This document shows, piece after piece, positions 1-64,000 of a stretch of DNA of 64,000 nucleotides. The stretch spans positions 682,001-746,000 of the forward strand of contig NZ_JAALJI010000001.1 in assembly GCF_011064595.1 (NCBI RefSeq), in the 5' to 3' direction. The notes below the pieces were generated by a model. The model ran no database searches. It was given only the letters and a program-made list of their open reading frames with translations, and was not told the DNA's origin. Source of the stretch: Paludisphaera soli. Its GTDB lineage: Bacteria > Planctomycetota > Planctomycetia > Isosphaerales > Isosphaeraceae. Every line of letters starts with the position of its first letter. The stretch's first letter is position 1. The position numbers were made by a program, and so were the translations under genes.

Positions 1-1
1 G

Positions 2-283
2 GCGGCGGTCGCGTTCGGGTTCCTCGTCGGCGTCCTCGCCGCGCCTCGGAACGCCCCCCTGCGACGGCTCGCGGCCGGGGTGATGGTCGCTCAGATCCTG
101 GTCGGAGTGGTCGGGTTCTACCTGCACGTCGAGGCGAACCTCGCGAGGTCGTCGGGGACGATCTGGGGGTCGTTCCTGTACGGAGCGCCGGCGTTCGCCC
201 CGCTGCTGTTCGCGGACCTGGCGATCCTCGGCCTGCTGGGCCTCTGGGGGCTGGCCGCGGCCCCCGAGGCCGAGGCCGGTTGA
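2..283 (+). CDS. C-terminal part of a multi-pass membrane protein (5' end outside window)
   Basis: The frame is open from the window edge to a TGA at 281-283, giving about 93 residues of the C-terminus. It is dominated by hydrophobic stretches (about residues 1-14, 24-42 and 57-86 of the visible part), which read as three membrane helices separated by short charged loops. The protein ends in an acidic tail. A GTG at 80 could start a short protein, but the hydrophobic segment upstream continues in the same frame, so I read this as the tail of a longer gene. I do not recognise a family. The next gene, hisD, follows after about 107 bases with its own promoter-like sequence, so this gene is probably not part of the histidine group. 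Confidence 0.6.
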   Translation, partial: AAVAFGFLVGVLAAPRNAPLRRLAAGVMVAQILVGVVGFYLHVEANLARSSGTIWGSFLYGAPAFAPLLFADLAILGLLGLWGLAAAPEAEAG

Positions 284-315
284 GCCCCTCGCGGCCCCGT
301 TTCGACCCGCCGCCG

Positions 316-343
316 TTGCAGGATCGCGGCGAAGGGCGATAAT
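316..343 (+). promoter_or_regulatory. hisD: Candidate sigma-70-like promoter for hisD
   Basis: TTGCAG at 316-321 and GATAAT at 338-343 are separated by 16 bases and end 46 bases before the hisD start codon. GATAAT matches the -10 consensus at five of six positions, and the -35 keeps TTG. It stands out in a GC-rich gap. This is inferred from sequence only. Confidence 0.4.
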
Positions 344-389
344 GGAGTCTGCGAGAATCCCGCCGGCCTCGAGATCGTGAGCGAGCACC

Positions 390-1748
390 TTGAGCGTCCC
401 AATCCGCCGAATCGACTGCGCCCGCGACGACGCCCGGGAGGCCGTCGCCTCCCTCCGACGCGAGCTGAGTCCGAAGGGGAACGTCGTCAGCCCGGAAGGC
501 CGGGCGCGGACCGTCGCCGTGTTCGGCGAGCCCCTCTCCCCGCCCCAGGTCGTCGAGCGGATCTGCGACCACGTCGCGAGCCGGGGCCTCGAAGCCGTCC
601 TCGACTACACCCGCAAGCTCGACAAGGTCGACCTGAAGCCCCACGAGGTCCGCGTCTCCGAGGCCGAGCTGGACGAGGCCCATCGCCAGGCCGACCCCGA
701 ATACCTGGCGACGATCGCCCGGATTCGCGAGAACGTGCTGGCCTACCAGCGGGCGATCCTCAGCAAGGACGTCCACATCGAGCCGAAGCCGGGCCTGAAG
801 CTTGGGCTGAGGTACACGCCGCTCCGCCGCGTCGGCGTCTGCGTCCCCGGCGGTGCGGCGGCCTATCCGTCGACCCTCCTGATGACCGTGGTCCCGGCGC
901 AGGCGGCGGGGGTCGCCGAGATCGCGGTGGTGGTCCCCCCCACGAAGTTCGGCGGCTACAACGCCGAGCTGCTGGCCGCCTGCCGCGAACTCGGCGTGAC
1001 CGAGGTGCACCGCGTCGGCGGCGCGCAGGCCGTGGCGGCGCTGGCGTACGGCGTCGAGGGGATCGCCCCGGTCGACAAGATCGTCGGCCCCGGCAACCTG
1101 TTCGTCGCCCTGGCCAAGAAGTACGTCTTTGGCGAGGTCGACATCGACAGCATCGCCGGCCCCAGCGAGGTCGTCCTGATCGCCGACGAGACGGCCGACC
1201 CCGAATTCATCGCCGCCGACCTCCTCAGCCAGGCCGAGCACTCCCCGGGCGCGAGCATCCTCCTGACGTGGGCCCCGGGCCTCGCCGACAGGGTGCAGGC
1301 CGCCCTCGACGCCCAGCTCGCCCGCCTCAGCCGGGGCGACCTGGCGCGCGACAGCCTGGAGCGGTTCGGCGCCCTGATCGAATGCCGCGACGAGGCCGAG
1401 GCTGTCGCGCTCTCGAACCTGTTCGCCCCCGAGCACCTCCACGTCTCGACGGCCGACCCGGAGCGTCTGGCCCCGGCGCTGGACATCGCCGGGGCGATGT
1501 TCCTCGGCCACCTGACGCCGGTCGCCCTCGGCGACTACGCCGCGGGCCCTTCGCACGTCCTGCCGACGAGCGGCACGGCGCGATGGGCCTCCGGCCTCTC
1601 GGCCAACGACTTCCTGCGGCGGACGAGCCTGATCGGCGTCGACCGCCGGGGCCTCGCCGCCCTCGCGCCCGACGTCCGACGGCTGGCCGACGTCGAGGGC
1701 CTGACCGCGCACCGATCCAGCGTCGACGTCCGGCTCGATCGGGACTGA
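390..1748 (+). CDS. hisD: Histidinol dehydrogenase
   Basis: Catalyses the last two steps of histidine synthesis, the NAD-dependent four-electron oxidation of L-histidinol to L-histidine, in the cytoplasm. The 452-residue protein is close to the family length. Family signatures visible are GPGN at 233-236 in the nucleotide region, AGPSEVV near 256-262, QAEHSPGA near 281-288, and FAPEHLHV near 345-352, whose Glu348-His349 correspond to the catalytic Glu-His pair. [13 protein letters not shown] near 381-393 carries further active-site and zinc-binding residues. The start is TTG at 390. No ATG or GTG lies in frame just upstream, and the following residues (VPIRRID) fit the family N-terminus. It heads a group with an acetyltransferase, hisC and hisB on the same strand. 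Confidence 0.95.
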
Positions 1749-1781
1749 CGCCAAACGCCCCGCCTGCAGGAGCCGACGACC

Positions 1782-2315
1782 GTGAGCCAGCCCGACCCCA
1801 CCCCCGTCACGCCCCGTAAGCGGCCGCCGTTCACGATCCGCCCGGCCGTCCCGGACGACTCGGCGACGATCGCGAACCTGATCCGCGAGCTGGCGATCTA
1901 CGAGAAGCTCGACCAGTTCGCCAAGGCGACCGCCGAGGACTTCCGGAAGCACCTGTTCGGCCCCCGCCCTTACGCCGAGGTTTTGATCGCCGAGATCGAG
2001 GGGGTCGCGGTGGGGATGGCCCTGTTCTTCCACACCTTCTCGACGTTCCGCGGCCAGCCCGGCATCTATCTGGAAGATCTGTTCGTCCAGCCCGAGCACC
2101 GCGGCCGGGGAATCGGCAAGGCCCTCCTGGGCTGCCTGGCGAAGCTCGCCCGCGAGCGCGGGTGCGGCCGCCTGGAATGGGCCGTTCTCGACTGGAACGA
2201 GCCCGCGATCGGCTTCTACAAGTCCCTCGGCGCAGGGCCGCTCGACGAGTGGATCACCTACCGGATCGCCGACGAGCCGCTCGACCGCCTGGCCGAGGAA
2301 GCGCCGAAAGCCTGA
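1782..2315 (+). CDS. GNAT-family N-acetyltransferase
   Basis: A 177-residue acetyl-CoA-dependent acetyltransferase. The GNAT fold is seen from about residue 18 (FTIRPAVPDDSATI), through the beta-4 segment GIYLEDLFVQPEHRG (about 92-106), to the acetyl-CoA pyrophosphate loop RGRGIGKALL (about 105-114). The motif B region NEPAIGFYKSLGA (about 141-153) has the Tyr that often acts as general acid. The order resembles the spermidine/diamine acetyltransferase branch, but the substrate cannot be told from sequence. The start is GTG at 1782, preceded by an AGGAG sequence about 8 bases upstream. It sits 33 bases after hisD and 31 bases before hisC and so is probably co-transcribed with them, although no acetyltransferase is needed in histidine synthesis. 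Confidence 0.85.
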   Translation: MSQPDPTPVTPRKRPPFTIRPAVPDDSATIANLIRELAIYEKLDQFAKATAEDFRKHLFGPRPYAEVLIAEIEGVAVGMALFFHTFSTFRGQPGIYLEDLFVQPEHRGRGIGKALLGCLAKLARERGCGRLEWAVLDWNEPAIGFYKSLGAGPLDEWITYRIADEPLDRLAEEAPKA

Positions 2316-2346
2316 CCGAACGCGACCGATCAAGGAGCCCTCGAAG

Positions 2347-3408
2347 GTGGAAAGTCCCGCGGAGCCTCGTCGTTTCGTCCTGCCCCACATCGCCCGGATG
2401 GAGGGCTACGTCCCCGGCGAGCAGCCCCAGGGGGGCTCGTTCATCAAGCTGAACACCAACGAGAACCCCTACCCCCCTTCCCCCCGCGCCAAGCAGGCCC
2501 TGATCGACGCCGTAAACGACCGCCTCCGCCTCTACCCCGACCCGACCGGCCTGGCCTTCCGACGGACGGCCGCCGCCCTCCACGGGGTCGAGCCCGACAT
2601 GATCCTGGCCGGCAACGGCTCGGACGACGTGCTGACGATCCTCACACGCACGTTCGTCGGCCCCGGCGACCTCGCCGCCTACCCGACCCCCAGCTACCTG
2701 CTCTACTCCACCCTCGCCGCCCTGCAGGACGGCCGGACTCACCTCGTCCCGTTCACCGAGGACTGGCGGCTGGATCTCGACGGATTTCTGAAGCCGGGCG
2801 TGAAGCTCGTCTACCTCGCGAATCCCAACAGCCCCTCGGGCACCGCGATCCCGCCGTCCGAGGTCGCCGCGCTCGCGAGCCGGCTGGACTGCCCGCTGGT
2901 CGTCGACGAGGCCTACGGCGACTTCGCGCGCGAGAACTGCATCGGCTTGCTGAAAGAGCATCGAAACGTCATCGTCACCCGCTCGTTCAGCAAGGGGTAC
3001 AGCCTGGCCGGGCTGCGCCTGGGCTACCTGATCGCCGACGCCGCGATCGTCGCCGAGCTGAAAAAGGTCAAGGATTCCTACAACTGCGACGCCCTGAGCC
3101 TCGCCGCCGGCCAGGCCGCGCTGGAGGATCAGGCGTACCTGGATGAGACGCGTTCGAAGATTCTCTCCACCCGCGATCGCCTCACCTCGTCCCTGCGGGC
3201 GATGGGCCGAGACGTGACCGACAGCCAGGCCAACTTCGTCTGGACGACCGGCGGCCCCCCGGCCGAGTCGACGTTCCAGGAGCTGAAGCGTCGGAGCGTG
3301 TTCGTCCGCCTGATGCGCTATCCCGGCTACCCCGCCGGCCTGCGGATCAGCGTGGGGACCGACGCCGAGATCGACCGCCTGCTGCAAGTCCTGGCCGATC
3401 TCCCCTGA
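2347..3408 (+). CDS. hisC: Histidinol-phosphate aminotransferase
   Basis: PLP-dependent fold-type I transaminase that converts imidazole acetol phosphate to histidinol phosphate with glutamate as amino donor. The 353-residue protein shows the family hallmarks: LNTNENPYPPSP near 35-46, the GNGSDD cofactor-phosphate loop near 89-94, NPNSPSG near 159-165, the internal-aldimine lysine K216 in SFSKGYSLAGLRLGY, and the C-terminal RISVG motif whose Arg binds substrate carboxylate. The start is GTG at 2347 with a GGAG sequence upstream. It lies between a GNAT gene and hisB, which supports HisC rather than another HisC-like aminotransferase. Confidence 0.92.
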   Translation: MESPAEPRRFVLPHIARMEGYVPGEQPQGGSFIKLNTNENPYPPSPRAKQALIDAVNDRLRLYPDPTGLAFRRTAAALHGVEPDMILAGNGSDDVLTILTRTFVGPGDLAAYPTPSYLLYSTLAALQDGRTHLVPFTEDWRLDLDGFLKPGVKLVYLANPNSPSGTAIPPSEVAALASRLDCPLVVDEAYGDFARENCIGLLKEHRNVIVTRSFSKGYSLAGLRLGYLIADAAIVAELKKVKDSYNCDALSLAAGQAALEDQAYLDETRSKILSTRDRLTSSLRAMGRDVTDSQANFVWTTGGPPAESTFQELKRRSVFVRLMRYPGYPAGLRISVGTDAEIDRLLQVLADLP

Positions 3409-3434
3409 CCGCCGGCCCGGCGATCGGCTACAAT
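3405..3434 (+). promoter_or_regulatory. hisB: Candidate internal promoter before hisB
   Basis: CTGACC at 3405-3410 and TACAAT at 3429-3434 are separated by 18 bases in the 72-base gap between hisC and hisB. TACAAT matches the -10 consensus at five of six positions and ends 46 bases before the hisB start. The -35 match is four of six and overlaps the hisC stop. Inferred only. Confidence 0.3.
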
Positions 3435-3480
3435 CGCCCCCGAGATCCAGAACACGACCCCCAGGCCGGGACCGAGAGCC

Positions 3481-4077
3481 GTGAGCGAACCCCCGCGCGT
3501 CGCCGAGATCGCACGCAAGACCCGCGAGACCGACATCCGCCTGTCGCTGAACCTCGACGGCCAGGGCCGCGTCGAGCTGGCCACGGGCATCGGCTTCCTC
3601 GACCACATGCTGGAGCTGTTCGCGCGTCACGCGTTGGTCGACCTCTCCGTGACCTGCCAGGGCGACACGCACGTCGACGACCACCACTCGACCGAGGACA
3701 TCGGCATCTGCCTGGGCCTGGCGATCGACCAGGCGCTCGGCAAGAAGGCCGGGATCCGCCGCTACGGCCACTGCATCCTGCCGATGGACGAGACGCTGGT
3801 CACCTGCGCGGTCGACCTGGGGGGCCGCCCCTACTGGGTCTGGAACGCGCCGATGCCGACCCCCAAGATCGGCGGCTTCGACAGCGAGCTGGTGGCCGAC
3901 TTCTGGCACGCCGTCGCCACCAACGGCCGGATGAACCTGCACGTCCTGCTGCACTACGGCCGCAACTCGCACCACGTCGCCGAGGCGATCTTCAAGGGCC
4001 TCGCCCGCGCGATCCGCGACGCCGCCGAGCGCGACCCCCGCACCGGCGAGGTCCCCTCGACCAAGGGCACGATCTGA
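3481..4077 (+). CDS. hisB: Imidazoleglycerol-phosphate dehydratase
   Basis: Dehydrates imidazole glycerol phosphate to imidazole acetol phosphate, the step before HisC. The 198-residue protein is the monofunctional form, without the N-terminal histidinol-phosphatase domain of enterobacterial HisB. The two manganese-binding repeats are visible: DHML at 41-44 with DDHHSTED at 66-73, and the second half [16 protein letters not shown] near 154-169. The C-terminus ends PSTKGTI, close to the usual family ending. The start is GTG at 3481. It is the last recognisable his gene here; hisA, hisF, hisG and hisH are not in the window. Confidence 0.95.
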
Positions 4078-4115
4078 CGGACGGATTCGAAACGACGACG
4101 CATCGGAGGCCCCTC

Positions 4116-5192
4116 GTGAGCATGGTCGACACCCTGGAATCGGCGCCGGAACGGCCCAAGAAATCCCACGTCGGGACGCTGGTGAACCTCGGCCTGATCG
4201 CGCTGGCGTTCGGGCTGCTGGCCCTGGTGGTCCACCAGAACCGGGCCAAGATCCTGGAGGTCTTCTCGCGCAAGCTGGACCTGCGGCTGCTGCTGGTCGG
4301 CATCGTCATCTTCCAGGTCAGCGTGATGCTGACCTTCGTGCGCTGGTACGCGCTCGTGAAGGTGATCGAGCCCCGATTCACGCTGCGGTCGACGTTCCTC
4401 CTCGGGTTCATCGGTTACGTCTTCAACCTGGTGATCCCGGGAGCGGTCGGCGGCGACCTGATCAAGGCGGCTTACCTGGTCCGGATGCGGATCCGCAAGA
4501 CGCAGGCCGTCGCCTCGATGGTGATCGACCGGATCCTGGGCCTGCTGGGCCTGTTCGTGCTGGCCTCGGTCGCCGGCATCGCGGCCTGGGCGCTGGCCAC
4601 CCCCGAGGTCCGCCGCCTGATCCTGGCGGCCTGGGTCGCCACGGGCCTGGGCTTCCTGATGCTCGGGGCGATCTTCGGACGGGTCTTCTCGCGACTCTTC
4701 CCCGGCTCGATCGGGCCCCACCACGGCAAGCTCGGCACCGTCGTCTCCGAGCTGGACGCCATGTCCACGACGTACCGCTCGCGGTTGGGAGTGGTCGTGC
4801 TGGCGCTGGGGCTGTCGGTCGTCGGCCACTCGATGAACGTCTTCGCGTTCTACCTGATGGGCCGGATGCTCTTCCCCGAGATGACGACGACCCTGGGCCA
4901 GCACTTCCTGATGGGCCCGCTGACGCTGTTCACCATGGCCGTGCCGCTCCCCTTCGGCGCGCTCGGCCTGAGCGAGGGGGTCGCCGATCAGCTCCTGAAG
5001 CTGGTGGGGCATCCCAGCGGGGCCCTGGCGATGATGGCGTTCCGGGTGCTGATGTACGCCTGCGGCCTCACCGGGGCGATCGTCTACCTGGCGAATCTCA
5101 AGGAGGTCCGCGGGCTCACCGCCGCCGCCCATGAGATCGAGCAGGAGATGATCGAAGGCGAGCTGGAAGACGCGGCGCCGACCTCCCCCTGA
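4116..5192 (+). CDS. Flippase-like (lysylphosphatidylglycerol synthase TM region family) membrane protein
   Basis: A 358-residue polytopic membrane protein of the UPF0104/AglD-like family, the membrane half found in MprF-type lysyl-PG synthases and many stand-alone proteins linked to lipid or glycan transfer. About eight helices can be read, beginning near residues 23-41 and 52-72. The family signatures FNLVIPGAVGGDLIKA near 108-123 and the late motif PFGALGLSEG near 279-288 are both present. The N-terminus is short and cytosolic and the C-terminus is acidic. GTG at 4116 is chosen because GGAGG at 4105-4109 is correctly spaced for it, while the ATG at 4122 would be too far. The substrate is unknown. 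It follows hisB by 38 bases but has no obvious link to histidine. Confidence 0.8.
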   Translation: MSMVDTLESAPERPKKSHVGTLVNLGLIALAFGLLALVVHQNRAKILEVFSRKLDLRLLLVGIVIFQVSVMLTFVRWYALVKVIEPRFTLRSTFLLGFIGYVFNLVIPGAVGGDLIKAAYLVRMRIRKTQAVASMVIDRILGLLGLFVLASVAGIAAWALATPEVRRLILAAWVATGLGFLMLGAIFGRVFSRLFPGSIGPHHGKLGTVVSELDAMSTTYRSRLGVVVLALGLSVVGHSMNVFAFYLMGRMLFPEMTTTLGQHFLMGPLTLFTMAVPLPFGALGLSEGVADQLLKLVGHPSGALAMMAFRVLMYACGLTGAIVYLANLKEVRGLTAAAHEIEQEMIEGELEDAAPTSP

Positions 5193-5313
5193 AATCCGAG
5201 CGGCGGCGGGTGCGTCCCCGGCTTTACCGCGGGTGCCCGTTTGCGTACGCTTGTCTCCTTCCACCGGCCGCTCGCCAGGAGCGACGACGCGATTCGGAAG
5301 GCAGGCTCGACGC

Positions 5314-6822
5314 ATGCGATGGTTCTCCAGCCCCTGGTTCCGACGGAAGCCGGTGTCCCTCCTGATCGACGAGATGCACGCCGAGGGGGACCGCCTCGAT
5401 CGAAGGCTGGGCCCGTTCTCGCTCATCGCGCTGGGGGTGGGCGCCACGATCGGCGCCGGGCTCTACGTCCAGACCGGCATCGTCGCCCGGAACACGGCGG
5501 GGCCCTCGATCGTCCTCTGCTTCCTGATCGCCTCCATCGGCTGCGGGTTCGCCGCCCTCTGCTACGCGGAACTGGCGAGCATGGTGCCCGTGGCCGGCAG
5601 TGCGTATACCTATGCGTACGCCACGCTGGGCGAGCTGGCCGCCTGGATCATCGGCTGGGACCTGATCCTGGAGTTCGCGGTCGGCTCGTGCTTCGTCGCC
5701 AACGGCTGGTCCGGCTACTTCGACTCGATCCTCCGCAATCTGTTCCACGTCCACCTCGACCCGAGGCTCCTGCATTCGCCCTGGGACTACGTCGACGGCC
5801 GGTTCATCCTGAATCGCGTGAGCCTGCCCGGCGGCGAACAGGTCGTCGCCTGGTTCAACATGCCGGCGGTGCTGATCACGCTCGCCATCACGGCCGTCCT
5901 GGTCGTGGGCATCCGCGAGAGTGCGGGGCTGAACGTGGCGATGGTCCTCCTGAACATCGGCGTCATCCTCACGCTCATCGGCGCGGGGGCCTCGTACATC
6001 GACCCTGCCAACTGGACGCCCTTCCTGCACGAGGAGCACGGCTGGAAGGGGGTGGCGGCGGGCTCGGCGAAGATCTTCATCGCCTACATCGGCTTCGACT
6101 CGATCTCGACCCACGCCGAGGAGGCCCGCAACCCGCGCCGGGACATGCCCATCGGCATCATCGGGGCCCTGGTCATCGTCACGATCCTCTACGCCTCCAC
6201 GGCGGCCGTGCTCACGGGGATGATCCCCTACACCGAACTCGACCTGACCGCCCCCCTGGCCGCCGCGCTCCAGGCCAAGGGGCTGACATTCGCCGGCACG
6301 ATGGTCACCCTGGGGATCCTCGCCGGCATGACCAGCTCCCTGCTCGTCGGCAACCTGAGCCAACCCCGCGTGCTGCTGGCGATGTCGCGCGACGGCCTCC
6401 TGCCGATCGGGTTCTTCGGTGCGGTCCACCCGCGGTTCCGCACCCCATGGAAATCGACGATCCTCGTCGGCGTCGTGGTGGCGTTGGGGGGCGCGCTCGC
6501 GCCGCTGGAATTCCTGGCCGACCTTGTCAGCATCGGCACCTTGTTCGCCTTCGTGGTCGTCTCGGCCGCCGTCTGGATCCTCCGGGTCACCAGCCCCGAG
6601 CTTCAGCGCTCATTCCGAGTCCCGTTCGTCGGGTTCGTCTCGTCGATGGGCATCCTCATCAACGGCAGCCTGATGTTCTTCCTCGGGTGGGACAACTGGA
6701 TCCGACTCCTGGTCTGGCTAGCGCTGGGGCTGGTGATCTACCTGGGTTACAGCCGCCGGCATTCGCTCCTGAACCGCCAGCCGGTCGCCGTGGGCTCGAC
6801 GACGGTTCCTCCGGCCGCCTGA
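5314..6822 (+). CDS. APC-superfamily amino acid permease (cationic amino acid transporter type)
   Basis: A 502-residue inner-membrane transporter with roughly 12-14 hydrophobic helices. The first helix carries the APC substrate-binding signature GVGATIGAGLYVQTG near residues 38-52, preceded by the short amphipathic segment RRLGPFSLIALG typical of CAT transporters. The helix 6 region IAYIGFDSISTHAEEARNP is also typical. These features suggest proton-coupled uptake of amino acids, possibly cationic ones. ATG at 5314 is chosen because family proteins begin a few residues before the W-F-R-K-P segment and an AGGCAGG-like site precedes it. An earlier in-frame start at 5233 would add an Arg-rich, unconserved tail. 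It stands between a flippase-like protein and a cytochrome-like protein with no evident operon partner. Confidence 0.85.
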   Translation: MRWFSSPWFRRKPVSLLIDEMHAEGDRLDRRLGPFSLIALGVGATIGAGLYVQTGIVARNTAGPSIVLCFLIASIGCGFAALCYAELASMVPVAGSAYTYAYATLGELAAWIIGWDLILEFAVGSCFVANGWSGYFDSILRNLFHVHLDPRLLHSPWDYVDGRFILNRVSLPGGEQVVAWFNMPAVLITLAITAVLVVGIRESAGLNVAMVLLNIGVILTLIGAGASYIDPANWTPFLHEEHGWKGVAAGSAKIFIAYIGFDSISTHAEEARNPRRDMPIGIIGALVIVTILYASTAAVLTGMIPYTELDLTAPLAAALQAKGLTFAGTMVTLGILAGMTSSLLVGNLSQPRVLLAMSRDGLLPIGFFGAVHPRFRTPWKSTILVGVVVALGGALAPLEFLADLVSIGTLFAFVVVSAAVWILRVTSPELQRSFRVPFVGFVSSMGILINGSLMFFLGWDNWIRLLVWLALGLVIYLGYSRRHSLLNRQPVAVGSTTVPPAA

Positions 6823-6829
6823 TCGCCCC

Positions 6830-6835
6830 TACAAT
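6830..6835 (+). promoter_or_regulatory. Candidate -10 element upstream of the HEAT/heme protein
   Basis: TACAAT lies 42 bases before the start codon at 6878, in the 55-base gap after the permease. It matches the -10 consensus at five of six positions, but I see no convincing -35. The same C-TA-N-A-A-T pattern recurs before several genes in this window. Confidence 0.25.
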
Positions 6836-6877
6836 GGGAGGGCGACCTTCCACGACGGAGCGACAAGGACCGGCACC

Positions 6878-9800
6878 ATGCTTTCGCTGCCATCGCCTCG
6901 ACGCATCCTGAGCTCGTTCCTCGTCCTGGTCTCGACCGCCGCCGCGCTCGCCGACGAAACGCTCCGGGTCGAGCCCGCGATCGCCCCGGGCGAGACCTGG
7001 GTGCGCGGCTTCGGCGAGCTGCAGGCCGGCCATCGCTACGAGTTGCTCGTCTCCCTCGCGTCGCCGGCCGACGACGACCGCCTGACCGTCCAGTTCGACG
7101 GCCCCGGCGGTTTTCGGTTCCGCAAGGACCTGCACGCCGGCGACCCCGACGTCTACCTCCCCTTTCGCCCGACCGTCAACGGCCCCGCCGGGATCCGCCT
7201 GGTCCGTTCGAAGTCGCTCGCTCGCGAGCCGACCCCGGTCCTCGTCGACTGGCGGCGCGACGACCTCGCTAACGACGATCCGGCCGCGTTCGAGGCCGAG
7301 CCCAACGACGACTGGCGGTCCGCCAGCCCCTTGATCCTCGGTCGTCCCGTCCACGGCTCGGCCGACGACGTCGAGTATCTGGACCACGAACAAGAGGGTC
7401 GCGAGGGCGTGGATTGGTTCCGGTTCGAGGTGGCTTTCGAGAAGCCGACCCTCGTCACCTTCACGCTCGACCTGCTCGACCGCGACGTCTCGGCCGACTT
7501 GCGGGTCTATACCGTCGTGGACGGCGAGCCGAGGCCGTACCTCGCCGGCAAGGACCCGATGGAGATCGTCCACGACCGGGAGCGCGAACGCTACTCCAAA
7601 AACCTCGTGCGGACCTTCGAGCCGGGCGTGTATTACCTGCGGGTGAATGCCAACCACCCGGCGTACGTCCTGCGGACGCGGGTCTCCGAGGTCCCGCCGT
7701 TCGAGGATCCGACGGAGGCCGTCGAGGCCGGCCTCCATTACATCCTCAACGCCGGCGACGCCTGGCTGGCGCAGGTCCCGCGCGAGGGGAACCGGTTCGT
7801 CCGATCGACCAACCTCCACGAGACGAGCCTGCGATGCACCGGCTGCCACGCCACGAGCTACCCCGCCGAGGCGGCCCTGGCCGCCCATCGGGCGGGCTAC
7901 GCGATCCAGTCGCGCGACGGCCTGCAGTACCTGATGGACCGCATCGCCGACTCGCCGACTCCCCTCGACGGCGGCGCCGGCCTGTCCTGGCAGCGCTACA
8001 TCGCGACGCCGCTCGAAGCCCAGGGCGAACAGGGAGGACTCCTCGCCGACTTCGAACGCGAGGTCTCCGGCCGGGAGACCGCCGCGCTCGAACGTTTCGG
8101 CCCCTTCCTCCAGGCCGCCTGGTCGGATCGGACCACGCTCCCCGAGGACGAGCAGAACGTCGTCCCGGCCGAGAGCAAGTTCAGCCAGGCCTGGCGCGAC
8201 CAGAAGGTGCTCGCGGAGCTGGCCCGGCGCACCGGCCGCGACGACTACGCCCGGACCGCCGCCCACATCGCCGCGCTGACCTCCAGCCGTCAGGCCGACC
8301 GGCAGGTCGAATCGCTCCAGGACCGCATCCACCGCCTCGTCGCCTGGAGCCGCTTCGACCGCGAGGCGAACGCCGGCAAGATCCGGCGCGAGACCGGCGC
8401 GCTGCTCGCGCTGCAGAACGAGGACGGCGGCTGGCACGAATCCGACTCCGGCCCCGGCCCGAGCGCCGTCTACGCCACCGGTCAGCTCGTCGACGCGTTG
8501 CTCGAAACCGGGCTCACCCGCGACCATCCGGCCATCGCCCGGGCCTTGAAGTATCTGCTCGCCACCCAGCAGGAGTTCGGCGGCTGGTTCCAGGACGGCA
8601 CGCACGAGAACTTCCGGACGCCGATGCGCGAGACTCGATACGCCGTCATGGCACTCGCCCGCGCCTTCCCGCGTCCCGAGGCCCCGATGACCTCGTGGGG
8701 GAACCGCGACCGTGGCCCCGCCCGGCTCCCCCGCCTCGATTCGCCCGCCCACACGCTCGACGACCTGGAGAACCTCTGGGACGTCCCCGAGGCGGAAGCG
8801 GCGAAGTTCCTGGCCGCGATCGTCCCGCTGCTGGATCACCCGTCATCCCTGACGCGGGCCTCGGCAGCGAGCTGCCTCGGGCGGCTAGATCACGCTGAGG
8901 CGATGGAGCCGTTGGCGCGCAGGCTGGGCGATCCCTCCAAACTGGTCCGTCGCGCGGCGGCCGTGGCCCTGCGACGCCTGGCTCGCCAGGGACATGAGGT
9001 CGAGTCGATCGCACGAGCTTTGAGCGACCCGGATCCCCGAGCCCGTCGCGGCGCGGTGTGGATCTTCGCCTATCAGGCCGGCGACCTGGCGTCACGACCC
9101 GAGCTGTCGCCGCCCTTGCTGGAACGGGCGGGCGACTCGGACTTCCTCGCCCGATTCGAGGCCGTCCGCGCCCTCCGCCGCTCGTTCTACAGCACGGCCG
9201 ACCCCTCGCTCCGCGCGAAGATCGTCGCGACGTTCCTCGAACGCCTGGCAGTGGAGACGGCCTCGCTCCAGCGGCGGAACCTGAGCGAGAACCTGTACAT
9301 CATGCTCGACGAGAATCTTGGAGGCGGCGTGAGCCTCCGGCGCAACCTGGCGGTGCTGCCCGAATCGGTGCAGCGGAGCGTCCTGGAAGGACGCCGGGCG
9401 ACCGAGCGCGACGTCCTCCTCGGCCCGATCCTGGCCGCCCTGCGGGACGGCGGCGATCTCCAGCGGGCCGGCGTCCTCCAGGCGTTCGACGGGTCTTTCC
9501 TCCGGGGGAGGACCTACGCACGACAGCCGGAAAACGCCGTGGACGTCGGCAACGACCGCGAATTCGGATTCCTGGACGAACCGCCCCTCGAAAGCCTGGA
9601 GGCCGCGTTCGCCCCGCTGCTCGACGCCCCCCCGGACGGCCCCGGTCGTCGCCAGTCGCTCCAGCTCGCGAGCTTCTTCAAGCTCCCGGCAAGGTCTCGG
9701 GACGCGACGATCCAGGCGGCCGTGCTCCGCGAGCTGGAAGGACCGGACGCCGACGCTCGCGCCGAAGCCATCCGGATCGTGCGGGACGAGACGAGCCTCG

Positions 9801-10963
9801 CCGGCGCGGAGGACGATCCGGATCGCGTCGCCGCGATCTCCCGACTGCTCGCCGACTCGCCCGAAGCCCGACCGGCCCTGATCGCCGCGCTCGGCCGCAA
9901 CGGGCCGCTCGCCGGGCGGGCGGAGATCCTCGCGGCCGTGCGGAAGCTCGCGACGCGGCCCGAAGCCTCGCCCGAGCTGCTGCCGGTCCTGGATCGCCTT
10001 GATCTGACCGACGCCGAGATCCTCGCCGCGATTGGCCGAGGCTGGCCCGGGTACGACGCTCCCCGCAAGGCCGAGGCGATCCGGATGATCCTGGGTCGTC
10101 AGGCCGCTCGGGGAGGAGCAGAGGCGAGCGAGCTGGTGCTCGAACACCTCCGCAAGGCGGCCGAGGATGACTCCGAGGCGATCCGTGAACAGGCCTACGC
10201 CGGGCTGATCGAGGCGAGTTCCGACGAGGGCGCCGCGACGTACCCAGCCCTGTCGCGAGCCCTGGTCGACCCCTCGCCAAGGATCCGCCGGCTCGGCCTG
10301 GCCGCCACCGCGACCCGCGCGTCGTTCTGGGATCGCGGCGACGCGATGGAACGGCTGGCCTCGCTGTTGCTCGACCCCGACGCCAACGTCCGCTCCGACG
10401 CGCTCGACGTGGTGAAGCACAACCGCCTGCTCCCGCGTCACCCCACGCTGGCTCCTCGCGTCAAGGCGGTCGCCGGGGACGAGGCGTTCGCCGCGCGGGT
10501 CGACGCGCTGCTCCGCGCCTCGGGTTTCGAGCCGGCGGCCGTGGCCGCCGACGTCGCGGCCGATCGCCCGGCCGTCCTCGACCTGGACACGTTCCGCCGC
10601 GACGTGAATCCCTGGTTCTCCAGGCCGTCCGCGGACGGCAACGCCTGCATCGACTGCCACGCGAACCACGCGATTTTCCGCCTGTCGGAGCCCCGCGAGG
10701 CCGGGCCGACCGACGCGGACGTCGCCGCGAATTTCGCCTCCGCGCTCAAGGTCGTGAACCTCGCCCGGCCCGAGTCGAGCCCGCTCCTCCGCAAGCCTCG
10801 CAGCCCCCAGGCCCGCGAGGACGACCCGGCGGCGCCCTCCCCCGACGGCCCGACCCACGTCGGCGGGACGCGATGGGAGTCGGACGACGACCCCGCCTAC
10901 CGCGCGATCCTGGGTTGGATCCGACAGGCCTCGCCGCGGGGCGGACCGCCCGAGAATCCCTGA
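6878..10963 (+). CDS. Very large secreted HEAT-repeat protein with two heme-c motifs
   Basis: A 1,361-residue protein with an N-terminal signal peptide (hydrophobic 10-24, likely cleavage after ALA-D at about 25). Residues about 28-270 look like beta-rich pre-peptidase C-terminal-like domains, with EPNDDW near 141. A first c-type heme motif CTGCH lies at 320-324. It is followed by an alpha-helical region containing QNEDGGWHES near 512-521 and a second GGWFQDG repeat, like the alpha/alpha-barrel repeats of prenyltransferase/squalene-cyclase proteins. From about 640 to 1,200 there are many HEAT-type helical repeats (for example ASAASCLGRLDHAEAMEPLARRL). A second heme motif CIDCH lies at 1257-1261. 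A periplasmic or cell-surface electron carrier or scaffold is likely. It is not a recognised enzyme. No start other than ATG 6878 gives the signal peptide. Confidence 0.75.
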   Translation: MLSLPSPRRILSSFLVLVSTAAALADETLRVEPAIAPGETWVRGFGELQAGHRYELLVSLASPADDDRLTVQFDGPGGFRFRKDLHAGDPDVYLPFRPTVNGPAGIRLVRSKSLAREPTPVLVDWRRDDLANDDPAAFEAEPNDDWRSASPLILGRPVHGSADDVEYLDHEQEGREGVDWFRFEVAFEKPTLVTFTLDLLDRDVSADLRVYTVVDGEPRPYLAGKDPMEIVHDRERERYSKNLVRTFEPGVYYLRVNANHPAYVLRTRVSEVPPFEDPTEAVEAGLHYILNAGDAWLAQVPREGNRFVRSTNLHETSLRCTGCHATSYPAEAALAAHRAGYAIQSRDGLQYLMDRIADSPTPLDGGAGLSWQRYIATPLEAQGEQGGLLADFEREVSGRETAALERFGPFLQAAWSDRTTLPEDEQNVVPAESKFSQAWRDQKVLAELARRTGRDDYARTAAHIAALTSSRQADRQVESLQDRIHRLVAWSRFDREANAGKIRRETGALLALQNEDGGWHESDSGPGPSAVYATGQLVDALLETGLTRDHPAIARALKYLLATQQEFGGWFQDGTHENFRTPMRETRYAVMALARAFPRPEAPMTSWGNRDRGPARLPRLDSPAHTLDDLENLWDVPEAEAAKFLAAIVPLLDHPSSLTRASAASCLGRLDHAEAMEPLARRLGDPSKLVRRAAAVALRRLARQGHEVESIARALSDPDPRARRGAVWIFAYQAGDLASRPELSPPLLERAGDSDFLARFEAVRALRRSFYSTADPSLRAKIVATFLERLAVETASLQRRNLSENLYIMLDENLGGGVSLRRNLAVLPESVQRSVLEGRRATERDVLLGPILAALRDGGDLQRAGVLQAFDGSFLRGRTYARQPENAVDVGNDREFGFLDEPPLESLEAAFAPLLDAPPDGPGRRQSLQLASFFKLPARSRDATIQAAVLRELEGPDADARAEAIRIVRDETSLAGAEDDPDRVAAISRLLADSPEARPALIAALGRNGPLAGRAEILAAVRKLATRPEASPELLPVLDRLDLTDAEILAAIGRGWPGYDAPRKAEAIRMILGRQAARGGAEASELVLEHLRKAAEDDSEAIREQAYAGLIEASSDEGAATYPALSRALVDPSPRIRRLGLAATATRASFWDRGDAMERLASLLLDPDANVRSDALDVVKHNRLLPRHPTLAPRVKAVAGDEAFAARVDALLRASGFEPAAVAADVAADRPAVLDLDTFRRDVNPWFSRPSADGNACIDCHANHAIFRLSEPREAGPTDADVAANFASALKVVNLARPESSPLLRKPRSPQAREDDPAAPSPDGPTHVGGTRWESDDDPAYRAILGWIRQASPRGGPPENP

Positions 10964-10982
10964 AACCGGGCGGACCGCCCGA
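10939..10982. repeat. Two direct copies of a 13-base palindrome
   Basis: GGGCGGACCGCCC occurs at 10939-10951 and again at 10968-10980. Each copy is a perfect inverted repeat around a central A, and both are followed by GA. The copies are 29 bases apart and straddle the stop codon of the HEAT/heme gene. They could be a terminator hairpin pair or a binding site for a dimeric regulator of the genes downstream. Confidence 0.55.
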
Positions 10983-11011
10983 TTGACAACGGCGTCTTTG
11001 CCTGGCAAAGT
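10983..11011 (+). promoter_or_regulatory. Candidate promoter with internal operator-like inverted repeat
   Basis: A perfect TTGACA lies at 10983-10988, immediately after the second palindrome. A weak -10 candidate, CAAAGT, lies 17 bases further at 11006-11011. Between and overlapping them is a perfect inverted repeat, CTTTGC-CTG-GCAAAG (10996-11010). The start codon of the next gene is at 11072. The -35 is strong and the -10 poor, which would fit an activator-dependent promoter, but this is inference. Confidence 0.3.
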
Positions 11012-11071
11012 CATTCAGCTTTACGTCGCAAAGACACCGTTCGCCGACCTGAATCTCGGGAGGATCGCGGG

Positions 11072-11872
11072 ATGGCCATCGTCGAGTCCGGGGGGGAGAA
11101 GCGGTCGGCTTGGGGGAGGGGCTTCCGCGAGCTGGACCTGATCCTCCGCGGCGATCGGACGCGTCCGAACGCGCTTCGGGAAGGCGGCCTGCCGATCGAC
11201 CCGGGGCGGCTGTCGCGGGTGATCGTGCTCCTGTGCGTGGCCTACGGCTTCTGCATGGGGACGTTCGCGATGTTCTCGAAGAACGGCCCCGCGCCGGCGC
11301 AGGTGCTCGCGAGCATGGTGAAGGTGCCGCTCCTGTTCTACCTCACGCTGCTCGTGACACTCCCTTCCCTCTACGTCTTCAACGCCCTGGTGGGCTCGCG
11401 GCTCACGTTCGGGTCGGTCGTCCGACTGCTGACGGCGACGTTGGGGGTGAACGTGGCGGTGCTGGCCTCGCTGGGGCCGATCGTAGCCTTCTTCTCGGCC
11501 TGCACGACGAGCTATCCGTTCATGGTGCTCTTCAACGTCGCGGTGTTCGCCGTGGCGGGATTCCTCGGGCAGATGTTCCTGCTCCAGACGCTCCAGCGGC
11601 TCAGCTCGGCGCAGCTTTTGGAGGAGATCCGGGCCGAGCCCTCGGAGGAGAAGCCGGCGGCGATCCGGCCGCCGTCGGACGAGTTCCTGGGTCGGCACGT
11701 CAAGACGATCTTCCGGCTCTGGCTGGTGCTGTTCGGGCTGGTGGGGGCCCAGATGGGATGGGTGCTGAGGCCGTTCATCGGCAATCCGGACGTGCCGTTC
11801 TCGTGGTTCCGGGACCGCCGGTCGAACTTCTTCGAGGCCGTCTTCCAGGCCTTGCACTCCCTCTTCTCCTGA
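11072..11872 (+). CDS. Multi-pass membrane protein, first of a tandem paralogous pair
   Basis: A 266-residue protein with a charged N-terminus (about 1-45) and around six membrane helices. It is clearly related to the next gene. Shared landmarks are the first helix with VAYGFCMGTF, the phrase MVKVPLLFYLTLLVTLPSLYVFNAL, a helix rich in small residues, and the ending GAQMGWVLRPFIG followed by a Phe/Trp-rich tail. No catalytic motif is visible and I do not recognise a named family. An AGGATCG sequence lies upstream of ATG 11072. The two genes are 20 bases apart and are almost certainly one transcript, possibly encoding two subunits of a hetero-oligomer. It reads away from the palindrome-rich region at 10939-11011. 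Confidence 0.7.
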   Translation: MAIVESGGEKRSAWGRGFRELDLILRGDRTRPNALREGGLPIDPGRLSRVIVLLCVAYGFCMGTFAMFSKNGPAPAQVLASMVKVPLLFYLTLLVTLPSLYVFNALVGSRLTFGSVVRLLTATLGVNVAVLASLGPIVAFFSACTTSYPFMVLFNVAVFAVAGFLGQMFLLQTLQRLSSAQLLEEIRAEPSEEKPAAIRPPSDEFLGRHVKTIFRLWLVLFGLVGAQMGWVLRPFIGNPDVPFSWFRDRRSNFFEAVFQALHSLFS

Positions 11873-11892
11873 GCGACCAGGGGGGAAGCACG

Positions 11893-12582
11893 ATGAGCCT
11901 CACCCTGCTCTCCCGGGCCGACGACGTGCTTCGCGAAGGGACGGGCCGCGGCGCGGAGGGGCCGCCGGCGCGGCCCGTCTCGTGGCGATGGCGGCTGGCG
12001 ATCCTGGTCGTCTTCGGCCTGGCCTACGGGGCCGCAATGGGCTCGTACGGCGATCCGCCGGCGGCCCGACCGCTTCAGATGGCCTATTCCGCGATCAAGG
12101 TCCCGTTGCTGCTCGGCGCGTCGTTCGCGATCTGCCTGCCGACGTTCTTCGTGTTCAACACGCTGTTCGGCCTCCGGGACGACTTCCCTCGCGTGGTCGC
12201 CGCGCTCGCCTCGACGCAGGCGGGGCTCACGGTGATCCTGGCCGCGCTCGCGCCCTTGACGGCCTTCGCGTACGCCTCGGGGATCGATTACAGGCCGGCG
12301 GTGCTGCTCAACGGCCTGATGTTCGCGACGGCCAGCTTCGGCGCCCAGGCGTTGCTCAGGCGGAACTACCGCGAGCTGATCGCCGGCAACCCGCTGCACG
12401 GCCCGATGCTACGGGCTTGGCTCGTATTGTACGTCTTCGTGGGGATCCAGATGGGCTGGATCCTGCGGCCGTTCATCGGCGAGCCCACCCGGCCGACCCA
12501 GTTCTTCCGCGAGGAAGGGTGGAGCAACGCCTACGTCGTCGTGATGGAGATGGTCTGGGGCGTCCTCCTCGGCTCGCGATGA
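11893..12582 (+). CDS. Multi-pass membrane protein, second of the tandem pair
   Basis: A 229-residue paralogue of the preceding gene. It has the same order of landmarks: a helix with FGLAYGAAMGS, then SAIKVPLLLGASFAICLPTF and FFVFNTLFGL, two further helices, a charged segment, and the ending GIQMGWILRPFIGEP. Six helices are likely, with the N-terminus in the cytoplasm. The ATG at 11893 follows GGGGGAAGCACG and lies 20 bases after the upstream stop. It is shorter than its partner, mainly in the N-terminal and pre-terminal charged regions. It converges on the S9 peptidase gene, leaving only 22 bases between the two stops. Function is unknown. Confidence 0.7.
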   Translation: MSLTLLSRADDVLREGTGRGAEGPPARPVSWRWRLAILVVFGLAYGAAMGSYGDPPAARPLQMAYSAIKVPLLLGASFAICLPTFFVFNTLFGLRDDFPRVVAALASTQAGLTVILAALAPLTAFAYASGIDYRPAVLLNGLMFATASFGAQALLRRNYRELIAGNPLHGPMLRAWLVLYVFVGIQMGWILRPFIGEPTRPTQFFREEGWSNAYVVVMEMVWGVLLGSR

Positions 12583-12604
12583 GGGGACGCCCCGGGCCGC
12601 TCCG

Positions 12605-14884
12605 TCATCTCCGAGGCTCGACGCCCAGGAGGTGGCGGACGAAGAAGTCGCGGCGCCGACGTTCGCCGTATGGGCTCCCCCCCGCACCGTGGTCCGCGCC
12701 GGGGAAGACGACGAGGTCAAAGTCCTTGTCGGCCTTGATGAGCGCGTCGACGACCTGCATCGTCGACGCCGGGTCGACGTTCCGGTCCAGCTCGCCGACG
12801 GTCAGCAGCAGCTTCCCGGTCAGCTTGGGTGCCAGGGTGACGTTCGACTGCTCGGCGTAGTGGGGGCCGACGGGCCATCCCATCCACTGCTCGTTCCACC
12901 AGATCTTGTCCATGCGATTGTCATGGCAGCCGCAGTCGGCGACGCCCACCTTGTAGAAGTCGCCGTGGGTCAGGAGCGCCGCCAGGGCGCTCTGGCCGCC
13001 GGCCGAGCCGCCGTAGATCCCCACGCGAGTCAGGTCCATCGCGGGGTCCTTCTCGGCGGCGGCCTTCATCCAGAGGATGCGGTCGGGGAAGCCGGAGTCG
13101 ATCAGGTTCTTCCACGAGACGTCCTGGAACGCCTTGGAGCGGTCGTTGGTCCCCATGCCGTCGATCTGGACCACGATGAATCCCAGCTCCGCGAGCACCC
13201 GGTGGGCGTGGATCGGGGCGAACCGCTTGGGGACGAACGAGCCGTGCGGGCCGGCGTAGATCTGCTCGATCACCGGGTACTTGCCGTCCGGCCTGTAGTC
13301 GCCGGGGCGGAAGATCACGCCGTGAATGTCGGTCTCGCCGTCGCGGCCCTTGGCGACGAACCGTTCCGGAGCCTTCCAGCCGGTCGCCTCCAGCCGGGAG
13401 ACGTCGGCCCGCTCCAGCTCCAAGACGAGGCCGCCGTCGCACGACCTTCGCAGCTCGACGATCGGCGGCAGGTCCACGCGGGAATAGGTGTCGAGGTAGA
13501 ACTCCCGATCCGGCGAGTACTCAACCTCATGATTGCCGTCGCCGGTGGTCAGGTGGATGAGGCCCGTGCCGTCGAAGTTCACGCGGGCGAAGTGGATGTG
13601 GTAAGGGTCCTGATCGGGGTGGATGCCGCCGGCGCGGAACCAGACCTGACGCTTCTCCTCGTCGACGCGGTCCACGCCCCGGACGACCCATCGGCCGGAG
13701 GTGATCGGATTCTTGACCCGTCCGTCCTTCAGGTCGATCAGGTAGAGGTGATTCCAGCCGTCGCGCTCGGACATCCAGATCAGCTCGGACGACTTCTCCA
13801 ATCGGCGGTCGAACAGCTTGGAGGAGTAGCAGAAGAACGTCTCGGGCTGTTCGTCGACGACGGCGGCGGCCTTGCCGGTCGCGGCCTCGACGGCGATCAG
13901 CCGCATCACCTGATGCCCACGCTGGTTGTACAGGAACGAGAACCGGGCGGAGTCGGGCTCCCAGCGGAAGCCGTCGAGGCTCCAGGGGTTCGGGGCCAGG
14001 TCGGGCGCGATCGGGATCTCCTTGCGGGCCTCGACGTCGAACAGGCGGGGCCTGGAGATCGGGACCTGATCGCCGGGCTTGAGGTAGTCGTGCGTGACCA
14101 GCTTCGGCTGGAGCTGATCGTTCGGCGCCGAGGCGACCATGTGGACCTTGTGGTCCGACCCCTTCGCGGTGCGGATCGCCACGAACCGTTTCGAGTCGGG
14201 CGACCAGTAGACGCCGCGCTCGTAGGAGTCGACGTCGGACCCCTCGAAGGTGAGGCGCGTCTCCTCGCCGCCGGCCTTGGCTCGGAGGATCAGGTTGTCG
14301 TCGCGGACCACGACCGAGAACTTGCCGTCCGGCGAGTCCTCTCCGCGTGGCGACGACCGAGTGCTTTCGTCGGGGGGCCGACGCCGCTCGCGTCCCGGGG
14401 GCGTCGCCGCCGAGGCGGAGGCGGCCGGCTTCGGGGCCTCGGTCAGCTCGCCGGCCGCGTCGAATTGGTGCGACTTGCCTTCGAAGCCGAAGTGGACCGC
14501 GCCGTCCTCGGCGATAGTGAAGTCGTCGAGGGCCAGCTGCGCGGCGTCCAGCGGCCTGCCGGCCTTCTGCGAGAGGGCCTCGGCCAGCTTGGCGTGGTCG
14601 AAGGCCGGCCGGCGTTCGCCCTTCTCGGCGTCGACGTACAGATACTGGCGGGCGTCGTCGGGCAGGTCGTTGCGATACCAGAATCGACGGCCCTGGGGGA
14701 GCCAGGTGGGGCGTACGCACGCCTTGAAGACCTTGTCGCGAACCTTCTCGTACAGGGCGTCGGCGCGGTCGTAGGCGGCCTTCGAGCCCTCGTCGCCCGC
14801 TCGGACGACGCCAGAAAAGGCCGAAACCGCGACGAGGAGGGCGACGGCGAGAAGCTGACAGCGGGGGGCTGAATCTTGATGCAT
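12605..14884 (-). CDS. Secreted S9-family prolyl peptidase (dipeptidyl-peptidase IV-like)
   Basis: A 759-residue serine peptidase. An N-terminal signal peptide (residues about 9-30, ending VVRA-G) indicates export. The middle region is the DPP-IV-type beta-propeller, with segments such as LIWMSERDGWNHLY and VYWSPDSKRFVAIR. The C-terminal alpha/beta-hydrolase domain has the nucleophile elbow GGSAGG with Ser627, the acid in GELDRNVD (Asp700), and GADHGAG with His732. Spacing matches DPP-IV-like enzymes, which cleave after proline or alanine at the second position. ATG 14884 is chosen because it gives the signal peptide; the frame stays open further upstream but overlaps the divergent gene. It is divergent from the hydroxyproline-type operon by 135 bases, suggesting it supplies Pro/Hyp-containing dipeptides. 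Confidence 0.88.
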   Translation of the reverse strand: MHQDSAPRCQLLAVALLVAVSAFSGVVRAGDEGSKAAYDRADALYEKVRDKVFKACVRPTWLPQGRRFWYRNDLPDDARQYLYVDAEKGERRPAFDHAKLAEALSQKAGRPLDAAQLALDDFTIAEDGAVHFGFEGKSHQFDAAGELTEAPKPAASASAATPPGRERRRPPDESTRSSPRGEDSPDGKFSVVVRDDNLILRAKAGGEETRLTFEGSDVDSYERGVYWSPDSKRFVAIRTAKGSDHKVHMVASAPNDQLQPKLVTHDYLKPGDQVPISRPRLFDVEARKEIPIAPDLAPNPWSLDGFRWEPDSARFSFLYNQRGHQVMRLIAVEAATGKAAAVVDEQPETFFCYSSKLFDRRLEKSSELIWMSERDGWNHLYLIDLKDGRVKNPITSGRWVVRGVDRVDEEKRQVWFRAGGIHPDQDPYHIHFARVNFDGTGLIHLTTGDGNHEVEYSPDREFYLDTYSRVDLPPIVELRRSCDGGLVLELERADVSRLEATGWKAPERFVAKGRDGETDIHGVIFRPGDYRPDGKYPVIEQIYAGPHGSFVPKRFAPIHAHRVLAELGFIVVQIDGMGTNDRSKAFQDVSWKNLIDSGFPDRILWMKAAAEKDPAMDLTRVGIYGGSAGGQSALAALLTHGDFYKVGVADCGCHDNRMDKIWWNEQWMGWPVGPHYAEQSNVTLAPKLTGKLLLTVGELDRNVDPASTMQVVDALIKADKDFDLVVFPGADHGAGGSPYGERRRRDFFVRHLLGVEPRR

Positions 14885-15019
14885 GGATCGATCCGGGCTC
14901 CAGCGACTTGCGATTCTCGACCGGTTGGCGATCGAACAAATACCGATTCTCGGATAGTATGACGCGGGAGAGCGACGCCAGGAACAGCATCCGGATCCGA
15001 CGAGCGAAGGGGCGAGAGG

Positions 15020-15928
15020 ATGACGAGCGCATGGCGCGGCGTGTTCGCCGCGGCGACGACCCAGTTCCATTCCGATCAGTCGCTGAACATCAAGGCGACG
15101 CTGGCGCACGTCGACAAAATGATCGACGCCGGCCTCCACGGGCTGATCATGCTCGGCACCGTCGGCGAGAACTGCTCGCTGGAGTATCCCGAGAAGCTCG
15201 AGGTACTGCGGGCCACCGTGGACCACGTCGCCGGCAGGATCCCGGTGCTGACCGGTGTGGCCGAGTACACGACGAAGCTCGCGAGCCGGTATGCGGCCGA
15301 CGCCAAGGTCATCGGCGTGGACGGGCTGATGGTCCTGCCGCCGATGGTCTACAAGACCGCCCCGGAGGAGACGATCGCCCACTTCCGCGGCGTAGCCTCG
15401 GCCTCCGACCTGCCGATCATGGTCTACAACAACCCGGTCACCTACGGCGTGGACATCACCCCGGCGATGTTCCAGGAGCTGGCCGACGTGCCGACCCTGG
15501 TCGCGATCAAGGAATCGTCCGAGGACGTGCGGCGGATCACCGACCTGATCAACGCCTGCGGCGACCGCTACACGCTGCTCGCCGGCGTCGACGACCTGGT
15601 GCTGGAGAGCCTGATGTTGGGGGCGACGGGCTGGGTCTCGGGCCTGGTGAACGCCTTCCCGGCCGAGAACCGGCTCCTGTGGGACCTGGCCGAGGCCGGC
15701 CGCTGGGCCGAGGCGACCGAGGTCTACCGCTGGTACATGCCGCTCCTGCACCTGGATACGTATCCCAAGCTCGTCCAGTACATCAAGCTGGCGGTGCAGG
15801 AGTGCGGATACGGTTCCGAGACCGTCCGCGGCCCCCGCTTGCCGATCGCCGGCGAGGAACGCGAGCGGATCCTCGCGATCATCCGCAAGGGGATCGCCGA
15901 ACGCCCCCGGGTCCAGGTCGCGGACTGA
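15020..15928 (+). CDS. DapA/NAL-family lyase, probably 1-pyrroline-4-hydroxy-2-carboxylate deaminase
   Basis: A 302-residue TIM-barrel enzyme of the dihydrodipicolinate synthase/N-acetylneuraminate lyase family. The Schiff-base lysine is K164 in VAIKESSED and the assisting tyrosine is Y136 in [16 protein letters not shown] at 46-51 is the substrate-carboxylate loop. By sequence alone it could be called DapA. The next two genes, a hydroxyproline epimerase and an FAD amino-acid oxidase, point instead to the hydroxyproline pathway. There this family deaminates 1-pyrroline-4-hydroxy-2-carboxylate to alpha-ketoglutarate semialdehyde. The start is ATG 15020 with a GAGAGG site. It is first in a three-gene operon with a 22-base gap to the next gene. 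The final enzyme, the semialdehyde dehydrogenase, is not in the window. Confidence 0.75.
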
Positions 15929-15950
15929 CGCAAGCGAGGGACGCCGGGCC

Positions 15951-16904
15951 ATGCCGCAGACCGAATTTCGCCGGATCCAGGTCATCGACTCCCACACCGG
16001 CGGCGAGCCGACCCGCGTCGTCGTCGCCGGCGGCCCCGACCTCGGCCGGGGGACGATGGCCGAACGTCTCGCCGTCTTCCGCGAACGTCACGACGACTTC
16101 CGCTCCTGCGTGGTCAACGAGCCGCGCGGGTCGGACGTGGTCGTGGGCGCCCTGCTCTGCGAGCCGACGAGCCCCGAGGCGGCGGCCGGCGTCATCTTCT
16201 TCAACAACATCGGCTATCTCGGCATGTGCGGCCATGGGACGATCGGCCTGGGGGCGACCCTCGCCCATCTGGGCCGGATCGGCCCCGGCGTCCATCGGGT
16301 CGAGACCCCCGTGGGCGACGTGACGATGGAGCTGGAGGCCGACGGCTCCGTCGCCGTCGAGAACGTCGTCAGCCGCCGCGCCGCGAAAGGGGTGGCGGTC
16401 GACGTCCCGGGACTCCGCCCCTATGTCGGCGACGTGGCCTGGGGGGGGAACTGGTTCTTCCTGGTCGACGACCACGGCGAGCGGATCGACGCGGGGAACG
16501 TCGAGCGGCTGACCGACGTCTCCTGGCGGATCCGCCAGGCGCTCGCGGCCCACGACGTCCGGGGCGACGACGGCGGCGAGATCGACCACGTCGAGCTGTT
16601 CGGCCCCCCGTCGAGCGCGGCGGCCGACGGCCGCAACTTCGTCCTCTGCCCCGGCAAGGCGTACGACCGGTCGCCTTGCGGCACCGGGACGAGCGCCAAG
16701 CTCGCCTGCCTGGTCGCCGACGGCAAGCTCGCCGAAGGGCGGGCCTGGCGGCAGGAGAGCGTAGTCGGCAGCGTCTTCGAGGGTTCCGCGCGGATCGTGG
16801 AGGGGGGCGTCCGCCCCCGGATCCGCGGGACGGCCTACATCACGGCCGAGTCGACCCTCCTGGTCGACCGCCGCGACCCCTTCGGTTCGGGCATCCGATC
16901 ATGA
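15951..16904 (+). CDS. 4-hydroxyproline 2-epimerase (proline racemase family)
   Basis: A 317-residue cofactor-independent epimerase that interconverts trans-4-hydroxy-L-proline and cis-4-hydroxy-D-proline. Both catalytic cysteines are present: C93 in [11 protein letters not shown] and C243 in [12 protein letters not shown]. The Cys/Cys pair favours a racemase or epimerase over the trans-3-hydroxyproline dehydratase subfamily, in which one cysteine is replaced. The opening segment [14 protein letters not shown] is typical of hydroxyproline epimerases. Its stop overlaps the ATG of the next gene (ATGA at 16901-16904), so the two are translationally coupled. Proline racemase is the main alternative, but the operon context favours hydroxyproline. 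Confidence 0.85.
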
Positions 16905-18145
16905 GCCATCGCGTCGTCGTCGTCGGCGGCGGGGTCGTCGGGACCTCGTGCGCCTACTACCTCAACAAGTCCGGCTGGGACGTCACGGTCATCGACCGCG
17001 GGACGATCGGCGGCGGCAGCTCGGCGGGGAACTGCGGCTACGTCTGCCCCAGCCACGTCCTGCCGCTGACCGAGCCCGGCGTCGTGGCCGAAGGCCTCGC
17101 CTCGCTCTTCCGCAAGGACGCCGCCTTCAAGATCAAGCCCCGTCTCGACCCGGCCCTCTGGTCGTGGCTGTTCCGCTTCGCCCGACGTTGCAACGAACGC
17201 GACATGCTGCAAGCCGCCGCGGGGATCCAGGTCCTCCTGGATTCGTCCCGCTCGCTCTACCAGCAACTCATGGCCGACGAGGGGCTGGATTGCGACTGGC
17301 GCGAGCGCGGGCTCTTCTTCGTCTACCGGGACCGGAAGAAATTCGAAGCCTACGCGAAGACCGACGCCCTCCTGGGCGAGCGGTTCGGCCGCCCCGCCCG
17401 ACGCTTCGACGGCGACGCGGTTCGCGACCTCGAACCGGCGCTCAAGCCGGGCCTCGCCGGCGGCTGGCACTACCCCGAGGACGCCCACCTCCGGCCCGAC
17501 AAGCTGATGGCGGCCTGGCGCTCGACCGTCGAGGGATCGGGCGGGACGTTCCTGGAGGGCTGCGCGTTCGAGGGCTTCACGAGGAGCCAGGGGAGGGCTT
17601 CGGCCGTACGGACGAGCCGGGGCGAGATCCCGGCCGACGCCTTCGTGATGGCCGCCGGAGCCTGGACGCCGAAGCTGAACGACGGCCTCGGCTGCAAGAT
17701 CCCGATCCAGCCCGGCAAGGGGTACAGCCTGACCATGCCCCGGCCTTCGATCTGCCCCGAGACGCCGATGATTTTCCCGGAGTCGCACGTCGCCGTCACG
17801 CCGTTCGCCGCCGGCTACCGCCTGGGATCGACCATGGAGTTCGCCGGCTACGACGAATCCATCGCCCCCGCGCGGCTCCAGCTCCTCCGCGACGGCGCCG
17901 CGCCGTTCCTCCGTGAGCCCGAGGCCGCGCCGATCGAGTCGACCTGGTTCGGGTGGCGGCCGATGACCTACGACGGCCTGCCGATCATCGATCGCGCCCC
18001 GGCGATCGGCAACGTCGTCGTCGCCGCCGGCCACAACATGCTGGGGCTCTCGATGGCCACCGGCACCGGAAGGCTCGTCGCCGAGATCCTCGACGATCGG
18101 CCGCCCCACCTGGACCTCAAGCCCTACCGCGCGACCCGGTTCTGA
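16901..18145 (+). CDS. FAD-dependent D-amino acid oxidoreductase, probably D-hydroxyproline oxidase/dehydrogenase
   Basis: A 414-residue DadA/DAO-type flavoprotein. The N-terminal dinucleotide fold [17 protein letters not shown] contains GxGxxG, followed by the acidic residue in VTVIDRG and the [12 protein letters not shown] loop. The C-terminal segment [14 protein letters not shown] followed by [15 protein letters not shown] is the second FAD-contact region of this family. In context it should oxidise cis-4-hydroxy-D-proline to 1-pyrroline-4-hydroxy-2-carboxylate, passing electrons to oxygen or the respiratory chain. ATG 16901 overlaps the epimerase stop by four bases, which fixes the start. 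It converges on ybaK with 46 bases between the stop codons. Confidence 0.82.
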
Positions 18146-18191
18146 CGACCCGGGTCGACGCCCTCTCCCCCGAGAGCGGATCCGTTCGAGG

Positions 18192-18680
18192 TCACCCCGC
18201 CCTGGACTTGGCGATCGCCGCCAATCTGGCGCCGACGGCCCGGACGTAGTCGCCGGGGGCCAGCAGCACCTGCACGCCCCGCACGCCGGCCGAGACCGAG
18301 ATCACGTCGAACAGCTCGGCCGTCTCCTCCAGGAACGTAGGATAGGGCTTCTTGCAGGCCATCGCGGTGACCCCGCCGCGGATGTAGCCGGTGAGCGGCT
18401 CGACCTCTTTCAAGGGGACGGTGTCGATCTTCTTGTCCCCGGTCGCCTTCGCCAGGGCCTTCAGGTCCAGCTCGCAATCGGCCGGGACGACAGCCAGGCA
18501 GACGCCCTGTTTGTCGCCCCGGGCCACGAGCGTCTTGAAGACCTGCTCGGGCGGCAGGCCGATCTTCCGCGCGACCGACTCGGCGAGCAGATCGTCGGGG
18601 TCCACCTCATAATCCCGCAACTCGTACGGGATCTCCAGCCGATCCAGCAGCCGCACGGCGTTGGTCTTCGCGATCGCCAC
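18192..18680 (-). CDS. ybaK: Cys-tRNA(Pro)/Cys-tRNA deacylase, YbaK/EbsC type
   Basis: A 162-residue trans-editing protein that hydrolyses mischarged Cys-tRNA(Pro). The YbaK fold is recognised from TNAVRLLDRLEIPYELRDYE at 6-25, the segment VFKTLVARG near 47-55, the conserved lysine region LKALAKATGDKKIDT, and the Gly-rich substrate loop GYIRGGVTAMACKKPYPTFL. The length matches the family. GTG at 18680 is chosen because a GGAGGG sequence lies about 8 bases upstream on this strand and residue 2 onward fits the family; a longer frame would add about 42 poorly conserved residues. It converges on the hydroxyproline operon and is divergent from a small membrane protein. Confidence 0.88.
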   Translation of the reverse strand: MAIAKTNAVRLLDRLEIPYELRDYEVDPDDLLAESVARKIGLPPEQVFKTLVARGDKQGVCLAVVPADCELDLKALAKATGDKKIDTVPLKEVEPLTGYIRGGVTAMACKKPYPTFLEETAELFDVISVSAGVRGVQVLLAPGDYVRAVGARLAAIAKSRAG

Positions 18681-18852
18681 CCCAGACCCTCCGAAAGCCG
18701 GAAAACCCAACCGTCCCGAGCCTTGCGAGCTTACCGTCGCTCCGATGGCCGGCCAATCGCGGAAGCCGGGAAAAATCCCTGTCACACCCCGGAACCCGAA
18801 GTCCATCTACGGGGCGGAAGGGGAAACGTCGAAACGCTCGGGAGACTGGACA

Positions 18853-19125
18853 ATGACGACCGTCCTCGCCTACGCCTTGGTCATCGCCCTGATCCTGCCG
18901 CTGGCCGTGCTCCTCGCGAATGTCGAGCAGGGCCGCTCGACCTCCGTGTATCGGGCCCCCGCGGCCGTCGCGCTGGCCCTCGCCGTGGTCTTCTTCGCGC
19001 TCGGGTTCATCCATCCGGCCGACGCCCCCGGAGCCTGGCTCTTCCGCGCCTTCTATGGGACTCTCTGCTTCATCACCGTCGCCGCCGCAAACCTGCTGGT
19101 CTGCCTCGAACAATCGCACGCGTGA
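18853..19125 (+). CDS. Small membrane protein, three predicted helices
   Basis: A 90-residue protein with hydrophobic stretches at about 4-22, 36-56 and 66-84. The second helix begins after a charged connection (NVEQGRSTSVYR), and a short PADAPG turn joins helices two and three. ATG 18853 follows GGAGACTGGACA, giving a plausible ribosome site. I see no family signature. It is divergent from ybaK (172-base gap). Likely a real small inner-membrane protein of unknown role. Confidence 0.55.
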   Translation: MTTVLAYALVIALILPLAVLLANVEQGRSTSVYRAPAAVALALAVVFFALGFIHPADAPGAWLFRAFYGTLCFITVAAANLLVCLEQSHA

Positions 19126-19423
19126 ACGGAATCCGCGTCGTCAGGGCATGGGCCGGGGTTCAGGACGATCCCCGGCCTCGCTCCTCTCGTGGAGCGAGAT
19201 CCCGTCCTGCGCCAAGACGGCGACCGCCTCCCAAACCGTGAGGTCGCGACGCCCATCGCCGGAATGGAAGGCCGTCTCCGTTGGTGAATGCCCTCCGATG
19301 GTCCATAATCGTGCGACCCGGCCGATCATCGACGTCGCGGTCCGCGACCACCGTCGGCCCTGGGATCGCCGCTTCGTCGGAGAGGCGTTCTCGTCGACGC
19401 CCGCCGCGGATCGAGGGACCTCC
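19126..19423. other. Intergenic region with no convincing gene
   Basis: This 298-base gap separates the small membrane protein from the WD40-like gene. It contains CATAAT at 19304-19309, a possible but poor -10 for the gene at 19424. An open reading stretch of 62 codons on the minus strand (19141-19329) has no ribosome site or family match. I see no hairpin or repeat worth naming. Confidence 0.4.
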
Positions 19424-21028
19424 ATGAAGATCCTCCGCAAGATCTCCCTCGGCTCGGCCGAAGACTGGCCCACGAACGTGACCTTCAGCCCGGCGGGCGA
19501 CCTCGTCCTCGCGACCGGCGGGGCTTGGGGTGGGACGGGCCGGCTGGATTGCTTCGATGCGGCCGACGGGCGGCTCCGCGCCCGGGTGGAGACCCGCAAG
19601 GGCCTGCTGGACGCGATCGCCTGCTCCCCGGACGGACGCTTCGTGGCCCTCGGATTCGGCGAGGCCAATGTCATCGACGTCCACGCCCTGCCCTCGCTCG
19701 TTCGGATCGCGGAACACCCCCCGATGCGGCCGCCCTTCCGCGAGCTGGTCCCCGGCGTCCCGGCCGATCGCACCCGCGTAGGCGCACTCGCTTTCGACCC
19801 TGAGGGCCGACGCCTGGCGGCGGGCTGCTGGGATTGCTCGGCGAAGATTTTCGACCTGGACGGCGCGGCATTCACGGAATTGCGACCGCCGGCGCGGGAG
19901 AACGTGGATTTCATCGCCTGGTCGCCCGACGGCGGGTCGCTCGCCACCGGCTCGGCGACCTCCCTGCTCGGTTGGGCTCCTAGCTCCGCGTGCATCACGG
20001 CCCGCCTGAAGCTCGACGGGGGCGACCTGTGGCGTCATGTCGGGCTGCCCGACGGGGGCCGGGTCGCGAGCCTCTCTCGTACCGGTCGACTCCGGACCTG
20101 CCGCCCGTTCGACCCGGGCGGACCGGCCGTCGAGGAGGACGATGTGAGCCTGCCCGGCATCGCGGACGCCCTGACTTTCGGCGGGGGCGGCGATCCACTC
20201 CTCGGCATCGCCCTGGACAACGGCGTGGTGGCGTTCTGGCGCCTCGCCTCGCGCGCCCTTGCGGGCAAGGTCAAGGTCTCGCCCCGGGCCATGCCGGGAT
20301 TGAGCCTCGATCCGACCGGGCCGCGCCTCGCCGCGGTGACCTTCCAGGCCTCCAGGCCGGCCCTGTTCGTCATGGAGCTCGCCGTAACGGAGAACGGCGG
20401 CGAACCCAAGACGCCGAAGAAGGCCCCGAAACCGAAGGCCGGCCCGAGCAAGCCTCCCGCAACCCTCGTCGACTTCCTCTCGACCCCCCGCCCGGACCAG
20501 GACCGGCAGGCGAGCGGGGGCGAGCGGACCGATTGGCTGCCGCTCGCCACGCTCGAGGTGACGACCGGCTCGCTCTGGGCCGGCGACCCGCTGCTGCCCA
20601 ACGCCGAGGACGGCTGCGTCGCGAAGGTCGCCCCGGGGTCCTACCTCGTCGAAGGGATCGGGGTCTCCCGCGGGCGCAATCGATTCGTCGGACGATTGCG
20701 CGTCCGCCCGGAGGCCGCCTCGCCGATCGAGGGGGGCGAGGTCCTCGGCGAGACGGGGACCGACAGCGCGATGATCGGGATCTGCGACGTCGAGGCCTTC
20801 GCGACCGCCCTCGTCGCCGATGAGAACGACGACCCGAACCGTCCGTCGATCGAGGTCCAGACGGCTGCCGGCCACGGCGTCATCCGCGTCGGGCCGGCCC
20901 CCGCGCGAGCCGAGATGCCGTTCGCGCCGACGGGGGGGGACGGCGTGGTCGCGGTCGTCTCGCTCCGTTCCGGGGGGCGGTGCGTCGGCATGGAGTTGAA
21001 CTTCGAAGGCCAATCGCCCGGCCGCTGA
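19424..21028 (+). CDS. WD40-like beta-propeller protein with an extra C-terminal domain
   Basis: A 534-residue protein without a signal peptide. Residues about 1-320 contain degenerate WD40-type repeats: VTFSPAGDLVLATGG near 18-32, IACSPDGRFVALGFG near 65-79, LAFDPEGRRLAAGCW near 121-135, and IAWSPDGGSLATGS near 164-177. A Lys/Pro-rich linker (about 325-345) leads to a separate domain from about 365 with TLEVTTGSLWAGDPLL, VAPGSYLVEGIGV and a late GTDSAMIGICDVEAF. That order resembles the DUF4241/immunity-like fold, but this is a weak resemblance. ATG 19424 is chosen because the repeat pattern starts right after it. The protein is cytoplasmic, and the function is unknown. Confidence 0.7.
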   Translation: MKILRKISLGSAEDWPTNVTFSPAGDLVLATGGAWGGTGRLDCFDAADGRLRARVETRKGLLDAIACSPDGRFVALGFGEANVIDVHALPSLVRIAEHPPMRPPFRELVPGVPADRTRVGALAFDPEGRRLAAGCWDCSAKIFDLDGAAFTELRPPARENVDFIAWSPDGGSLATGSATSLLGWAPSSACITARLKLDGGDLWRHVGLPDGGRVASLSRTGRLRTCRPFDPGGPAVEEDDVSLPGIADALTFGGGGDPLLGIALDNGVVAFWRLASRALAGKVKVSPRAMPGLSLDPTGPRLAAVTFQASRPALFVMELAVTENGGEPKTPKKAPKPKAGPSKPPATLVDFLSTPRPDQDRQASGGERTDWLPLATLEVTTGSLWAGDPLLPNAEDGCVAKVAPGSYLVEGIGVSRGRNRFVGRLRVRPEAASPIEGGEVLGETGTDSAMIGICDVEAFATALVADENDDPNRPSIEVQTAAGHGVIRVGPAPARAEMPFAPTGGDGVVAVVSLRSGGRCVGMELNFEGQSPGR

Positions 21029-21203
21029 CCGCGATCGGCCCGAAGAAAGCTCCCCCGGCCGAGCCGCATCGACGATCGATCGTCGCGGAATCCCGGAGGT
21101 TGCGTGGCGGTGCGGCCGCCACCGAGGGGCCGATCGTGACCTATCCATTCTAGAAGACGACACGCAGACGCAGCTTGCTCCGATCGATGAGGATCAACGT
21201 ACG

Positions 21204-22187
21204 ATGCCTACCAGACCCGCCGGCTCACACCGCATCGGCGAAGCGAAGCGGGCCGGCGTCAGCAACTTCTTCCAGAGGACGCTCGACTCGCTGCTCTCGC
21301 ACATCGCCATCCTCCGGCCGGACGGCGAGATCCTGGCCGTGAACGCCGCCTGGAACGCCTTCGCCACCCGCAATGGGCTGATCGAGAGCCACTGCGGGCC
21401 CGGCGTGAACTACCTGAGAATCTGCGAGGCAGCCTCCGGCCCCTGCAGCGAGCAGGCCCACCTGATCGCGGCGGCCATCCGAGACGTCGGCCGGGGCCGC
21501 CTGCCCGGCTTCGAGCTCGAATATCCCTGCCACTCCCCGACCGAGGACCAGTGGTTCACGCTCCGCATCACCCGGTTCCTCGCCGGCTCGCGGGGCTACA
21601 TCGTGGTCACGCACGACGACGTCACCAAGCGGAAACTCGCCGAGTTGAGGCTCCAGGAGGCGAACCGATTGCTCCAGGCCCAGGCGACCACCGACGGCCT
21701 GACCGGCGTGAGCAACCGCCGCCACTTCGATCAGACGCTTGCGAGGGAATGGGACCGGCACGCGCGAACGGGCGCACCTCTCTCGGTCCTCCTGCTCGAC
21801 GTGGATCACTTCAAGAAGTACAACGACTTCCACGGCCATCTGGCGGGCGACGACTGCCTTCGGGAAGTCGCACGGACGATCCAGGGAGCGGTCGCGCGCC
21901 CCGGCGACCTCGCGGCCCGCTACGGCGGCGAGGAGTTCGCCGCCATCCTCCCGGAGACCGACCGCGTCGGGGCCGTCGCCATGGCGGGGATCGTGAGCGA
22001 AAGGCTCCGCCTCAAGCGGCTCGCCCACGGCGCGCCGGGCGCGGGCCCGACCTTGACCCTGACCATCGGCTGCGCGACGATGGTTCCCGACCTGGGGCGC
22101 CCCGCCAGCGAGATCCTCGCCCAGGCCGACCGCGCCCTCTACGACGCCAAGGCCGCCGGGCGCGACCGCGTCGAACACGCCGGTTGA
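21204..22187 (+). CDS. PAS-GGDEF diguanylate cyclase
   Basis: A 327-residue soluble enzyme predicted to make cyclic di-GMP from two GTP. Residues about 22-145 form a PAS-like sensor (LLSHIAILRPDGEILAVNAA, then ITRFLAGSRGYIVVTHDDVT), followed by a short coiled linker. The GGDEF domain starts at ATTDGLTGVSNRRHFD near 161. The active loop is GGEEF at 241-245, a functional variant of GGDEF. The allosteric inhibitory site RPGD at 232-235 is at the canonical five-residue distance, so product feedback is expected. Metal-binding D199 is in LLLDVDHFKKYND. No membrane segment is present. The neighbours are unrelated, so the signal sensed is unknown. Confidence 0.9.
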   Translation: MPTRPAGSHRIGEAKRAGVSNFFQRTLDSLLSHIAILRPDGEILAVNAAWNAFATRNGLIESHCGPGVNYLRICEAASGPCSEQAHLIAAAIRDVGRGRLPGFELEYPCHSPTEDQWFTLRITRFLAGSRGYIVVTHDDVTKRKLAELRLQEANRLLQAQATTDGLTGVSNRRHFDQTLAREWDRHARTGAPLSVLLLDVDHFKKYNDFHGHLAGDDCLREVARTIQGAVARPGDLAARYGGEEFAAILPETDRVGAVAMAGIVSERLRLKRLAHGAPGAGPTLTLTIGCATMVPDLGRPASEILAQADRALYDAKAAGRDRVEHAG

Positions 22188-22341
22188 GGGCGGCCCACGT
22201 TCACCGATCGGCGGAGCGGCCTCGCCTCGCGCCGAAAAAGCTTGACCGGGCCGGGGAAAAGCCGGACATTTCGACACAGCGGCGTCCACTCCGATCGCGT
22301 CGCGCTGGCGCCCGACCGGGCGTGAAAGGCGGGCCGGCCTG

Positions 22342-23685
22342 ATGAACGGCTTCGACTGGAGGGGGCTGACCCTCGACGACGGCGTCGTGCTGGAATCGGT
22401 CGGCGAGGACGGCCGGGTCGTCTTGTGGGTGCGACTGGATCAGGAGGCCGCCTACCAGTACTGGGATCGCGTCGGCACGGCGCATCGCGGCGAAGTCCGG
22501 GTCGAGCGCGGGGTCTGCTGGACGACGGCCACGGCCGTCCGCACCCGCCGTCGGGCGTCCGAGGGCCTGCTCGCGCGGCTCGTCGGGGCGATCGCCGCGA
22601 GACGTTCCGACTCGACATGGAGGATGCCGGACGGCGGGAAGGCCGAGCGTTGCGGCGGGCGTCGGGCCGACCTGGCGCTGGCCTGGGCGGAGGACGGCAG
22701 CGGGCCGCTCGACGATCGGCGATTGCGGGAAGTCTGGTCGGCGGACGTCCTGCTCCGTCGCCTCGGCGATCGCCTGGTGCTGGCCTCGGGCCTCGGGCCG
22801 GCGACGGACGCCGGGACGAACCCCGACGTCGACGCGGGGACCGAGGACCAGGCGGCGACGGCCGCCCGGCTGCTCGACGCGGCTCGCCGCCGCGGCGATC
22901 GACGCGGGGAGGCCGCGGCCCTGGCCGATCTCGGGGTGCTGCGGGGGAAGGCCGGCGACGCCGACGGCGCCGTCGAGCTGCTCGAGCAGGCGCTCCGCGC
23001 CGGCCGCGAGGCGGGCGACCGGGCCCGGGAAGCCGAGGTGCTCGTCGACCTGGGCCATATCCAGGCGGCGCGTGGCCTCGCCGAGGACTCGCGACGGTCC
23101 CTGGCATCCGCCTTCTCGCTGGCCGAAGGGCTGGACGACGGCTCCGCGAAGACGGCGGTGTTGGAACGGATCGCCGAACTGCGGGCGAAGTATGGAGATC
23201 CGGACGGGGCCGCGACGGCGCTGGACCGCGCGGGGGAGGCGGCGCGAGCCGCGGGCGATCCTCGTCACGAGGCGCGGATCCACTGGCGGCGGGCGATCGC
23301 CGCGGCCGAGTCGGGCCGGCCCGACCTGGCGGCGGCGAGGGCCGAGGCCTCCATCGCCCTCCTGCGCTCGATCGGCCGGCCCGAAGCGTCCTGGTACGAG
23401 GCCCAGGCGAATCGCTATCGCGAGGGGGCCGCGATCGACCCCGCCCACGCCGCAGACGGCGAGGATGGGCCGGGCGTCCTCCGCATGGCCCAGTCGGCGG
23501 GCAGGGCGATGGCCCTGTTCCTGGGCTCCGGGATGCGGACGACGACGACGGACTCGTACCGGGACCGCCTGGCGAAGTGCCGGACCTGCCCGCACCACAC
23601 CGGCATCCGCTGCCGCGTCTGCGGCTGCTTCACGAACGTGAAGGCCAGGCTTCCCTACGAGCGCTGCCCGATCGGCGAATGGTGA
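22342..23685 (+). CDS. TPR-repeat protein with cysteine-rich C-terminal tail
   Basis: A 447-residue soluble protein. Residues about 1-165 form a beta/alpha N-terminal part beginning FDWRGLTLDDGVVLESVGED. From about 170 to 345 there are at least four tetratricopeptide-type helix pairs (for example RGEAAALADLGVLRGKAGD and REAEVLVDLGHIQAARG). The C-terminal 35 residues contain CRTCPHH, CRVCGCF and a final Cys in ERCPIGEW. This Cys spacing is like short zinc-binding tails of DUF6171-type proteins that are often found in phages and firmicutes. A protein-binding scaffold with a structural zinc is likely; the partner is unknown. The start is ATG 22342; the frame is closed shortly upstream. Confidence 0.7.
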   Translation: MNGFDWRGLTLDDGVVLESVGEDGRVVLWVRLDQEAAYQYWDRVGTAHRGEVRVERGVCWTTATAVRTRRRASEGLLARLVGAIAARRSDSTWRMPDGGKAERCGGRRADLALAWAEDGSGPLDDRRLREVWSADVLLRRLGDRLVLASGLGPATDAGTNPDVDAGTEDQAATAARLLDAARRRGDRRGEAAALADLGVLRGKAGDADGAVELLEQALRAGREAGDRAREAEVLVDLGHIQAARGLAEDSRRSLASAFSLAEGLDDGSAKTAVLERIAELRAKYGDPDGAATALDRAGEAARAAGDPRHEARIHWRRAIAAAESGRPDLAAARAEASIALLRSIGRPEASWYEAQANRYREGAAIDPAHAADGEDGPGVLRMAQSAGRAMALFLGSGMRTTTTDSYRDRLAKCRTCPHHTGIRCRVCGCFTNVKARLPYERCPIGEW

Positions 23686-23829
23686 CACCCTGCCCGGCCT
23701 GACCTAGCGCCGTCTTCGATCGGTGGATTCGAGGGATTTCCGATTGGCTTATCCCGACGAGGCCTCGTAGGATGGCGCTCGTCGGGGTCGTCGGATATCC
23801 CGCTCTCTCCACGGGAAAGGACGCAGACG

Positions 23830-25398
23830 ATGGGCACGGGTCGCACGCGCCGAGACTTCTTCGGGAACGTCGGTCGAGGCATGCTGGTCGCGAGCGTCGG
23901 GCTCGGCACGGCCCTCGACATGGGCCTCACGCCGGCCTGGGCCGACGGCGACGAGGGCGGGAGGATCACCTTCGGGGACCTCGACCCCCTCGTCGGGCTG
24001 ATGCAGGACACGCCGGCCGGGCGGATCGTCCCGGTGCTGGTCGACAAGCTCCGGGAAGGGGTCGACCTGAAACGGCTCACGGCCGCCGCGGCGCTCGCCA
24101 ACGCGCGGACGTTCGGCGGCGAGGACTACATCGGCTTCCATACGCTGATGGCCCTCGCCCCGGCGTACCACATGGCGGGCCAGATGCCCGAGGACCGTCG
24201 CGCGCTCCCGGTGCTTAAGGTCCTGCACCGCAACACGAATCGCATCCAGGAGCACGGCGGCGCCCCGTCGGAAAAGCTGCGAGCCGTCCGGCCGGGCGTC
24301 CTCTCGGCGGGCCAGGACCCGGGCGAGGGCCTGCGCGACGCCGTGCGCCGGCGAGACCTGGACGAGGCCGAGCGCACCTTCGCCGCGATCGCCGCGGGGA
24401 CGCCCGAGGACGCGTTCAACAGCCTGCTCACGACCGTCGAGGACGAGACGGAGGTCCACCGGGTCGTCCTCCCCTACCGCGCCTGGGAGCTGCTCGACCT
24501 CGTGGGCAAGGACCAGGCTCACACGATGCTGCGGCAGTCGGTCCGCTACTGCGTCAAGAACGAACGCCAGAGCAACCACGCGGCCGAGACCGAAGGCCCC
24601 CGCGCGCTCCTGCCCAGGCTGTTCGACCAGCATCACCTGCCCCGCACGTCCCCGGGGACCACGCGGCCGGGCGACGAATGGGTGGCGTCGATGTGCCGGA
24701 CGATCTTCGAGTCGTCCCCGCCGGCCGCCGCCGACGCCGTGGCCGCGGCGCTCGCCGAGGGGATCGACCCGCTCGACGTGGGCGAGGCCGTCGCCCTGGC
24801 CGCGAACCAGCTGGTGCTCCGCGACGCCGGCCGCCCCGAACGCTACGCCGCGCCCGGCAAGCCGCCGGGGAGCGTCCACGGCGACTCGATCGGCGTCCAC
24901 GCCAGCGACGCCGTCAACGCCTGGCGGAACATGGCCCGCGTCGCCAACCCGCGCAACGCCGCGGCCTGCCTGATCCTCGCCGGCTACGAAGTCGCCCGCG
25001 ACCGCATGGGTCGCGGCGGCGAGTTCCTCAAGTGGACCCCTCGCCCCCTCGCCGAGTACCTCGACGGGGTGACCGTCGAAGACCCGAGGGTCCTGCTGGC
25101 CGAGACCGAGTCCGCGATCCGGGCCAACCAGCAGGAGATCGCCTCGGCCTTCGTCCACCGCTACGGCGCGCTCGGCCACGACCCCGCGCCGGCGTTCGCC
25201 CTGATGCTGAAGTACGCCGTGAGCGAAGACGGCGCGCTCCACGGCGAGAAGTACTACAACACCGTCCGCGAGGAGTTCGCCTCCACCCGGCCGGCCTTCC
25301 GGTGGCGGCAGCTCGTCGCCCTCGCCCGCGTCACCGCGAGCGAATGCGGCCGCCCCGCCCCCGGCGTCGCCCAGGCCCTGGAACTGCTCAAGGCCTGA
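23830..25398 (+). CDS. TAT-exported protein of unknown function
   Basis: A 522-residue protein starting with a twin-arginine signal: TRRDFFGNVGRG near 6-17, then a moderately hydrophobic stretch ending about WADGDEGG (residue 38-45). This suggests folding, perhaps with a cofactor, before export. The mature part is mostly alpha-helical, with several His-containing helices such as FHTLMALAPAYHMAGQ near 103-118, QSNHAAETEGPRALL near 245-259, and FDQHHLPRT. The repeated pairs of His could bind metal, but I cannot assign a family. ATG 23830 has an AAAGGA site upstream. It converges on the ammonia-lyase gene and ends before a strong bidirectional hairpin at 25407-25443. Confidence 0.65.
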   Translation: MGTGRTRRDFFGNVGRGMLVASVGLGTALDMGLTPAWADGDEGGRITFGDLDPLVGLMQDTPAGRIVPVLVDKLREGVDLKRLTAAAALANARTFGGEDYIGFHTLMALAPAYHMAGQMPEDRRALPVLKVLHRNTNRIQEHGGAPSEKLRAVRPGVLSAGQDPGEGLRDAVRRRDLDEAERTFAAIAAGTPEDAFNSLLTTVEDETEVHRVVLPYRAWELLDLVGKDQAHTMLRQSVRYCVKNERQSNHAAETEGPRALLPRLFDQHHLPRTSPGTTRPGDEWVASMCRTIFESSPPAAADAVAAALAEGIDPLDVGEAVALAANQLVLRDAGRPERYAAPGKPPGSVHGDSIGVHASDAVNAWRNMARVANPRNAAACLILAGYEVARDRMGRGGEFLKWTPRPLAEYLDGVTVEDPRVLLAETESAIRANQQEIASAFVHRYGALGHDPAPAFALMLKYAVSEDGALHGEKYYNTVREEFASTRPAFRWRQLVALARVTASECGRPAPGVAQALELLKA

Positions 25399-25406
25399 GC
25401 CGTCGA

Positions 25407-25443
25407 TCGCCGAGGGGGCGTCCGCTGCGAGCCCCCTCGGCGA
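25407..25443. terminator. Bidirectional hairpin between convergent genes
   Basis: CGCCGAGGGGGC (25408-25419) and GCCCCCTCGGCG (25431-25442) are perfect inverted repeats, extended by one T-A pair. They give a 13-base-pair stem around an 11-base loop. The hairpin sits in the 55-base gap between two convergent stop codons. There is no T tract, as is common in GC-rich genomes. Confidence 0.6.
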
Positions 25444-25453
25444 CCGGATCGAT

Positions 25454-26467
25454 TCACAAAGGCGGCACGTCGATCCAATCCGCGAAGGATCCCGGGTCGG
25501 CGTTGCGCCCGCTGACGACCACCACCACGTCGCCTCGCTCGCCCAGGTCGATCATCCCGGCCAGCAAGGGGACCAGGGCGATCGCCCCGGATGGCTCGGT
25601 GCGCAGCCCGTGATGGTCGAAGATCCAGCGCATCGCCCGCCGGACCGCCTCGTCGGGGATCGCCAGCGATTCCGGGACGAGCCGGCGCAGGATCGGCCAG
25701 TTGTGCACCCCGACGTCGTAGGAGAGCAAGCCGTCGCAGATGCTGGCGGGGCGCTCCAGCCGCACCCGTTCCCCCACTGAGAGCGAGCGTCGGAAGTCGT
25801 CGGCTCCGGCAGGCTCCACGCCGACGATCCGGGCGTCCGGGAAGGCGTCGGCGATCCCCAGCGCGTGCCCCGCCATCAGGCCGCCCCCGCTGACGGGGCA
25901 GACGAAATGCGACAGCTCCCGCCCGTCCTCCTGCAAGGCGCGGGCGATCTCCAGGGCGCCCACGCCGTTCCCCGCGATCACGTCGGGGTCGTCGTAGGGC
26001 GAGGCCTGGACGGCCCCCTCGACCTCGGCGATCTCCCGCGTCAGGCGGTCGCGCTCGCCGGTCAGGTGGTCGCGCGCGATGTCGTACGTTCGGATCTCGG
26101 CCCCGAACGACCGGGTCAGCTCGAACTTGACCCGAGGGGCCGTCTCCGGCATCACCACGATGACCCGACGGCCGTACCGCATCCCCGCGAACGCGATTCC
26201 GGAGGCGAAGTTCCCGGACGAATGCGCGGCGACGGGACGATCGCCGAGCTGCTCCGCATGGGCGGCCATCCAGTTCAAGGCCCCCAGCAGCTTGAACGAA
26301 CCGCAAGGCGTCCAGCCGTAATCCTTCAACCACACCCGCCGCGACTCCGGGAGCCCCAGCCTCCGCTCGAGCGCGTACGACCGGATCAGGGGGACCGGGG
26401 AGAGGTGCCGGCGGACGACCGCCTCCGCGTCGTGGAGGTCGGCGATGCTGGTCGAGCGGACGGTCAT
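25454..26467 (-). CDS. PLP-dependent ammonia-lyase / threonine dehydratase-like enzyme
   Basis: A 337-residue fold-type II PLP enzyme (serine/threonine dehydratase superfamily). The cofactor lysine is in CGSFKLLGAL near 55-64, the Asn loop is SSGNFASG near 84-91, and the phosphate-binding glycine loop is SGGGLMAG near 189-196. There is no C-terminal ACT regulatory domain, so it resembles the catabolic or hydroxyaspartate-type dehydratases rather than biosynthetic IlvA. The likely reaction is deamination of a hydroxy-amino acid to an oxo-acid and ammonia. ATG 26467 is chosen because MTVRSTSIADLHDAEAVV fits the family N-terminus; an upstream extension would be unconserved. Substrate is not determinable from sequence alone. 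Confidence 0.8.
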   Translation of the reverse strand: MTVRSTSIADLHDAEAVVRRHLSPVPLIRSYALERRLGLPESRRVWLKDYGWTPCGSFKLLGALNWMAAHAEQLGDRPVAAHSSGNFASGIAFAGMRYGRRVIVVMPETAPRVKFELTRSFGAEIRTYDIARDHLTGERDRLTREIAEVEGAVQASPYDDPDVIAGNGVGALEIARALQEDGRELSHFVCPVSGGGLMAGHALGIADAFPDARIVGVEPAGADDFRRSLSVGERVRLERPASICDGLLSYDVGVHNWPILRRLVPESLAIPDEAVRRAMRWIFDHHGLRTEPSGAIALVPLLAGMIDLGERGDVVVVVSGRNADPGSFADWIDVPPL

Positions 26468-26806
26468 TTCGGTCGATTCCTTCGAGCTTCGGCCCGGCCC
26501 CCGCGACCTGACGCGAGGGGCAGGGTCGCATGGGGGTGCGGTCCCGCGGAAGACGCATTGGAAGCGGCTCGCCCCGTCGTGTCCATCGAAAAACCCGCCC
26601 GACCCGATCGGCCCCGCCCTCGAGAGCGTCGCGAAACACCCGGCTCCCGATCGTGCGCTTGGATTCTCGGCGGAAATCGGCGATTCCGTTTGCGGAGGGC
26701 CGTCGAGGCGGATAGCATCAACGCGCACTTCATATCCGCTTGGCTTGAAATTTCCCGACCGCCGGGGCGGCCCCCGGGCGGTCGAGGCTCGAACGAAGGC
26801 GCGGCC
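26468..26806. other. Divergent intergenic region (339 bases)
   Basis: This gap separates the divergently read ammonia-lyase and secreted-protein genes. Apart from the promoter-like pair at 26690-26718, I see no gene, repeat or hairpin. The part from about 26680 to 26760 is somewhat richer in A+T than its surroundings, as expected for a control region. Confidence 0.4.
26690..26718 (+). promoter_or_regulatory. Candidate promoter for the secreted protein at 26807
   Basis: TTGCGG at 26690-26695 and TAGCAT at 26713-26718 are separated by 17 bases. Each keeps the key positions of the sigma-70 boxes (TTG; TA--AT). They end 88 bases before the start codon. Inferred only. Confidence 0.25.
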
Positions 26807-27538
26807 ATGAGACCCTGGACCTGGCTCCTGTCTCCGGCGACTCTCGTCATCGGCCTGGCGTGCGGCGGCCAGGGCGCTGATCCCCCCGCGCCGGGGGGCG
26901 AGGGGGTCGAGTCCGCCGACCCGGACGCGGCCGCCGAGGGGGGGGGCAAGCCGATGACTCCGCCCGCGGACGACCTGGAGGGCCTCGCCGCCGGATCGCC
27001 TTTCATCTTCGTCGGCAAGGTCGTCGCCGCGACGCCCGAGATGGACCGGCGGGGGATGATCGTCACCCGGAACAAGTTCGCGGTGGAGCGGGTCGTGGTC
27101 GGCGACCCGGCGACGAAGGACGTGACCCTGACCACCCTGGGGGGCACGATCGGCGAGCGGACCTTGACGGCCTCGGGCATGCCGGCTTTCGCCCCCGAGC
27201 GGAGCTATTTCGTCTTCACCGACCTGGCGCGAACCACCTACAACCCCGTCACCGGGAATCGTCGCGGGGTCTTCCGGGTCGAGCGGGGCGTCGTCTACTC
27301 GTACGAGGGCTATCCGATCGTCGCCGTCGAAGAGGGCCGCGTCCGCGAGGGCGACGCCGCCGCCGAACTCCCCGGCGACGGGAAGGCCCGCGAGCGCGGC
27401 GCCGTCGCGGCCGACGACCCCACCACGACCGGCTCGATCGTCTCGGTCCGGCGCGCCGACGAGGGGGGCCGGCCGGGCGAGGAGCCGATGCGGCTGGACG
27501 ACTTCGTCAAGGCCGTCCAGGACGCCGCGAGGCGGTAG
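26807..27538 (+). CDS. Secreted protein or lipoprotein of unknown function
   Basis: A 243-residue protein. The N-terminal signal (hydrophobic 5-18) ends LACGGQGADPP, with a Cys at 19 that could be lipidated although the lipobox is imperfect. A low-complexity Pro/Gly/Glu-rich linker (about 22-55) precedes a compact domain of about 110 residues. That domain opens FIFVGKVVAATPEMDRRG and continues with ERSYFVFTDL, as in small beta-barrel domains. A second low-complexity region and an acidic tail follow. ATG 26807 is chosen for the signal peptide; upstream in-frame sequence overlaps the divergent gene. It is 24 bases before the metalloprotease gene and probably co-transcribed with it, so it may act with that protease at the cell surface. 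Confidence 0.6.
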   Translation: MRPWTWLLSPATLVIGLACGGQGADPPAPGGEGVESADPDAAAEGGGKPMTPPADDLEGLAAGSPFIFVGKVVAATPEMDRRGMIVTRNKFAVERVVVGDPATKDVTLTTLGGTIGERTLTASGMPAFAPERSYFVFTDLARTTYNPVTGNRRGVFRVERGVVYSYEGYPIVAVEEGRVREGDAAAELPGDGKARERGAVAADDPTTTGSIVSVRRADEGGRPGEEPMRLDDFVKAVQDAARR

Positions 27539-27562
27539 CCTTCATTCGAGGAGAACCGACCC

Positions 27563-28546
27563 ATGACGCCTCGGCGACGCATCCTCGCGACGGCCCTGCT
27601 CGCGGCCGGATCGCTGGCCGTCTCGTCGGCCTCGGCCTACGTCTACTGCGGCTTCCATGATCGCCGCTACGAGATGAGGGCCTATCACTTCAACTCTGAG
27701 TTCTGGGTCGACCTCGTCGTCGCCCAGTCCGCCAAGTGGGACCGCGTCCACCCGCTGTTCAGCATCAACCGGACGCGCAGCCGCACCACGCCCGTGGGCC
27801 AGGACGGTCAAAGCGTGATCGGATGGCTGACCGAGGCCGACCTCAACCGCCACTACGGGCTCTCGTGGGCGGGGACCGCTGGCTGGACCGTCACCTGGAC
27901 GGACGGCACTTGTGGGCGTCTCCTCGAGTCCGACATGTTCTTCAACCCCGGGATCACCCTGTTCGCGCCCCAGACCGCCGTCCCCTACAACCTGGGCTTC
28001 CAGGAGATCGCGCTGCACGAGCTGGGCCACGCGGCGACGCTCGACCACGAGGATCGCGGGCTCGCGGTCATGACCGCGGGCGGCGTGGTGAGCGACGTCC
28101 TCCACAACGACGACAAGGTGGGCTGGATCCGATCGGCGGCCCAGAAGTTCAACCCGCTCCCCACCCCGATCCGGGACATGGGCGTCTTCCCGATCCGCAA
28201 CGGCCGGTCGAGCAAGGTCTACGCCAGCCTCTCGCCCACGACCGTCGCGCGCGGGGCGGACGTGGCGATCCGCGACTTCACCGTCGAGAACCTCAGCTCG
28301 GTCTTCCCCTTCGAGGGACCGACCTTTCGGGTCGTGCTCGAAGAAACCTCGTCCGGCGCGACGATCGAGATCGGCACCTTCTCGTGGGGCCGGTTCGAGC
28401 CGTTCAGCCACTGGTCGGGCGACCTGACCTACACGGTGCCGTCGGGCACGCCGCCGTCGTCGTATCGCGTGGTCGCGATCTTCCAGGGCAGGGATTCCGA
28501 CGCCACCAACGACCGGGCCGTCCTCGGCACCATCCGGGTGCGCTGA
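27563..28546 (+). CDS. Secreted metzincin-like zinc metalloprotease
   Basis: A 327-residue protein with a signal peptide (hydrophobic 8-25, SASA-Y). The zinc site is HELGHAATLDH at 152-162, giving the three His ligands H152, H156 and H162 and catalytic E153. This is the extended metzincin motif, but with Thr at the position usually occupied by Gly. A Met-turn candidate, LAVM with M170, follows closely. Residues about 210-327 form a beta-sandwich resembling CARDB/Ig-type adhesion domains (SLSPTTVARGADVAIRDFTV). It is most like matrixin/M10 or M57-type proteases. A GAGG site precedes ATG 27563, and the gene follows the lipoprotein-like gene by 24 bases. A role in protein digestion outside the cell is inferred. 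Confidence 0.75.
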   Translation: MTPRRRILATALLAAGSLAVSSASAYVYCGFHDRRYEMRAYHFNSEFWVDLVVAQSAKWDRVHPLFSINRTRSRTTPVGQDGQSVIGWLTEADLNRHYGLSWAGTAGWTVTWTDGTCGRLLESDMFFNPGITLFAPQTAVPYNLGFQEIALHELGHAATLDHEDRGLAVMTAGGVVSDVLHNDDKVGWIRSAAQKFNPLPTPIRDMGVFPIRNGRSSKVYASLSPTTVARGADVAIRDFTVENLSSVFPFEGPTFRVVLEETSSGATIEIGTFSWGRFEPFSHWSGDLTYTVPSGTPPSSYRVVAIFQGRDSDATNDRAVLGTIRVR

Positions 28547-28984
28547 GCCCAGGCCTCCGGCCCTCGCGGCCCGACCCCTCGTCGCAGTCGCGCCCTCCCC
28601 CTGAGGCCGTGCGGGGCTTCCGGCGTCGATGACGCCGCCGAAGGTCCCTTTCCCTGGCCGTAGGCTCGCCCCCGGCGGTTCCGGAGGCCTTCCACGACCC
28701 GGTCCCGGGCCCCGTCCGGGCTCCAGCGGCGCGAGTCGTCAACTGCGCCCCGGGGCGGACGCGAGCCCCTCCTGCCTGTCGGTCGAGCCGGTGGCGTGGT
28801 TCTTGCGTGACAAGACCGATCGGATGCGCCACTGGGCTTCCTCGGCGAACGTCGCCCGAAGCCGAACCGGGACGACCGACCGCATACAGCCTTCAATCTA
28901 CGGGTACGGCCGCGCCTACCCGGCGCGGGCGTGGATCCTCGCCGCCGGGCCGGCCGACCTTTCATCTTCCAGAGGGCCCCCGAG
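28547..28984. other. Intergenic region (438 bases) with no convincing gene
   Basis: After the metalloprotease stop this segment is GC-rich, and both strands have short open frames that show only the Arg/Pro/Gly bias of unselected GC-rich DNA. The part from about 28800 to 28915 has slightly lower GC and may hold the promoter of the next gene, but I find no clear boxes. Confidence 0.4.
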
Positions 28985-31348
28985 ATGGTGATGGGAACGA
29001 CCGCCGCGCCGGACGAGGCACCCGTCGTGGGAGTGAGCCCCTGGCTCCTCCTCGCCCGCGACGAGATCCGCCGGCTGGAAGGCGAGGCTCTGCTCGAAGC
29101 CGAGGCCGACGGCGTAAAGTACGCGGTCCATCACGGCGGCGGGTCGCTCTGGATCGTGGCGACATGGGCGTCGGGCGCCCGCGTCGCCTTCCTCTCGGCC
29201 TACGCGCCGGGCGGGGCCGTCGCGATTGAGGTGGAATCGCGCGACGAGTCCTCGATCGAGGTCCGGCTCGACTCGGTCGTCGGCTCGTCGAGGGTGCGCA
29301 TCGAGTTGCCCCACGCCCGGCGCCGTCGGTTGCACTGGCGGACTTCGATTCGACCGACCACGCCCCTGATCGTCCCCTTCTGGCCGCGCGACGTCGTCCC
29401 GCTCGACGCCGACGGCGACCCACTCGGCACGAAGGGAGTCGTCCACGCGGCGCAGAAGGGGACTCGCGCGGGCCTGATCTACGCCACGATCACCCGCCCC
29501 GAGCCCGCCTCGTTCTTCTACGTCCAGAATCTCACGCAGCTCAACGATTATTGCGAGGCGACCGAGACCTCCCCCGGCGACCGCGTGTCGGGCGAATGGC
29601 CCGAGCTGGGCTTCTCGCCCCCCCCCGCCGCCGGCAAGGCCCTCGCGCCGGGGGTCGAGGTGGTCCTGTCCGACGCCCACGTCCTCGCCGAGCAGGACGC
29701 GCCCGACGACGACCTCGCCGTCGCCCGGCGGTTCCTGGAGCTGTACGCCGAGGTCTACCTGGCCCTGGATCGCCCCGAGCCGATCTACCGCGACTGGCCG
29801 CGACGCGTGGAGGAGACGCTCCGCACGCTGACCCACTCTCCGGAGTGTTACGTCGAGAAGCGGGGCCATCGCTACCTGCTCGCCTACGTCGGGGCCGACG
29901 ATCGGCCGCCGGAGAGCATGGTGCAGCTCGCCGTCCTCGTCCCGCTGGTCGAGTACGCCCGATCGCGAGGCCTGGACGACCTGCCCCTGATCGCCGCCCT
30001 GAGGGCGAATCTCCCGACCTTCTTCGACGAGGACCTGGGGACGATCCGGCGATGGCTCCCCGGCGACGAGGACCTGCTCAAGGGCCGCGAGGAGCACATG
30101 GGCCCGGACATCATGGACTCCTGGTACCTGCACCACTCCCTCATGAACCTCTCGCGGCTCGCCCTGATGGGAGACGCGGAAGCGAGGCGGCTGTTCCTGG
30201 GCTCGATCGACTACGTGATCAAGGCCGCGAGGCGATTCGAGTATCGCTGGCCCGTCTTCTACGACCTCCGCACCCTGGAGGTGATCAAGGCCGAGTCGGC
30301 CCCGGGCCGGGGGGGCGAGAACGACGTCGGGGCGCAATTCGCCCACCTCATGCTCCAGGCATGGGACATGACCGGCGAGCGCCGGTTCCTCAACGAGGCG
30401 GAGGCCGCGGCCCGGCCGCTCCGCGGGCTGGGGTTCAACCTGGGCTATCAGTTCAACAACACGGCGTTCGGGGCCGCCGCGTTGCTCCGGCTCTCGCGCG
30501 AGACGGGCGACCCCCTGTTCGCCGAGTTGAGCCTGGTCTGCCTGGCGAACATCGTCCGGAATTTCTGGCTCTGGGAGTGCAGCTACGGACACGCCAAGGA
30601 CTACAGCACGTATCTCGGCCTCCCCCCGCTCCAGGACGCCCCCTATCTGGCGATCTACGAGGAGCTGGAGGTGCTCGCGGCGTTCCATGAGTACCTTCGC
30701 GAGGCCGGCGACGACGTCCTCCCGGCCGTGCGGGTCCTGCTCCCGGAATACTGCAAGTACGTCCTCGACCGCGCCTGGTACCACTACCCCGCCGAGCTGC
30801 CGTCCGGGGCCCTGGCGGCGAAGCCCACCTCCGGCCACCTGAACCGGCAGCTCTCCATCCCCGTCGAGGACCTGGCCGACGGCTGGTCGCAGGCCGGGAC
30901 GGTCGGTCAGGAAGTCTACGGCGCGGCCGCGCCGATGGTCTTCGCGACCCGCCACTGCTTCGAGATGGCGGGGCCCGGCCTGATCCTTCGGTGCGACTAT
31001 CCCGCCGTGCTGGAGGAGATGGAGGGGGGACGCGCCTCGGGGAAGGCCCGGCTCCGCATCCTCGGCGACCGCCGGTGCCGCTGCGAGGTCCGGGTCGTCG
31101 CCGACCAGACCACGCCGCTCCCCGAGGTCCGGCTCACGGTCGAGGGCCGGAAGAAACCGATCGAGGCCCGGCTCGTCGAGTTCGGGGGGATCGCCTTCAA
31201 TCTGCCGGGTGACGCGGTGGCGAGCCTGACCTGGAAGTGCGAGGGCCGGATCCGCAAGCCCCGGTCCGCCTCCAAGGTCCGGCCCAAGGCCGAGACGGAA
31301 GCGAAGGAAGGCGCCCAGGCCCGCACCCGCGAGGAAGCTCACAACTGA
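28985..31348 (+). CDS. Large soluble protein, probable alpha-helical toroid domain, unknown function
   Basis: A 787-residue protein without a signal peptide. The first 200 residues are beta-rich. From about 230 to 650 the sequence is a run of amphipathic helices with aromatic residues at their ends, for example DIMDSWYLHHSLMNLSRLAL, GLGFNLGYQFNNTAFGAA and LWECSYGHAKDYSTYLG. This pattern resembles the (alpha/alpha) toroids of glycoside hydrolases and lyases, but no catalytic residues can be assigned. The C-terminus is a short beta domain and a Lys/Ala/Glu-rich tail. ATG 28985 is preceded by AGAGGG, with a second ATG six bases later. It is followed after 30 bases by an SDR gene on the same strand, so the pair may act on the same sugar or polyol. 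Confidence 0.6.
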   Translation: MVMGTTAAPDEAPVVGVSPWLLLARDEIRRLEGEALLEAEADGVKYAVHHGGGSLWIVATWASGARVAFLSAYAPGGAVAIEVESRDESSIEVRLDSVVGSSRVRIELPHARRRRLHWRTSIRPTTPLIVPFWPRDVVPLDADGDPLGTKGVVHAAQKGTRAGLIYATITRPEPASFFYVQNLTQLNDYCEATETSPGDRVSGEWPELGFSPPPAAGKALAPGVEVVLSDAHVLAEQDAPDDDLAVARRFLELYAEVYLALDRPEPIYRDWPRRVEETLRTLTHSPECYVEKRGHRYLLAYVGADDRPPESMVQLAVLVPLVEYARSRGLDDLPLIAALRANLPTFFDEDLGTIRRWLPGDEDLLKGREEHMGPDIMDSWYLHHSLMNLSRLALMGDAEARRLFLGSIDYVIKAARRFEYRWPVFYDLRTLEVIKAESAPGRGGENDVGAQFAHLMLQAWDMTGERRFLNEAEAAARPLRGLGFNLGYQFNNTAFGAAALLRLSRETGDPLFAELSLVCLANIVRNFWLWECSYGHAKDYSTYLGLPPLQDAPYLAIYEELEVLAAFHEYLREAGDDVLPAVRVLLPEYCKYVLDRAWYHYPAELPSGALAAKPTSGHLNRQLSIPVEDLADGWSQAGTVGQEVYGAAAPMVFATRHCFEMAGPGLILRCDYPAVLEEMEGGRASGKARLRILGDRRCRCEVRVVADQTTPLPEVRLTVEGRKKPIEARLVEFGGIAFNLPGDAVASLTWKCEGRIRKPRSASKVRPKAETEAKEGAQARTREEAHN

Positions 31349-31378
31349 CGCCCCAGCACCCGAATAAGGAGCCGCGAC

Positions 31379-32134
31379 ATGCCGAGAAACGCACGGCCCG
31401 ACGGTCCGGCCCGGAGCCTCGCCGGCAAGGCGGTCGTCGTCACCGGAGGGACCACGGGGATCGGCCGGGCGACGGCGATCGCCCTCGCCGGACGGGGGGC
31501 GAAGGTCCTCGCCTGCGGCCGGGGTCGGGCCGAGCTGGACGACGCGATGGCCGCCCTGCGGAAGGCCGGCGACGACGTCCACGGCCTGATCGCCGACATG
31601 AGCCGCCGCGAGGACGTGGTCCGGCTCTTCGCCGAGGCCGACCGCCTGTTCGGTCGCGTCGACGTCCTGGTGAACAACGCGGCCCTCGGGGCCGGCTCCA
31701 TCGCCGAGGACGGCGACGACGACTGGGAGTACGTCGTCCGCACCAACCTGATCGGCTACATGGCCTGCACCCGCGAGGCCGTCCGCCGCATGAAGGCCGC
31801 CGGCGGCGGCCACATCGTCAACGTCGGCTCCATGAGCGCCGACGTCCGCGAAGTCGGCAGCTCGGTCTATGTCGCGACCAAGGCGGGCATCCAGGGGTTC
31901 AGCGAGTCGCTCCGGAAGGAGGTCAACAAGCACGGGATCAAGGTCTCGCTGATCGAGCCCGGCGCGGTGGGGACCGACATGCAGCCCGGCAAGGACACGC
32001 ACGAGGCCAAGGCCGAGAGCGGCGAGATGCTCAAGGCGGAAGACATCGCCGCCTGCGTAATCTACTGCCTCGACCAGCCGAGCCGCTGCGACGTCGTGTC
32101 CGTCTCCATCCGGCCGCACGCCCAGGAGATCTGA
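31379..32134 (+). CDS. Short-chain dehydrogenase/reductase
   Basis: A 251-residue classical SDR. The cofactor motif TGGTTGIGRA is at 22-31, NNAA is near 99-102, a serine of the catalytic set lies at 151 or 153 (VGSMS), and the YxxxK pair is Y164 and K168 in VYVATKAG. Arg residues just after the glycine motif (GRGRAE near 47-52) suggest NADP preference. The substrate is unknown. An AAGGAG site sits 8 bases before ATG 31379. It follows the toroid-type protein by 30 bases and is probably co-transcribed with it. Confidence 0.9.
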   Translation: MPRNARPDGPARSLAGKAVVVTGGTTGIGRATAIALAGRGAKVLACGRGRAELDDAMAALRKAGDDVHGLIADMSRREDVVRLFAEADRLFGRVDVLVNNAALGAGSIAEDGDDDWEYVVRTNLIGYMACTREAVRRMKAAGGGHIVNVGSMSADVREVGSSVYVATKAGIQGFSESLRKEVNKHGIKVSLIEPGAVGTDMQPGKDTHEAKAESGEMLKAEDIAACVIYCLDQPSRCDVVSVSIRPHAQEI

Positions 32135-32155
32135 CCGAGGCCCGAGCCGCGACCC

Positions 32156-32327
32156 TCCGCCCGCCGGGCGACGTACCGGAAATCGTGCTCCGGAATCCGA
32201 TCCTGGAAGCTCAGCTTGTCGGCGCTGACGACCACGCCGTTGCAGCCATACTTCCGGGCGTGACCGAGGAACGAGACGGCCCGACGAGCCCCAGGACGAC
32301 GAGGCCGATGCGCCACAGATCTTTCAT
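32156..32327 (-). pseudogene. Possible frameshifted remnant of a small exported protein
   Basis: On the minus strand an ATG at 32327 opens a signal-like segment MKDLWRIGLVVLGLVG. At about 32281 the sensible reading shifts by one base into another frame that reads AVSFLGHARKYGCNGVVVSA and then DKLSFQDRIPEHDFRYVA. Neither frame alone makes a complete gene, and the second runs on antisense into the SDR gene. The composition looks more protein-like than chance. A single-base indel in a former gene would explain it; chance is a real alternative. Confidence 0.25.
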
Positions 32328-32480
32328 CGGTCTGCCCTCGATGGACGATCCAGGGCCCGATTTCCGAGACACGACCGGCCGACCCCGACGCAAGGGTATT
32401 TTGAAGGTTGAGCCTTGCGAGTTGAGCCTTGACCCGATGAGCGATGAGGTTTGAAGCGGCATCGGCATCGTGATGAAGGT

Positions 32481-32498
32481 TTCGGCCCGAAGGCCGAA
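32481..32498 (-). terminator. UUCG-tetraloop terminator hairpin for the DIP1984-like gene
   Basis: On the minus strand, downstream of the stop at 32556, the sequence reads TTCGGCC-TTCG-GGCCGAA. This is a seven-base-pair stem closed by C(UUCG)G, the very stable tetraloop common in bacterial terminators. It is followed by ACCTTCATC, which has only a weak T content. Confidence 0.6.
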
Positions 32499-32555
32499 CG
32501 ACGGCGGGCTTCCCCGCCGCCCCCCCTGGTCGCGGCCGACCGATCGTGTGGCTTG

Positions 32556-33053
32556 CTAGCCGGCCAGGTCGAGGACGCTCCTCGGAAGGTCGACCTGGGT
32601 CGTGGCGTTGTACTGGTTCAGCCGATCCTGCAGCTTGTCGATCTCGGCTTCGAGTCGCCTCACCATGTCGAGGACCTCGGGCTTGGCGATCGTTGCGACG
32701 AAGCGGTACTCGACGCCGTTGTATCCCGGCTCGGCGCCGTGCTTGGTGTTCAGGCCGTTGAGCATCTGGATGAGCGACTTCTTCTCGGCCAGGCGAAGCA
32801 CGTCCTCGTAGATGGCGACGTTCGCCCGCTGGACGGCCGCCTTGACGGCCACCAGGGCTTCTTGAAGGCGCAGGAACCGATCCAGCTCGGCCCGGGCGTC
32901 CACGGTCCTCCGGCCCTCCTCCTCACGCTGCCCCGACAGCACGCTGTTGTAGGCCTCGATGTTCACCCGCGCCTGGGCGAGCCGGCCGGCCAGGCGATTC
33001 TTCACCGAGAGGGCCTTGGCGAGGCTGATGGGCTCGGTCGCTTTCGATTCCAT
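32556..33053 (-). CDS. DIP1984-family coiled-coil protein
   Basis: A 165-residue protein, strongly helical with heptad-like patterns. Landmarks of the DIP1984/septicolysin-like family are the N-terminal SLAKALSVKNRLAGRLAQ, the middle AELDRFLRLQEALVAVKAAV with RANVAIYEDVLRLAEKKS, and the C-terminal LEAEIDKLQDRLNQYNATTQ followed by VDLP. Members are small cytosolic proteins with no proven enzymatic role. ATG 33053 is the only start that gives the family N-terminus, although the frame stays open far upstream. It is divergent from the HD-type gene by 124 bases and followed by a UUCG hairpin. Confidence 0.65.
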   Translation of the reverse strand: MESKATEPISLAKALSVKNRLAGRLAQARVNIEAYNSVLSGQREEEGRRTVDARAELDRFLRLQEALVAVKAAVQRANVAIYEDVLRLAEKKSLIQMLNGLNTKHGAEPGYNGVEYRFVATIAKPEVLDMVRRLEAEIDKLQDRLNQYNATTQVDLPRSVLDLAG

Positions 33054-33177
33054 GTCGTCGGCCCCCTCGAATCGGCAGGATTGGATAGAATGAATCCGCC
33101 CCGGATCCAGGCATACCATAGTCCAGAAAGCCGGGCCAGGGTCCGCCGTCGCGGCCCGCCCGCGGAGCCCTCGCACG

Positions 33178-33708
33178 ATGCGGATCGACGAGCCTTCCAT
33201 CATTCGGGCGGTCCTGGAAGGATACGCCCTCCGCCGGGACGGCATCCACGGCGTCGCCCACTGGGCTCGGGTCCTGGAGAACGGCCTCCGGCTGGCCGAA
33301 GAAACCGGCGCCGACGTCGCGGTCGTGCGGCTGTTCGCCCTCCTGCACGATTCGCGACGGTTCGACGACGGATACGACCCGGACCACGGCCCCCGCGCCG
33401 CCGATTTCGCCCGCACGCTCCGGGGCCGCGCGTTCGAATTACCCGATCCGGCCTTCGAACTCCTGCATCGAGCGTGCGCCGGGCACACCCACGAGCGGAC
33501 GCATCCCGACCCGACGATCCAGACCTGCTGGGACGCCGATCGGCTGGACCTCGGGCGAGTCGGCGTCACCCCCCGCCCATCACGGCTCTGCACCGAGGCG
33601 GCGCGACGGCCCGAGACGATCCGCTGGGCCCACCGCCGAGCCTCGCGTTGGCTCGTCCCCGATCTCGTCAAGGACGGATGGGCGATCGACTTGCACGACC
33701 GAGCCTGA
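33178..33708 (+). CDS. HD-type metal-dependent hydrolase-like protein
   Basis: A 176-residue protein with an HD-like arrangement of metal ligands: HGVAHWARVL near 24-33, the LHDSRRFDDGYDPDHG segment near 57-72 with His-Asp, RACAGHTHER near 98-107, and CWDADRLDLGRVG near 118-130. The last segment is typical of small HD proteins that act on nucleotides or as phosphohydrolases. No substrate can be named. ATG 33178 is preceded by GCGGAGCC. It is a single gene, with the DUF362 gene following 119 bases later on the same strand. Confidence 0.7.
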   Translation: MRIDEPSIIRAVLEGYALRRDGIHGVAHWARVLENGLRLAEETGADVAVVRLFALLHDSRRFDDGYDPDHGPRAADFARTLRGRAFELPDPAFELLHRACAGHTHERTHPDPTIQTCWDADRLDLGRVGVTPRPSRLCTEAARRPETIRWAHRRASRWLVPDLVKDGWAIDLHDRA

Positions 33709-33827
33709 CGCGGCCGGCACGGGAGTTGCCGCCCCAGGAGCGACGAAGTACCATCCAGGGACCCGAGCGGCGTGGCCGCCGCGGCTCCTCTCTCCTCGCC
33801 CCCCTTCTCGGACGCCGGAGGATCGCC

Positions 33828-34985
33828 ATGGGATCGGAACGCAGCCGCCGGGAATTCCTGAACCTCGCCGGGGCCTCGCTGCTGATCCCGATGCTCGACG
33901 GGACGCTGCGAGCCGCGCCGGCCCGGCCCACGGCCCCGGTCGGGATCGGTCGTTGCAAGAGTTACGACCCAGCGGCCGTGCTCCGCGAGCTGGAGTCGCT
34001 CATGGACAAGATCGGCGGCCTCCGCCCGCTCGTGGAGGGCAAGACGGTCGCCGTGAAGGTCAACCTGGTCGGCGACGTCCGTCAGGACACGCTCGGCAAG
34101 CCCGCCAACCGGACGTATCAGGTCCACCCGTCGATGGTCCTGGCCACCGCCGCGCTCCTGGATCGCGCCGGGGCCCGCCGGATCCGGTTCCTGGAGAGCA
34201 CGCACCAGAACCAGGAATTCGAGCCGTATCTCCACGCGGCCGGCTGGGATCTGAACGCCTTGACCGCGACGAAGACCCCCGTCGAGTTCGAGGACACCCG
34301 GAACCTCGGCAAGGGGAACAAGTACCACGAGGTCAAGGTCCCCTGGGGGGGCTCGCTCTTCCCGGCGTACCACGTCAACCACTCATACGTGGATTGCGAC
34401 GTCTACATCTCTCTGGCCAAGCTGAAAAACCATGCGACGGCCGGCGTCACGCTGGGGATGAAGAACAACTTCGGCGTCACGCCGATCGCGCTCTACGGCC
34501 AGCATGAGCAGAACGAGCGCAGCACGCGCAGCCGCGCCATGTTCCACGACGGCCGCGAGCGTCCCGCCGACGGCCTTCCCCAGGAGCTGGCCCCCGACTC
34601 GCCCCGGCGGCCGACCTTCCGCGTGCCCCGGCACGCCGTCGATTCGGTGGGCATCCGGCCGATCGACCTGGTGATCCTCGACGGGATCGAGAGCTGCTCG
34701 GGCGGCGAAGGTCCCTGGGTCCCCGGCGGCCTCAAGGCTCAGGAGCCCGGGCTGATCATCGCCGGGCGCAACCCGGTCTGCACCGACGCGGTCGCGACGA
34801 GCGTCATGGGCTACGACCCGATGGCCGCGTCCGGCACGGGCCCCTTCCCCGGCGACAACCACCTGGCGATCGCCGCCGAACTCGGCCTGGGCGACCACGA
34901 CCCGAGCCGGATCGAGGTCGTCGGCCTCCCCCTCAAGGAAGCGCGCCACCCCTACGGCTGGCAGCCCCTCCAGCGCAACGACTGA
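33828..34985 (+). CDS. TAT-exported DUF362 protein
   Basis: A 385-residue protein. The N-terminus has a twin-arginine signal, SRREFLNLAGASLLIPML, with SRREFL at 6-11, followed by the signal cleavage region about residue 28. The mature domain is DUF362: TVAVKVNLVGD near 68-78, the segment KLKNHATAGVTLGMKNNFGV near 205-224, and NPVCTDAVATSVMGYDP near 317-333. Some DUF362 proteins also carry ferredoxin clusters, but no Cys-cluster motif is seen here. It may bind metal or act in redox biology; no reaction is established. ATG 33828 has GGAGG upstream. A GC-rich terminator-like hairpin follows the stop. Confidence 0.85.
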   Translation: MGSERSRREFLNLAGASLLIPMLDGTLRAAPARPTAPVGIGRCKSYDPAAVLRELESLMDKIGGLRPLVEGKTVAVKVNLVGDVRQDTLGKPANRTYQVHPSMVLATAALLDRAGARRIRFLESTHQNQEFEPYLHAAGWDLNALTATKTPVEFEDTRNLGKGNKYHEVKVPWGGSLFPAYHVNHSYVDCDVYISLAKLKNHATAGVTLGMKNNFGVTPIALYGQHEQNERSTRSRAMFHDGRERPADGLPQELAPDSPRRPTFRVPRHAVDSVGIRPIDLVILDGIESCSGGEGPWVPGGLKAQEPGLIIAGRNPVCTDAVATSVMGYDPMAASGTGPFPGDNHLAIAAELGLGDHDPSRIEVVGLPLKEARHPYGWQPLQRND

Positions 34986-35000
34986 GCCTTCAAGAATCGC

Positions 35001-35030
35001 GACCGCGGGGTGGGCCCCCCCACCCCGGTC
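35001..35030 (+). terminator. Terminator-like hairpin after the DUF362 gene
   Basis: GACCGCGGGGTGGG (35001-35014) pairs with CCCACCCCGGTC (35019-35030), with one bulged base in the left arm. This gives about 12 pairs around a very short C-rich loop. It begins 15 bases after the stop at 34985. Only a short TTT follows. Confidence 0.5.
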
Positions 35031-35239
35031 GATTTCTCGACTCATCGCGACGTGAAAGGTCTCATCTGACCGGGGGTGTCGTACGGTTTCCTCGTCCGAG
35101 GAGGTTCTCCCCAGGCGGGCGTGAATCAAGACGCGGGAGGCCTCCGCGGAGGGCCGCTCTTCGCTCGATGCCGGCGGCCGACGATGCGGGGTTGGGCCGG
35201 GAGCGTGCGGGCGCCGTCATCCCAACGAGACGAACCTCC

Positions 35240-38200
35240 ATGATTACGAGTCGAGGCCGTTCCCCCCTGGGGGTCGCGGGGCGTCGAGGATCCGTCCCCC
35301 GGTCGAGGTCGAAGGCGAATCGCCGCACGCGGGCGGCCTGCCTTCTGGAACAGCTCGAGGATCGTCGGCTCTTGACGGCCTCGACGATCACGGTCGACGG
35401 GCTGCAGTTCGTGGCCCTCGGGGGATTCAACCAGAGCGGCACGACCTACTCGTCCACGGGGACGGTGGCGGTGGGATTCGAGCCGGGCGCCGGCGTCTTC
35501 ACCCCCATCCTGCAACTGACCGGCGGCGTCGCCGTCGACGCCGACGCCGACCCCTCGTTCTCGGTCGACGGCCAGGTCTCGGCGGTCCTGTCCGGGGCTT
35601 CGATCCCGCTGTTCCAGGGCTCGAACGACTTCGACCTCGACTCGCTGCTCGACGAGGGGCTGGCGGACGCCGACGGCCTGACGTTCCAGGTGGCGGGGGT
35701 CGGCTTCGAACTGGGCCGGATCCGGCTGGCGAAAGATGCGGGCGACCTTCCCCAGATCCAGCTCCAGGGGACTCTGTCGGTGGCCGGCCTCACCGTGGCC
35801 GTCGACGGACCCAACTCGGTCGTCATCGCCGCTTCGGGCGTCTCGCTGACAGGCGTCGACGCGACGCTGAACGGATCGGTCGCGATCGGCGGGGTGACCT
35901 TCGACGCCGACGACCTGAGCATCGCCTACGCCTCGACCGGGGGGAACGACGTCTTCACGGTGACGGGCTCCACGACGTTCACCGCCTCGGGCTCCACGGT
36001 CCAGGTCGCGTGGGGAGGCTCGACGTCGAAGGGGAGGTCGACGGCCGGGCTCGTCTTCCAAAATGGCTCGATCCAGTCGCTCGACATGGCGGTGCAGGGC
36101 GCGGTGACCGTCGCCTCGCTCGATTTCACCGCCGACGACCTCGTCATGACCTTCACGCAGGCGTCCTCGACCTTCACCATGACCGGCGGGGCCGGCTTCC
36201 AGCTCGTCCAGGACGATGCGAACGGGACGAAGCCGAACGACGTCTCGGTGGAGTTCGGCGGCACGGCGGGCGGAAGCTCGACGGCGGGGCTCGTGATCGT
36301 CGACGGCGACCTGACCCGGCTCGACATGACGGTGGACGCCTCGTTCAGCCTCTTCGGCCTGACGCTGGCGTCCCCGGGGCTCGTCTTCGAATACCAGAAC
36401 GATCCCAGCAAGTCGATCGATCGGTTCGTCATGTACGGGCAGGTCTCCTTGACCTCGGCCTCGCAGGCGTTCGACGGTACCAACGACCGGGTCTTCGACG
36501 GCGTCGCGGCGACGCTCGGCGACAGGGCCCAGCCCGGCCTGGTCGTCGAGGAAGGCGTCGTCGAGGACGTCGACGTCACGCTGAACGGCTCGTTCAGCCT
36601 GTTCGGCCTGAACATCGCGCCGCGCGACCTGCACGTGTCGTACTCGCGCTCGACCTCGACGGTGGAGATCGTCGGCGACCTGAAGGTGAAGCTGGCCGGC
36701 GCGTTCGAGACCTCGGCCGACCTCGATCACGGCGGCATCCAGATCGACACCGCGAGCGGGGCAGTCTCGCTCCACGGCCTGAAGCTCGACCTCAGCGACG
36801 TCCCCCTCGGCGCGGCCACCATCCGCCAGTTCGAGCTTGTCTTCGACCAGACCCCCGCGCGCACGACCTTCGACGCTTCGCTGGTGCTGGCCTTCTCGGG
36901 GGGCTGGAGCGTCGGCGCTTCGATCGACTTCCTCAACGGCGAGGTGGACCAGATCGGGGTCGAATACGCGGCCGGGACGAGCCAGGGGATCGAGCTTGGG
37001 CCTTCGGGGCTGTTCCTGACGAGCTTTTCCACGACGATCGAGAACATCGCGACGGGCGTCCTGACGATCGCCGGGTCGATCGCCGTCGATTACGGGCCGC
37101 ACGTCACGATCAACGGCCAGTCCGTCGCCATCATCTCGGCGAGCGGCGACTTCCTGATCGACGCCAGCAAGCTGACCCTCACCGACGTCCAGGTGACGGT
37201 GGCCGACGGGATCATCGGGTCCGGCACCGGCTCGCTGACGGCCGACTGGGGCGCGGGGGATTACTCGCTGACCGCGTCCCTCAGCCTACTCGACGGAGTC
37301 TTCGACCTGTACGGGACCGTCCAGTTCGACAGCGGCGGCGACTTCCTGCTCGTCGCCTCCGCGTCCGTCGAGGTTCCCGAGGCCGTCCCCGTGATCGGCG
37401 GCGACACGATCGCCAGCATGAACTTCGCGTTCAAGTACCTCAATGACGGTGGCTCCCCGAGCGGCTTCATCGCGGCCTGGGACACAATCTCGATCCTGGG
37501 ATGGGACCAGTCGGTCGGCTTCGAGTACGCCATCGACGGCAGCATCGACTCGGGCTCGTTCTCGCTGATCGGCGACGACGGCGTGCAGCAGGTGGAGGAC
37601 CAGCTCAGCCTGCCCCCCAACAACGTCAACAATCAGTACGGCCCGCAGTACGTCTCGGGATACTTCACGAAGGGGATCTCGGGGCTGGTCCCTTCCTCGG
37701 TCCTGCACGTCCCACCGGCGGCGACGACGGTTTCGCTTCTGATGACGAGCCCGTCGGCGAACTTCCCCGGCGACGTCTTCCTCCTCCTCCCCCCCGCGAC
37801 GGCCGGCAGGATGACCGGGGTCCTCGCCCTGGCCCCCACGCTCTCCCCGCTGAACACCCCGCAACCGTTCACGTTCCCGGGCACCAACGTCACCGCGAAT
37901 TTCATCATCCGCCAGGACACCCCGACGACGATCGCCGTCCTGATCCAGGCGACCGGGGGCCAGACGCTGCCGGCCGGCGAGTACGCCCTCCTCTACGGGT
38001 CGAGTTGGACCTCCGCGACGCCGACCGCCACCAACTCGTTCATGTTCCGCCAGCCTCAGGTCTCCGCGGCGACGGCGGGCCCGGCGCTCGCGATGGACGG
38101 GACGACCCTCTCGGTCACCGGCCTGATCGCGGCCCCGCTGGCCGACGACCTGACGGTCTCGTTCTACGCGACGACCTCGCCGACCGGCCGCCAGGGGATC

Positions 38201-38317
38201 TTCCTGGGGGCGGCGAGCCCGATCAAGGGGGGGCTCTCGGTCGCCGCCGACGGCTCGTTCGCGGCCGCCTTGGACTGGAAGCCGTCGCGGGCCTTCGTCG
38301 GCTCCTACTACATCTAA
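35240..38317 (+). CDS. Giant surface protein, upstream part up to an in-frame TAA
   Basis: This 1,025-residue stretch begins with a basic N-terminus (SRGRSPLGVAGRRGS) and then LLEQLEDRRLL near 38-48. This LEQLEDRRLL type of motif is common at the start of planctomycete extracellular proteins. A beta-rich region of repeated modules follows, in which phrases such as SFSLFGLTLASPGLVFEYQ and SFSLFGLNIAPRDLHVSYS recur about every 85 residues. Another shared phrase is STAGLVIVDGDL with LDMTVDA. From about 830 on it resembles Ig-like surface domains. ATG 35240 is chosen for its position just before the basic segment. The reading stops at TAA 38315-38317, but the same frame continues at once, so this is probably an interrupted larger gene. 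Confidence 0.75.
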   Translation: MITSRGRSPLGVAGRRGSVPRSRSKANRRTRAACLLEQLEDRRLLTASTITVDGLQFVALGGFNQSGTTYSSTGTVAVGFEPGAGVFTPILQLTGGVAVDADADPSFSVDGQVSAVLSGASIPLFQGSNDFDLDSLLDEGLADADGLTFQVAGVGFELGRIRLAKDAGDLPQIQLQGTLSVAGLTVAVDGPNSVVIAASGVSLTGVDATLNGSVAIGGVTFDADDLSIAYASTGGNDVFTVTGSTTFTASGSTVQVAWGGSTSKGRSTAGLVFQNGSIQSLDMAVQGAVTVASLDFTADDLVMTFTQASSTFTMTGGAGFQLVQDDANGTKPNDVSVEFGGTAGGSSTAGLVIVDGDLTRLDMTVDASFSLFGLTLASPGLVFEYQNDPSKSIDRFVMYGQVSLTSASQAFDGTNDRVFDGVAATLGDRAQPGLVVEEGVVEDVDVTLNGSFSLFGLNIAPRDLHVSYSRSTSTVEIVGDLKVKLAGAFETSADLDHGGIQIDTASGAVSLHGLKLDLSDVPLGAATIRQFELVFDQTPARTTFDASLVLAFSGGWSVGASIDFLNGEVDQIGVEYAAGTSQGIELGPSGLFLTSFSTTIENIATGVLTIAGSIAVDYGPHVTINGQSVAIISASGDFLIDASKLTLTDVQVTVADGIIGSGTGSLTADWGAGDYSLTASLSLLDGVFDLYGTVQFDSGGDFLLVASASVEVPEAVPVIGGDTIASMNFAFKYLNDGGSPSGFIAAWDTISILGWDQSVGFEYAIDGSIDSGSFSLIGDDGVQQVEDQLSLPPNNVNNQYGPQYVSGYFTKGISGLVPSSVLHVPPAATTVSLLMTSPSANFPGDVFLLLPPATAGRMTGVLALAPTLSPLNTPQPFTFPGTNVTANFIIRQDTPTTIAVLIQATGGQTLPAGEYALLYGSSWTSATPTATNSFMFRQPQVSAATAGPALAMDGTTLSVTGLIAAPLADDLTVSFYATTSPTGRQGIFLGAASPIKGGLSVAADGSFAAALDWKPSRAFVGSYYI

Positions 38318-40084
38318 GCGATGGTGGAGGACGGCTGGAATCCGCCGGTCTTCTCCGCGGTCTCCTCGTCCTCGGTGACCTTTGATCCGGTCGCGACGGG
38401 CCAGGTCGCCGCGGCGGGCCGGCCGGTCGCCGGCGCGACCGTGCAGATCTTCTACGGGGCCGACCCGAACAACCTCCCCGCGACCCCCTCGCAGGAGGTC
38501 GTCACGCGGGAGGACGGGAGCTACGCCTTCCGCAGCGACCAGCCGGCGAGCCCGGGCTCCCCGCTCTCTTTCGTGATCCGCCTGATCGTGCCGGCCGGCT
38601 ACAAGCTCGACGCCCCCGCGGCCGCCGCGGCGACCTACACCGGAGGCCGGCCTGCCTCGATCAACTACGAGCTGACCCCGTCGGCGTCGATCGTCGGGAC
38701 GGTGGCCGCCCGGGGGTCCGCCGCCCCCCTCGCCGGCGCGACGGTGTTCCTCGACCTCGACGGCGACGGCCGCCTCGATCCGGGCGAGCTCTGGACCCGG
38801 TCCGACTCCCGCGGCCGCTACGGCTTCCTGAACCTGGAGCCGGGCTCGTACCGGGTCGCGATCCAGACGCCGGGGGGCTACGGCGCCAGCACGCCGACCC
38901 TGCGGGCCGTCACCGTCGCGGACGCCTGGCACCGGGTCTCCGACGTCGATTTCACGTTCCAGGGCCTGGACGCCTCCCCCGCATCCTCGACCCCGGTCTA
39001 TCCGGCGGGGGGCCGGACGGTCGGCCCGCTCGTGACCAACAGCCTGAGCGGGACGGCCTCCAGCCCTCGGGGCGCCTCGGCCGTGAAGGGGGTGCTCGTC
39101 AGCGTCCAGGACCTTGACACCGGACTCTACTGGAACGGCTTCCACTTCATCGCGAGCGCCTCGCCGATCCAGCTCACGGCCGAGGGGACGATCTCGTGGC
39201 GGCTGCGGCTGCCGGCCTCGGCCCTGATCTCGGGCCACTCCTATCGGGTAGGCAGCCTGGCCCTCGACGTGGACGGCTACGACCAGGCCGCCCCGGCCTA
39301 CCAGACGTTCACCTATCAGGGCCCGGCGGCTCTGGCCCCGGCCACGCTGGCGGCGACGGCGACGCTCGCGACCTCGCAGCCGGCCTCGGTCGTGGGCCAG
39401 CCCGTCGGCTTCACCGTGATCGTCTCGGCGGCGAATCCCGGCGACGGGGTCCCGACGGGGACCGTCTGGCTGCTCGACGGCTCGACGCTGCTGGCGGCGG
39501 CGCCCCTGGTGAACGGGCGGGCCAGCTTCCAACTCGCCGGATTGGCGCCCGGCGTCCGCTCGATCCAGGCCTACTACGCGGGCGACGCGCGTTTCCTCGC
39601 CGACTTCTCGCCCACGGTCCTCCAGGAGGTCGCGCGGGCCGCGATCGAGCCGGGACCTCCCACGACGTCGCCCCGGCCCCGGCCCTCGCCGTCGGTGCTC
39701 GACGTCGGCGGGGCCGCGGCCGGCGAGGTGCTCCAGATCCTGGTACGACCAGCCCAGCGGGGCCGCTTCGTGCAGGTCCAGGTCGTCCAGGCCGGGACCG
39801 GCGTGATCTACGACGCGAGCTTCCCCAGCCGCTCGCTCCGGGGGATCGTCCTCTTCGACGGCCCGGGCGAGGAGTCCGTCCGCCTGATGGGCCGCCTCCC
39901 GATCCCCGTCTGGTTCTCCCGCGACGGATCGCTCTCCCGCGTGGCCCCCTCCCCGACGCGGGGGCCGGCCCCCTTCCGCGGGCGTTCGCCGAGGTTCGCG
40001 GCCGGCCGGATCGCCCCGAATCGCGCCCGCTTTCCGGCCACCCCGCCGCAGCGGCCCCGGATCCGCCTCCAGGCGTCGGAGTAG
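38318..40084 (+). pseudogene. Downstream part of the interrupted surface protein, in the same frame
   Basis: The frame continues after the TAA at 38315-38317 for another 589 codons. Across the stop it reads AFVGSYYI-stop-AMVEDGWNPPVFS; related surface proteins show Y-I-Y-A in this beta-strand phrase, so the TAA looks like a changed Tyr codon. The rest has two carboxypeptidase-regulatory/SdrD-B-like domains (REDGSYAFRSD; FLDLDGDGRLDPGELWTRSD), then an Ig-like domain of the Big_3_5 type with VPTGTVWLLDGSTLL and YYAGDARFLADFSPTVL. A final Arg/Pro-rich tail has no clear anchor. An ATG at 38321 could start separate translation, but there is no ribosome site. It may be a pseudogene, a sequencing error or readthrough. 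Confidence 0.7.
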
Positions 40085-40401
40085 GCCCGCGGTCCGGATG
40101 CGTCGAAATGGGCGGTTTCGCGTTTTCGCCCGTCGCAGTCCCCCGATGCGGACCATAATCGAGGATGGAGGACTTCCGGCAGGCGCGGTCTTCCGGCCCG
40201 CCCCACCGGACGTCCCTCCCGGTTTTCCGCGCGGTCGGCGACATCGAAAGCGCGCCGAACGAAGCCAATTCCGGCCGCCGAATTACTCGCCAAAACCTTA
40301 TCGACATGATGCTTATGGCAAAAACGCCAATTGGCTTCGTTCGCAAACGAACCCAATCGCGAGCCGGGCGACCGGACGGGGCGAGGGGGACCTGTACGCG
40401 T
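40085..40401. other. Intergenic region (317 bases) between convergent genes, containing an inverted-repeat element
   Basis: The first 160 bases hold nothing recognisable apart from a short GGGCG/CGCCC hairpin near 40117-40136. The segment 40240-40360 is distinctly richer in A+T than the flanks and contains the 88-base inverted-repeat element listed separately. No gene is supported. Confidence 0.45.
40256..40343. repeat. 88-base AT-rich element with perfect 15-base terminal inverted repeats
   Basis: CGAACGAAGCCAATT at 40256-40270 is exactly repeated as its reverse complement AATTGGCTTCGTTCG at 40329-40343, enclosing 58 AT-rich bases. GCCAATTGGC at 40326-40335 is itself palindromic, and a related CGAACCCAAT follows at 40348-40357. 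The size and structure fit a MITE/REP-like mobile intergenic repeat. Similar GAAGCCAAT/GAACCCAAT-type intergenic repeats are, from memory, common in planctomycete genomes. Confidence 0.6.
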
Positions 40402-41361
40402 TCAAGGGAACGAGACAGTCCAGGGTTTTTCGGGAAGGATCGCCAGGTCGAGGGCGCCGATCCAGTCGGAAGGCGATGAGGGCTCGTCGGACGTCGTCCA
40501 GCCGCAGGATTGGGCGAGGGTCCCGATAAGGAGGCGGGGGTCGACGCCGCGCTCGCGGAGGGTCGCCAGCTTGATCGAGCCGTCGCGCTTGGCGAGGCGG
40601 CGGCCGTCGGGCCCGACGACCAGGGGGACGTGGGCGAAATCGGGAGGTGTCCAGCCGAGGGCGCGGTAGAGGAGGATCTGTCGGGGCGTGCTCGGGACGA
40701 GGTCGTCGCCTCGGACCACCTGGTCCACGCCCATGAGCGCGTCGTCGACCACGACCGCGAGCTGATAGCCGGGGCCGATCCCGTTTCGGCCGACGAGGAA
40801 GTCGCCGCCGAGCCGCGCGGGGTCGACCTCGCGACGGCCGAGGTGCAGGTCGTCCCAGGCGACCGGTCCGGCGGGGACCCGGAACCGCCAGGCGAACGGG
40901 CGGTCGCCCAGGGCCGGGGCGTCGGCCGCGGATCGTCCCGCGCAGGCGCCGGGGTAGGTCGGCCCCTCGTCCTCGGCGTGGGGAGCGGCGGCGGCCCGCT
41001 CGACGTCGGCCCGGGTGCAGGTGCAGGGATAGACCCGCTCGTCGGCCTTGAGGCGGTCGAGAGCCTCGTCGTAGAGGGCCCGACGCTCCGACTGGACGTA
41101 GGGTCCTCGCGGCCCCCCGTGGTCGGGCCCTTCGTCCCAATCGAGCCCCAGCCAGCGGAGGTCCACGAGGGCGGCGTCGGCCGCCTCGGGGCGGACCCGA
41201 GAGGCGTCGAGGTCCTCGATCCTCAGGATCACCGGCCCGCCGGCGCGTCGGGCGGCCAGCCAGGCGAGCAGGAACGTCCGCGCGTGGCCGACGTGGAGGC
41301 CGCCGGTCGGCGAGGGGGCCAGACGCCCCGCGCCCGGCCTTCGGTCCTGTCGTAACGTCAT
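40402..41361 (-). CDS. gluQ: Glutamyl-Q tRNA(Asp) synthetase
   Basis: A 319-residue shortened paralogue of glutamyl-tRNA synthetase, without the anticodon-binding domain. It activates glutamate and attaches it to queuosine in the anticodon of tRNA(Asp). The N-terminus has RLAPSPTGGLHVGHART (HIGH motif as HVGH) and the ATP-binding RIEDLDASRVRPEAAD. Zinc ligands are in YPCTCTRADV near 111-120 and YPGACAG near 139-145. The KMSKS-like motif is LAKRDGS, near 254-260. The length matches this family rather than full-length GltX. ATG 41361 is the natural start. It converges on the surface-protein gene and is divergent from prfB (153-base gap). Confidence 0.92.
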   Translation of the reverse strand: MTLRQDRRPGAGRLAPSPTGGLHVGHARTFLLAWLAARRAGGPVILRIEDLDASRVRPEAADAALVDLRWLGLDWDEGPDHGGPRGPYVQSERRALYDEALDRLKADERVYPCTCTRADVERAAAAPHAEDEGPTYPGACAGRSAADAPALGDRPFAWRFRVPAGPVAWDDLHLGRREVDPARLGGDFLVGRNGIGPGYQLAVVVDDALMGVDQVVRGDDLVPSTPRQILLYRALGWTPPDFAHVPLVVGPDGRRLAKRDGSIKLATLRERGVDPRLLIGTLAQSCGWTTSDEPSSPSDWIGALDLAILPEKPWTVSFP

Positions 41362-41514
41362 GCTCGCGGCCCCGCTCCGTCCCCCGGGAGACGGCGACTG
41401 GTCTGGTTCCCGCCGGGGCCTTCGGTTCTAATGGTCCTGAGTTTATCGGGTCGTCGCGCCTGCCCGCCAGACCGCCGGCCGCCCGCCCCGCCCCTTTGCC
41501 AGGAGAGTCTCGCC

Positions 41515-42637
41515 GTGGACGCGGAATTGAAGCGATCGGCCAAGGCCGTGATCGATCGGATCATCCATTTACGAGACTCTCTTTGACTTGGGCGAAAAGG
41601 AGACTCGCCGCGACGCCCTCCAGTCCGAGATGGAAGGGCCGTCGTTCTGGAACGACCAGGAAAAGGCCAAGGCGGTCATCGCCGAGTTGAAGACGCTCAA
41701 CGGCGTCCTCAAGCCGTTTGAGGACCTCATCAAGCAGGCCCACGACCTGGCCGGCGCCATCGAGATGGCCGACGAGCTGGAGACCGACGAATTCGACGCC
41801 GACGTCCGGACCGCCACCGAGAAGGCGGAGAAGGACTTCGCCGCGTTCGAGCTGCAGTCGATGCTCAGCGGCCCGAACGACCACTGCAACGCCATCGTCA
41901 CGATCCACGCCGGCGCCGGCGGCACCGAGGCCTGCGACTGGGCCGAGATGCTCATGCGCATGTACCTGATGTGGGCCGAGAACCGAGGCTTCACCTCGCA
42001 GATCACCGACCGTGAAGACGGCGGGGCGGCGGGCGTCGCCGAGGTCACGATCTACATCAAGGGAGGGTACGCCTACGGCAACCTCCGCGGCGAGACCGGC
42101 GTGCACCGCCTGGTCCGCATCAGCCCGTACGACTCGGCGGCCCGTCGCCAGACCTCGTTCGCGTCCGTGGACGTGATCCCCGAGGTCGACGACACCATCG
42201 ACATCGTCCTGAAGGACGACGAGCTGAAGCGCGACGTGTTCCGGGCCGGCGGCCCCGGCGGCCAGCACCAGAACAAGACCGAGTCGGCCGTGCGTTACAC
42301 GCACTTGCCGACGGGCGTCGCCGCCGAGTCCCGGGGCGAGCGCTCCCAGCACAAGAACGACGCCATCGCGCTGGCCAACCTCAAGGCCAAGCTCATCCGT
42401 ATGGAAGAGGAGAAGCGCGAGGCCGAGTACGCCAAGAAGTACGACGAGAAGGGCGAGGTCAGCTTCGGCAGCCAGATCCGATCCTACGTCCTCCAGCCTT
42501 ATCAGCTGGTCAAGGACGCCCGGACCGGCCACGAAGTCGGCAACCCCCGCGCCGTGCTCGACGGCGGCCTCGACGGCTTCATCGAGTCGTACCTCCGGAT
42601 GAAGCTGGAGAAGGGCGCCGACGCCGGCAAGAAATGA
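41515..42637 (+). CDS. prfB: Peptide chain release factor 2, with programmed +1 frameshift
   Basis: Recognises UGA and UAA stop codons and releases the peptide at the ribosome. Translation starts at GTG 41515 (AGGAGA upstream), runs 23 codons to CTT at 41581-41583, meets TGA at 41584-41586, and shifts +1 to continue at GAC 41585. The joined product is about 373 residues, close to the usual RF2 length, and reads LRDS-L-D-LGEKETRRDAL across the junction. The peptidyl-hydrolysis loop GGPGGQ is present in RAGGPGGQHQNKT. The codon-recognition tripeptide is SPY (in RISPYDSAARR) rather than the usual SPF. The frameshift makes synthesis self-regulating. It is followed after 50 bases by an unknown gene. 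Confidence 0.93.
41578..41587 (+). promoter_or_regulatory. prfB: Programmed +1 frameshift site of prfB
   Basis: The sequence CTT-TGA-C is the conserved RF2 shift site, preceded here by TCT. In Escherichia coli a strong Shine-Dalgarno-like AGGGGG lies just upstream; here the corresponding stretch is ACGAGACT, so the anti-SD stimulus looks weak. The in-frame TGA is expected to stall when RF2 is scarce, favouring the shift. Confidence 0.9.
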
Positions 42638-42687
42638 CCCGTCCGCCGGGCTGACCGGGATCGCATCGGAAAGGGGCGCGGACCGCC

Positions 42688-43317
42688 ATGGCCGGCGCAT
42701 CGTGGGACCTCGAACAGGACGACGAACTCGTGACGATCCGGACGGCCTGCGTCCGGATCGTTTTTCGTCGTTCGGGCGATCGCTGGACGCACGAGATCGG
42801 CCCGCCCGAGGGCCCTCCCCTCGTCGCGGCGATCGAGGGCGATCCGGCCTCGGACGACCCCGCCCGGGTGCTCAGCCCGGTCTATCAAGAAGTGCAGCAC
42901 CACCCGTTCGACGACGAGCCGCGTCGGGTCCGGTTGCTGCTGACCGGACTGCGGCACCGCCACCACTTCTCGGCCGTGCTCACCGTGTCGACCGACGACG
43001 ATGGGGCGACGACCCTCGACTTCGACGTGGCCGACCGCTGCCGCGACGCCGTCCTCGGACTCGCCGCGACCTACGACGTCCGCCTCGGGGCGGGCGAGAT
43101 CCAGGCGGCCGACGACGCCGCGATCCGCTGGACGCTGGGCGCCGGCTCCGAGACGCTCGTGAGCCTGGCCTCGGCCGACGCCTCCCGGCTCGCCGTCGCG
43201 GAGCGTGGGCCGCGGGCCGTCCAGGCGCAGGCCCTTGCGGGCCTCATCCCTGGCGCGTTCACCCATCGGCTCCGCTACCTCTGGACCTGGGCCAGCCGCT
43301 CGGATCGGACGCGATAG
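42688..43317 (+). CDS. Hypothetical protein, possibly planctomycete-specific
   Basis: A 209-residue soluble protein with many beta-strand-like segments: VTIRTACVRIVFRRSGDRWT near 15-34, VRLLLTGLRHRHHFSAVLTV near 80-99, and TTLDFDVADRCRD near 107-119. It contains no cysteine cluster or catalytic motif that I recognise. ATG 42688 follows AAAGGGGCG. The 3' end overlaps the end of the convergent membrane-protein gene by 43 bases, so the last 14 or so codons are coding on both strands. It could be a beta-sandwich domain protein. No function is claimed. Confidence 0.55.
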   Translation: MAGASWDLEQDDELVTIRTACVRIVFRRSGDRWTHEIGPPEGPPLVAAIEGDPASDDPARVLSPVYQEVQHHPFDDEPRRVRLLLTGLRHRHHFSAVLTVSTDDDGATTLDFDVADRCRDAVLGLAATYDVRLGAGEIQAADDAAIRWTLGAGSETLVSLASADASRLAVAERGPRAVQAQALAGLIPGAFTHRLRYLWTWASRSDRTR

Positions 43318-45266
43318 ACCGCATACTCGCCCTGCTGATGCAGTCGGATCAGCGGCCCTCGCGCGACGTCGACCGGGCGGTCGGACGCGGCCACGACGTG
43401 ATCCGCCCCCTGACGGATCGCCAGATCGGCGAGTTGCTCGTCGGTCATCGCGTCGTAGCGGGCCTCCAGCCGGTGGCGGCCGTCGAGGTAAGCCCGGACG
43501 AACGCCTCGGGGGGGCCGTCGAAGCCGACGTGGTCGCGGAACCGCTCGTACCAGTCGTGGATGCCCTCGGCGTGGTACGGGCTGCCCGCCCGATTGAAGG
43601 CCCAGTCGCGGCGCGACCACAGGCGGAAGCCCTTCGGACCCGGAGGCCCCACGAACCGGGCCGAGGTCGGCGTGTTCTCGCGACACCACGACGCCAGCCG
43701 CTCGACGTCGTCGATCGGCCTCGGGGAGAACCGGCAACGCGCCACCAGGCTCCGGACGAGTCTCGACTCCGACCAGGGGTGCTCGGCCGGGATCAGCCCC
43801 GCCGCGAGCGCCGCCGTCGGCAAGGCCCAGGCGGCGGCCGTCGCCAGGCGGAACCGCCGAGGCGTCCATCGGAGGGAAGGTCGGGCCGGTCCCCGAGGAA
43901 CGACCGACAACGCGAGCCCCAGGGCCGCCGCCCCCGCGAGGATCCGCTCGCCTCGCTCGGTGTCGTGCCTCGCCAGGAACGACCCGGTCCAGGCCAGCAG
44001 CCCCAGCAGGACGGCCGAGCGGACCCGACGCCCCGCGCGATCGCCGGCCGAGTCCAGGAGGGTCATCACGACCTCGACCGCGGCGACCGTCGCGAACAGC
44101 CAGTCCCCGGTGCAGGCCGCCGGGATCAGGACGGCGCGCAGGCGTCCGGTCCAGTCGCCCCGCCGCCAGAGCGCGACGACGTGGCCGCTCGCCAGGGCCA
44201 GGCAGAGCCCTCGCCCGTAGGTCGCAACCCGGAACGGCTGGAAGACCGTCGCCCCAACGTGCCGCGCGACCTCCACCGCCACCCAGGACGCCGCCAGCCA
44301 CGCCATCACCACGCCCAGAATCAGGACCAGGCGGAAGCGTGGGGCGTCGTCGTGGGTGGGCTCGGTCGGCTCGCCCTCGGGTCGGTAGGGGATCAGGGCC
44401 ACGACCGCCAGCGCCAGGTATCCGACCGCAGCCAGCCACTGGGGCTGTCGCCAGAGGTGGGGGAGCATGTGCTGGGGGCTCTGAAGCTCGACGGTCAGGA
44501 GCCGAAAAGTCTCGGGGGGCAAGCCCTCGCGGAGGTTGCCGAACGGGGCGAGGTTCAGGACCAGGCCCGGCACGATCGCCAGTCCCGTCGCCGCGATCGC
44601 CCGGATCGCCAGCCGCCATGACGTGGCGGATCGGCCCGGGAACAGGGCCCAGGCGGTCCAGGCCCCGGCGAGCACCAGCGCCAGCTGAAGCCCCATCGAG
44701 GGATGGACGATCGCCGCACCCCCGAGCGCCATGGCGGCGGTCCGCCAGCCCCGGCCCGGATCGACGACCACGGCGGCCGTGGCCCACCAACCCAGGGCCA
44801 GGGCCATCAGCCGGTCCAGCAGCATGGCCTCGAACAGGTGGTTGGTGCCGATGTTCCCGGCCTTCGCGGCCAGTAGCAGGACGACGCCCGCCCAGCCCAC
44901 GGCTTCGGTCGCTCCGGGCCGGGCGGCGACCGCCAGCCGGTGGAAGCTCCGGACGGTGACCAAGAAGGTCAGTGCGAACAACCCGGCGATCGCCGCCGGC
45001 AGGCCGAGGACTCGGGCCAGCGTCCCGATCAGGCCGAGCGTCCCGCGATGCGGGTTGAAGGCGTCGAACGACCGCACGAAGGGGTCGCCGGCGTAGACCG
45101 AAGGATCGAGCCCGTGCAGGAGGATCGGCAGCCTGTGGGCCTGGTCCCCGTCGAAGCTGTGATAGCCCTTGAGGGTCAGGTAGAGGCCGAGGACGAGCAG
45201 GACGAGCCCCCACGCCGGGGCGAGGCGTGTCGACTCGCGTCCCTCGATGCCGAGAACCTCCGCCAT
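43275..45266 (-). CDS. Large multi-pass membrane protein (DUF6798-like)
   Basis: A 663-residue integral membrane protein with about ten to twelve helices between residues 20 and 475, including LVLLVLGLYLTLKGYHSFDG near 21-40 and a later aromatic helix pair. The soluble C-terminal part from about 500 has LASWCRENTPTSARFVGPP and RDWAFNRAGSPYHAEGIHDW, resembling the DUF6798/glycosyltransferase-C-like tails of membrane mannosyltransferase-type proteins. No DxD-type catalytic motif is clear, so glycosyl transfer is only suggested. ATG 45266 is used because the first helix begins near residue 18. It converges on the unknown gene at 42688 with a 43-base coding overlap, and its stop lies inside that gene. 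Confidence 0.7.
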   Translation of the reverse strand: MAEVLGIEGRESTRLAPAWGLVLLVLGLYLTLKGYHSFDGDQAHRLPILLHGLDPSVYAGDPFVRSFDAFNPHRGTLGLIGTLARVLGLPAAIAGLFALTFLVTVRSFHRLAVAARPGATEAVGWAGVVLLLAAKAGNIGTNHLFEAMLLDRLMALALGWWATAAVVVDPGRGWRTAAMALGGAAIVHPSMGLQLALVLAGAWTAWALFPGRSATSWRLAIRAIAATGLAIVPGLVLNLAPFGNLREGLPPETFRLLTVELQSPQHMLPHLWRQPQWLAAVGYLALAVVALIPYRPEGEPTEPTHDDAPRFRLVLILGVVMAWLAASWVAVEVARHVGATVFQPFRVATYGRGLCLALASGHVVALWRRGDWTGRLRAVLIPAACTGDWLFATVAAVEVVMTLLDSAGDRAGRRVRSAVLLGLLAWTGSFLARHDTERGERILAGAAALGLALSVVPRGPARPSLRWTPRRFRLATAAAWALPTAALAAGLIPAEHPWSESRLVRSLVARCRFSPRPIDDVERLASWCRENTPTSARFVGPPGPKGFRLWSRRDWAFNRAGSPYHAEGIHDWYERFRDHVGFDGPPEAFVRAYLDGRHRLEARYDAMTDEQLADLAIRQGADHVVAASDRPVDVARGPLIRLHQQGEYAVYRVRSERLAQVQR

Positions 45267-45348
45267 CCTTCCGACCCTCGCGAGGCCCCGCGATCGCCCC
45301 GCGCGGGGCTCCCTCCGGCCGGCGAGTGTAATCCGGCGGCGGGGTCGG

Positions 45349-46107
45349 TCAACGCCAGTCGGGCTCGGGGGACCGCGAGCGACGGGCGTCGCGCTCGGCC
45401 TTGAAGCGCTCCAGGTCGGCGAGCGTGTCCGCGTCGAAGTCCGGCATCTCCAGCCGGGGAGTCGGCCGGACGACCTCCGGGATGCGGGCGGACGCGACCT
45501 GGCCGTCGGAGGCCTCGGCCGGGATCGGGGTCGCGCCCGGGTCGGCGTCGGGCGGGGCCCCCAGGCCGTTGCGCTGGATGTGCTCGACGAACCGACGGAC
45601 GGGCGGCGACTCCCAGATCTTCGGGGCCGGCTCGTAGCGTCGGTTCCATTCGAGGGTCCTGGAGCGTTCCATCACCCCCGCCGCCCAGTCGAACCGCCCG
45701 GCCAGGGCGTCGGCGTATTTCTGGACGCCGGAGAGCAGGAACACGGAGACCAACGCCCCCTTGGCGGCGCCCAGGAGGAAGCCGGCGAACTGGTTGTCGC
45801 GCCGGGCTTCCACCTTCCCGGTGGCGTCCGGGCGTCGCGCCAGCTTGATGAGCAGCATGGTCACGCCGACGACCACGATGTACGACGCCGCGGCCGAGCA
45901 CCACCAGAGGATGCGTTCCATCAGGGCCGGGTCGACCTTAGGGAGCCGGGCCAGGACGTGGGGCCTCGCCTGGTCGCGCACCGGGTCGGCCAGGTAGAAG
46001 CAGGCCACGAACCCGGCGATCCGCACGGCCTGGCTGACGAAGCCTCGCAGCCAGCCGCGGATCGCGGCGATCAGGACGACCGCGCCCAAGGCCAAATCCA
46101 GCCCCAT
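45349..46107 (-). CDS. CvpA-family membrane protein
   Basis: A 252-residue protein. The N-terminal 140 residues contain four hydrophobic helices with the CvpA pattern: LALGAVVLIAAIRGWLRGFV near 5-24, with the charged RGWLRG motif, then YIVVVGVTMLLIKLARR near 76-92 and the GFLLGAAKGALVSVFLL helix near 108-124. The C-terminal half is a soluble, acidic and Pro-rich tail. CvpA proteins are membrane proteins linked to colicin V production, envelope maintenance and bile resistance in other bacteria. ATG 46107 is supported by the first helix starting at once. It lies 179 bases downstream of the isomerase-like gene on the same strand. Confidence 0.8.
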   Translation of the reverse strand: MGLDLALGAVVLIAAIRGWLRGFVSQAVRIAGFVACFYLADPVRDQARPHVLARLPKVDPALMERILWWCSAAASYIVVVGVTMLLIKLARRPDATGKVEARRDNQFAGFLLGAAKGALVSVFLLSGVQKYADALAGRFDWAAGVMERSRTLEWNRRYEPAPKIWESPPVRRFVEHIQRNGLGAPPDADPGATPIPAEASDGQVASARIPEVVRPTPRLEMPDFDADTLADLERFKAERDARRSRSPEPDWR

Positions 46108-46286
46108 GTCCCCTGCCTCCCCACCGAGTGTCGACGTACCCGTTGTCAGGTTGTTCGCCGAACGCGGCGTCTTCTTGTATCCCGGATGTCCATCATGTGC
46201 CGTATTCGACCACATCGGTCGGACGAGGCTGGGGCTTGAGGAAATCTGGAGCCAACGCGGGGGAATGCCGGAGATGGGGCGTGGCT

Positions 46287-47123
46287 TCAGTATCCCAGGC
46301 CCTTGAGGTGCGCGACGCTGCGGGCGATCCGCCGTTGGCGCTCCTCCAGGCCCGGCTCGGGTTCGCCGCCGATCCCCTCGATCTCGATCGTGTAGGCACC
46401 CTGGTAGCCCACGCCGTCCAGAATCGAGCGGACCCGCGCGAAGTCGACCGCGCCGCCGTCGCCGACGGCCGGGAAGTACCACTCTTCGAGGCCGCCCCGG
46501 TTGTCCTTGACGTGGACGTTGCGGACGAGCTCCTTGACCTTCTCCAGCTCGTCGCAGGGGTCCACGCCCGCGTTGTAATAGGCGATGTTGCCGGTGTCGA
46601 AGTTCAGCAGGACGTGGGGGTGGCTCACGTCTTCCATCAGGGCGAGCATGGCCTCGGCGTTCTGGGTCGGGCCCTTGTGGGTCTCCAGGGCAAGGGTCAC
46701 CCCCACCTCGGAAGCCACGTCGCCCAGCCGCCGGAGGTTGGCGATCACCGACCGGCGCTGGTCGTCGTCGGCCGGCTGTCCGGCGCCCGTGACGCAGATC
46801 GGGACGTGGAACCACTTCGCGGCGAACCGGATCCGGCGCTCGGTGAGGGCCGTCCCCTCGTCGGTCCGCATGTCCGCCCCGCCGACGTTGCAGCCGCTGA
46901 CCTGGACCTCGTGCTTCGCCAGGTGGTCGACGAAGGCCTGGGCTGTGGCGTCGTCGGCCTTCTCGGTCACGACGGCGGACTCGGGGATCACCAGGCCGCC
47001 GAAGTCGTGGCCGCGGAGGGCGAGTTCCAGGTGGTCGATGCCCGCCTGGCGGATCAACTCGACGGCGGGTCGGACCCCGGCGGGGCCGTAACAATTGCTG
47101 AAGCAGCTCAGAATCCGTGTCAT
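46287..47123 (-). CDS. Sugar phosphate isomerase/epimerase-like TIM-barrel protein
   Basis: A 278-residue xylose-isomerase-like TIM barrel (AP-endonuclease-2 superfamily). Conserved metal-binding points are visible at the strand ends: the Glu in LALETHKGPTQN near 143-154, the Asp in LNFDTGNIAYYN near 175-186, the His in NVHVKDNRGG near 205-214, and the Glu in YTIEIEGIGGE near 246-256. Substrate is unknown; inositol or sugar epimerisation is a guess. ATG 47123 is chosen over an earlier in-frame start because MTRILSCFSNCYG begins the first beta strand. It starts two bases after the end of rnd, so the two genes share a transcript. Confidence 0.85.
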   Translation of the reverse strand: MTRILSCFSNCYGPAGVRPAVELIRQAGIDHLELALRGHDFGGLVIPESAVVTEKADDATAQAFVDHLAKHEVQVSGCNVGGADMRTDEGTALTERRIRFAAKWFHVPICVTGAGQPADDDQRRSVIANLRRLGDVASEVGVTLALETHKGPTQNAEAMLALMEDVSHPHVLLNFDTGNIAYYNAGVDPCDELEKVKELVRNVHVKDNRGGLEEWYFPAVGDGGAVDFARVRSILDGVGYQGAYTIEIEGIGGEPEPGLEERQRRIARSVAHLKGLGY

Positions 47124-47125
47124 CC

Positions 47126-48334
47126 TCAAGCCTTCTCTTCGGTTCGAATCGGTTCCAGGGACACCGGGAACTCGCTGGTCGGGTCGACCACTCGGAGCGC
47201 CCGGCGGCCGTCCAGGACGTCCAGCAGCAGCTTGCCGCAAAGCTCGCCGCGCCAGCCTTCGGCCAGGGCGGGGAGGCGGCCTTCGGGGCAGCCGTCCAGC
47301 CGCCATCGGATCAGCCGCTTCAGGTCGGAGTTGTTGGCGACGAGCGAGCCGGCCACCTTGTTCTCCAGGCAGCACTGGGCCAGCGCCGCCGCCAGCAGGT
47401 TGGCGACCGTGGACGCGCCGGGGGCGTCGTCGTGGCGGGGGGCCAGTTCCGGGAGCTGGTCGTCGGGCACGCCGCGCGCCGCCTCGACGGCCGCCAGGAT
47501 CTCATTGCCGCGCTGGAGGAGGCCCGGCCGGTTGAAGTCGCGGAGGGCCTCCAGGTCGCGTCGGCTGGTCGGCATCCGCTTGGCGACGGCCACCAGGAGG
47601 TCGTCGCGCATGACCTGTCGCATCGGCCGGTTCTGGCGACGGGCCTCGTCCTCGCGCCAGCCCGAGAGCCGGCGTGCGGCCTCCAGGGCGCGTCGGTTGA
47701 GCTGATGGAGGCCGGGGAGCCGCCGCCAGCGGTCCTGGTCGGCCCGCTCCTCGACCGAGGACATGAAGTCGCGAAACTCGGCCTCCGCCCACTCGCGGCG
47801 GCCCAGCCGGTCCAGCTCGGCGGTGAGGCGGTCCTGAAGGTCCAGCAGGAAGCGGACGTCGTCGAGGGCGTAGCGGACCTGCGCCGAGGTCAGCGGCCGA
47901 CGCCGCCAGTCGGTCCGGGTCTCGCTCCCGGAGAGGGTCACGCGGAGGATCTGGCCCACGATGTTGGTGTGCGAGAGGGGGTAGCTGTAGCCGACCAGGC
48001 CGGCGGCGATCTGGACGTCGAACACCCGACGCGGCAGGCTGCCGGTGCTCATCAGGCAGATCCGCATGTCCTCGCCGGCGGCGTGCATGACGACCTCGAT
48101 CGCCGGGTCGAGGACCAGGGCCCAGAAGGCTTCCAGGTCGCCCACCGATTGGGGGTCGACGACGGCCAGGCGTCGCGAGGTCGCGACCTGGATCAGGCAG
48201 AGGACCGGCTCGAAGGTGTCCTCCGAGACGAATTCGGTGTCGAAGCCGAATCGGCCCTCCTCGCGGATGTGATCGACCAGATCTTGCAGCCCGGCCGCCG
48301 TGGCCACGAGGCTCTCTTCGCGCGTATCAGGCAT
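47126..48334 (-). CDS. rnd: Ribonuclease D
   Basis: A 402-residue 3'-to-5' exoribonuclease that trims tRNA 3' ends and other small RNAs. The DEDDy catalytic set is visible: the DxE motif in GFDTEFVSED near 31-40, the second acid in MHAAGED near 83-89, and the Tyr-Asp pair in VRYALDDVRFLLDL near 153-166. After the nuclease domain the C-terminal HRDC helical domain is seen around RDDLLVAVAKRMPTSRRDLE. The length is normal. ATG 48334 is well placed before the first motif. It precedes an isomerase-like gene by two bases and follows an alpha/beta hydrolase (105 bases), all on the same strand. Confidence 0.92.
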   Translation of the reverse strand: MPDTREESLVATAAGLQDLVDHIREEGRFGFDTEFVSEDTFEPVLCLIQVATSRRLAVVDPQSVGDLEAFWALVLDPAIEVVMHAAGEDMRICLMSTGSLPRRVFDVQIAAGLVGYSYPLSHTNIVGQILRVTLSGSETRTDWRRRPLTSAQVRYALDDVRFLLDLQDRLTAELDRLGRREWAEAEFRDFMSSVEERADQDRWRRLPGLHQLNRRALEAARRLSGWREDEARRQNRPMRQVMRDDLLVAVAKRMPTSRRDLEALRDFNRPGLLQRGNEILAAVEAARGVPDDQLPELAPRHDDAPGASTVANLLAAALAQCCLENKVAGSLVANNSDLKRLIRWRLDGCPEGRLPALAEGWRGELCGKLLLDVLDGRRALRVVDPTSEFPVSLEPIRTEEKA

Positions 48335-48439
48335 GGACCATGCACCCCGCCGTCGCCCGGGACCCGTTTCGAGGGCCGCTCGCGAAATCCGCCGGCGACG
48401 TGCGGTTCCGGACCCGTTCTCGTTGGAAGGAAGGACGCC

Positions 48440-49216
48440 TCAGCTCAGGCTCCGGAGGAATTCGAGCGCCGCCGCGTTGAACGCCTCGGGGTTCTCGTAA
48501 GGCGCGAGATGCCCCGCCCCCGGGATGACCGCGAGCCGGGCGTTCGGGAGCGCCTCGGCGATGGCCTTCGCCTCGTCGGGCGGCGAGACCACGTCCTGGT
48601 CGCCGACCGCCACCAGCGTCGGCGCGGCGATCGACTTCAGCTCCTCGCGGCGGTCCGGTCGGCCGGCCATCCCCCGCAGCGCCCCGGCGACCCCGGAGGC
48701 CGAGGTGGCCTCCATCGCGGCGCGCATCGGGGCGACGACCGCCGGCCGTTCCCGGATCGTCGAGGCGGCGAAGAGCTTCGGGAGCATCGCCTCGACCAGC
48801 ACGCCGGCGTGGCCGGCGCGGAGCACCGCCCCGGCCGTCTCCTCGCGCTGGCGGGCCGCCTCGGGCGAGTCGGCGGCGGCGCGGGTGTCGGCCAGGATCA
48901 GGCCCCGGATCCGCCCGGGATGCTTCAGCGCCAGGGCCAGGGCGACGTAGCCCCCCATCGAGAGCCCGCCCACGACGACCGGCTCCGTGACCCCCAGGCC
49001 GTCCAGCAGTTCTACCACGTCCTCGGCCATCTGCTCCATGGTGTAGACGGCGTCGGGGGCGGGGGACTCGCCATGGCCGCGGAGGTCGGGCGCGATGACC
49101 CGGAACGAGCGGCTCAGCTCGCCGATCTGGGCGGACCACATGGTCCGGCTCAGGGGGAAACCGTGCAGGAGCACTACGACCGGACCCGCACCTTCATCGG
49201 TGAATGCCAGCAGCAT
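48440..49216 (-). CDS. Alpha/beta hydrolase
   Basis: A 258-residue serine hydrolase. The oxyanion segment is VVVLLHGFPLSRTMW near 13-27, the nucleophile elbow GLSMGG contains Ser95 or so, the catalytic acid lies in VAVGDQDVVSPPDE near 202-215, and the His in IPGAGHLAPYE near 229-239. The set is complete. The family includes esterases, haloperoxidase-like enzymes and lactonases; no substrate can be assigned. ATG 49216 fits the first beta strand. It is probably transcribed from a minus-strand promoter at 49271-49276 and may lead the rnd operon. Confidence 0.85.
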   Translation of the reverse strand: MLLAFTDEGAGPVVVLLHGFPLSRTMWSAQIGELSRSFRVIAPDLRGHGESPAPDAVYTMEQMAEDVVELLDGLGVTEPVVVGGLSMGGYVALALALKHPGRIRGLILADTRAAADSPEAARQREETAGAVLRAGHAGVLVEAMLPKLFAASTIRERPAVVAPMRAAMEATSASGVAGALRGMAGRPDRREELKSIAAPTLVAVGDQDVVSPPDEAKAIAEALPNARLAVIPGAGHLAPYENPEAFNAAALEFLRSLS

Positions 49217-49270
49217 GTCCGCCCCTCGGGTACTCAGGCTCCGAGCCCCCGCCGCGGGGACGCCTCTCTT

Positions 49271-49276
49271 ATTCTA
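49271..49276 (-). promoter_or_regulatory. Candidate -10 element for the alpha/beta hydrolase gene
   Basis: TAGAAT on the minus strand, preceded by C, lies about 55 bases before the start at 49216. It matches the -10 consensus at five of six positions. No convincing -35 is seen. Confidence 0.25.
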
Positions 49277-49363
49277 GTCGGTGTCCGTCCGAAACGCGAG
49301 GAACCTCGGCTCGCGACCGGGCCGGTCCTGCCCGTCGCGCTGGCGGGAGCGGCCCCATCCGCC

Positions 49364-49369
49364 TAGAAT
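49364..49369 (+). promoter_or_regulatory. Candidate -10 element for the TPR/M20 operon
   Basis: TAGAAT, preceded by CC, lies 62 bases before the start at 49432. It matches the -10 consensus at five of six positions. A TGGCGG at 49341-49346 with 17-base spacing is a poor -35. Confidence 0.25.
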
Positions 49370-49431
49370 GATCTCCTGGCGGCCGTCTCCGTCGCGGCCG
49401 CCGCCGACCCCCTCCCCCGCAGGATCGTCCC

Positions 49432-49752
49432 ATGCCGACCCCCGATCAGCTCTACGACCAGGCCGTCGACCTCCGCGACCAGGGCGACAAGCCCGGCGCC
49501 GTCGCCAAGCTCGAAGAGGCCGTCGCCGCCGACCCCGCCTTCGCCATCGGTCACGGCATGCTCGCCAAGCTTTACGCCGACCTCGCCGAGGCCGACAAGG
49601 CCATCGAGCACGCCCAGAAGGTCGTCGAGCTGGAGCCCGAGGACGCCTTCAGCTACACCGCCCTCTCCGTGATCTTCCAGCGCTGCGGGAAGATCCCCGA
49701 GGCCGAGCACGCCAAGGCGGTCGCCTGGCAGAAGCAGCACGGGCTCGAGTGA
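49432..49752 (+). CDS. Small TPR-repeat protein
   Basis: A 106-residue protein composed almost wholly of tetratricopeptide-type helix pairs: LYDQAVDLRDQGDKPGAVAK near 6-25, PAFAIGHGMLAKLYADLAEA near 35-54 and PEDAFSYTALSVIFQRCGKI near 71-90. It has no signal peptide and is likely a cytoplasmic adaptor. A GCAGGATCGTCC sequence precedes ATG 49432. It lies 23 bases before the M20 deacylase gene and should be co-transcribed, although the functional link is unknown. Confidence 0.8.
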   Translation: MPTPDQLYDQAVDLRDQGDKPGAVAKLEEAVAADPAFAIGHGMLAKLYADLAEADKAIEHAQKVVELEPEDAFSYTALSVIFQRCGKIPEAEHAKAVAWQKQHGLE

Positions 49753-49775
49753 CGAACCCCGAGGGAGCCCCCGCC

Positions 49776-51098
49776 ATGCGATCCGCCCTGCTCGCCGGAT
49801 TCCTGATACTCGCCATTCCCCTTGCGTCCAACGCGGCCGATCCCCCCGCGCCGGGGCCGATCGGCCCGTGGCTCGAAGCGAAGCGGGACGCTCTTCTGGG
49901 GCTGTACACCCACCTCCACCGGAACCCCGAGCTGTCCCGGCGGGAGGTGCAGACCGCGGCGAGGATGGCCGAGGAGCTGACGAAGCTGGGGGCGAAGGCG
50001 ACCCCCGGCGTCGGCGGTCACGGCGTGGTCGGAGTGCTGGAGAACGGACCCGGGCCCGTCGTCCTGATCCGGACCGACATGGACGCGCTCCCGGTTGAGG
50101 AGGAGACCGGGCTCCCCTACGCCAGCAAGGCCCGCGGCGTCGACCCCCAGGGCCGTGACGTGGCCGTGATGCACGCCTGCGGCCACGACGTCCACATGAC
50201 CTGCTTCATCGCCACCGCGACCTGGCTCGCCGAGCACAAGGAAGCCTGGTCCGGCACGGTCGTCCTGGTCGCCCAGCCCGCCGAGGAGGCCATCGACGGT
50301 GCCCGTGCGATGTTGGACGACGGGCTCTACACGCGGTTCCCGAAGCCGGACTTCGCCCTCGCGTTGCATTGCAAGGCCGACGGCGCGGTCGGCGACGTGT
50401 ACTTCCGGCCGGGCCCGATGCTCGCCAATTCGACGTCGCTCGACGTGACCATTCGCGGCAAGGGGGGCCACGGCGCCTTCCCGCACAAGACCGTTGACCC
50501 GATCGTCCTGGCCGCGCTGGCCGTGCTGGACTTCCAGACGATCGTCAGCCGCGAGGTCCAGCCGATCGACCCCGCCGTCGTCACGGTGGGCTCGATCCAC
50601 GGCGGGTCCAAGCACAACATCGTCCCCGACGAGGTCAAGCTCCAGCTCACGCTACGGTCCTACAAGGAGTCGGTCCGGCTCCAGCTCGTCGAGGGGATCG
50701 AACGCCGGGTCAAGGCGTTGGCGCAGGCCCACAAGGCCCCGGAGCCGAGCGTCGAGGTCATCGGGACTACGCCCGCGACCTCGAACGACCCGGCGCTCGT
50801 CGAGCGGGTCTCGCCGTTCCTGAAGCGGGCCCTCGGTGACGAGCACGTGGTCCTGACCGACCCCGTCATGGGCGCCGAGGACTTCGCGCTCTACGCCCGC
50901 GACGGCGTGCCCATCATGATGTTCTGGATCGGGACCGTGCCCCGCGAGCGGATCGAAGAGGCCGAGGCGAAGGGGACGGACCTGCCGAGCCTCCATTCGA
51001 GCCTCTACCACCCCGAAGCCGAGGCGAGCATCGCCGCCGGCGTCCGCGCGATGACCGCCGCGGTGACGGGCCTCCTGCCGCCGAGGGCCCGGCCATGA
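49776..51098 (+). CDS. Secreted M20-family amidohydrolase (hippurate/IAA-amino acid hydrolase type)
   Basis: A 440-residue zinc or manganese amidohydrolase that removes acyl groups from amino acids. A signal peptide is present (hydrophobic 4-19, SNA-A). Metal and catalytic motifs: RTDMDALPVEEETGLPYAS near 104-122, the MHACGHDVHM site near 136-145, the PAEEAIDGA Glu pair near 170-178, and the late His in SLHSSLYHPEAE near 408-419. The order is that of M20D enzymes such as aminoacylases. ATG 49776 gives the signal peptide, preceded by GAGGGAG. The stop overlaps the ATG of the next gene by four bases (ATGA), so expression of both is coupled. Confidence 0.85.
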   Translation: MRSALLAGFLILAIPLASNAADPPAPGPIGPWLEAKRDALLGLYTHLHRNPELSRREVQTAARMAEELTKLGAKATPGVGGHGVVGVLENGPGPVVLIRTDMDALPVEEETGLPYASKARGVDPQGRDVAVMHACGHDVHMTCFIATATWLAEHKEAWSGTVVLVAQPAEEAIDGARAMLDDGLYTRFPKPDFALALHCKADGAVGDVYFRPGPMLANSTSLDVTIRGKGGHGAFPHKTVDPIVLAALAVLDFQTIVSREVQPIDPAVVTVGSIHGGSKHNIVPDEVKLQLTLRSYKESVRLQLVEGIERRVKALAQAHKAPEPSVEVIGTTPATSNDPALVERVSPFLKRALGDEHVVLTDPVMGAEDFALYARDGVPIMMFWIGTVPRERIEEAEAKGTDLPSLHSSLYHPEAEASIAAGVRAMTAAVTGLLPPRARP

Positions 51099-52213
51099 TC
51101 GAAAGCCCGCCCTACCGGCTGGAAGAGCCCGAGGCGTTGGAGAGCCCGTCGCTCCTGATCTTCCGCGACCTCCTGGAGCGGAACCTGGAGGCGATGATCC
51201 AGGTCGCCGGCGGCGTCGACCGGCTCCGCCCTCACGCCAAAACCCATAAATCGGCCGACGTGATCCGGATGGCCCTGGGCCGAGGCGTCCGCAAGCACAA
51301 GTGCGCGACGATCGCCGAGGCCGAGATGCTGGCCGAGGCCGGCGCGCCGGACGTCCTGCTCGCGTACCCCCTGGTCGGCCCGAACGTCGCCCGGTTCGTC
51401 CGCCTGGCCGCCGCCTTCCCCGCGACGACCTTCCGCGCCACGGTCGACGCGCCCGAGGCGGCCCGGGCGCTCGCCGAGGCCGCCTGCAACCTCGGCCGCC
51501 CGATCCCCACGCTCGTCGACCTGGACGTCGGCATGGGCCGTACCGGGATCGAGCCGGGCGAGTCGGCCCTCAGGCTCTACGAGACGGTCGCCGGCCTCCC
51601 TGGCCTGGAGCCGGACGGCCTCCACGCCTACGACGGGCACGTCAACGATCCCGACCTGGCGACTCGCACCCGCGACGCCCAGGACGTCGAGGCGCTCGTG
51701 CTCGCGTTCCGCGACCGCCTGACGGCCCTCGGCCTTCCGACCCCCCGCCTGGTGCTGGGGGGGACGCCCTCGTTCCCGGTCCACGCCGCCTTCCACGCCC
51801 CCGGCGCCGAGTGCTCGCCCGGCACGGTGATCTACCACGACCACAACTACGCGACGAAGTACCCGGACCTCCCCTTCACGCCCGCCGCGCTGCTGCTGAC
51901 CCGCGTGGTGAGCCGCCCCCGCGCCGGCCGCGTCTGCCTGGATCTCGGCCACAAGGCGGTCGCCGCCGACCCCGCCGGCGCCCGCGCGTTCTTCCCCGCC
52001 TTCCCCGACGCGAGGGTCGTCGGCCACAGCGAGGAGCACCTCGTCCTCGACTCCCCCTCGGCCGACCGCCTCCGCCTGGGCGAGCCCCTCCTGGCGATCC
52101 CCGCGCACGTCTGCCCGACCTCCGCCCTGCACCGCCGCGCCCTCGTCGTCGTCGACGGCCGGGTCGTGGACGAGTGGGAGATCACCGCGCGCGACCGCCA
52201 TCTCCGATTCTAA
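51095..52213 (+). CDS. D-threonine aldolase / D-serine dehydratase-like PLP enzyme
   Basis: A 372-residue fold-type III PLP enzyme of the DSD1/D-threonine aldolase family. The cofactor lysine is K49 in LRPHAKTHKS. The C-terminal part carries GHSEEHLVLDSP and the His-Cys metal ligands in PAHVCPTSALH near 332-342, as in zinc-dependent members that split D-threonine to glycine plus acetaldehyde or dehydrate D-serine. Which of the two it does cannot be decided here. ATG 51095 overlaps the deacylase stop, fixing the start. The coupling to a secreted deacylase suggests the pair handles acylated or D-amino acids, but one enzyme is exported and the other cytoplasmic. Confidence 0.82.
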   Translation: MIESPPYRLEEPEALESPSLLIFRDLLERNLEAMIQVAGGVDRLRPHAKTHKSADVIRMALGRGVRKHKCATIAEAEMLAEAGAPDVLLAYPLVGPNVARFVRLAAAFPATTFRATVDAPEAARALAEAACNLGRPIPTLVDLDVGMGRTGIEPGESALRLYETVAGLPGLEPDGLHAYDGHVNDPDLATRTRDAQDVEALVLAFRDRLTALGLPTPRLVLGGTPSFPVHAAFHAPGAECSPGTVIYHDHNYATKYPDLPFTPAALLLTRVVSRPRAGRVCLDLGHKAVAADPAGARAFFPAFPDARVVGHSEEHLVLDSPSADRLRLGEPLLAIPAHVCPTSALHRRALVVVDGRVVDEWEITARDRHLRF

Positions 52214-52301
52214 TCGTGGCGGAACTCTGCTTCTCCTTGTACGATCTTTGTTGATCATTCGGCGGCGCGGCCATGCGCGTCTTCCTTCTCGGGGCTGATC
52301 C

Positions 52302-55300
52302 ATGATGCGAGGACGAGCACCCTGGCCGGCCCTGGTCTTCCTCGTCGGCCTGATGCACGGAGCCCTCCGCGGCGACGAGGTCGACGCAACGGCCGACCCC
52401 GCGATGGTCGAGTTCTTCGAGAAGCAGGTCAGGCCGATCCTCGTCGAGCGTTGCTTCGGCTGCCACGGCCCGGAGAAGCAGAAGGGCGAACTGCGGCTGG
52501 ATTCGCGAGCGGCCGTCCTGGAGGGCGGGACGACGGGCCCCGCCGTCGAGCCTGGCGACGTCGAGTCCAGCCTGCTCGTCGAGGCGATCCGCTACGGCGA
52601 CCTCCAGATGCCGCCGAAGTCCAAGCTGCCGCCGGCCGAGATCGAGGTCCTGACCCGGTGGGTCGAGCGCGGGGTGCCCTGGGGCGTGGAGTCGAAGGAG
52701 GCCGCCACGACCGTGCGTGCGGGCCTCGACGGCTCCTCGGAGTTCGCCCGTCGGGCTCGGTTCTGGAGCTTCCAGCCGATCCGGGACGTGTCGCCGCCCG
52801 CCGTGGCGGGTGCGCTCGCCGACTGGCCGCGCAACCCCATCGACCTCTTCCTGCTCTCGGCCCTGGAGGCTCGCGGCCTGGCCCCGGCCGAGGAGGCCGC
52901 TCGGCGGACCCTGATCCGTCGCCTGACCTTCGACCTGATCGGCCTGCCGCCGACACCCGAGGAAGTCGCGGCGTTCGAATCCGACGACGCGCCCGACGCC
53001 TACGATCGGCTGGTCGAGCGGCTCCTGGCGAGCCCGCGATACGGCGAGCGTTGGGGGCGGCACTGGCTGGACCTCGTCCGGTTCGCCGAGACCGCGGGCC
53101 ATGAGTTCGACTACGACCTGCTCAACGCCTGGCGCTATCGCGACTACGTCGTTCGGGCCTTCAACCTCGACCTCCCCTACGACCGGTTCGTCGTCGAGCA
53201 GGTGGCCGGCGACCTGCTCCCCTCGCCGCGCCGGAATCCGGCCGACGGGTCGAACGAGTCGATCCAGGGGACCGGCTTCTACTGGCTGGGCGAGGGGGTC
53301 CACTCGCCGATCGACGTCCGCGACGAGGGGGTGCGGCGGGTCGACAACCAGATCGACGTGCTCAGCAAGACGTTCCTCGGCCTGACCGTGAGCTGCGCCC
53401 GCTGCCACGACCACAAGTTCGACCCGATCAGCGCCCGCGACTACTACGCTCTGGCCGGCTTCCTGCGGAGCACTCGACACCAGCAGGCGTTCCTGGATTC
53501 CGACGTCCGGATCGCCCCGATCGTCGCGGACCTGAACGCCCGCAAGAGAGCCCTGGCCGACCGGCTCGGCGAGGCCGCATCGCGCCTGGAATCGCCCCGG
53601 AGGGACGAGGTCGAGGCGGTTCTCGGCCGAGCCATCCCGGCACCACCTTCGGCAGGCGACTTCCCGCCGGCGGACCTCCACGCCTGGAAGGCCTCCGGAG
53701 ACGCCTTCGCGATCGCGACCCGGCCGACGGCGTTCCGCATCGACCTCCGCGAGGACGACTCGAGGCTGATCGAGGCCCCCGCAGGTTCCCTCCACAGCGG
53801 CCTGACGGCGGACCGACTCCAGGGGGTCGCCCGCTCGCCGACGTTCACCATCGGGAAGCCGTTTCTGCAGGTCCTGGCGTCAGGGGTCGCCTCGCGGGTC
53901 AATATCGTGATCGACGGCTTCGAGAAGGTCCGAGACCCGATCTACGGCGGCCTGACCCGCCGACTGGACTCTCAGGAGACCGCCTGGATCAACTTCGACG
54001 TCCGGGCCTGGATCGGGCACCGCGCGTACATCGAGGCTTGCGACGGCGCCGCGGCCGAGTTCACCGGGGCGACGACCAACCCGGTCGACGGTCGCGGCTG
54101 GCTCGCCCTGCTCGGGGTCCGCGAGTCCGACGACGCGGGCCGCCCCGCCGAGGCCGTCGCGGCGCGAAACATCGCCCTGAAGACGCTGCTCCGTGAATTG
54201 GAGGCCGTCGACTCCCCCCTGGCCTCGCGCATCGCCTCGACGCTGGCCGAGTACCGCGAGTTGGCGGCGCGACTCCCCGACCCGACGCTGGCCCTCGCGG
54301 CGATCGACGGCGACGGGGAGGATGAGTCCCTGATGCTTCGCGGGAGCCCGAAATCACTGGGCGAAGCCGTCCCCCGGCGTCTCCTGGCCGTGCTGGGCGG
54401 GGCCGCCCCGGAGGCTTCGTCGACCGGCAGCGGGCGGCTCGACCTGGCCCGCACGATGGTCGACGCCGCCTCCAATCCGCTGCTCCCCCGAGTCCTGGTC
54501 AATCGGATCTGGAAGCAGCACTTCGGCGAGGGCCTCGTCCGTTCGACCGACGACTTCGGCGCGATGGGCCAGGCCCCGAGCCACCCGGAGTTGCTCGACT
54601 GGCTCGCCTCGGAGTTCATCCGTCGCGGCTGGTCGATCAAGGCCGTGCACCGGCTGATCCTCGGCTCGGCCGCCTACCGGATGAGCAGCCGATCGACGAC
54701 GGAGGCGGACCAGGCCGATCCGACCAACGCCCTGCTCCACCGGATGAACGTCCGACGCCTGGAAGCCGAGGCCGTGCGCGACGCCCTGCTCGTCGTCTCG
54801 GGACGTCTCGATTCGCGGTTGGGCGGGCCGAGCGTGGCGCCTCACCTCTCGCCGTTCATGGAGGGGCGGGGACGCCCCGCCGCCAGCGGCCCTCTCGACG
54901 GCGACGGCCGCCGCAGCCTCTATCTCCAGGTCAGGCGCAACTTCCTGAATCCCATGTTCCAGGTCTTCGACGCGCCCGTGCCGTTCACGACGATCGGCCG
55001 TCGCCACGCCTCGAACGTGCCGGCCCAGGCCCTCACCCTCCTGAACGACCCGCTGGTGCTGGATCTGGCCGACTCCTGGGCGGCCCGGCTCCTGGCCGAA
55101 GGCGGGCCCGACGCGTCCGACGCTTCGCGGATCGACCGGCTCTATCGCCAGGCCTTCGGGCGAGCGCCGACGGCCGACGAGGTCGCCCGCTGCGTCTCCT
55201 TCCTGGCGGCTCGGCGGCGATCGGAGCCGTCCTCTCCGAGGGCCGTCTGGGGGGATCTCGGCCACGCCTTGTTCAACGTCAAGGAATTCGTCTACGTCGA

Positions 55301-55304
55301 CTGA
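52302..55304 (+). CDS. Planctomycete cytochrome-type protein (PSCyt1-DUF1549-DUF1553)
   Basis: A 1,000-residue exported protein. The signal peptide covers about residues 1-24. A single c-type heme motif CFGCH is at 51-55, in the PSCyt1 segment RPILVERCFGCHGPEKQKG. The DUF1549-like part starts near PIDLFLLSALEARGLAP and includes RLTFDLIGLPPTPEEV. The C-terminal DUF1553-like part has LPRVLVNRIWKQHFGEGLV and RMSSRSTTEA, and NVPAQALTLLNDPLVLDLAD. Such proteins are typical of planctomycetes and verrucomicrobia; their exact role is not known. It is followed after 32 bases by a DUF1501 gene, the usual pairing. Either ATG at 52302 or 52305 would serve. Confidence 0.9.
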   Translation: MMRGRAPWPALVFLVGLMHGALRGDEVDATADPAMVEFFEKQVRPILVERCFGCHGPEKQKGELRLDSRAAVLEGGTTGPAVEPGDVESSLLVEAIRYGDLQMPPKSKLPPAEIEVLTRWVERGVPWGVESKEAATTVRAGLDGSSEFARRARFWSFQPIRDVSPPAVAGALADWPRNPIDLFLLSALEARGLAPAEEAARRTLIRRLTFDLIGLPPTPEEVAAFESDDAPDAYDRLVERLLASPRYGERWGRHWLDLVRFAETAGHEFDYDLLNAWRYRDYVVRAFNLDLPYDRFVVEQVAGDLLPSPRRNPADGSNESIQGTGFYWLGEGVHSPIDVRDEGVRRVDNQIDVLSKTFLGLTVSCARCHDHKFDPISARDYYALAGFLRSTRHQQAFLDSDVRIAPIVADLNARKRALADRLGEAASRLESPRRDEVEAVLGRAIPAPPSAGDFPPADLHAWKASGDAFAIATRPTAFRIDLREDDSRLIEAPAGSLHSGLTADRLQGVARSPTFTIGKPFLQVLASGVASRVNIVIDGFEKVRDPIYGGLTRRLDSQETAWINFDVRAWIGHRAYIEACDGAAAEFTGATTNPVDGRGWLALLGVRESDDAGRPAEAVAARNIALKTLLRELEAVDSPLASRIASTLAEYRELAARLPDPTLALAAIDGDGEDESLMLRGSPKSLGEAVPRRLLAVLGGAAPEASSTGSGRLDLARTMVDAASNPLLPRVLVNRIWKQHFGEGLVRSTDDFGAMGQAPSHPELLDWLASEFIRRGWSIKAVHRLILGSAAYRMSSRSTTEADQADPTNALLHRMNVRRLEAEAVRDALLVVSGRLDSRLGGPSVAPHLSPFMEGRGRPAASGPLDGDGRRSLYLQVRRNFLNPMFQVFDAPVPFTTIGRRHASNVPAQALTLLNDPLVLDLADSWAARLLAEGGPDASDASRIDRLYRQAFGRAPTADEVARCVSFLAARRRSEPSSPRAVWGDLGHALFNVKEFVYVD

Positions 55305-55336
55305 TCGCCGGGGCGCGTCCTCGCGGAGCCTTCTCC

Positions 55337-56755
55337 ATGCATTGCGGCCGCTTCTCAGCCCCGATCGATCGCCGAGCCATGCTCGCCCGATGCGCCAACG
55401 GTTTCGGCGCGATGGCCCTCTCGGCGCTGCTGCGCGAGCCGGCCTTCGGCGCCGATGCGGCCGGCCCGGCTGGCGCGACAGGCCTCCACCACCCGGCGAA
55501 GGCCCGGAGCGTGATCTTCCTGTACATGGACGGCGGCCCGTCCCAGATGGACACGTTCGACCCCAAGCCCCGCCTCGATCGCGAGCACGGCAAGCCCATC
55601 GCCGTGAAGACCGCTCCGACCCAGTTCAACAACGTCGGGGCGGTGCTCAGGTCCCCGTGGAAGTTCAACCGCTACGGCGAGTGCGGCGCCCCGGTGAGCG
55701 ACCTGTTTCCCCACGTCGCCCGCCACGTCGACGACCTGGCGATCATCCGTTCGATGACCTCGGAGTTCTCCGAGCACACGGCGGCCAACTACTTCCTGCA
55801 CACAGGCAGCGGCCTCCAGGGGAGGCCGAGCCACGGGGCCTGGACGACGTACGGCCTGGGCACCGAGAGCGAGGACTTGCCCGGCTTCGTCGTCCTGAAC
55901 GGCGGCCTGATCCCGCCCGGCGGCCAGGACTGCTTCAGCAACGGCTTCCTCCCCGCCACGTTCCAGGGCTCGGTCTTCCGCCCCTCCGCGGAGGCCGTCG
56001 CCAACATCCGCCCCGCCGAGTCCGCGCCCGGCGGGCAGCTCCGCAAGCTCGACCTGATCCGCGACCTGGACCGGGGCGTCGCCGATCGCAAGGGCCGGCC
56101 CGACGCGATGGAGGCCGCGATCGCCAACTACGAGCTGGCGTACAGGATGCAGTCGGCGGTCCCCGACCTGATGCGGCTGGACGGCGAGTCGCCCGCCACC
56201 CGGAGCCTGTACGGGCTGGACGACGCCTTCGAGCCGACCCGGATCTTCGCCCGCGAATGCCTGATCGCCCGCCGGCTCGTCGAGCGCGGGGTGCGGTTCG
56301 TCGAGGTCCTCTGCCCGTCGGTGGGGCACGATCGGTGGGACCAGCACTCCAAGCTGAAGGAGGGCCACGAGCGGAACGCCCGCGCGGTGGACCGGCCGAT
56401 CTCCGGCCTCCTCGCCGACCTGAAGGGGCGCGGACTGCTGGACTCCACGCTGGTCTTCTGGGGGGGCGAATTCGGCCGCACGCCGATGGCCCAGGGGAGC
56501 GACGGCCGCGACCACAACCCCTTCGGCTTCACCGTGTGGCTGGCGGGCGGCGGGATCAAGGGGGGCGTGACCCACGGCGAGACGGACGACTACGGATACC
56601 ACGCGGTCGTCGACAAGGTGGCGATGTACGACCTCCACGCCACGATGCTGCACCTCCTGGGCCTGGACCACAAGAGGCTGACCTTCCGCTTCGGCGGCCG
56701 GGACATGCGGCTGACCGACGTCCACGGCGAGTTGGTCACGCCGATCCTCGCCTGA
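55337..56755 (+). CDS. DUF1501 protein (sulfatase-like fold), exported
   Basis: A 472-residue protein paired with the cytochrome-type gene 32 bases upstream. The N-terminus has a twin-arginine-like segment DRRAMLARCANGFGAMALSA near 12-31. The DUF1501 landmarks are VIFLYMDGGPSQMDTFDPKP near 56-75, TSEFSEHTAANYFLHTGSGL near 140-159, and FWGGEFGRTPMAQGSDGRD near 374-392, the last resembling the phosphatase/sulfatase-like metal site. Substrate is unknown. The pair occurs in many copies in planctomycete genomes and may act on complex polymers at the surface. ATG 55337 is used; family members begin nearby. Confidence 0.88.
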   Translation: MHCGRFSAPIDRRAMLARCANGFGAMALSALLREPAFGADAAGPAGATGLHHPAKARSVIFLYMDGGPSQMDTFDPKPRLDREHGKPIAVKTAPTQFNNVGAVLRSPWKFNRYGECGAPVSDLFPHVARHVDDLAIIRSMTSEFSEHTAANYFLHTGSGLQGRPSHGAWTTYGLGTESEDLPGFVVLNGGLIPPGGQDCFSNGFLPATFQGSVFRPSAEAVANIRPAESAPGGQLRKLDLIRDLDRGVADRKGRPDAMEAAIANYELAYRMQSAVPDLMRLDGESPATRSLYGLDDAFEPTRIFARECLIARRLVERGVRFVEVLCPSVGHDRWDQHSKLKEGHERNARAVDRPISGLLADLKGRGLLDSTLVFWGGEFGRTPMAQGSDGRDHNPFGFTVWLAGGGIKGGVTHGETDDYGYHAVVDKVAMYDLHATMLHLLGLDHKRLTFRFGGRDMRLTDVHGELVTPILA

Positions 56756-56776
56756 GCCGCCCGCGGCGTCGGCTCA
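56753..56776. terminator. Small bidirectional hairpin spanning both stop codons
   Basis: TGAGCCG (56753-56759) and CGGCTCA (56770-56776) are inverted repeats that include the stop codons of the two convergent genes. The 7-base-pair stem encloses a 10-base loop. It could act as a compact terminator, though the stem is short. Confidence 0.3.
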
Positions 56777-57085
56777 CTCCTCGACGCGGGCGTGCCGCAC
56801 CTTGTGAGTCTCCAGCCAGACCAGGAGCGAATCCTGCTCCTCGGTGAGCTCGACCTCGGTCGCCTTCTCGGTGTCGAGCGGCGAGACGAGGTAGAAGACG
56901 CCCTCCATCACCCACTTGGTGACCTCATCGCGATCGAACCAGTACTCGCCCTCGCCCAGGTGCGCCGGATGCTCGGGAGCGTCCGGCCCCGACTGGAAAT
57001 AGACGAGTTGCGAGCGGAGCCGGGGCGACAACGGATACGGGGGCAGGTCGGGGTGGTCCAGGGCGACCAGTCGAGGTTGGGCCAT
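56774..57085 (-). CDS. Hypothetical small protein
   Basis: A 103-residue, acidic, soluble protein. It shows alternating short hydrophobic segments, for example LRSQLVYFQSGPDAPEHPAH near 23-42 and YWFDRDEVTKWVMEGVFYLV near 48-67, with no family motif that I recognise. ATG 57085 is the obvious start. It converges on the DUF1501 gene, sharing a hairpin with it, and lies 130 bases downstream of the kinase-like gene start region on the same strand. Probably a real gene because of its strong amino-acid composition and position, but function is unknown. Confidence 0.55.
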   Translation of the reverse strand: MAQPRLVALDHPDLPPYPLSPRLRSQLVYFQSGPDAPEHPAHLGEGEYWFDRDEVTKWVMEGVFYLVSPLDTEKATEVELTEEQDSLLVWLETHKVRHARVEE

Positions 57086-57215
57086 CGTCGATTCGTCCAG
57101 TCCGGGCGTCGGGGTTCAAACGTGCCGAGCCGGATCGCCGCGAAGCCTCTCCGGCCCCGACCTCGATCCCGGCCGCACCGCGATTGTCCGCGAGGCCCCG
57201 CGCCCGGTCAAGCGT

Positions 57216-57851
57216 TCACGCTTCGAGAGTGCGGATCGGCCGGTCCGGCTCGCGAAAGGCGACGACTTCCACCCGGCCCAGCCGCGACGAAGCCTCGGGG
57301 AAGACCGGATCGACCAGGTCGACCTCGGCCGCCTCGCGGCGCGTCGAAGCGACGGGCGAGGCGCTCTTGAGCAGGATCAGTCGGTCGGCCCCCAATCGAT
57401 CGGCGATCCGGGCGGCGATCGAGTCGGACGTCGTCCGCCAGGAGACCGGCAAGGGGGAGTCCCCCGCCTCGTCGACCTCCTCCATGTATCGTCGCACGGC
57501 GAGAACCGGCCGCCTGCCCGCCTTCCAGGCCCCGGGGAGTTCCCCCAGGGAGCGGACCAAAAGTCCCCCGGAAAGCCCGCCCGCGAGGAGTTCGGCCGTG
57601 AGGTCCATCGCGCCGAGGGCCAGGCGGTGGGCCCTCTTAGCGCTGAGGCCGTGGACCTCGTCGAGCGCCCGAATCGCGTCGGCGACGGGACCGCCTCCGA
57701 CGATGAGGACGACTCGCGGTTTCGGCCCCCCTTCCCTCGCGACTTCGGAGTCCAGGAACTTCTCCAGCCGCACCGTCAGCTTCGGCCAGTCGAGCAGGCT
57801 TCCCCCGACCTTCACGACGAGGAGGGGCCGACCCTCAAGCTTCGACGCCAT
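57216..57851 (-). CDS. Amino-acid-kinase-fold protein, MfnE-like
   Basis: A 211-residue protein of the aspartate/glutamate/uridylate kinase superfamily. ATP-binding glycines are in VVKVGGSLLDW near 12-22 and LIVGGGPVADAIR near 49-61, with the late nucleotide region IADRLGADRLILLKSASPV near 148-166. In methanogens a member of this superfamily, MfnE, phosphorylates the aminomethyl-furan phosphate used to make methanofuran. The neighbours here (MfnF-like, MfnD-like, Mch) make the same assignment likely. The start at 57851 overlaps the end of the MfnF-like gene by 17 bases, which supports translational coupling. Another small-molecule kinase is the main alternative. Confidence 0.7.
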   Translation of the reverse strand: MASKLEGRPLLVVKVGGSLLDWPKLTVRLEKFLDSEVAREGGPKPRVVLIVGGGPVADAIRALDEVHGLSAKRAHRLALGAMDLTAELLAGGLSGGLLVRSLGELPGAWKAGRRPVLAVRRYMEEVDEAGDSPLPVSWRTTSDSIAARIADRLGADRLILLKSASPVASTRREAAEVDLVDPVFPEASSRLGRVEVVAFREPDRPIRTLEA

Positions 57852-58872
57852 GGCCGGGCCCCCTTCCCGTCACCAGTTCGATCAACGCGTGCGCGCACGC
57901 GGCGACGGAGCCGCCCGCGCCCCAGAGCCCGCCGAGCGGACGGATCGAGCCGCCGGGCGCCACGACCGCCTCGGCCACGCGACGGGCCAGGAACTCGCCC
58001 GATCCCGACACGACGGCCACTTCCGGCCGACCGATGGTCGCCGCGCAGGCCCGCCCCGCCGCCGCGACGAGCCGTTCGCTCAAGGCCTCGTCGGCGGCCC
58101 GCGCCAGGGCCTCCACCTCGTCAGGGGTGCACGACTCGCGATCGGCGCAGACCATCCGAGCCAGGCGTTCCCGGGCCCGTTCGAGGGTGGCGGGACGCCC
58201 ATCAGCCGTCGAGCGGTCGTCGGCGTCGGGGGGCAGGTCGCCGAGCGTGATATAGACGTCCCGCGTCGTGGCGAAGAACTCGGCCGCCAGGCCCGTCGGC
58301 TCGCCCCGGAACGGCAGCGCGACCGCGAGCGAGCAGACGGGCGTCCTGGCGACGCCGGCGTAAACCAGCTCGGCGTTCTGAAGGCGATCCAGGTCCGTCC
58401 GACCGCGCGCCGCGACGCGGCCGCCCACCAGTGGGATCAGGTCGGTCGTCGTCGTGCCGACGTCGATCAGGAGGCCTCGCGCGTCCCCCACCGATCGGGC
58501 CGCGACGGTCGCGAGGGCCAGCCAGTTCGAAGCCGCGGCGACGAGCGGTCGGCCTCGGATCGAGGCCTCGTCATGGAACCGCCCGTCGGTCCCCCAGAAG
58601 GCGACCGGCCGGCCCGGCAGGGCCTCGGAGAGCGCGGCGACGACCCGGAGCACGCCCTCGCGTTTGGTCTCGAAGCAGTCGCAAAGCTCGGCGGTCATGG
58701 TCGCCGCCACGCGATCGAACGGCGGGAACGACGACGCCAGTTCGGCGATCGCCCCGGCCAGCCGCTCGGGTTGCTTCCAGACCGGGTATGGCGACGATCG
58801 CGCGGAACCGTCCGAATGGGCCGCCTTCAGGTTCGCCCCGCCGACGTCGATCGCGAGCCAGGTGGTCTTCAT
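57835..58872 (-). CDS. H4MPT-linked C1-transfer protein, MfnF-like (hydantoinase-A/ASKHA fold)
   Basis: A 345-residue protein of the family annotated as probable H4MPT-linked C1-transfer pathway protein. It has an ASKHA-like phosphate-binding start AIDVGGANLKAAHSDG near 7-22, a second phosphate loop LLIDVGTTTTDLIPLV near 134-149, and a final SGSGEFLARRVAEAV near 292-306. Methanogen homologues (MfnF) join the aminomethyl-furan diphosphate to glutamyl-tyramine in methanofuran synthesis. The ATG at 58872 overlaps the stop of the MfnD-like gene by four bases (ATGA), and its own stop overlaps the MfnE-like start. The three genes thus form one coupled operon. A few Cys residues (DCFETK) are not in a cluster. 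Confidence 0.8.
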   Translation of the reverse strand: MKTTWLAIDVGGANLKAAHSDGSARSSPYPVWKQPERLAGAIAELASSFPPFDRVAATMTAELCDCFETKREGVLRVVAALSEALPGRPVAFWGTDGRFHDEASIRGRPLVAAASNWLALATVAARSVGDARGLLIDVGTTTTDLIPLVGGRVAARGRTDLDRLQNAELVYAGVARTPVCSLAVALPFRGEPTGLAAEFFATTRDVYITLGDLPPDADDRSTADGRPATLERARERLARMVCADRESCTPDEVEALARAADEALSERLVAAAGRACAATIGRPEVAVVSGSGEFLARRVAEAVVAPGGSIRPLGGLWGAGGSVAACAHALIELVTGRGPGHGVEA

Positions 58873-59951
58873 GACCGGACCGCCTCCACCGATTCGCCGA
58901 CCGCCCAGGTTCGACCGGACGCGTCGAAACCGACGGCGGCGGCCGCGTCGATCTCGACCTCGATCCGATCCATCAGCCGATCCCACTCCTCGGGCTCGGG
59001 GGCCAACCAGGCTTCGGCGATCAGGCCCGGGGATAAGACCCGACCCAGGCCGACGCAGGACGTCGTCGGCCTCGGGTTGATCTCCAGGACGACCACCCGC
59101 CCGTGCTCGACGTCCAGGATGAAATCGACGCCGACGAGCCCGCGAAGGCCCGCGATCGACTCCACGGCCGCCTTCGCGATCGGAACGGCCTCGGGATATC
59201 GCCGTGGCAGGGTGCCACCCTCGTATGAGAATCGACCGTCGCGGAGCGCGATCCGCTGCTCGCCGACAGCGATCAACCGGGCCCGGCCCCCGCGAACGAG
59301 GAACGTCGCGCTCATCGCGACGCCGGGGACGAATTCCTGGAGCAGGCGAGGCCCCCCCGCCCCCGCAAGCTCCGCCGACTCGTCCGGCCGGTCGACGCGA
59401 TAAGTTTCCAGGCTCCCCGCGCCGTCGATCGGCTTGACCACCGAAGGGAACGGCCAACCGTCGGGCACCGCCCACCCGACTTCCAGGATCGCGGAGCGAG
59501 GCGTCGGAACCACTTGACGGTCCAGCCATTCTCCGAGGGCGGCCTTGTCGCCGGTGAGTGCGACCGCCTCGGGTTCGGAGCCCAGCAACGGGCAGCCCGT
59601 CCGGCCGAGGCGACGGGTCAGGGATTCCAGCACCCCGCCCGTCTCGGGAGCGATCAAGAGCGTATAATCAGCCCGAACGGCGAGAGCCTCCAGCCGTTCG
59701 AGCGAATCGACCTCGACGCTCTCCCAGGGCTTGTCGTCGCGGGGCAGGCGTGGGTCGATGGTGACCAGGACGCGGGTCGGCGTGGCGGCTGCGGCGAATT
59801 CCGAGGCGAGCGCCCGGCGCATCGCGGCGCCTTCGCTGGCCCAGGATTGCGGCAGGGTCTCGCCGGCCATCCCGCCGCCGGTGACGAACTCGTGGATCAG
59901 GACGGTGCGGGGGACGGGCGAGGTCGTCGTGGGGTCGATGTTCCAGCTCAT
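58869..59951 (-). CDS. ATP-grasp ligase, MfnD-like
   Basis: A 360-residue ATP-grasp protein. The N-terminal pre-grasp fold starts RTVLIHEFVTGGGMAG near 15-30. ATP and metal contacts are seen in FPSVVKPIDGAGS near 171-183, the Leu-Gln-Glu segment RLLQEFVPGVAMS near 205-217, and LVGVDFILDVEHG with VVVLEINPRPTTS near 276-305. In methanogens the MfnD ligase adds glutamate to tyramine. The bacterial homologue may ligate glutamate to a tyrosine-type unit. ATG 59951 gives a normal N-terminus, but its first 14 bases overlap the start of the divergent HisA-like gene. A longer start at 60032 would run through that gene. The protein is most likely part of a methanofuran-type pathway. Confidence 0.72.
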   Translation of the reverse strand: MSWNIDPTTTSPVPRTVLIHEFVTGGGMAGETLPQSWASEGAAMRRALASEFAAAATPTRVLVTIDPRLPRDDKPWESVEVDSLERLEALAVRADYTLLIAPETGGVLESLTRRLGRTGCPLLGSEPEAVALTGDKAALGEWLDRQVVPTPRSAILEVGWAVPDGWPFPSVVKPIDGAGSLETYRVDRPDESAELAGAGGPRLLQEFVPGVAMSATFLVRGGRARLIAVGEQRIALRDGRFSYEGGTLPRRYPEAVPIAKAAVESIAGLRGLVGVDFILDVEHGRVVVLEINPRPTTSCVGLGRVLSPGLIAEAWLAPEPEEWDRLMDRIEVEIDAAAAVGFDASGRTWAVGESVEAVRS

Positions 59952-60690
59952 TCCGGTGCTCGACGTCCTGGGCGGTCGGGCCGTGCATGCGATCGGCGGC
60001 GACCGCGCGCGGTATCGGCCGTTGCGGAGCATCTTACACGCCGACCCCGCCCCCCGGGAACTGGCGCGGTCCTTTCGCGAGGCACTCGGCCTGAACGCGG
60101 TCTACCTGGCCGACCTCGACGCGATCACGGTACGCCGGGGCGATCTCGCGCTCTACCGAGAGGTGGCGGGCCTGGAGATGGATCTCTGGCTCGACGCGGG
60201 GCTTCACGATGAGCGCGATCTCGACGGGTTGCTGCCGATCGAGCGCCTTCACGTCGTCGCCGGCCTGGAGTCGCTGCACGGGCCGGACGCCCTCGCCCGG
60301 ACGCTGGCCGTCGCCGGCCCCGAACGACTGATCGTCAGCCTTGACCTTCGCGACGGCCGCCCGATCACGCCGACCGCCGACGCCTGGCCCGAGTCGGACG
60401 CGATCGCCCTGGGGCGTCGGATCCTCGGCATAGGCGTCCGTCGGCTCATCCTCCTCGACCTGAGCCGCGTCGGGCGAGGCTCGGGGACGGGCACGGCGGG
60501 GCTGCTCGACGCCCTGCTCGCGACGCATCCCGACTCCGAGATCGCGGTCGGCGGCGGCATCTCCACGATCGAGGACGTCGAGCGATGCCGAGATTGCGGC
60601 GCGTCGGCCGTGCTCGTCGGCTCGGCGCTCCACGACGGCCGCATCGGCCGATCGGGCCTGGAGCGGCTCGGCCTCGTTTCAGAGGGTTAG
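59938..60690 (+). CDS. HisA-like TIM-barrel protein of C1-cofactor clusters
   Basis: A 250-residue TIM barrel related to phosphoribosyl-formimino isomerase HisA. The first strand LIPVLDVLGGRAVHAIGGDR near 4-23 and AVYLADLDAI near 55-64 carry the two typical Asp positions. The C-terminal phosphate-binding motifs are IAVGGGISTIEDVERC near 202-217 and SAVLVGSALHDGRIG near 222-236. A HisA-like protein of this kind is found in H4MPT/methanofuran gene clusters of methylotrophs, without a proven reaction. True HisA cannot be excluded, although the his genes are 56 kb away. The start ATG 59938 overlaps the divergent MfnD-like start by 14 bases, and the 3' end overlaps the convergent PTPS-like gene by 12 bases. 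Confidence 0.72.
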   Translation: MFQLIPVLDVLGGRAVHAIGGDRARYRPLRSILHADPAPRELARSFREALGLNAVYLADLDAITVRRGDLALYREVAGLEMDLWLDAGLHDERDLDGLLPIERLHVVAGLESLHGPDALARTLAVAGPERLIVSLDLRDGRPITPTADAWPESDAIALGRRILGIGVRRLILLDLSRVGRGSGTGTAGLLDALLATHPDSEIAVGGGISTIEDVERCRDCGASAVLVGSALHDGRIGRSGLERLGLVSEG

Positions 60691-61170
60691 CTCGATCTCG
60701 GCCGACTGGCCGAAGCATTCCTCGACCTCGACGCGGACCGCTCGGGGGTCGGCCCACTCTTTGCCTCGCATTGCCTGGAGGAGGCGGCCGGCGATGTATT
60801 CGGCGAGGCGTTCGGCCGTCGTGTTGTCGATCGGCAGGATGACGCACTCGTCGGTGGGGAAGCTCCAGAATCGGTCGCCGAAGCGGGCCACCGTGTTGGG
60901 GCCGACGGCCTCGACGGCGATGAGCGGGCTCCGATCGGGCAGGAGCATGCGGTGGTCGAGTTCGTCCACGATCGCACGGGTCATGTCCCGGAGGGCGATG
61001 AAATCGACCACGTAGGCGTTGGGGTCGAGCTCGCCGTCGACCTCCACGGCGACTCGGTAGTTGTGGCCGTGGATGCGCTCGCAATGGTCGCCGTCGAAGG
61101 TGATGAAGTGCCCCGACGAGAAGACCAGGTAATCCTTGGTGACGCGGACCTTGAATCGCGAGGCGGGCAC
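60679..61170 (-). CDS. 6-pyruvoyl-tetrahydropterin synthase / QueD-like protein
   Basis: A 163-residue tunnelling-fold protein. Zinc ligands are H21 in FSSGHFITF and H34 and H36 in RIHGHNY, and the catalytic Cys is C30 (HCERIHGH). The late FGQSAEIEL segment contains the Glu that anchors the pterin ring in this family. In H4MPT clusters such proteins may act in pterin synthesis; in other genomes they make queuosine precursors. Its place beside mch, an MptN-like ligase and a CitG-like protein favours the pterin role. ATG 61170 is a natural start. It is 29 bases after the CitG-like gene on the same strand and overlaps the HisA-like gene tail-to-tail by 12 bases. Confidence 0.78.
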   Translation of the reverse strand: MPASRFKVRVTKDYLVFSSGHFITFDGDHCERIHGHNYRVAVEVDGELDPNAYVVDFIALRDMTRAIVDELDHRMLLPDRSPLIAVEAVGPNTVARFGDRFWSFPTDECVILPIDNTTAERLAEYIAGRLLQAMRGKEWADPRAVRVEVEECFGQSAEIELTL

Positions 61171-61199
61171 GGTGGGCGTTCCTCGGAGACGGGAGAGGT

Positions 61200-62081
61200 T
61201 CAGAACGCGAGTCCGCCCGACCAGGACGAAGGCCCGGCCGGGCGAGGCAGCTCGATTGTCCCTTCGCGGAGCGCGGCGAACAAGACCGCCGCGACCAGGT
61301 CCGCCGTCGTCCCGGGATTCCGAAGGTTCCGATCCGCCCGCATCCAGAGGTCCAGGTCGCGAAGGCTCGCGACCCCGTCGGCTGCGTCGGGCCAGCCGGC
61401 GTCGAGCACGAGGCGGGCGCGTCGCGACGCCTCGCGGGCCGTCGCCTGGTCGGTCTTCCTTGCGATCAGCGAATCGGGGTGGCTCGCAAGCAGTTCGAGC
61501 GCGACTCCGACGATCGCTACCTCCAGCGGCCGGCCCGCGCCCAGGCGGCGCCCGAGGGCGGGCAGGCCCTCACCGAGCACCTGACGGAAATCTTCGGCGT
61601 ACTGGAGGGCGATCAGGTCGCGGTCGGCGGCCAGGATCATCGCGTCGCGGAGGGTGATCGTCGGCTCGTCGGCCACGTCCTGCTCCCGGGCGCGTCCCAG
61701 GCCGCCGGGGTTCGCCAGGCGGATCGCCCGATAGACGAGCCGAGCGTCCTCGACGGTCGTCGACGCCAGCACGCGCGGCAGGCCGTCTTCAAGAGACGTC
61801 GAGCGAAGGACGGCGGCCATCGGGGCGAGGAGGAGGACGATCCCCAGGTTGGCGTTGGTCGCGACGACGCTCCGGGTCGCCTCGGTCGCCGCCAAGACGG
61901 CCGCGCCCACGCCCTCCGCCGCGCGATCGAGCGGGTCGGCTACGGCCGCCGCGGCGAGCAGGAAGTCGAGATAATCCAGGTCCGAGAAGTCGGCGAACCT
62001 GTGGACGTTCCCCGGCTTCCGGGCGGTTGCTTCCATCAGGCAGGCGACCTGCGCGAGCTTGCCGACCGAGAGCTCGTTCAC
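61200..62081 (-). CDS. CitG/MdcB-like triphosphoribosyl-dephospho-CoA synthase family protein
   Basis: A 293-residue helical protein of the triphosphoribosyl-dephospho-CoA synthase family. Landmarks: CLMEATARKPGNVHRFADF near 14-32, with the ARKPGNVH motif, then NANLGIVLLLAPMAAVL near 76-92 and LRNPGTTADLVAAVLFAALR with the C-terminal RNPGT motif. Related proteins in H4MPT gene clusters are thought to transfer a phosphoribosyl-type group in cofactor synthesis, by analogy with methanopterin, which contains a ribose phosphate; this is inference. GTG 62081 overlaps the TGA of the upstream ligase by four bases (GTGA), so the two are coupled. Confidence 0.8.
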   Translation of the reverse strand: MNELSVGKLAQVACLMEATARKPGNVHRFADFSDLDYLDFLLAAAAVADPLDRAAEGVGAAVLAATEATRSVVATNANLGIVLLLAPMAAVLRSTSLEDGLPRVLASTTVEDARLVYRAIRLANPGGLGRAREQDVADEPTITLRDAMILAADRDLIALQYAEDFRQVLGEGLPALGRRLGAGRPLEVAIVGVALELLASHPDSLIARKTDQATAREASRRARLVLDAGWPDAADGVASLRDLDLWMRADRNLRNPGTTADLVAAVLFAALREGTIELPRPAGPSSWSGGLAF

Positions 62082-62965
62082 CGCACGGCCTCCCGGAATG
62101 AATCCAGGAGCGCCGCGGCCACGTCGACGCCCGTCGCCTGGGTCAGGGCCCGCCAGCCGGGCACGGCGTTGACCTCGATCAGGACGCGACGGCCCTGGTC
62201 CAGGTCCTCGATCAGGTCCACGCCGGCGAACACGGCCCCGACGGCCTCGGCGGCGGCGACGGCCAGGCGTTCGGCCTCGGCGTCCGGAGTCCAGGCCTCG
62301 GCCCGCCCGCCGATCGCGATGTTGGTCCGCCACTCGCCCCCCTGGGCGGTCCGCCGCATCGCACCCAGGACGCGACCCCCGAGGACGAAAAGCCGCAGGT
62401 CGTGGCCGGGGTGGCGGATCCAGCGCTGGAGATAAATCACCGAGCCCAGGCGTTCCAGGGCGTGGAAGCATCGCCAGGCCAACTCGCGATGCCCGACGCG
62501 CATCAGCCCCCGCCCTTCCGAGCCGAAGAGCGGCTTGACCACCACGTCACCTCCCAACTCGTCGAACGCCGCCATCGCCGAGGCCGCCGTCTGCCCGACC
62601 CAGGTCGGGGGGATCGGCAGCCCCCGACGTTCCACGAGGCTCAGCGTGAGGTACTTGTCGACCGAGGCCTCCACCGCCCGGGGAGGGTTCCAGATCGGCA
62701 CCCCGAGCGATTCCAGCCGATGGAGCGCGTCCATGCGGAAGACCACCGGCTCCAGCCCCCCCGGCGGCATCATCCGCACCAGGACGCCGTCGAGGCCGTC
62801 GAGCGCCACGCCGTCAGCCGACACGCGACCCGATCCGGATCCGATCGACGCCTCGACCTCGCCGAACGGCAGGACGTGCAGCACGACGTCCAGGGTGCCC
62901 GCCGCGCGCAACAGGTCCTGGACGTGCCATCCCGTACCGGAGACCAAGGCGGCGAAGGTCGTCAT
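62078..62965 (-). CDS. RimK/MptN-like ATP-grasp ligase
   Basis: A 295-residue ATP-grasp ligase of the RimK family. Nucleotide-binding residues are in GGDVVVKPLFGSEGRGLMRV near 138-157, QRWIRHPGHDLRLFVLGG near 180-197, and the metal-binding VLIEVNAVPGWRALT near 263-277. Archaeal MptN attaches glutamate to tetrahydromethanopterin (making sarcinapterin), and homologues occur in H4MPT clusters of methylotrophs. A glutamyl ligase acting on the pterin or methanofuran is the best guess. ATG 62965 lies 10 bases after the mch stop, and the stop overlaps the CitG-like start. It is thus the second gene in the mch operon. Confidence 0.78.
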   Translation of the reverse strand: MTTFAALVSGTGWHVQDLLRAAGTLDVVLHVLPFGEVEASIGSGSGRVSADGVALDGLDGVLVRMMPPGGLEPVVFRMDALHRLESLGVPIWNPPRAVEASVDKYLTLSLVERRGLPIPPTWVGQTAASAMAAFDELGGDVVVKPLFGSEGRGLMRVGHRELAWRCFHALERLGSVIYLQRWIRHPGHDLRLFVLGGRVLGAMRRTAQGGEWRTNIAIGGRAEAWTPDAEAERLAVAAAEAVGAVFAGVDLIEDLDQGRRVLIEVNAVPGWRALTQATGVDVAAALLDSFREAVR

Positions 62966-62975
62966 GGCGCGGCGA

Positions 62976-63926
62976 TCAATCCCAGAAGGACCGTGCGACG
63001 ATCTCGGGCTTGGGGGAGCCGAAGGCGTGGGAGCGGCCGGTGTCGAGGTTCTGGAAGACGACCTCGGCGGGGCTGAAGAGGTGGGGGTCGACGGCGTAGA
63101 AGTCGTTGTTGTAGCGGGCGAAGATCGCGGCGAAGGGCTCGCCGAAGTCGTGCGAGGCCGACGAGGGGACGCGCGGGCCGACCTCCCGGAGCGATTCGTC
63201 GTCGCCAGTGACGTGGAGGATCACCCGGGCGCCGTAGAGGATGGCGTCGTTCGTGCGGCCGATGGCGGCGAGGTCGTCGCGGGCGATCGGCGGCAGCGGC
63301 GCGGCCCCCTGACCGGACACGACCCGTCCGAGGTCGAACTTCAGCTCGGCCAGCTTGTGGAGCGCGGTCTCGACCGAGCGGGCGACGATCTGGACGCCGC
63401 CGGCCAGGCTCGCCGTGGGGGCGGCGAGCAGGGTGACGTTCCACGGCTCGACGCCGCACTCCTCGGCGATCCGGGCCACGATCTGGGGCGTGGGCGCCTT
63501 GCGGGTCTCCAGCACGCCGATCACCGACTCCGACTCCTCGCGGAAGCCGATGGCGTCGAAGACCGCTTCCTTGCCCCGCACGGCCCGCATCGGGCCGGAG
63601 CCCATCGCGAAGAACTTCCCCTCCGAGAGCGCCCAGCCGGCGTACTGGCTGGCCAGGCACGCCCGCACCGGGTGATCGGACCAGACCTGGACGAGCGGGA
63701 CCGCGCGGCCGACGAGCTCGCCCATCGGCAGCGACACCTCGGCCAGACCGCCGAGGCAGACCCGCGCCAGGTCGAGCCCCGCCTGGAGCCCGCCCCGGGC
63801 CTTGATCCCGCAGTCGAGGAACAGGCCGCCGCCGTCGATCTCGTGGCGGGCGATCCGGCGTTCTTGGGCTCCGGCGGTCATCGTCTCGACGATCTGGGCG
63901 GCGCGGGCGTTGAGGGTCGAAGTCAT
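62976..63926 (-). CDS. mch: Methenyltetrahydromethanopterin cyclohydrolase
   Basis: A 316-residue enzyme that hydrolyses methenyl-H4MPT to formyl-H4MPT, the third step of H4MPT-linked formaldehyde oxidation. The length fits the family. Landmarks are LNARAAQIVETMTAGAQERR near 5-24, the Gly-rich segment MGSGPMRAVRGKEAVFDAIG near 133-152, and YGARVILHVTGDDESL near 231-246. The protein is cytoplasmic and binds the cofactor without metal. ATG 63926 is preceded by GGGGGAGGCC-like sequence on this strand. It is first in an operon with MptN-like, CitG-like and PTPS-like genes, and is itself preceded by another gene on the same strand that ends 13 bases earlier. Confidence 0.92.
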   Translation of the reverse strand: MTSTLNARAAQIVETMTAGAQERRIARHEIDGGGLFLDCGIKARGGLQAGLDLARVCLGGLAEVSLPMGELVGRAVPLVQVWSDHPVRACLASQYAGWALSEGKFFAMGSGPMRAVRGKEAVFDAIGFREESESVIGVLETRKAPTPQIVARIAEECGVEPWNVTLLAAPTASLAGGVQIVARSVETALHKLAELKFDLGRVVSGQGAAPLPPIARDDLAAIGRTNDAILYGARVILHVTGDDESLREVGPRVPSSASHDFGEPFAAIFARYNNDFYAVDPHLFSPAEVVFQNLDTGRSHAFGSPKPEIVARSFWD

Positions 63927-63939
63927 GGCGGGGGAGGCC

Positions 63940-64000
63940 TCAGGAGGGCGAAACCACCTTCAGGACCGGGCGGGCCGGCGCGGCCAGGATCTCCCCCTGC
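63940..64000 (-). CDS. C-terminal fragment of a gene just upstream of mch
   Basis: The last 20 codons, reading about QGEILAAPARPVLKVVSPS and stop, lie on the minus strand and end 13 bases before the mch start. The gap and strand suggest a further member of the same C1 operon. The fragment is too short to identify; a formyltransferase or dehydrogenase subunit would be typical but cannot be claimed. Confidence 0.45.
   Translation of the reverse strand, partial: QGEILAAPARPVLKVVSPS

Follow-up and report, generated by a model that had tools for sequence, protein, structure and literature searches.

Methylofuran (MYFR) is a one-carbon carrier coenzyme. In bacteria, Orf21, Orf9, OrfY, Orf5, and Orf17 have been tied to it, and orf1 encodes a relative of MfnD (PMC8141765). 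Planctomycetes with these genes are the subject of reports from 2004 and 2013, cited in PMC5020050.

Here we analyze a window of 64,000 nt from Paludisphaera soli (GCF_011064595.1, NZ_JAALJI010000001.1, positions 682,001 to 746,000 of the forward strand), in which a gene cluster spans positions 57216 to 63926. We put the probability at roughly 0.88 that this planctomycete locus is the methylofuran biosynthesis part of a bacterial 'archaeal-like' H4MPT/MYFR C1 cluster. For the most part it is unremarkable, being the known bacterial methylofuran gene set. A first-pass annotation had proposed a methanofuran analogue for the formyl-transfer step, perhaps a new variant. The outline is backed by families, synteny, co-occurrence, and companion genes. 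The interpretation is already in print, and no observation points to different chemistry or a new cofactor variant. What we add is modest: an MfnD without MfnA, Orf17 in 31 of 33 genomes, the pattern of Orf17 active-site residues, and an MfnD–MfnF fusion. The analysis also lays out the planctomycete methylofuran gene set, distinguishing operon members from genes elsewhere.

Gene content and operon layout

Direct observation covers gene content and order, family membership, groupings, and co-occurrence. The features are as follows.

57216–57851, minus strand: MfnE-like protein (Orf21), amino-acid-kinase fold, predicted F1-P kinase; best NCBIfam match NF040622 MfnE, 47.1 bits, 2.2e-12 (cut-off 300); PF00696
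57835–58872, minus strand: MfnF-like protein (Orf9), ASKHA/hydantoinase-like, predicted to couple F1-PP with glutamyl-tyramine or glutamyl-tyrosine; TIGR03123, 287.8 (cut-off 244.1); NF040623 MfnF, 175.5 (cut-off 520)
58869–59951, minus strand: MfnD-like ATP-grasp (Orf1), predicted tyramine/tyrosine-glutamate ligase; best NCBIfam match MfnD_Meth NF040722, 75.4 bits, 4.8e-21 (cut-off 400)
59938–60690, plus strand: Orf17, HisA-like TIM barrel; TIGR00734 hisAF_rel, 108.4 bits, 4.5e-31 (cut-off 179.85); Orf17 profile, 285.8 bits
60679–61170, minus strand: PTPS (COG0720); PF01242, 81.2 bits
61200–62081, minus strand: CitG-like protein of the H4MPT island, GTG start; PF01874, 216.6 bits, 7.2e-64; 39% identical to the Aquabacterium cluster protein
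62078–62965, minus strand: RimK-type ATP-grasp ligase adjoining mch, predicted MyfB (polyglutamate elongation); MptN_Meth, 238.4 (cut-off 350); rimK_fam, 186.3 (cut-off 143.4); 37% identical to the Aquabacterium RimK beside mch
62976–63926, minus strand: Mch, methenyl-H4MPT cyclohydrolase; TIGR03120, 390.8 bits (cut-off 228.8)
63940–64000, minus strand: 3' end of fhcC, the gene extending to the equivalent of window position 64794 (L001:7940-8794); TIGR03122, 206.7 bits, above the cut-off

All eight genes that the first-pass annotation had described are present and intact, at or near the coordinates it assigned. Its 'coupled trio' of MfnD, MfnF, and MfnE is borne out: a single ATGA contains both the mfnD stop codon and the mfnF start, and the overlap between mfnF and mfnE is 17 nt long. 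The Orf17 gene is divergent from mfnD, with a 5' overlap of 14 nt; the ATG at 59951 is the likeliest mfnD start. Past the window end the operon continues as fhcC-SPFH-fhcD-fhcA-fhcB, with fhcB scoring slightly below its cut-off (309.8 versus 327.8).

Other members lie on a separate contig, C35. It carries the MfnB gene (PF04476, 3.4e-47, above the cut-off) and, with a Fae gene beside it, a MyfA-type gene (210.8 bits) that falls within the MyfA-type tree group, a reference set picked by gene order and family scores rather than by characterized sequences. The components of a bacterial MYFR cluster that were looked for were all found: MfnF/Orf9 under TIGR03123, MfnB, MyfA-type and RimK-type ligases, Orf17, and linked fhcABCD and mch. 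The PTPS carries CERIHGH, an instance of the CExxHGH hybrid PTPS-I/III motif, whose meaning we take from PMC5041015; it is a predicted FolB bypass for the pterin.

Distribution and synteny

In a survey of 195 planctomycete genomes, an identical set of 33 carries both MfnF and Mch, and MfnB is found in these and in two more. One further MfnF match (G093, 21.6 bits) was set aside as a probable paralogue. The order mch-RimK-CitG-(fae)-[HisA-like divergent]-ATP-grasp-MfnF recurs in plasmids of Thiodictyon and Azospirillum, and the arrangement is also found in other planctomycete loci, so it is not due to chance. The proteobacterial clusters come from plasmid records, five of 35 matched records having been examined, with the unannotated L206 left out. 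Among testable loci, MfnD, MfnF, and MfnE stand side by side in 30 of 65; in many loci, then, the three genes are separated, or one of them is too diverged for the threshold used. MfnD is fused to MfnF in one relative (L123). Records matched in a single scan of genome contigs were titled planctomycetes or just 'bacterium', with no methylotroph among them.

Family matches and synteny give good support to a methanofuran-type formyl carrier for Fhc/H4MPT, as do the co-occurrence of the genes with those for Mch and MfnB and the finding of MyfA, Fae, and FhcABCD. For a cluster of predicted function, the dispersal of MfnB, MyfA, and Fae in the genome might instead suggest a decayed or unused relic. 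We find this hardly credible, as all eight reading frames are open, overlaps included, the window MfnF shares the invariant columns of the 12 aligned sequences, and MfnF is retained alongside Mch in 33 genomes.

The MfnD-, MfnE-, and MfnF-like proteins

All three proteins score below the archaeal equivalog cut-offs (75.4 against 400, 47.1 against 300, and 175.5 against 520, respectively), so the exact substrates assigned to them are provisional. By family profile, the closest solved chains are 3c0b for MfnF (2e-74; titled 'conserved archaeal protein'), 7qrh for MfnE (1.2e-19), and 3df7 for MfnD. We file the ATP-grasp as bacterial Orf1/MfnD-type by group support, the kinase as Orf21-like by position and best match, and the MfnF-like protein under TIGR03123. 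The kinase and ASKHA assignments rest on family models and profile searches, that of the ATP-grasp also on a tree.

The first-pass annotation had asked whether these proteins would cluster away from the Mfn families. The tree, which covers the ATP-grasp, groups it with the MfnD/Orf1 type and not with MyfA. Because Pfam ATP-grasp_3 is common to the MyfA and MfnD types, and the window protein can be aligned with either, it could be read as MyfA, the second-glutamate ligase. That reading is very improbable: the window protein sits among the MfnD-type proteins with support of 99/95, the MyfA-type proteins form a group of their own (100/99), MfnD_Meth gives it 75 bits compared with at most 24 for five MyfA-type proteins tested, and the genome has a distinct MyfA-type gene on C35. 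In the plasmids, Orf1 and OrfY were told apart by scores and gene order, the records saying only 'ATP-grasp'.

No match to the PF00282 decarboxylase (MfnA) was found in the genome, and TIGR03812 (MfnA) exceeded its cut-off in none of the 27 MfnF-positive genomes searched. With MfnD present and MfnA absent, the core may hold either tyrosine or tyramine. A genome with MfnD and without MfnA offers a direct test of tyrosine versus tyramine use. For MYFR of the tyramine type, PMC8141765 lists core fragments at 213.09 and 230.12 m/z.

The RimK-type ligase

Of the labels originally given, two are revised: the HisA-like protein is Orf17, and the ligase called 'MptN-like' is more likely MyfB (Orf5). 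A true MptN would add glutamate to H4MPT, giving a sarcinapterin-like cofactor, rather than extend methylofuran polyglutamate, and the best curated match of the ligase is indeed MptN_Meth at 238 bits. However, this is below the cut-off of 350, and MptN_Meth is also the best match for the mch-adjoining RimKs of the Aquabacterium and Azospirillum clusters (178.8 and 209.8 bits), so such a match does not single out MptN. Moreover, in Methylorubrum a protein with 33% identity to MptN, Orf5, proved to be MyfB (PMC8141765). We therefore regard MptN as improbable.

Orf17

In the tree, Orf17 forms a group of its own (100/100) apart from HisA. Its structure model (pLDDT 92.7) is closest to PriA/HisA folds, with a Z of 28.4 to 4u28. 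In the alignment, all 47 distinct Orf17s keep the strand-1 and strand-5 aspartates of the HisA active site. The Asp of the xDG motif, D176 of S. enterica by our reading, is replaced by Val or Ile in every one of them; the GGGxR phosphate loop is lost, its first Gly being Asp in all 47, and the HisA Thr is also gone. A reading that both HisA catalytic aspartates are kept was dropped because the xDG Asp is lost (alignment; PDB titles of the D7N, D176A, D11N, and D127 variants). Lacking the xDG Asp and the GGGxR loop, Orf17 falls outside the HisA ProFAR isomerases.

TIGR00734 matched in 114 of the 195 genomes, never above its cut-off of 179.85, and Orf17 was filed by position and tree. Because this model also picks up HisA, only matches of at least 89 bits were counted as Orf17; these came from 29 genomes, all MfnF-positive, and G122, G160, G164, and G184 were decided with the Orf17 profile. 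The top score in an MfnF-negative genome was 87.5 bits (G053), and the tree places that protein in the HisA group. Orf17 is thus present in 31 of 33 MfnF-positive genomes and missing from lineages otherwise carrying the gene set; G122 and G160 have Mch and, by profile search, no recognizable Orf17.

Orf17 is needed for methylofuran in Methylorubrum (PMC8141765), the only source that appeared relevant to its function in literature searches on methanofuran with HisA/MJ0703 and on methylofuran. By analogy with the orf17 deletion in that organism, an early role on the furan side is likely. H4MPT genes adjoin Orf17, and PMC8141765 cites a previous proposal for MJ0703 that also pointed to H4MPT synthesis rather than methylofuran. 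We consider this unlikely. In Methylorubrum, loss of orf17 abolished MYFR while methenyl-dH4MPT was still produced, and complementing the mutant brought MYFR back (PMC8141765); G122 and G160, in turn, carry Mch without a recognizable Orf17.

A more specific proposal, which we regard as unlikely as a whole, is that Orf17 might perform the amination (MfnC) step, or an MfnB-tied step, on a singly phosphorylated furan, with a HisA-derived acid-base site replacing PLP, that lineages without Orf17 would use another enzyme, and that the MfnD-type ligase, in a genome lacking an MfnA-type decarboxylase, may take tyrosine itself as substrate, which would make it the missing tyrosine-glutamate ligase. 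Planctomycete lineages with the rest of the set and no Orf17 are natural contrasts for finding its role. A class-IV aminotransferase (ilvE type) was entertained as the PLP replacement for Orf17, from three loci lacking Orf17 (L177, L202, L209) where ilvE-type and truD genes lie beside mfnB on one strand, and was rejected. In the control, all but one of the 101 genomes in G122's class carried an ilvE relative, and truD adjoined it in four of 30 loci examined: G122 and its family members G142, G082, and G147, the last three without an MfnF match. The adjacency is family synteny and no evidence for the aminotransferase.

Proposed pathway

The reactions are all inferred. MfnB would convert two glyceraldehyde-3-phosphates to the furan phosphate 4-HFC-P; amination of this would give F1-P, which MfnE would phosphorylate to F1-PP. 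MfnD would join glutamate to tyramine or tyrosine, MfnF would join both halves, and MyfA and the RimK-type MyfB would lengthen the glutamate chain. FhcABCD would then use the finished carrier for C1 transfer, alongside Fae, Mch, and H4MPT; the pterin of H4MPT would probably come from PTPS.

Comparison with known systems

The archaeal MfnA–MfnF pathway of Methanocaldococcus jannaschii has homologues here of MfnB, MfnD, MfnE, and MfnF. In contrast to that pathway, MfnA is lacking, scores lie below the equivalog cut-offs, and the chain-elongation ligases are of the bacterial MyfA/MyfB type. In HisA/PriA, the fold and the strand-1 and strand-5 Asp are common with Orf17, whereas the xDG Asp, the Thr, and the GGGxR loop are absent from Orf17.

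The Aquabacterium olei plasmid pTB101 (L204) has, as here, a HisA-like gene divergent from ATP-grasp-MfnF-kinase, with genes touching or overlapping, and an mch-RimK-CitG block. It differs in holding fae, pabB, mtdB, DUF447, DUF6513, a second ATP-grasp, and MfnB in one island, and in having mch-RimK-CitG away from the HisA-like gene. The PTPS gene of P. soli sits where the plasmid clusters of Thiodictyon, Azospirillum, and Phyllobacterium have fae. With the methylotrophic proteobacteria (Orf22/MfnB, Orf21/MfnE, Orf9/MfnF, Orf1/MfnD, OrfY/MyfA, Orf5/MyfB, Orf17; PMC8141765), the P. soli set shares the same families, the linkage to fhc and mch, and Orf17. It departs from the methylotroph clusters in having MfnB, MyfA, and Fae on another contig, and it carries an MfnD-type gene, which M. 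extorquens lacks.

Gene cluster and its genomic setting

The first-pass annotation had described genes of the MfnD, MfnE and MfnF type joined to an H4MPT gene island, and that gene cluster is real. It comprises eight complete and well-conserved genes between positions 57216 and 63926 of the window, itself C1:682001-746000 of the assembly:

63926-62976, minus, mch
62965-62078, minus, RimK-type ATP-grasp ligase
62081-61200, minus, CitG-like protein (GTG start)
61170-60679, minus, PTPS
59938-60690, plus (divergent), HisA-like gene (orf17)
59951-58869, minus, ATP-grasp ligase (mfnD-like)
58872-57835, minus, ASKHA/hydantoinase-like protein (mfnF-like)
57851-57216, minus, amino-acid-kinase-fold protein (mfnE-like)

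An ATGA is common to mfnD and mfnF at their junction, and mfnF overlaps mfnE by 17 nt. The divergent genes orf17 and mfnD have likely starts whose 5' ends share 14 nt (59938-59951); if these starts are right, no room for an intergenic promoter remains. A 103-aa open frame (56774-57085, minus) lies directly downstream of mfnE and found no match in Pfam and NCBIfam scans.

On the same strand past the right end of the window, fhcC, a SPFH/Band 7 gene, fhcD, fhcA and fhcB follow, and further relevant genes lie on contig C35 of the assembly (7.97 Mb, 99.97% complete):

outside the window, same strand, fhcC (TIGR03122, 206.7 bits)
outside the window, same strand, fhcD (424.3 bits)
outside the window, same strand, fhcA (662.7 bits)
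outside the window, same strand, fhcB (309.8 bits, slightly below the cut-off of 327.8)
C35:143595-144248, MfnB (PF04476, 3.4e-47)
C35:115472-116560, MyfA-type gene (210.8 bits)

Fae is encoded twice in the genome, with one copy (C35:114243-114716) some 0.8 kb away from the MyfA-type gene, and F420-type Mtd is absent. The SPFH/Band 7 gene that separates fhcD from fhcC in the fhc operon (L001:8798-9814 on the stretch running past the window, equivalent to 64798-65814), has a counterpart in the same place in L123, a locus of Planctomycetales bacterium 71-10.

Identity of the cluster proteins

For the ASKHA protein, the score is above the TIGR03123 cut-off ("probable H4MPT-linked C1 transfer pathway protein"), with MfnF the next closest model. 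A profile of 12 planctomycete MfnF-like sequences matched a single solved sequence (2e-74), 3c0b/3cet, whose title calls it a conserved archaeal protein. MfnE is the best curated match of the kinase (2.2e-12), and its family profile finds 7qrh among solved chains (1.2e-19); for the ATP-grasp protein these are MfnD_Meth (4.8e-21) and 3df7 (2.1e-36). Because none of the three reaches the cut-off of its archaeal equivalog model, we file them as relatives of bacterial Orf21 (MfnE), Orf9 (MfnF) and Orf1 (MfnD) rather than as the archaeal enzymes.

The ATP-grasp gene could be of the MfnD or the MyfA type. A tree of 25 proteins places the window protein within the MfnD type (support 99/95), as had been proposed from the sequence alone, whereas the MyfA type, including P. 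soli's own copy, lies on the opposite side (100/99). The gene is thus of the MfnD type. Plasmid records label both ligase genes just "ATP-grasp", and we took the neighbor of MfnF as MfnD-type and that of mch as MyfA-type. Scores of the curated MfnD model support this assignment: the window protein reaches 75.4 bits and the three plasmid proteins of the MfnD type 38.6-67.8, against at most 24.1 for five MyfA-type proteins, P. soli's included, only two of which gave any match at 1e-3.

MyfB is a likelier identity than MptN for the RimK-type ligase, by analogy with the Methylorubrum precedent and because of its position beside mch. The PTPS motif CERIHGH fits CExxHGH, described in PMC5041015 as that of hybrid PTPS-I/III proteins able to serve the folate as well as the queuosine pathway; in some archaea, H4MPT is served by PTPS-III members. 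The window PTPS is the predicted source of the pterin of H4MPT. All four annotated plasmid islands also hold a CitG-like protein, whose role is putative.

Conservation of the gene set

Among 195 planctomycete genomes (completeness set at 90 or above), MfnF occurs in 33 (E 2.2e-69 or better; one further weak match, in G093, was left out) and Mch in exactly those 33. A MyfA profile matched at 91 bits or more in 26 of the 27 of these genomes searched; the other, G160, has just weak pieces beside its fae. MfnB is found in the 33 and in G046 and G175 (G046:C19:10845-11531 and G175:C6:99613-100269, both above the Pfam cut-off), two genomes in which MfnF, Mch and Fae are all without a match. There MfnB may serve another use of the furan phosphate or be a relic.

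Neighborhoods were counted in 80 MfnF loci titled planctomycetes or just "bacterium". Where enough sequence was available, MfnD adjoins MfnF in at least 45 of 75 loci, MfnE in at least 45 of 69 and both in at least 30 of 65, these being lower bounds since neighbors were detected by blast at 1e-5 against a few references. Orf17 is on the retrieved stretch in at least 11 of 68. In L123 (8822-11020), MfnD and MfnF form one 719-aa open frame with both proteins' Pfam domains and no N in the DNA, its MfnF being 66% identical to that of the window; this fusion supports consecutive steps.

Plasmid synteny rests on four annotated records; a fifth was without annotation. Those of Thiodictyon and Azospirillum carry mch-RimK-CitG-fae followed by a HisA-like gene divergent from ATP-grasp-MfnF; the Phyllobacterium plasmid has the same line without an MfnD-type gene, and that of Aquabacterium has a HisA-like/ATP-grasp/MfnF/kinase block with mch-RimK-CitG located apart. 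MfnB is fused to FolB (dihydroneopterin aldolase) on the Phyllobacterium plasmid (L207:18235-19431). A single open frame holds both DUF447 and RFAP synthase matches in L220:9354-10928 and in L221:3644-5194 (by Pfam scan, L220 only), which links DUF447 to H4MPT synthesis.

Orf17

The HisA-like gene of the window is orf17 of methylotrophs. Its group is distinct from HisA in the tree (100/100), and TIGR00734 matches of at least 89 bits are confined to MfnF-positive genomes, with 29 of the 33 having one and none of the other 162. PMC8141765 describes that orf17 deletion in Methylorubrum extorquens PA1 abolishes methylofuran and complementation restores it, that the mutant still makes methenyl-dH4MPT, and that the Orf17 reaction is unknown. 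An Orf17 profile adds G164 (229 bits) and G184 (201 bits), while the scores of G122 and G160 (90.5 and 77.5 bits) are no more than HisA-level. Genomes of further MfnF loci reached at most 98.8 bits (L177, L202, L195) or 29 bits (L200), absence being less sure there as their completeness is not given. The matches of G122, G160, L177, L202 and L195 group with HisA. G122 otherwise carries MfnB, MfnD, MfnE, MfnF, MyfB, FhcC, FhcD, Mch, a MyfA-type gene and Fae (for FhcA and FhcB, only its retrieved stretch was examined). Orf17, although needed in Methylorubrum, is thus not recognizable by sequence in some lineages otherwise carrying the set. In three Orf17-less loci (L177, L202, L209), ilvE, truD and mfnB stand in a row; this was rejected as a sign of a replacement for Orf17, since three family members lacking MfnF have ilvE next to truD as well.

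The AlphaFold2 model of Orf17 (pLDDT 92.7, pTM 0.91) most resembles PriA/HisA (4u28, Z 28.4, rmsd 2.1 over 228 residues; 3zs4, E 2.3e-16), with HisF close behind. A sequence search found no solved Orf17, the best match being HisA 4gj1 (98 bits). When 47 distinct Orf17s were aligned with four HisAs, the strand-1 and strand-5 Asp were invariant. Leu, Met or Ile replaces the HisA Thr in Orf17, and the xDG Asp following it is Val or Ile in all 47. Catalytic residues of HisA are numbered here as in T. maritima and S. enterica; PDB titles record D7, D176, D11 and D127 as mutated, and no more. HisA holds the two phosphate groups of its substrate with the GGGxR and strand-7 loops. In Orf17 the former becomes Asp-x-Gly (Asp in 47/47), and the latter retains its glycines in 46/47. 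An Arg, two Tyr and a Glu are invariant in Orf17s and missing from the four HisAs. This pattern suggests a re-tooled barrel for a singly phosphorylated substrate, which would fit 4-HFC-P, F1-P or GA3P.

Tyrosine or tyramine

The P. soli genome has no PF00282 protein and hence no MfnA-type decarboxylase, while its MfnD-type gene is present. None of 27 MfnF-positive genomes searched passed the archaeal tyrosine decarboxylase cut-off, several having weaker relatives. PMC8141765 reports three tyramine-type strains without recognizable MfnA and states the tyrosine-glutamate ligase as unknown. In P. soli, tyramine may come from another enzyme, or MfnD may accept tyrosine.

Relation to known pathways

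The suggestion that the planctomycete cofactor may be a new variant is neither demonstrated nor ruled out. Two features merit follow-up: Orf17, with its lack in some lineages that have the rest of the set, and this genome with MfnD but without MfnA. The cluster itself is mostly explained already: PMC5020050, which mentions mfnD/orf1, points to accounts from 2004 and 2013 of H4MPT/methanofuran genes in Planctomycetes, PMC3505017 discusses planctomycete C1 genes, and PMC11365854 gives the archaeal route.
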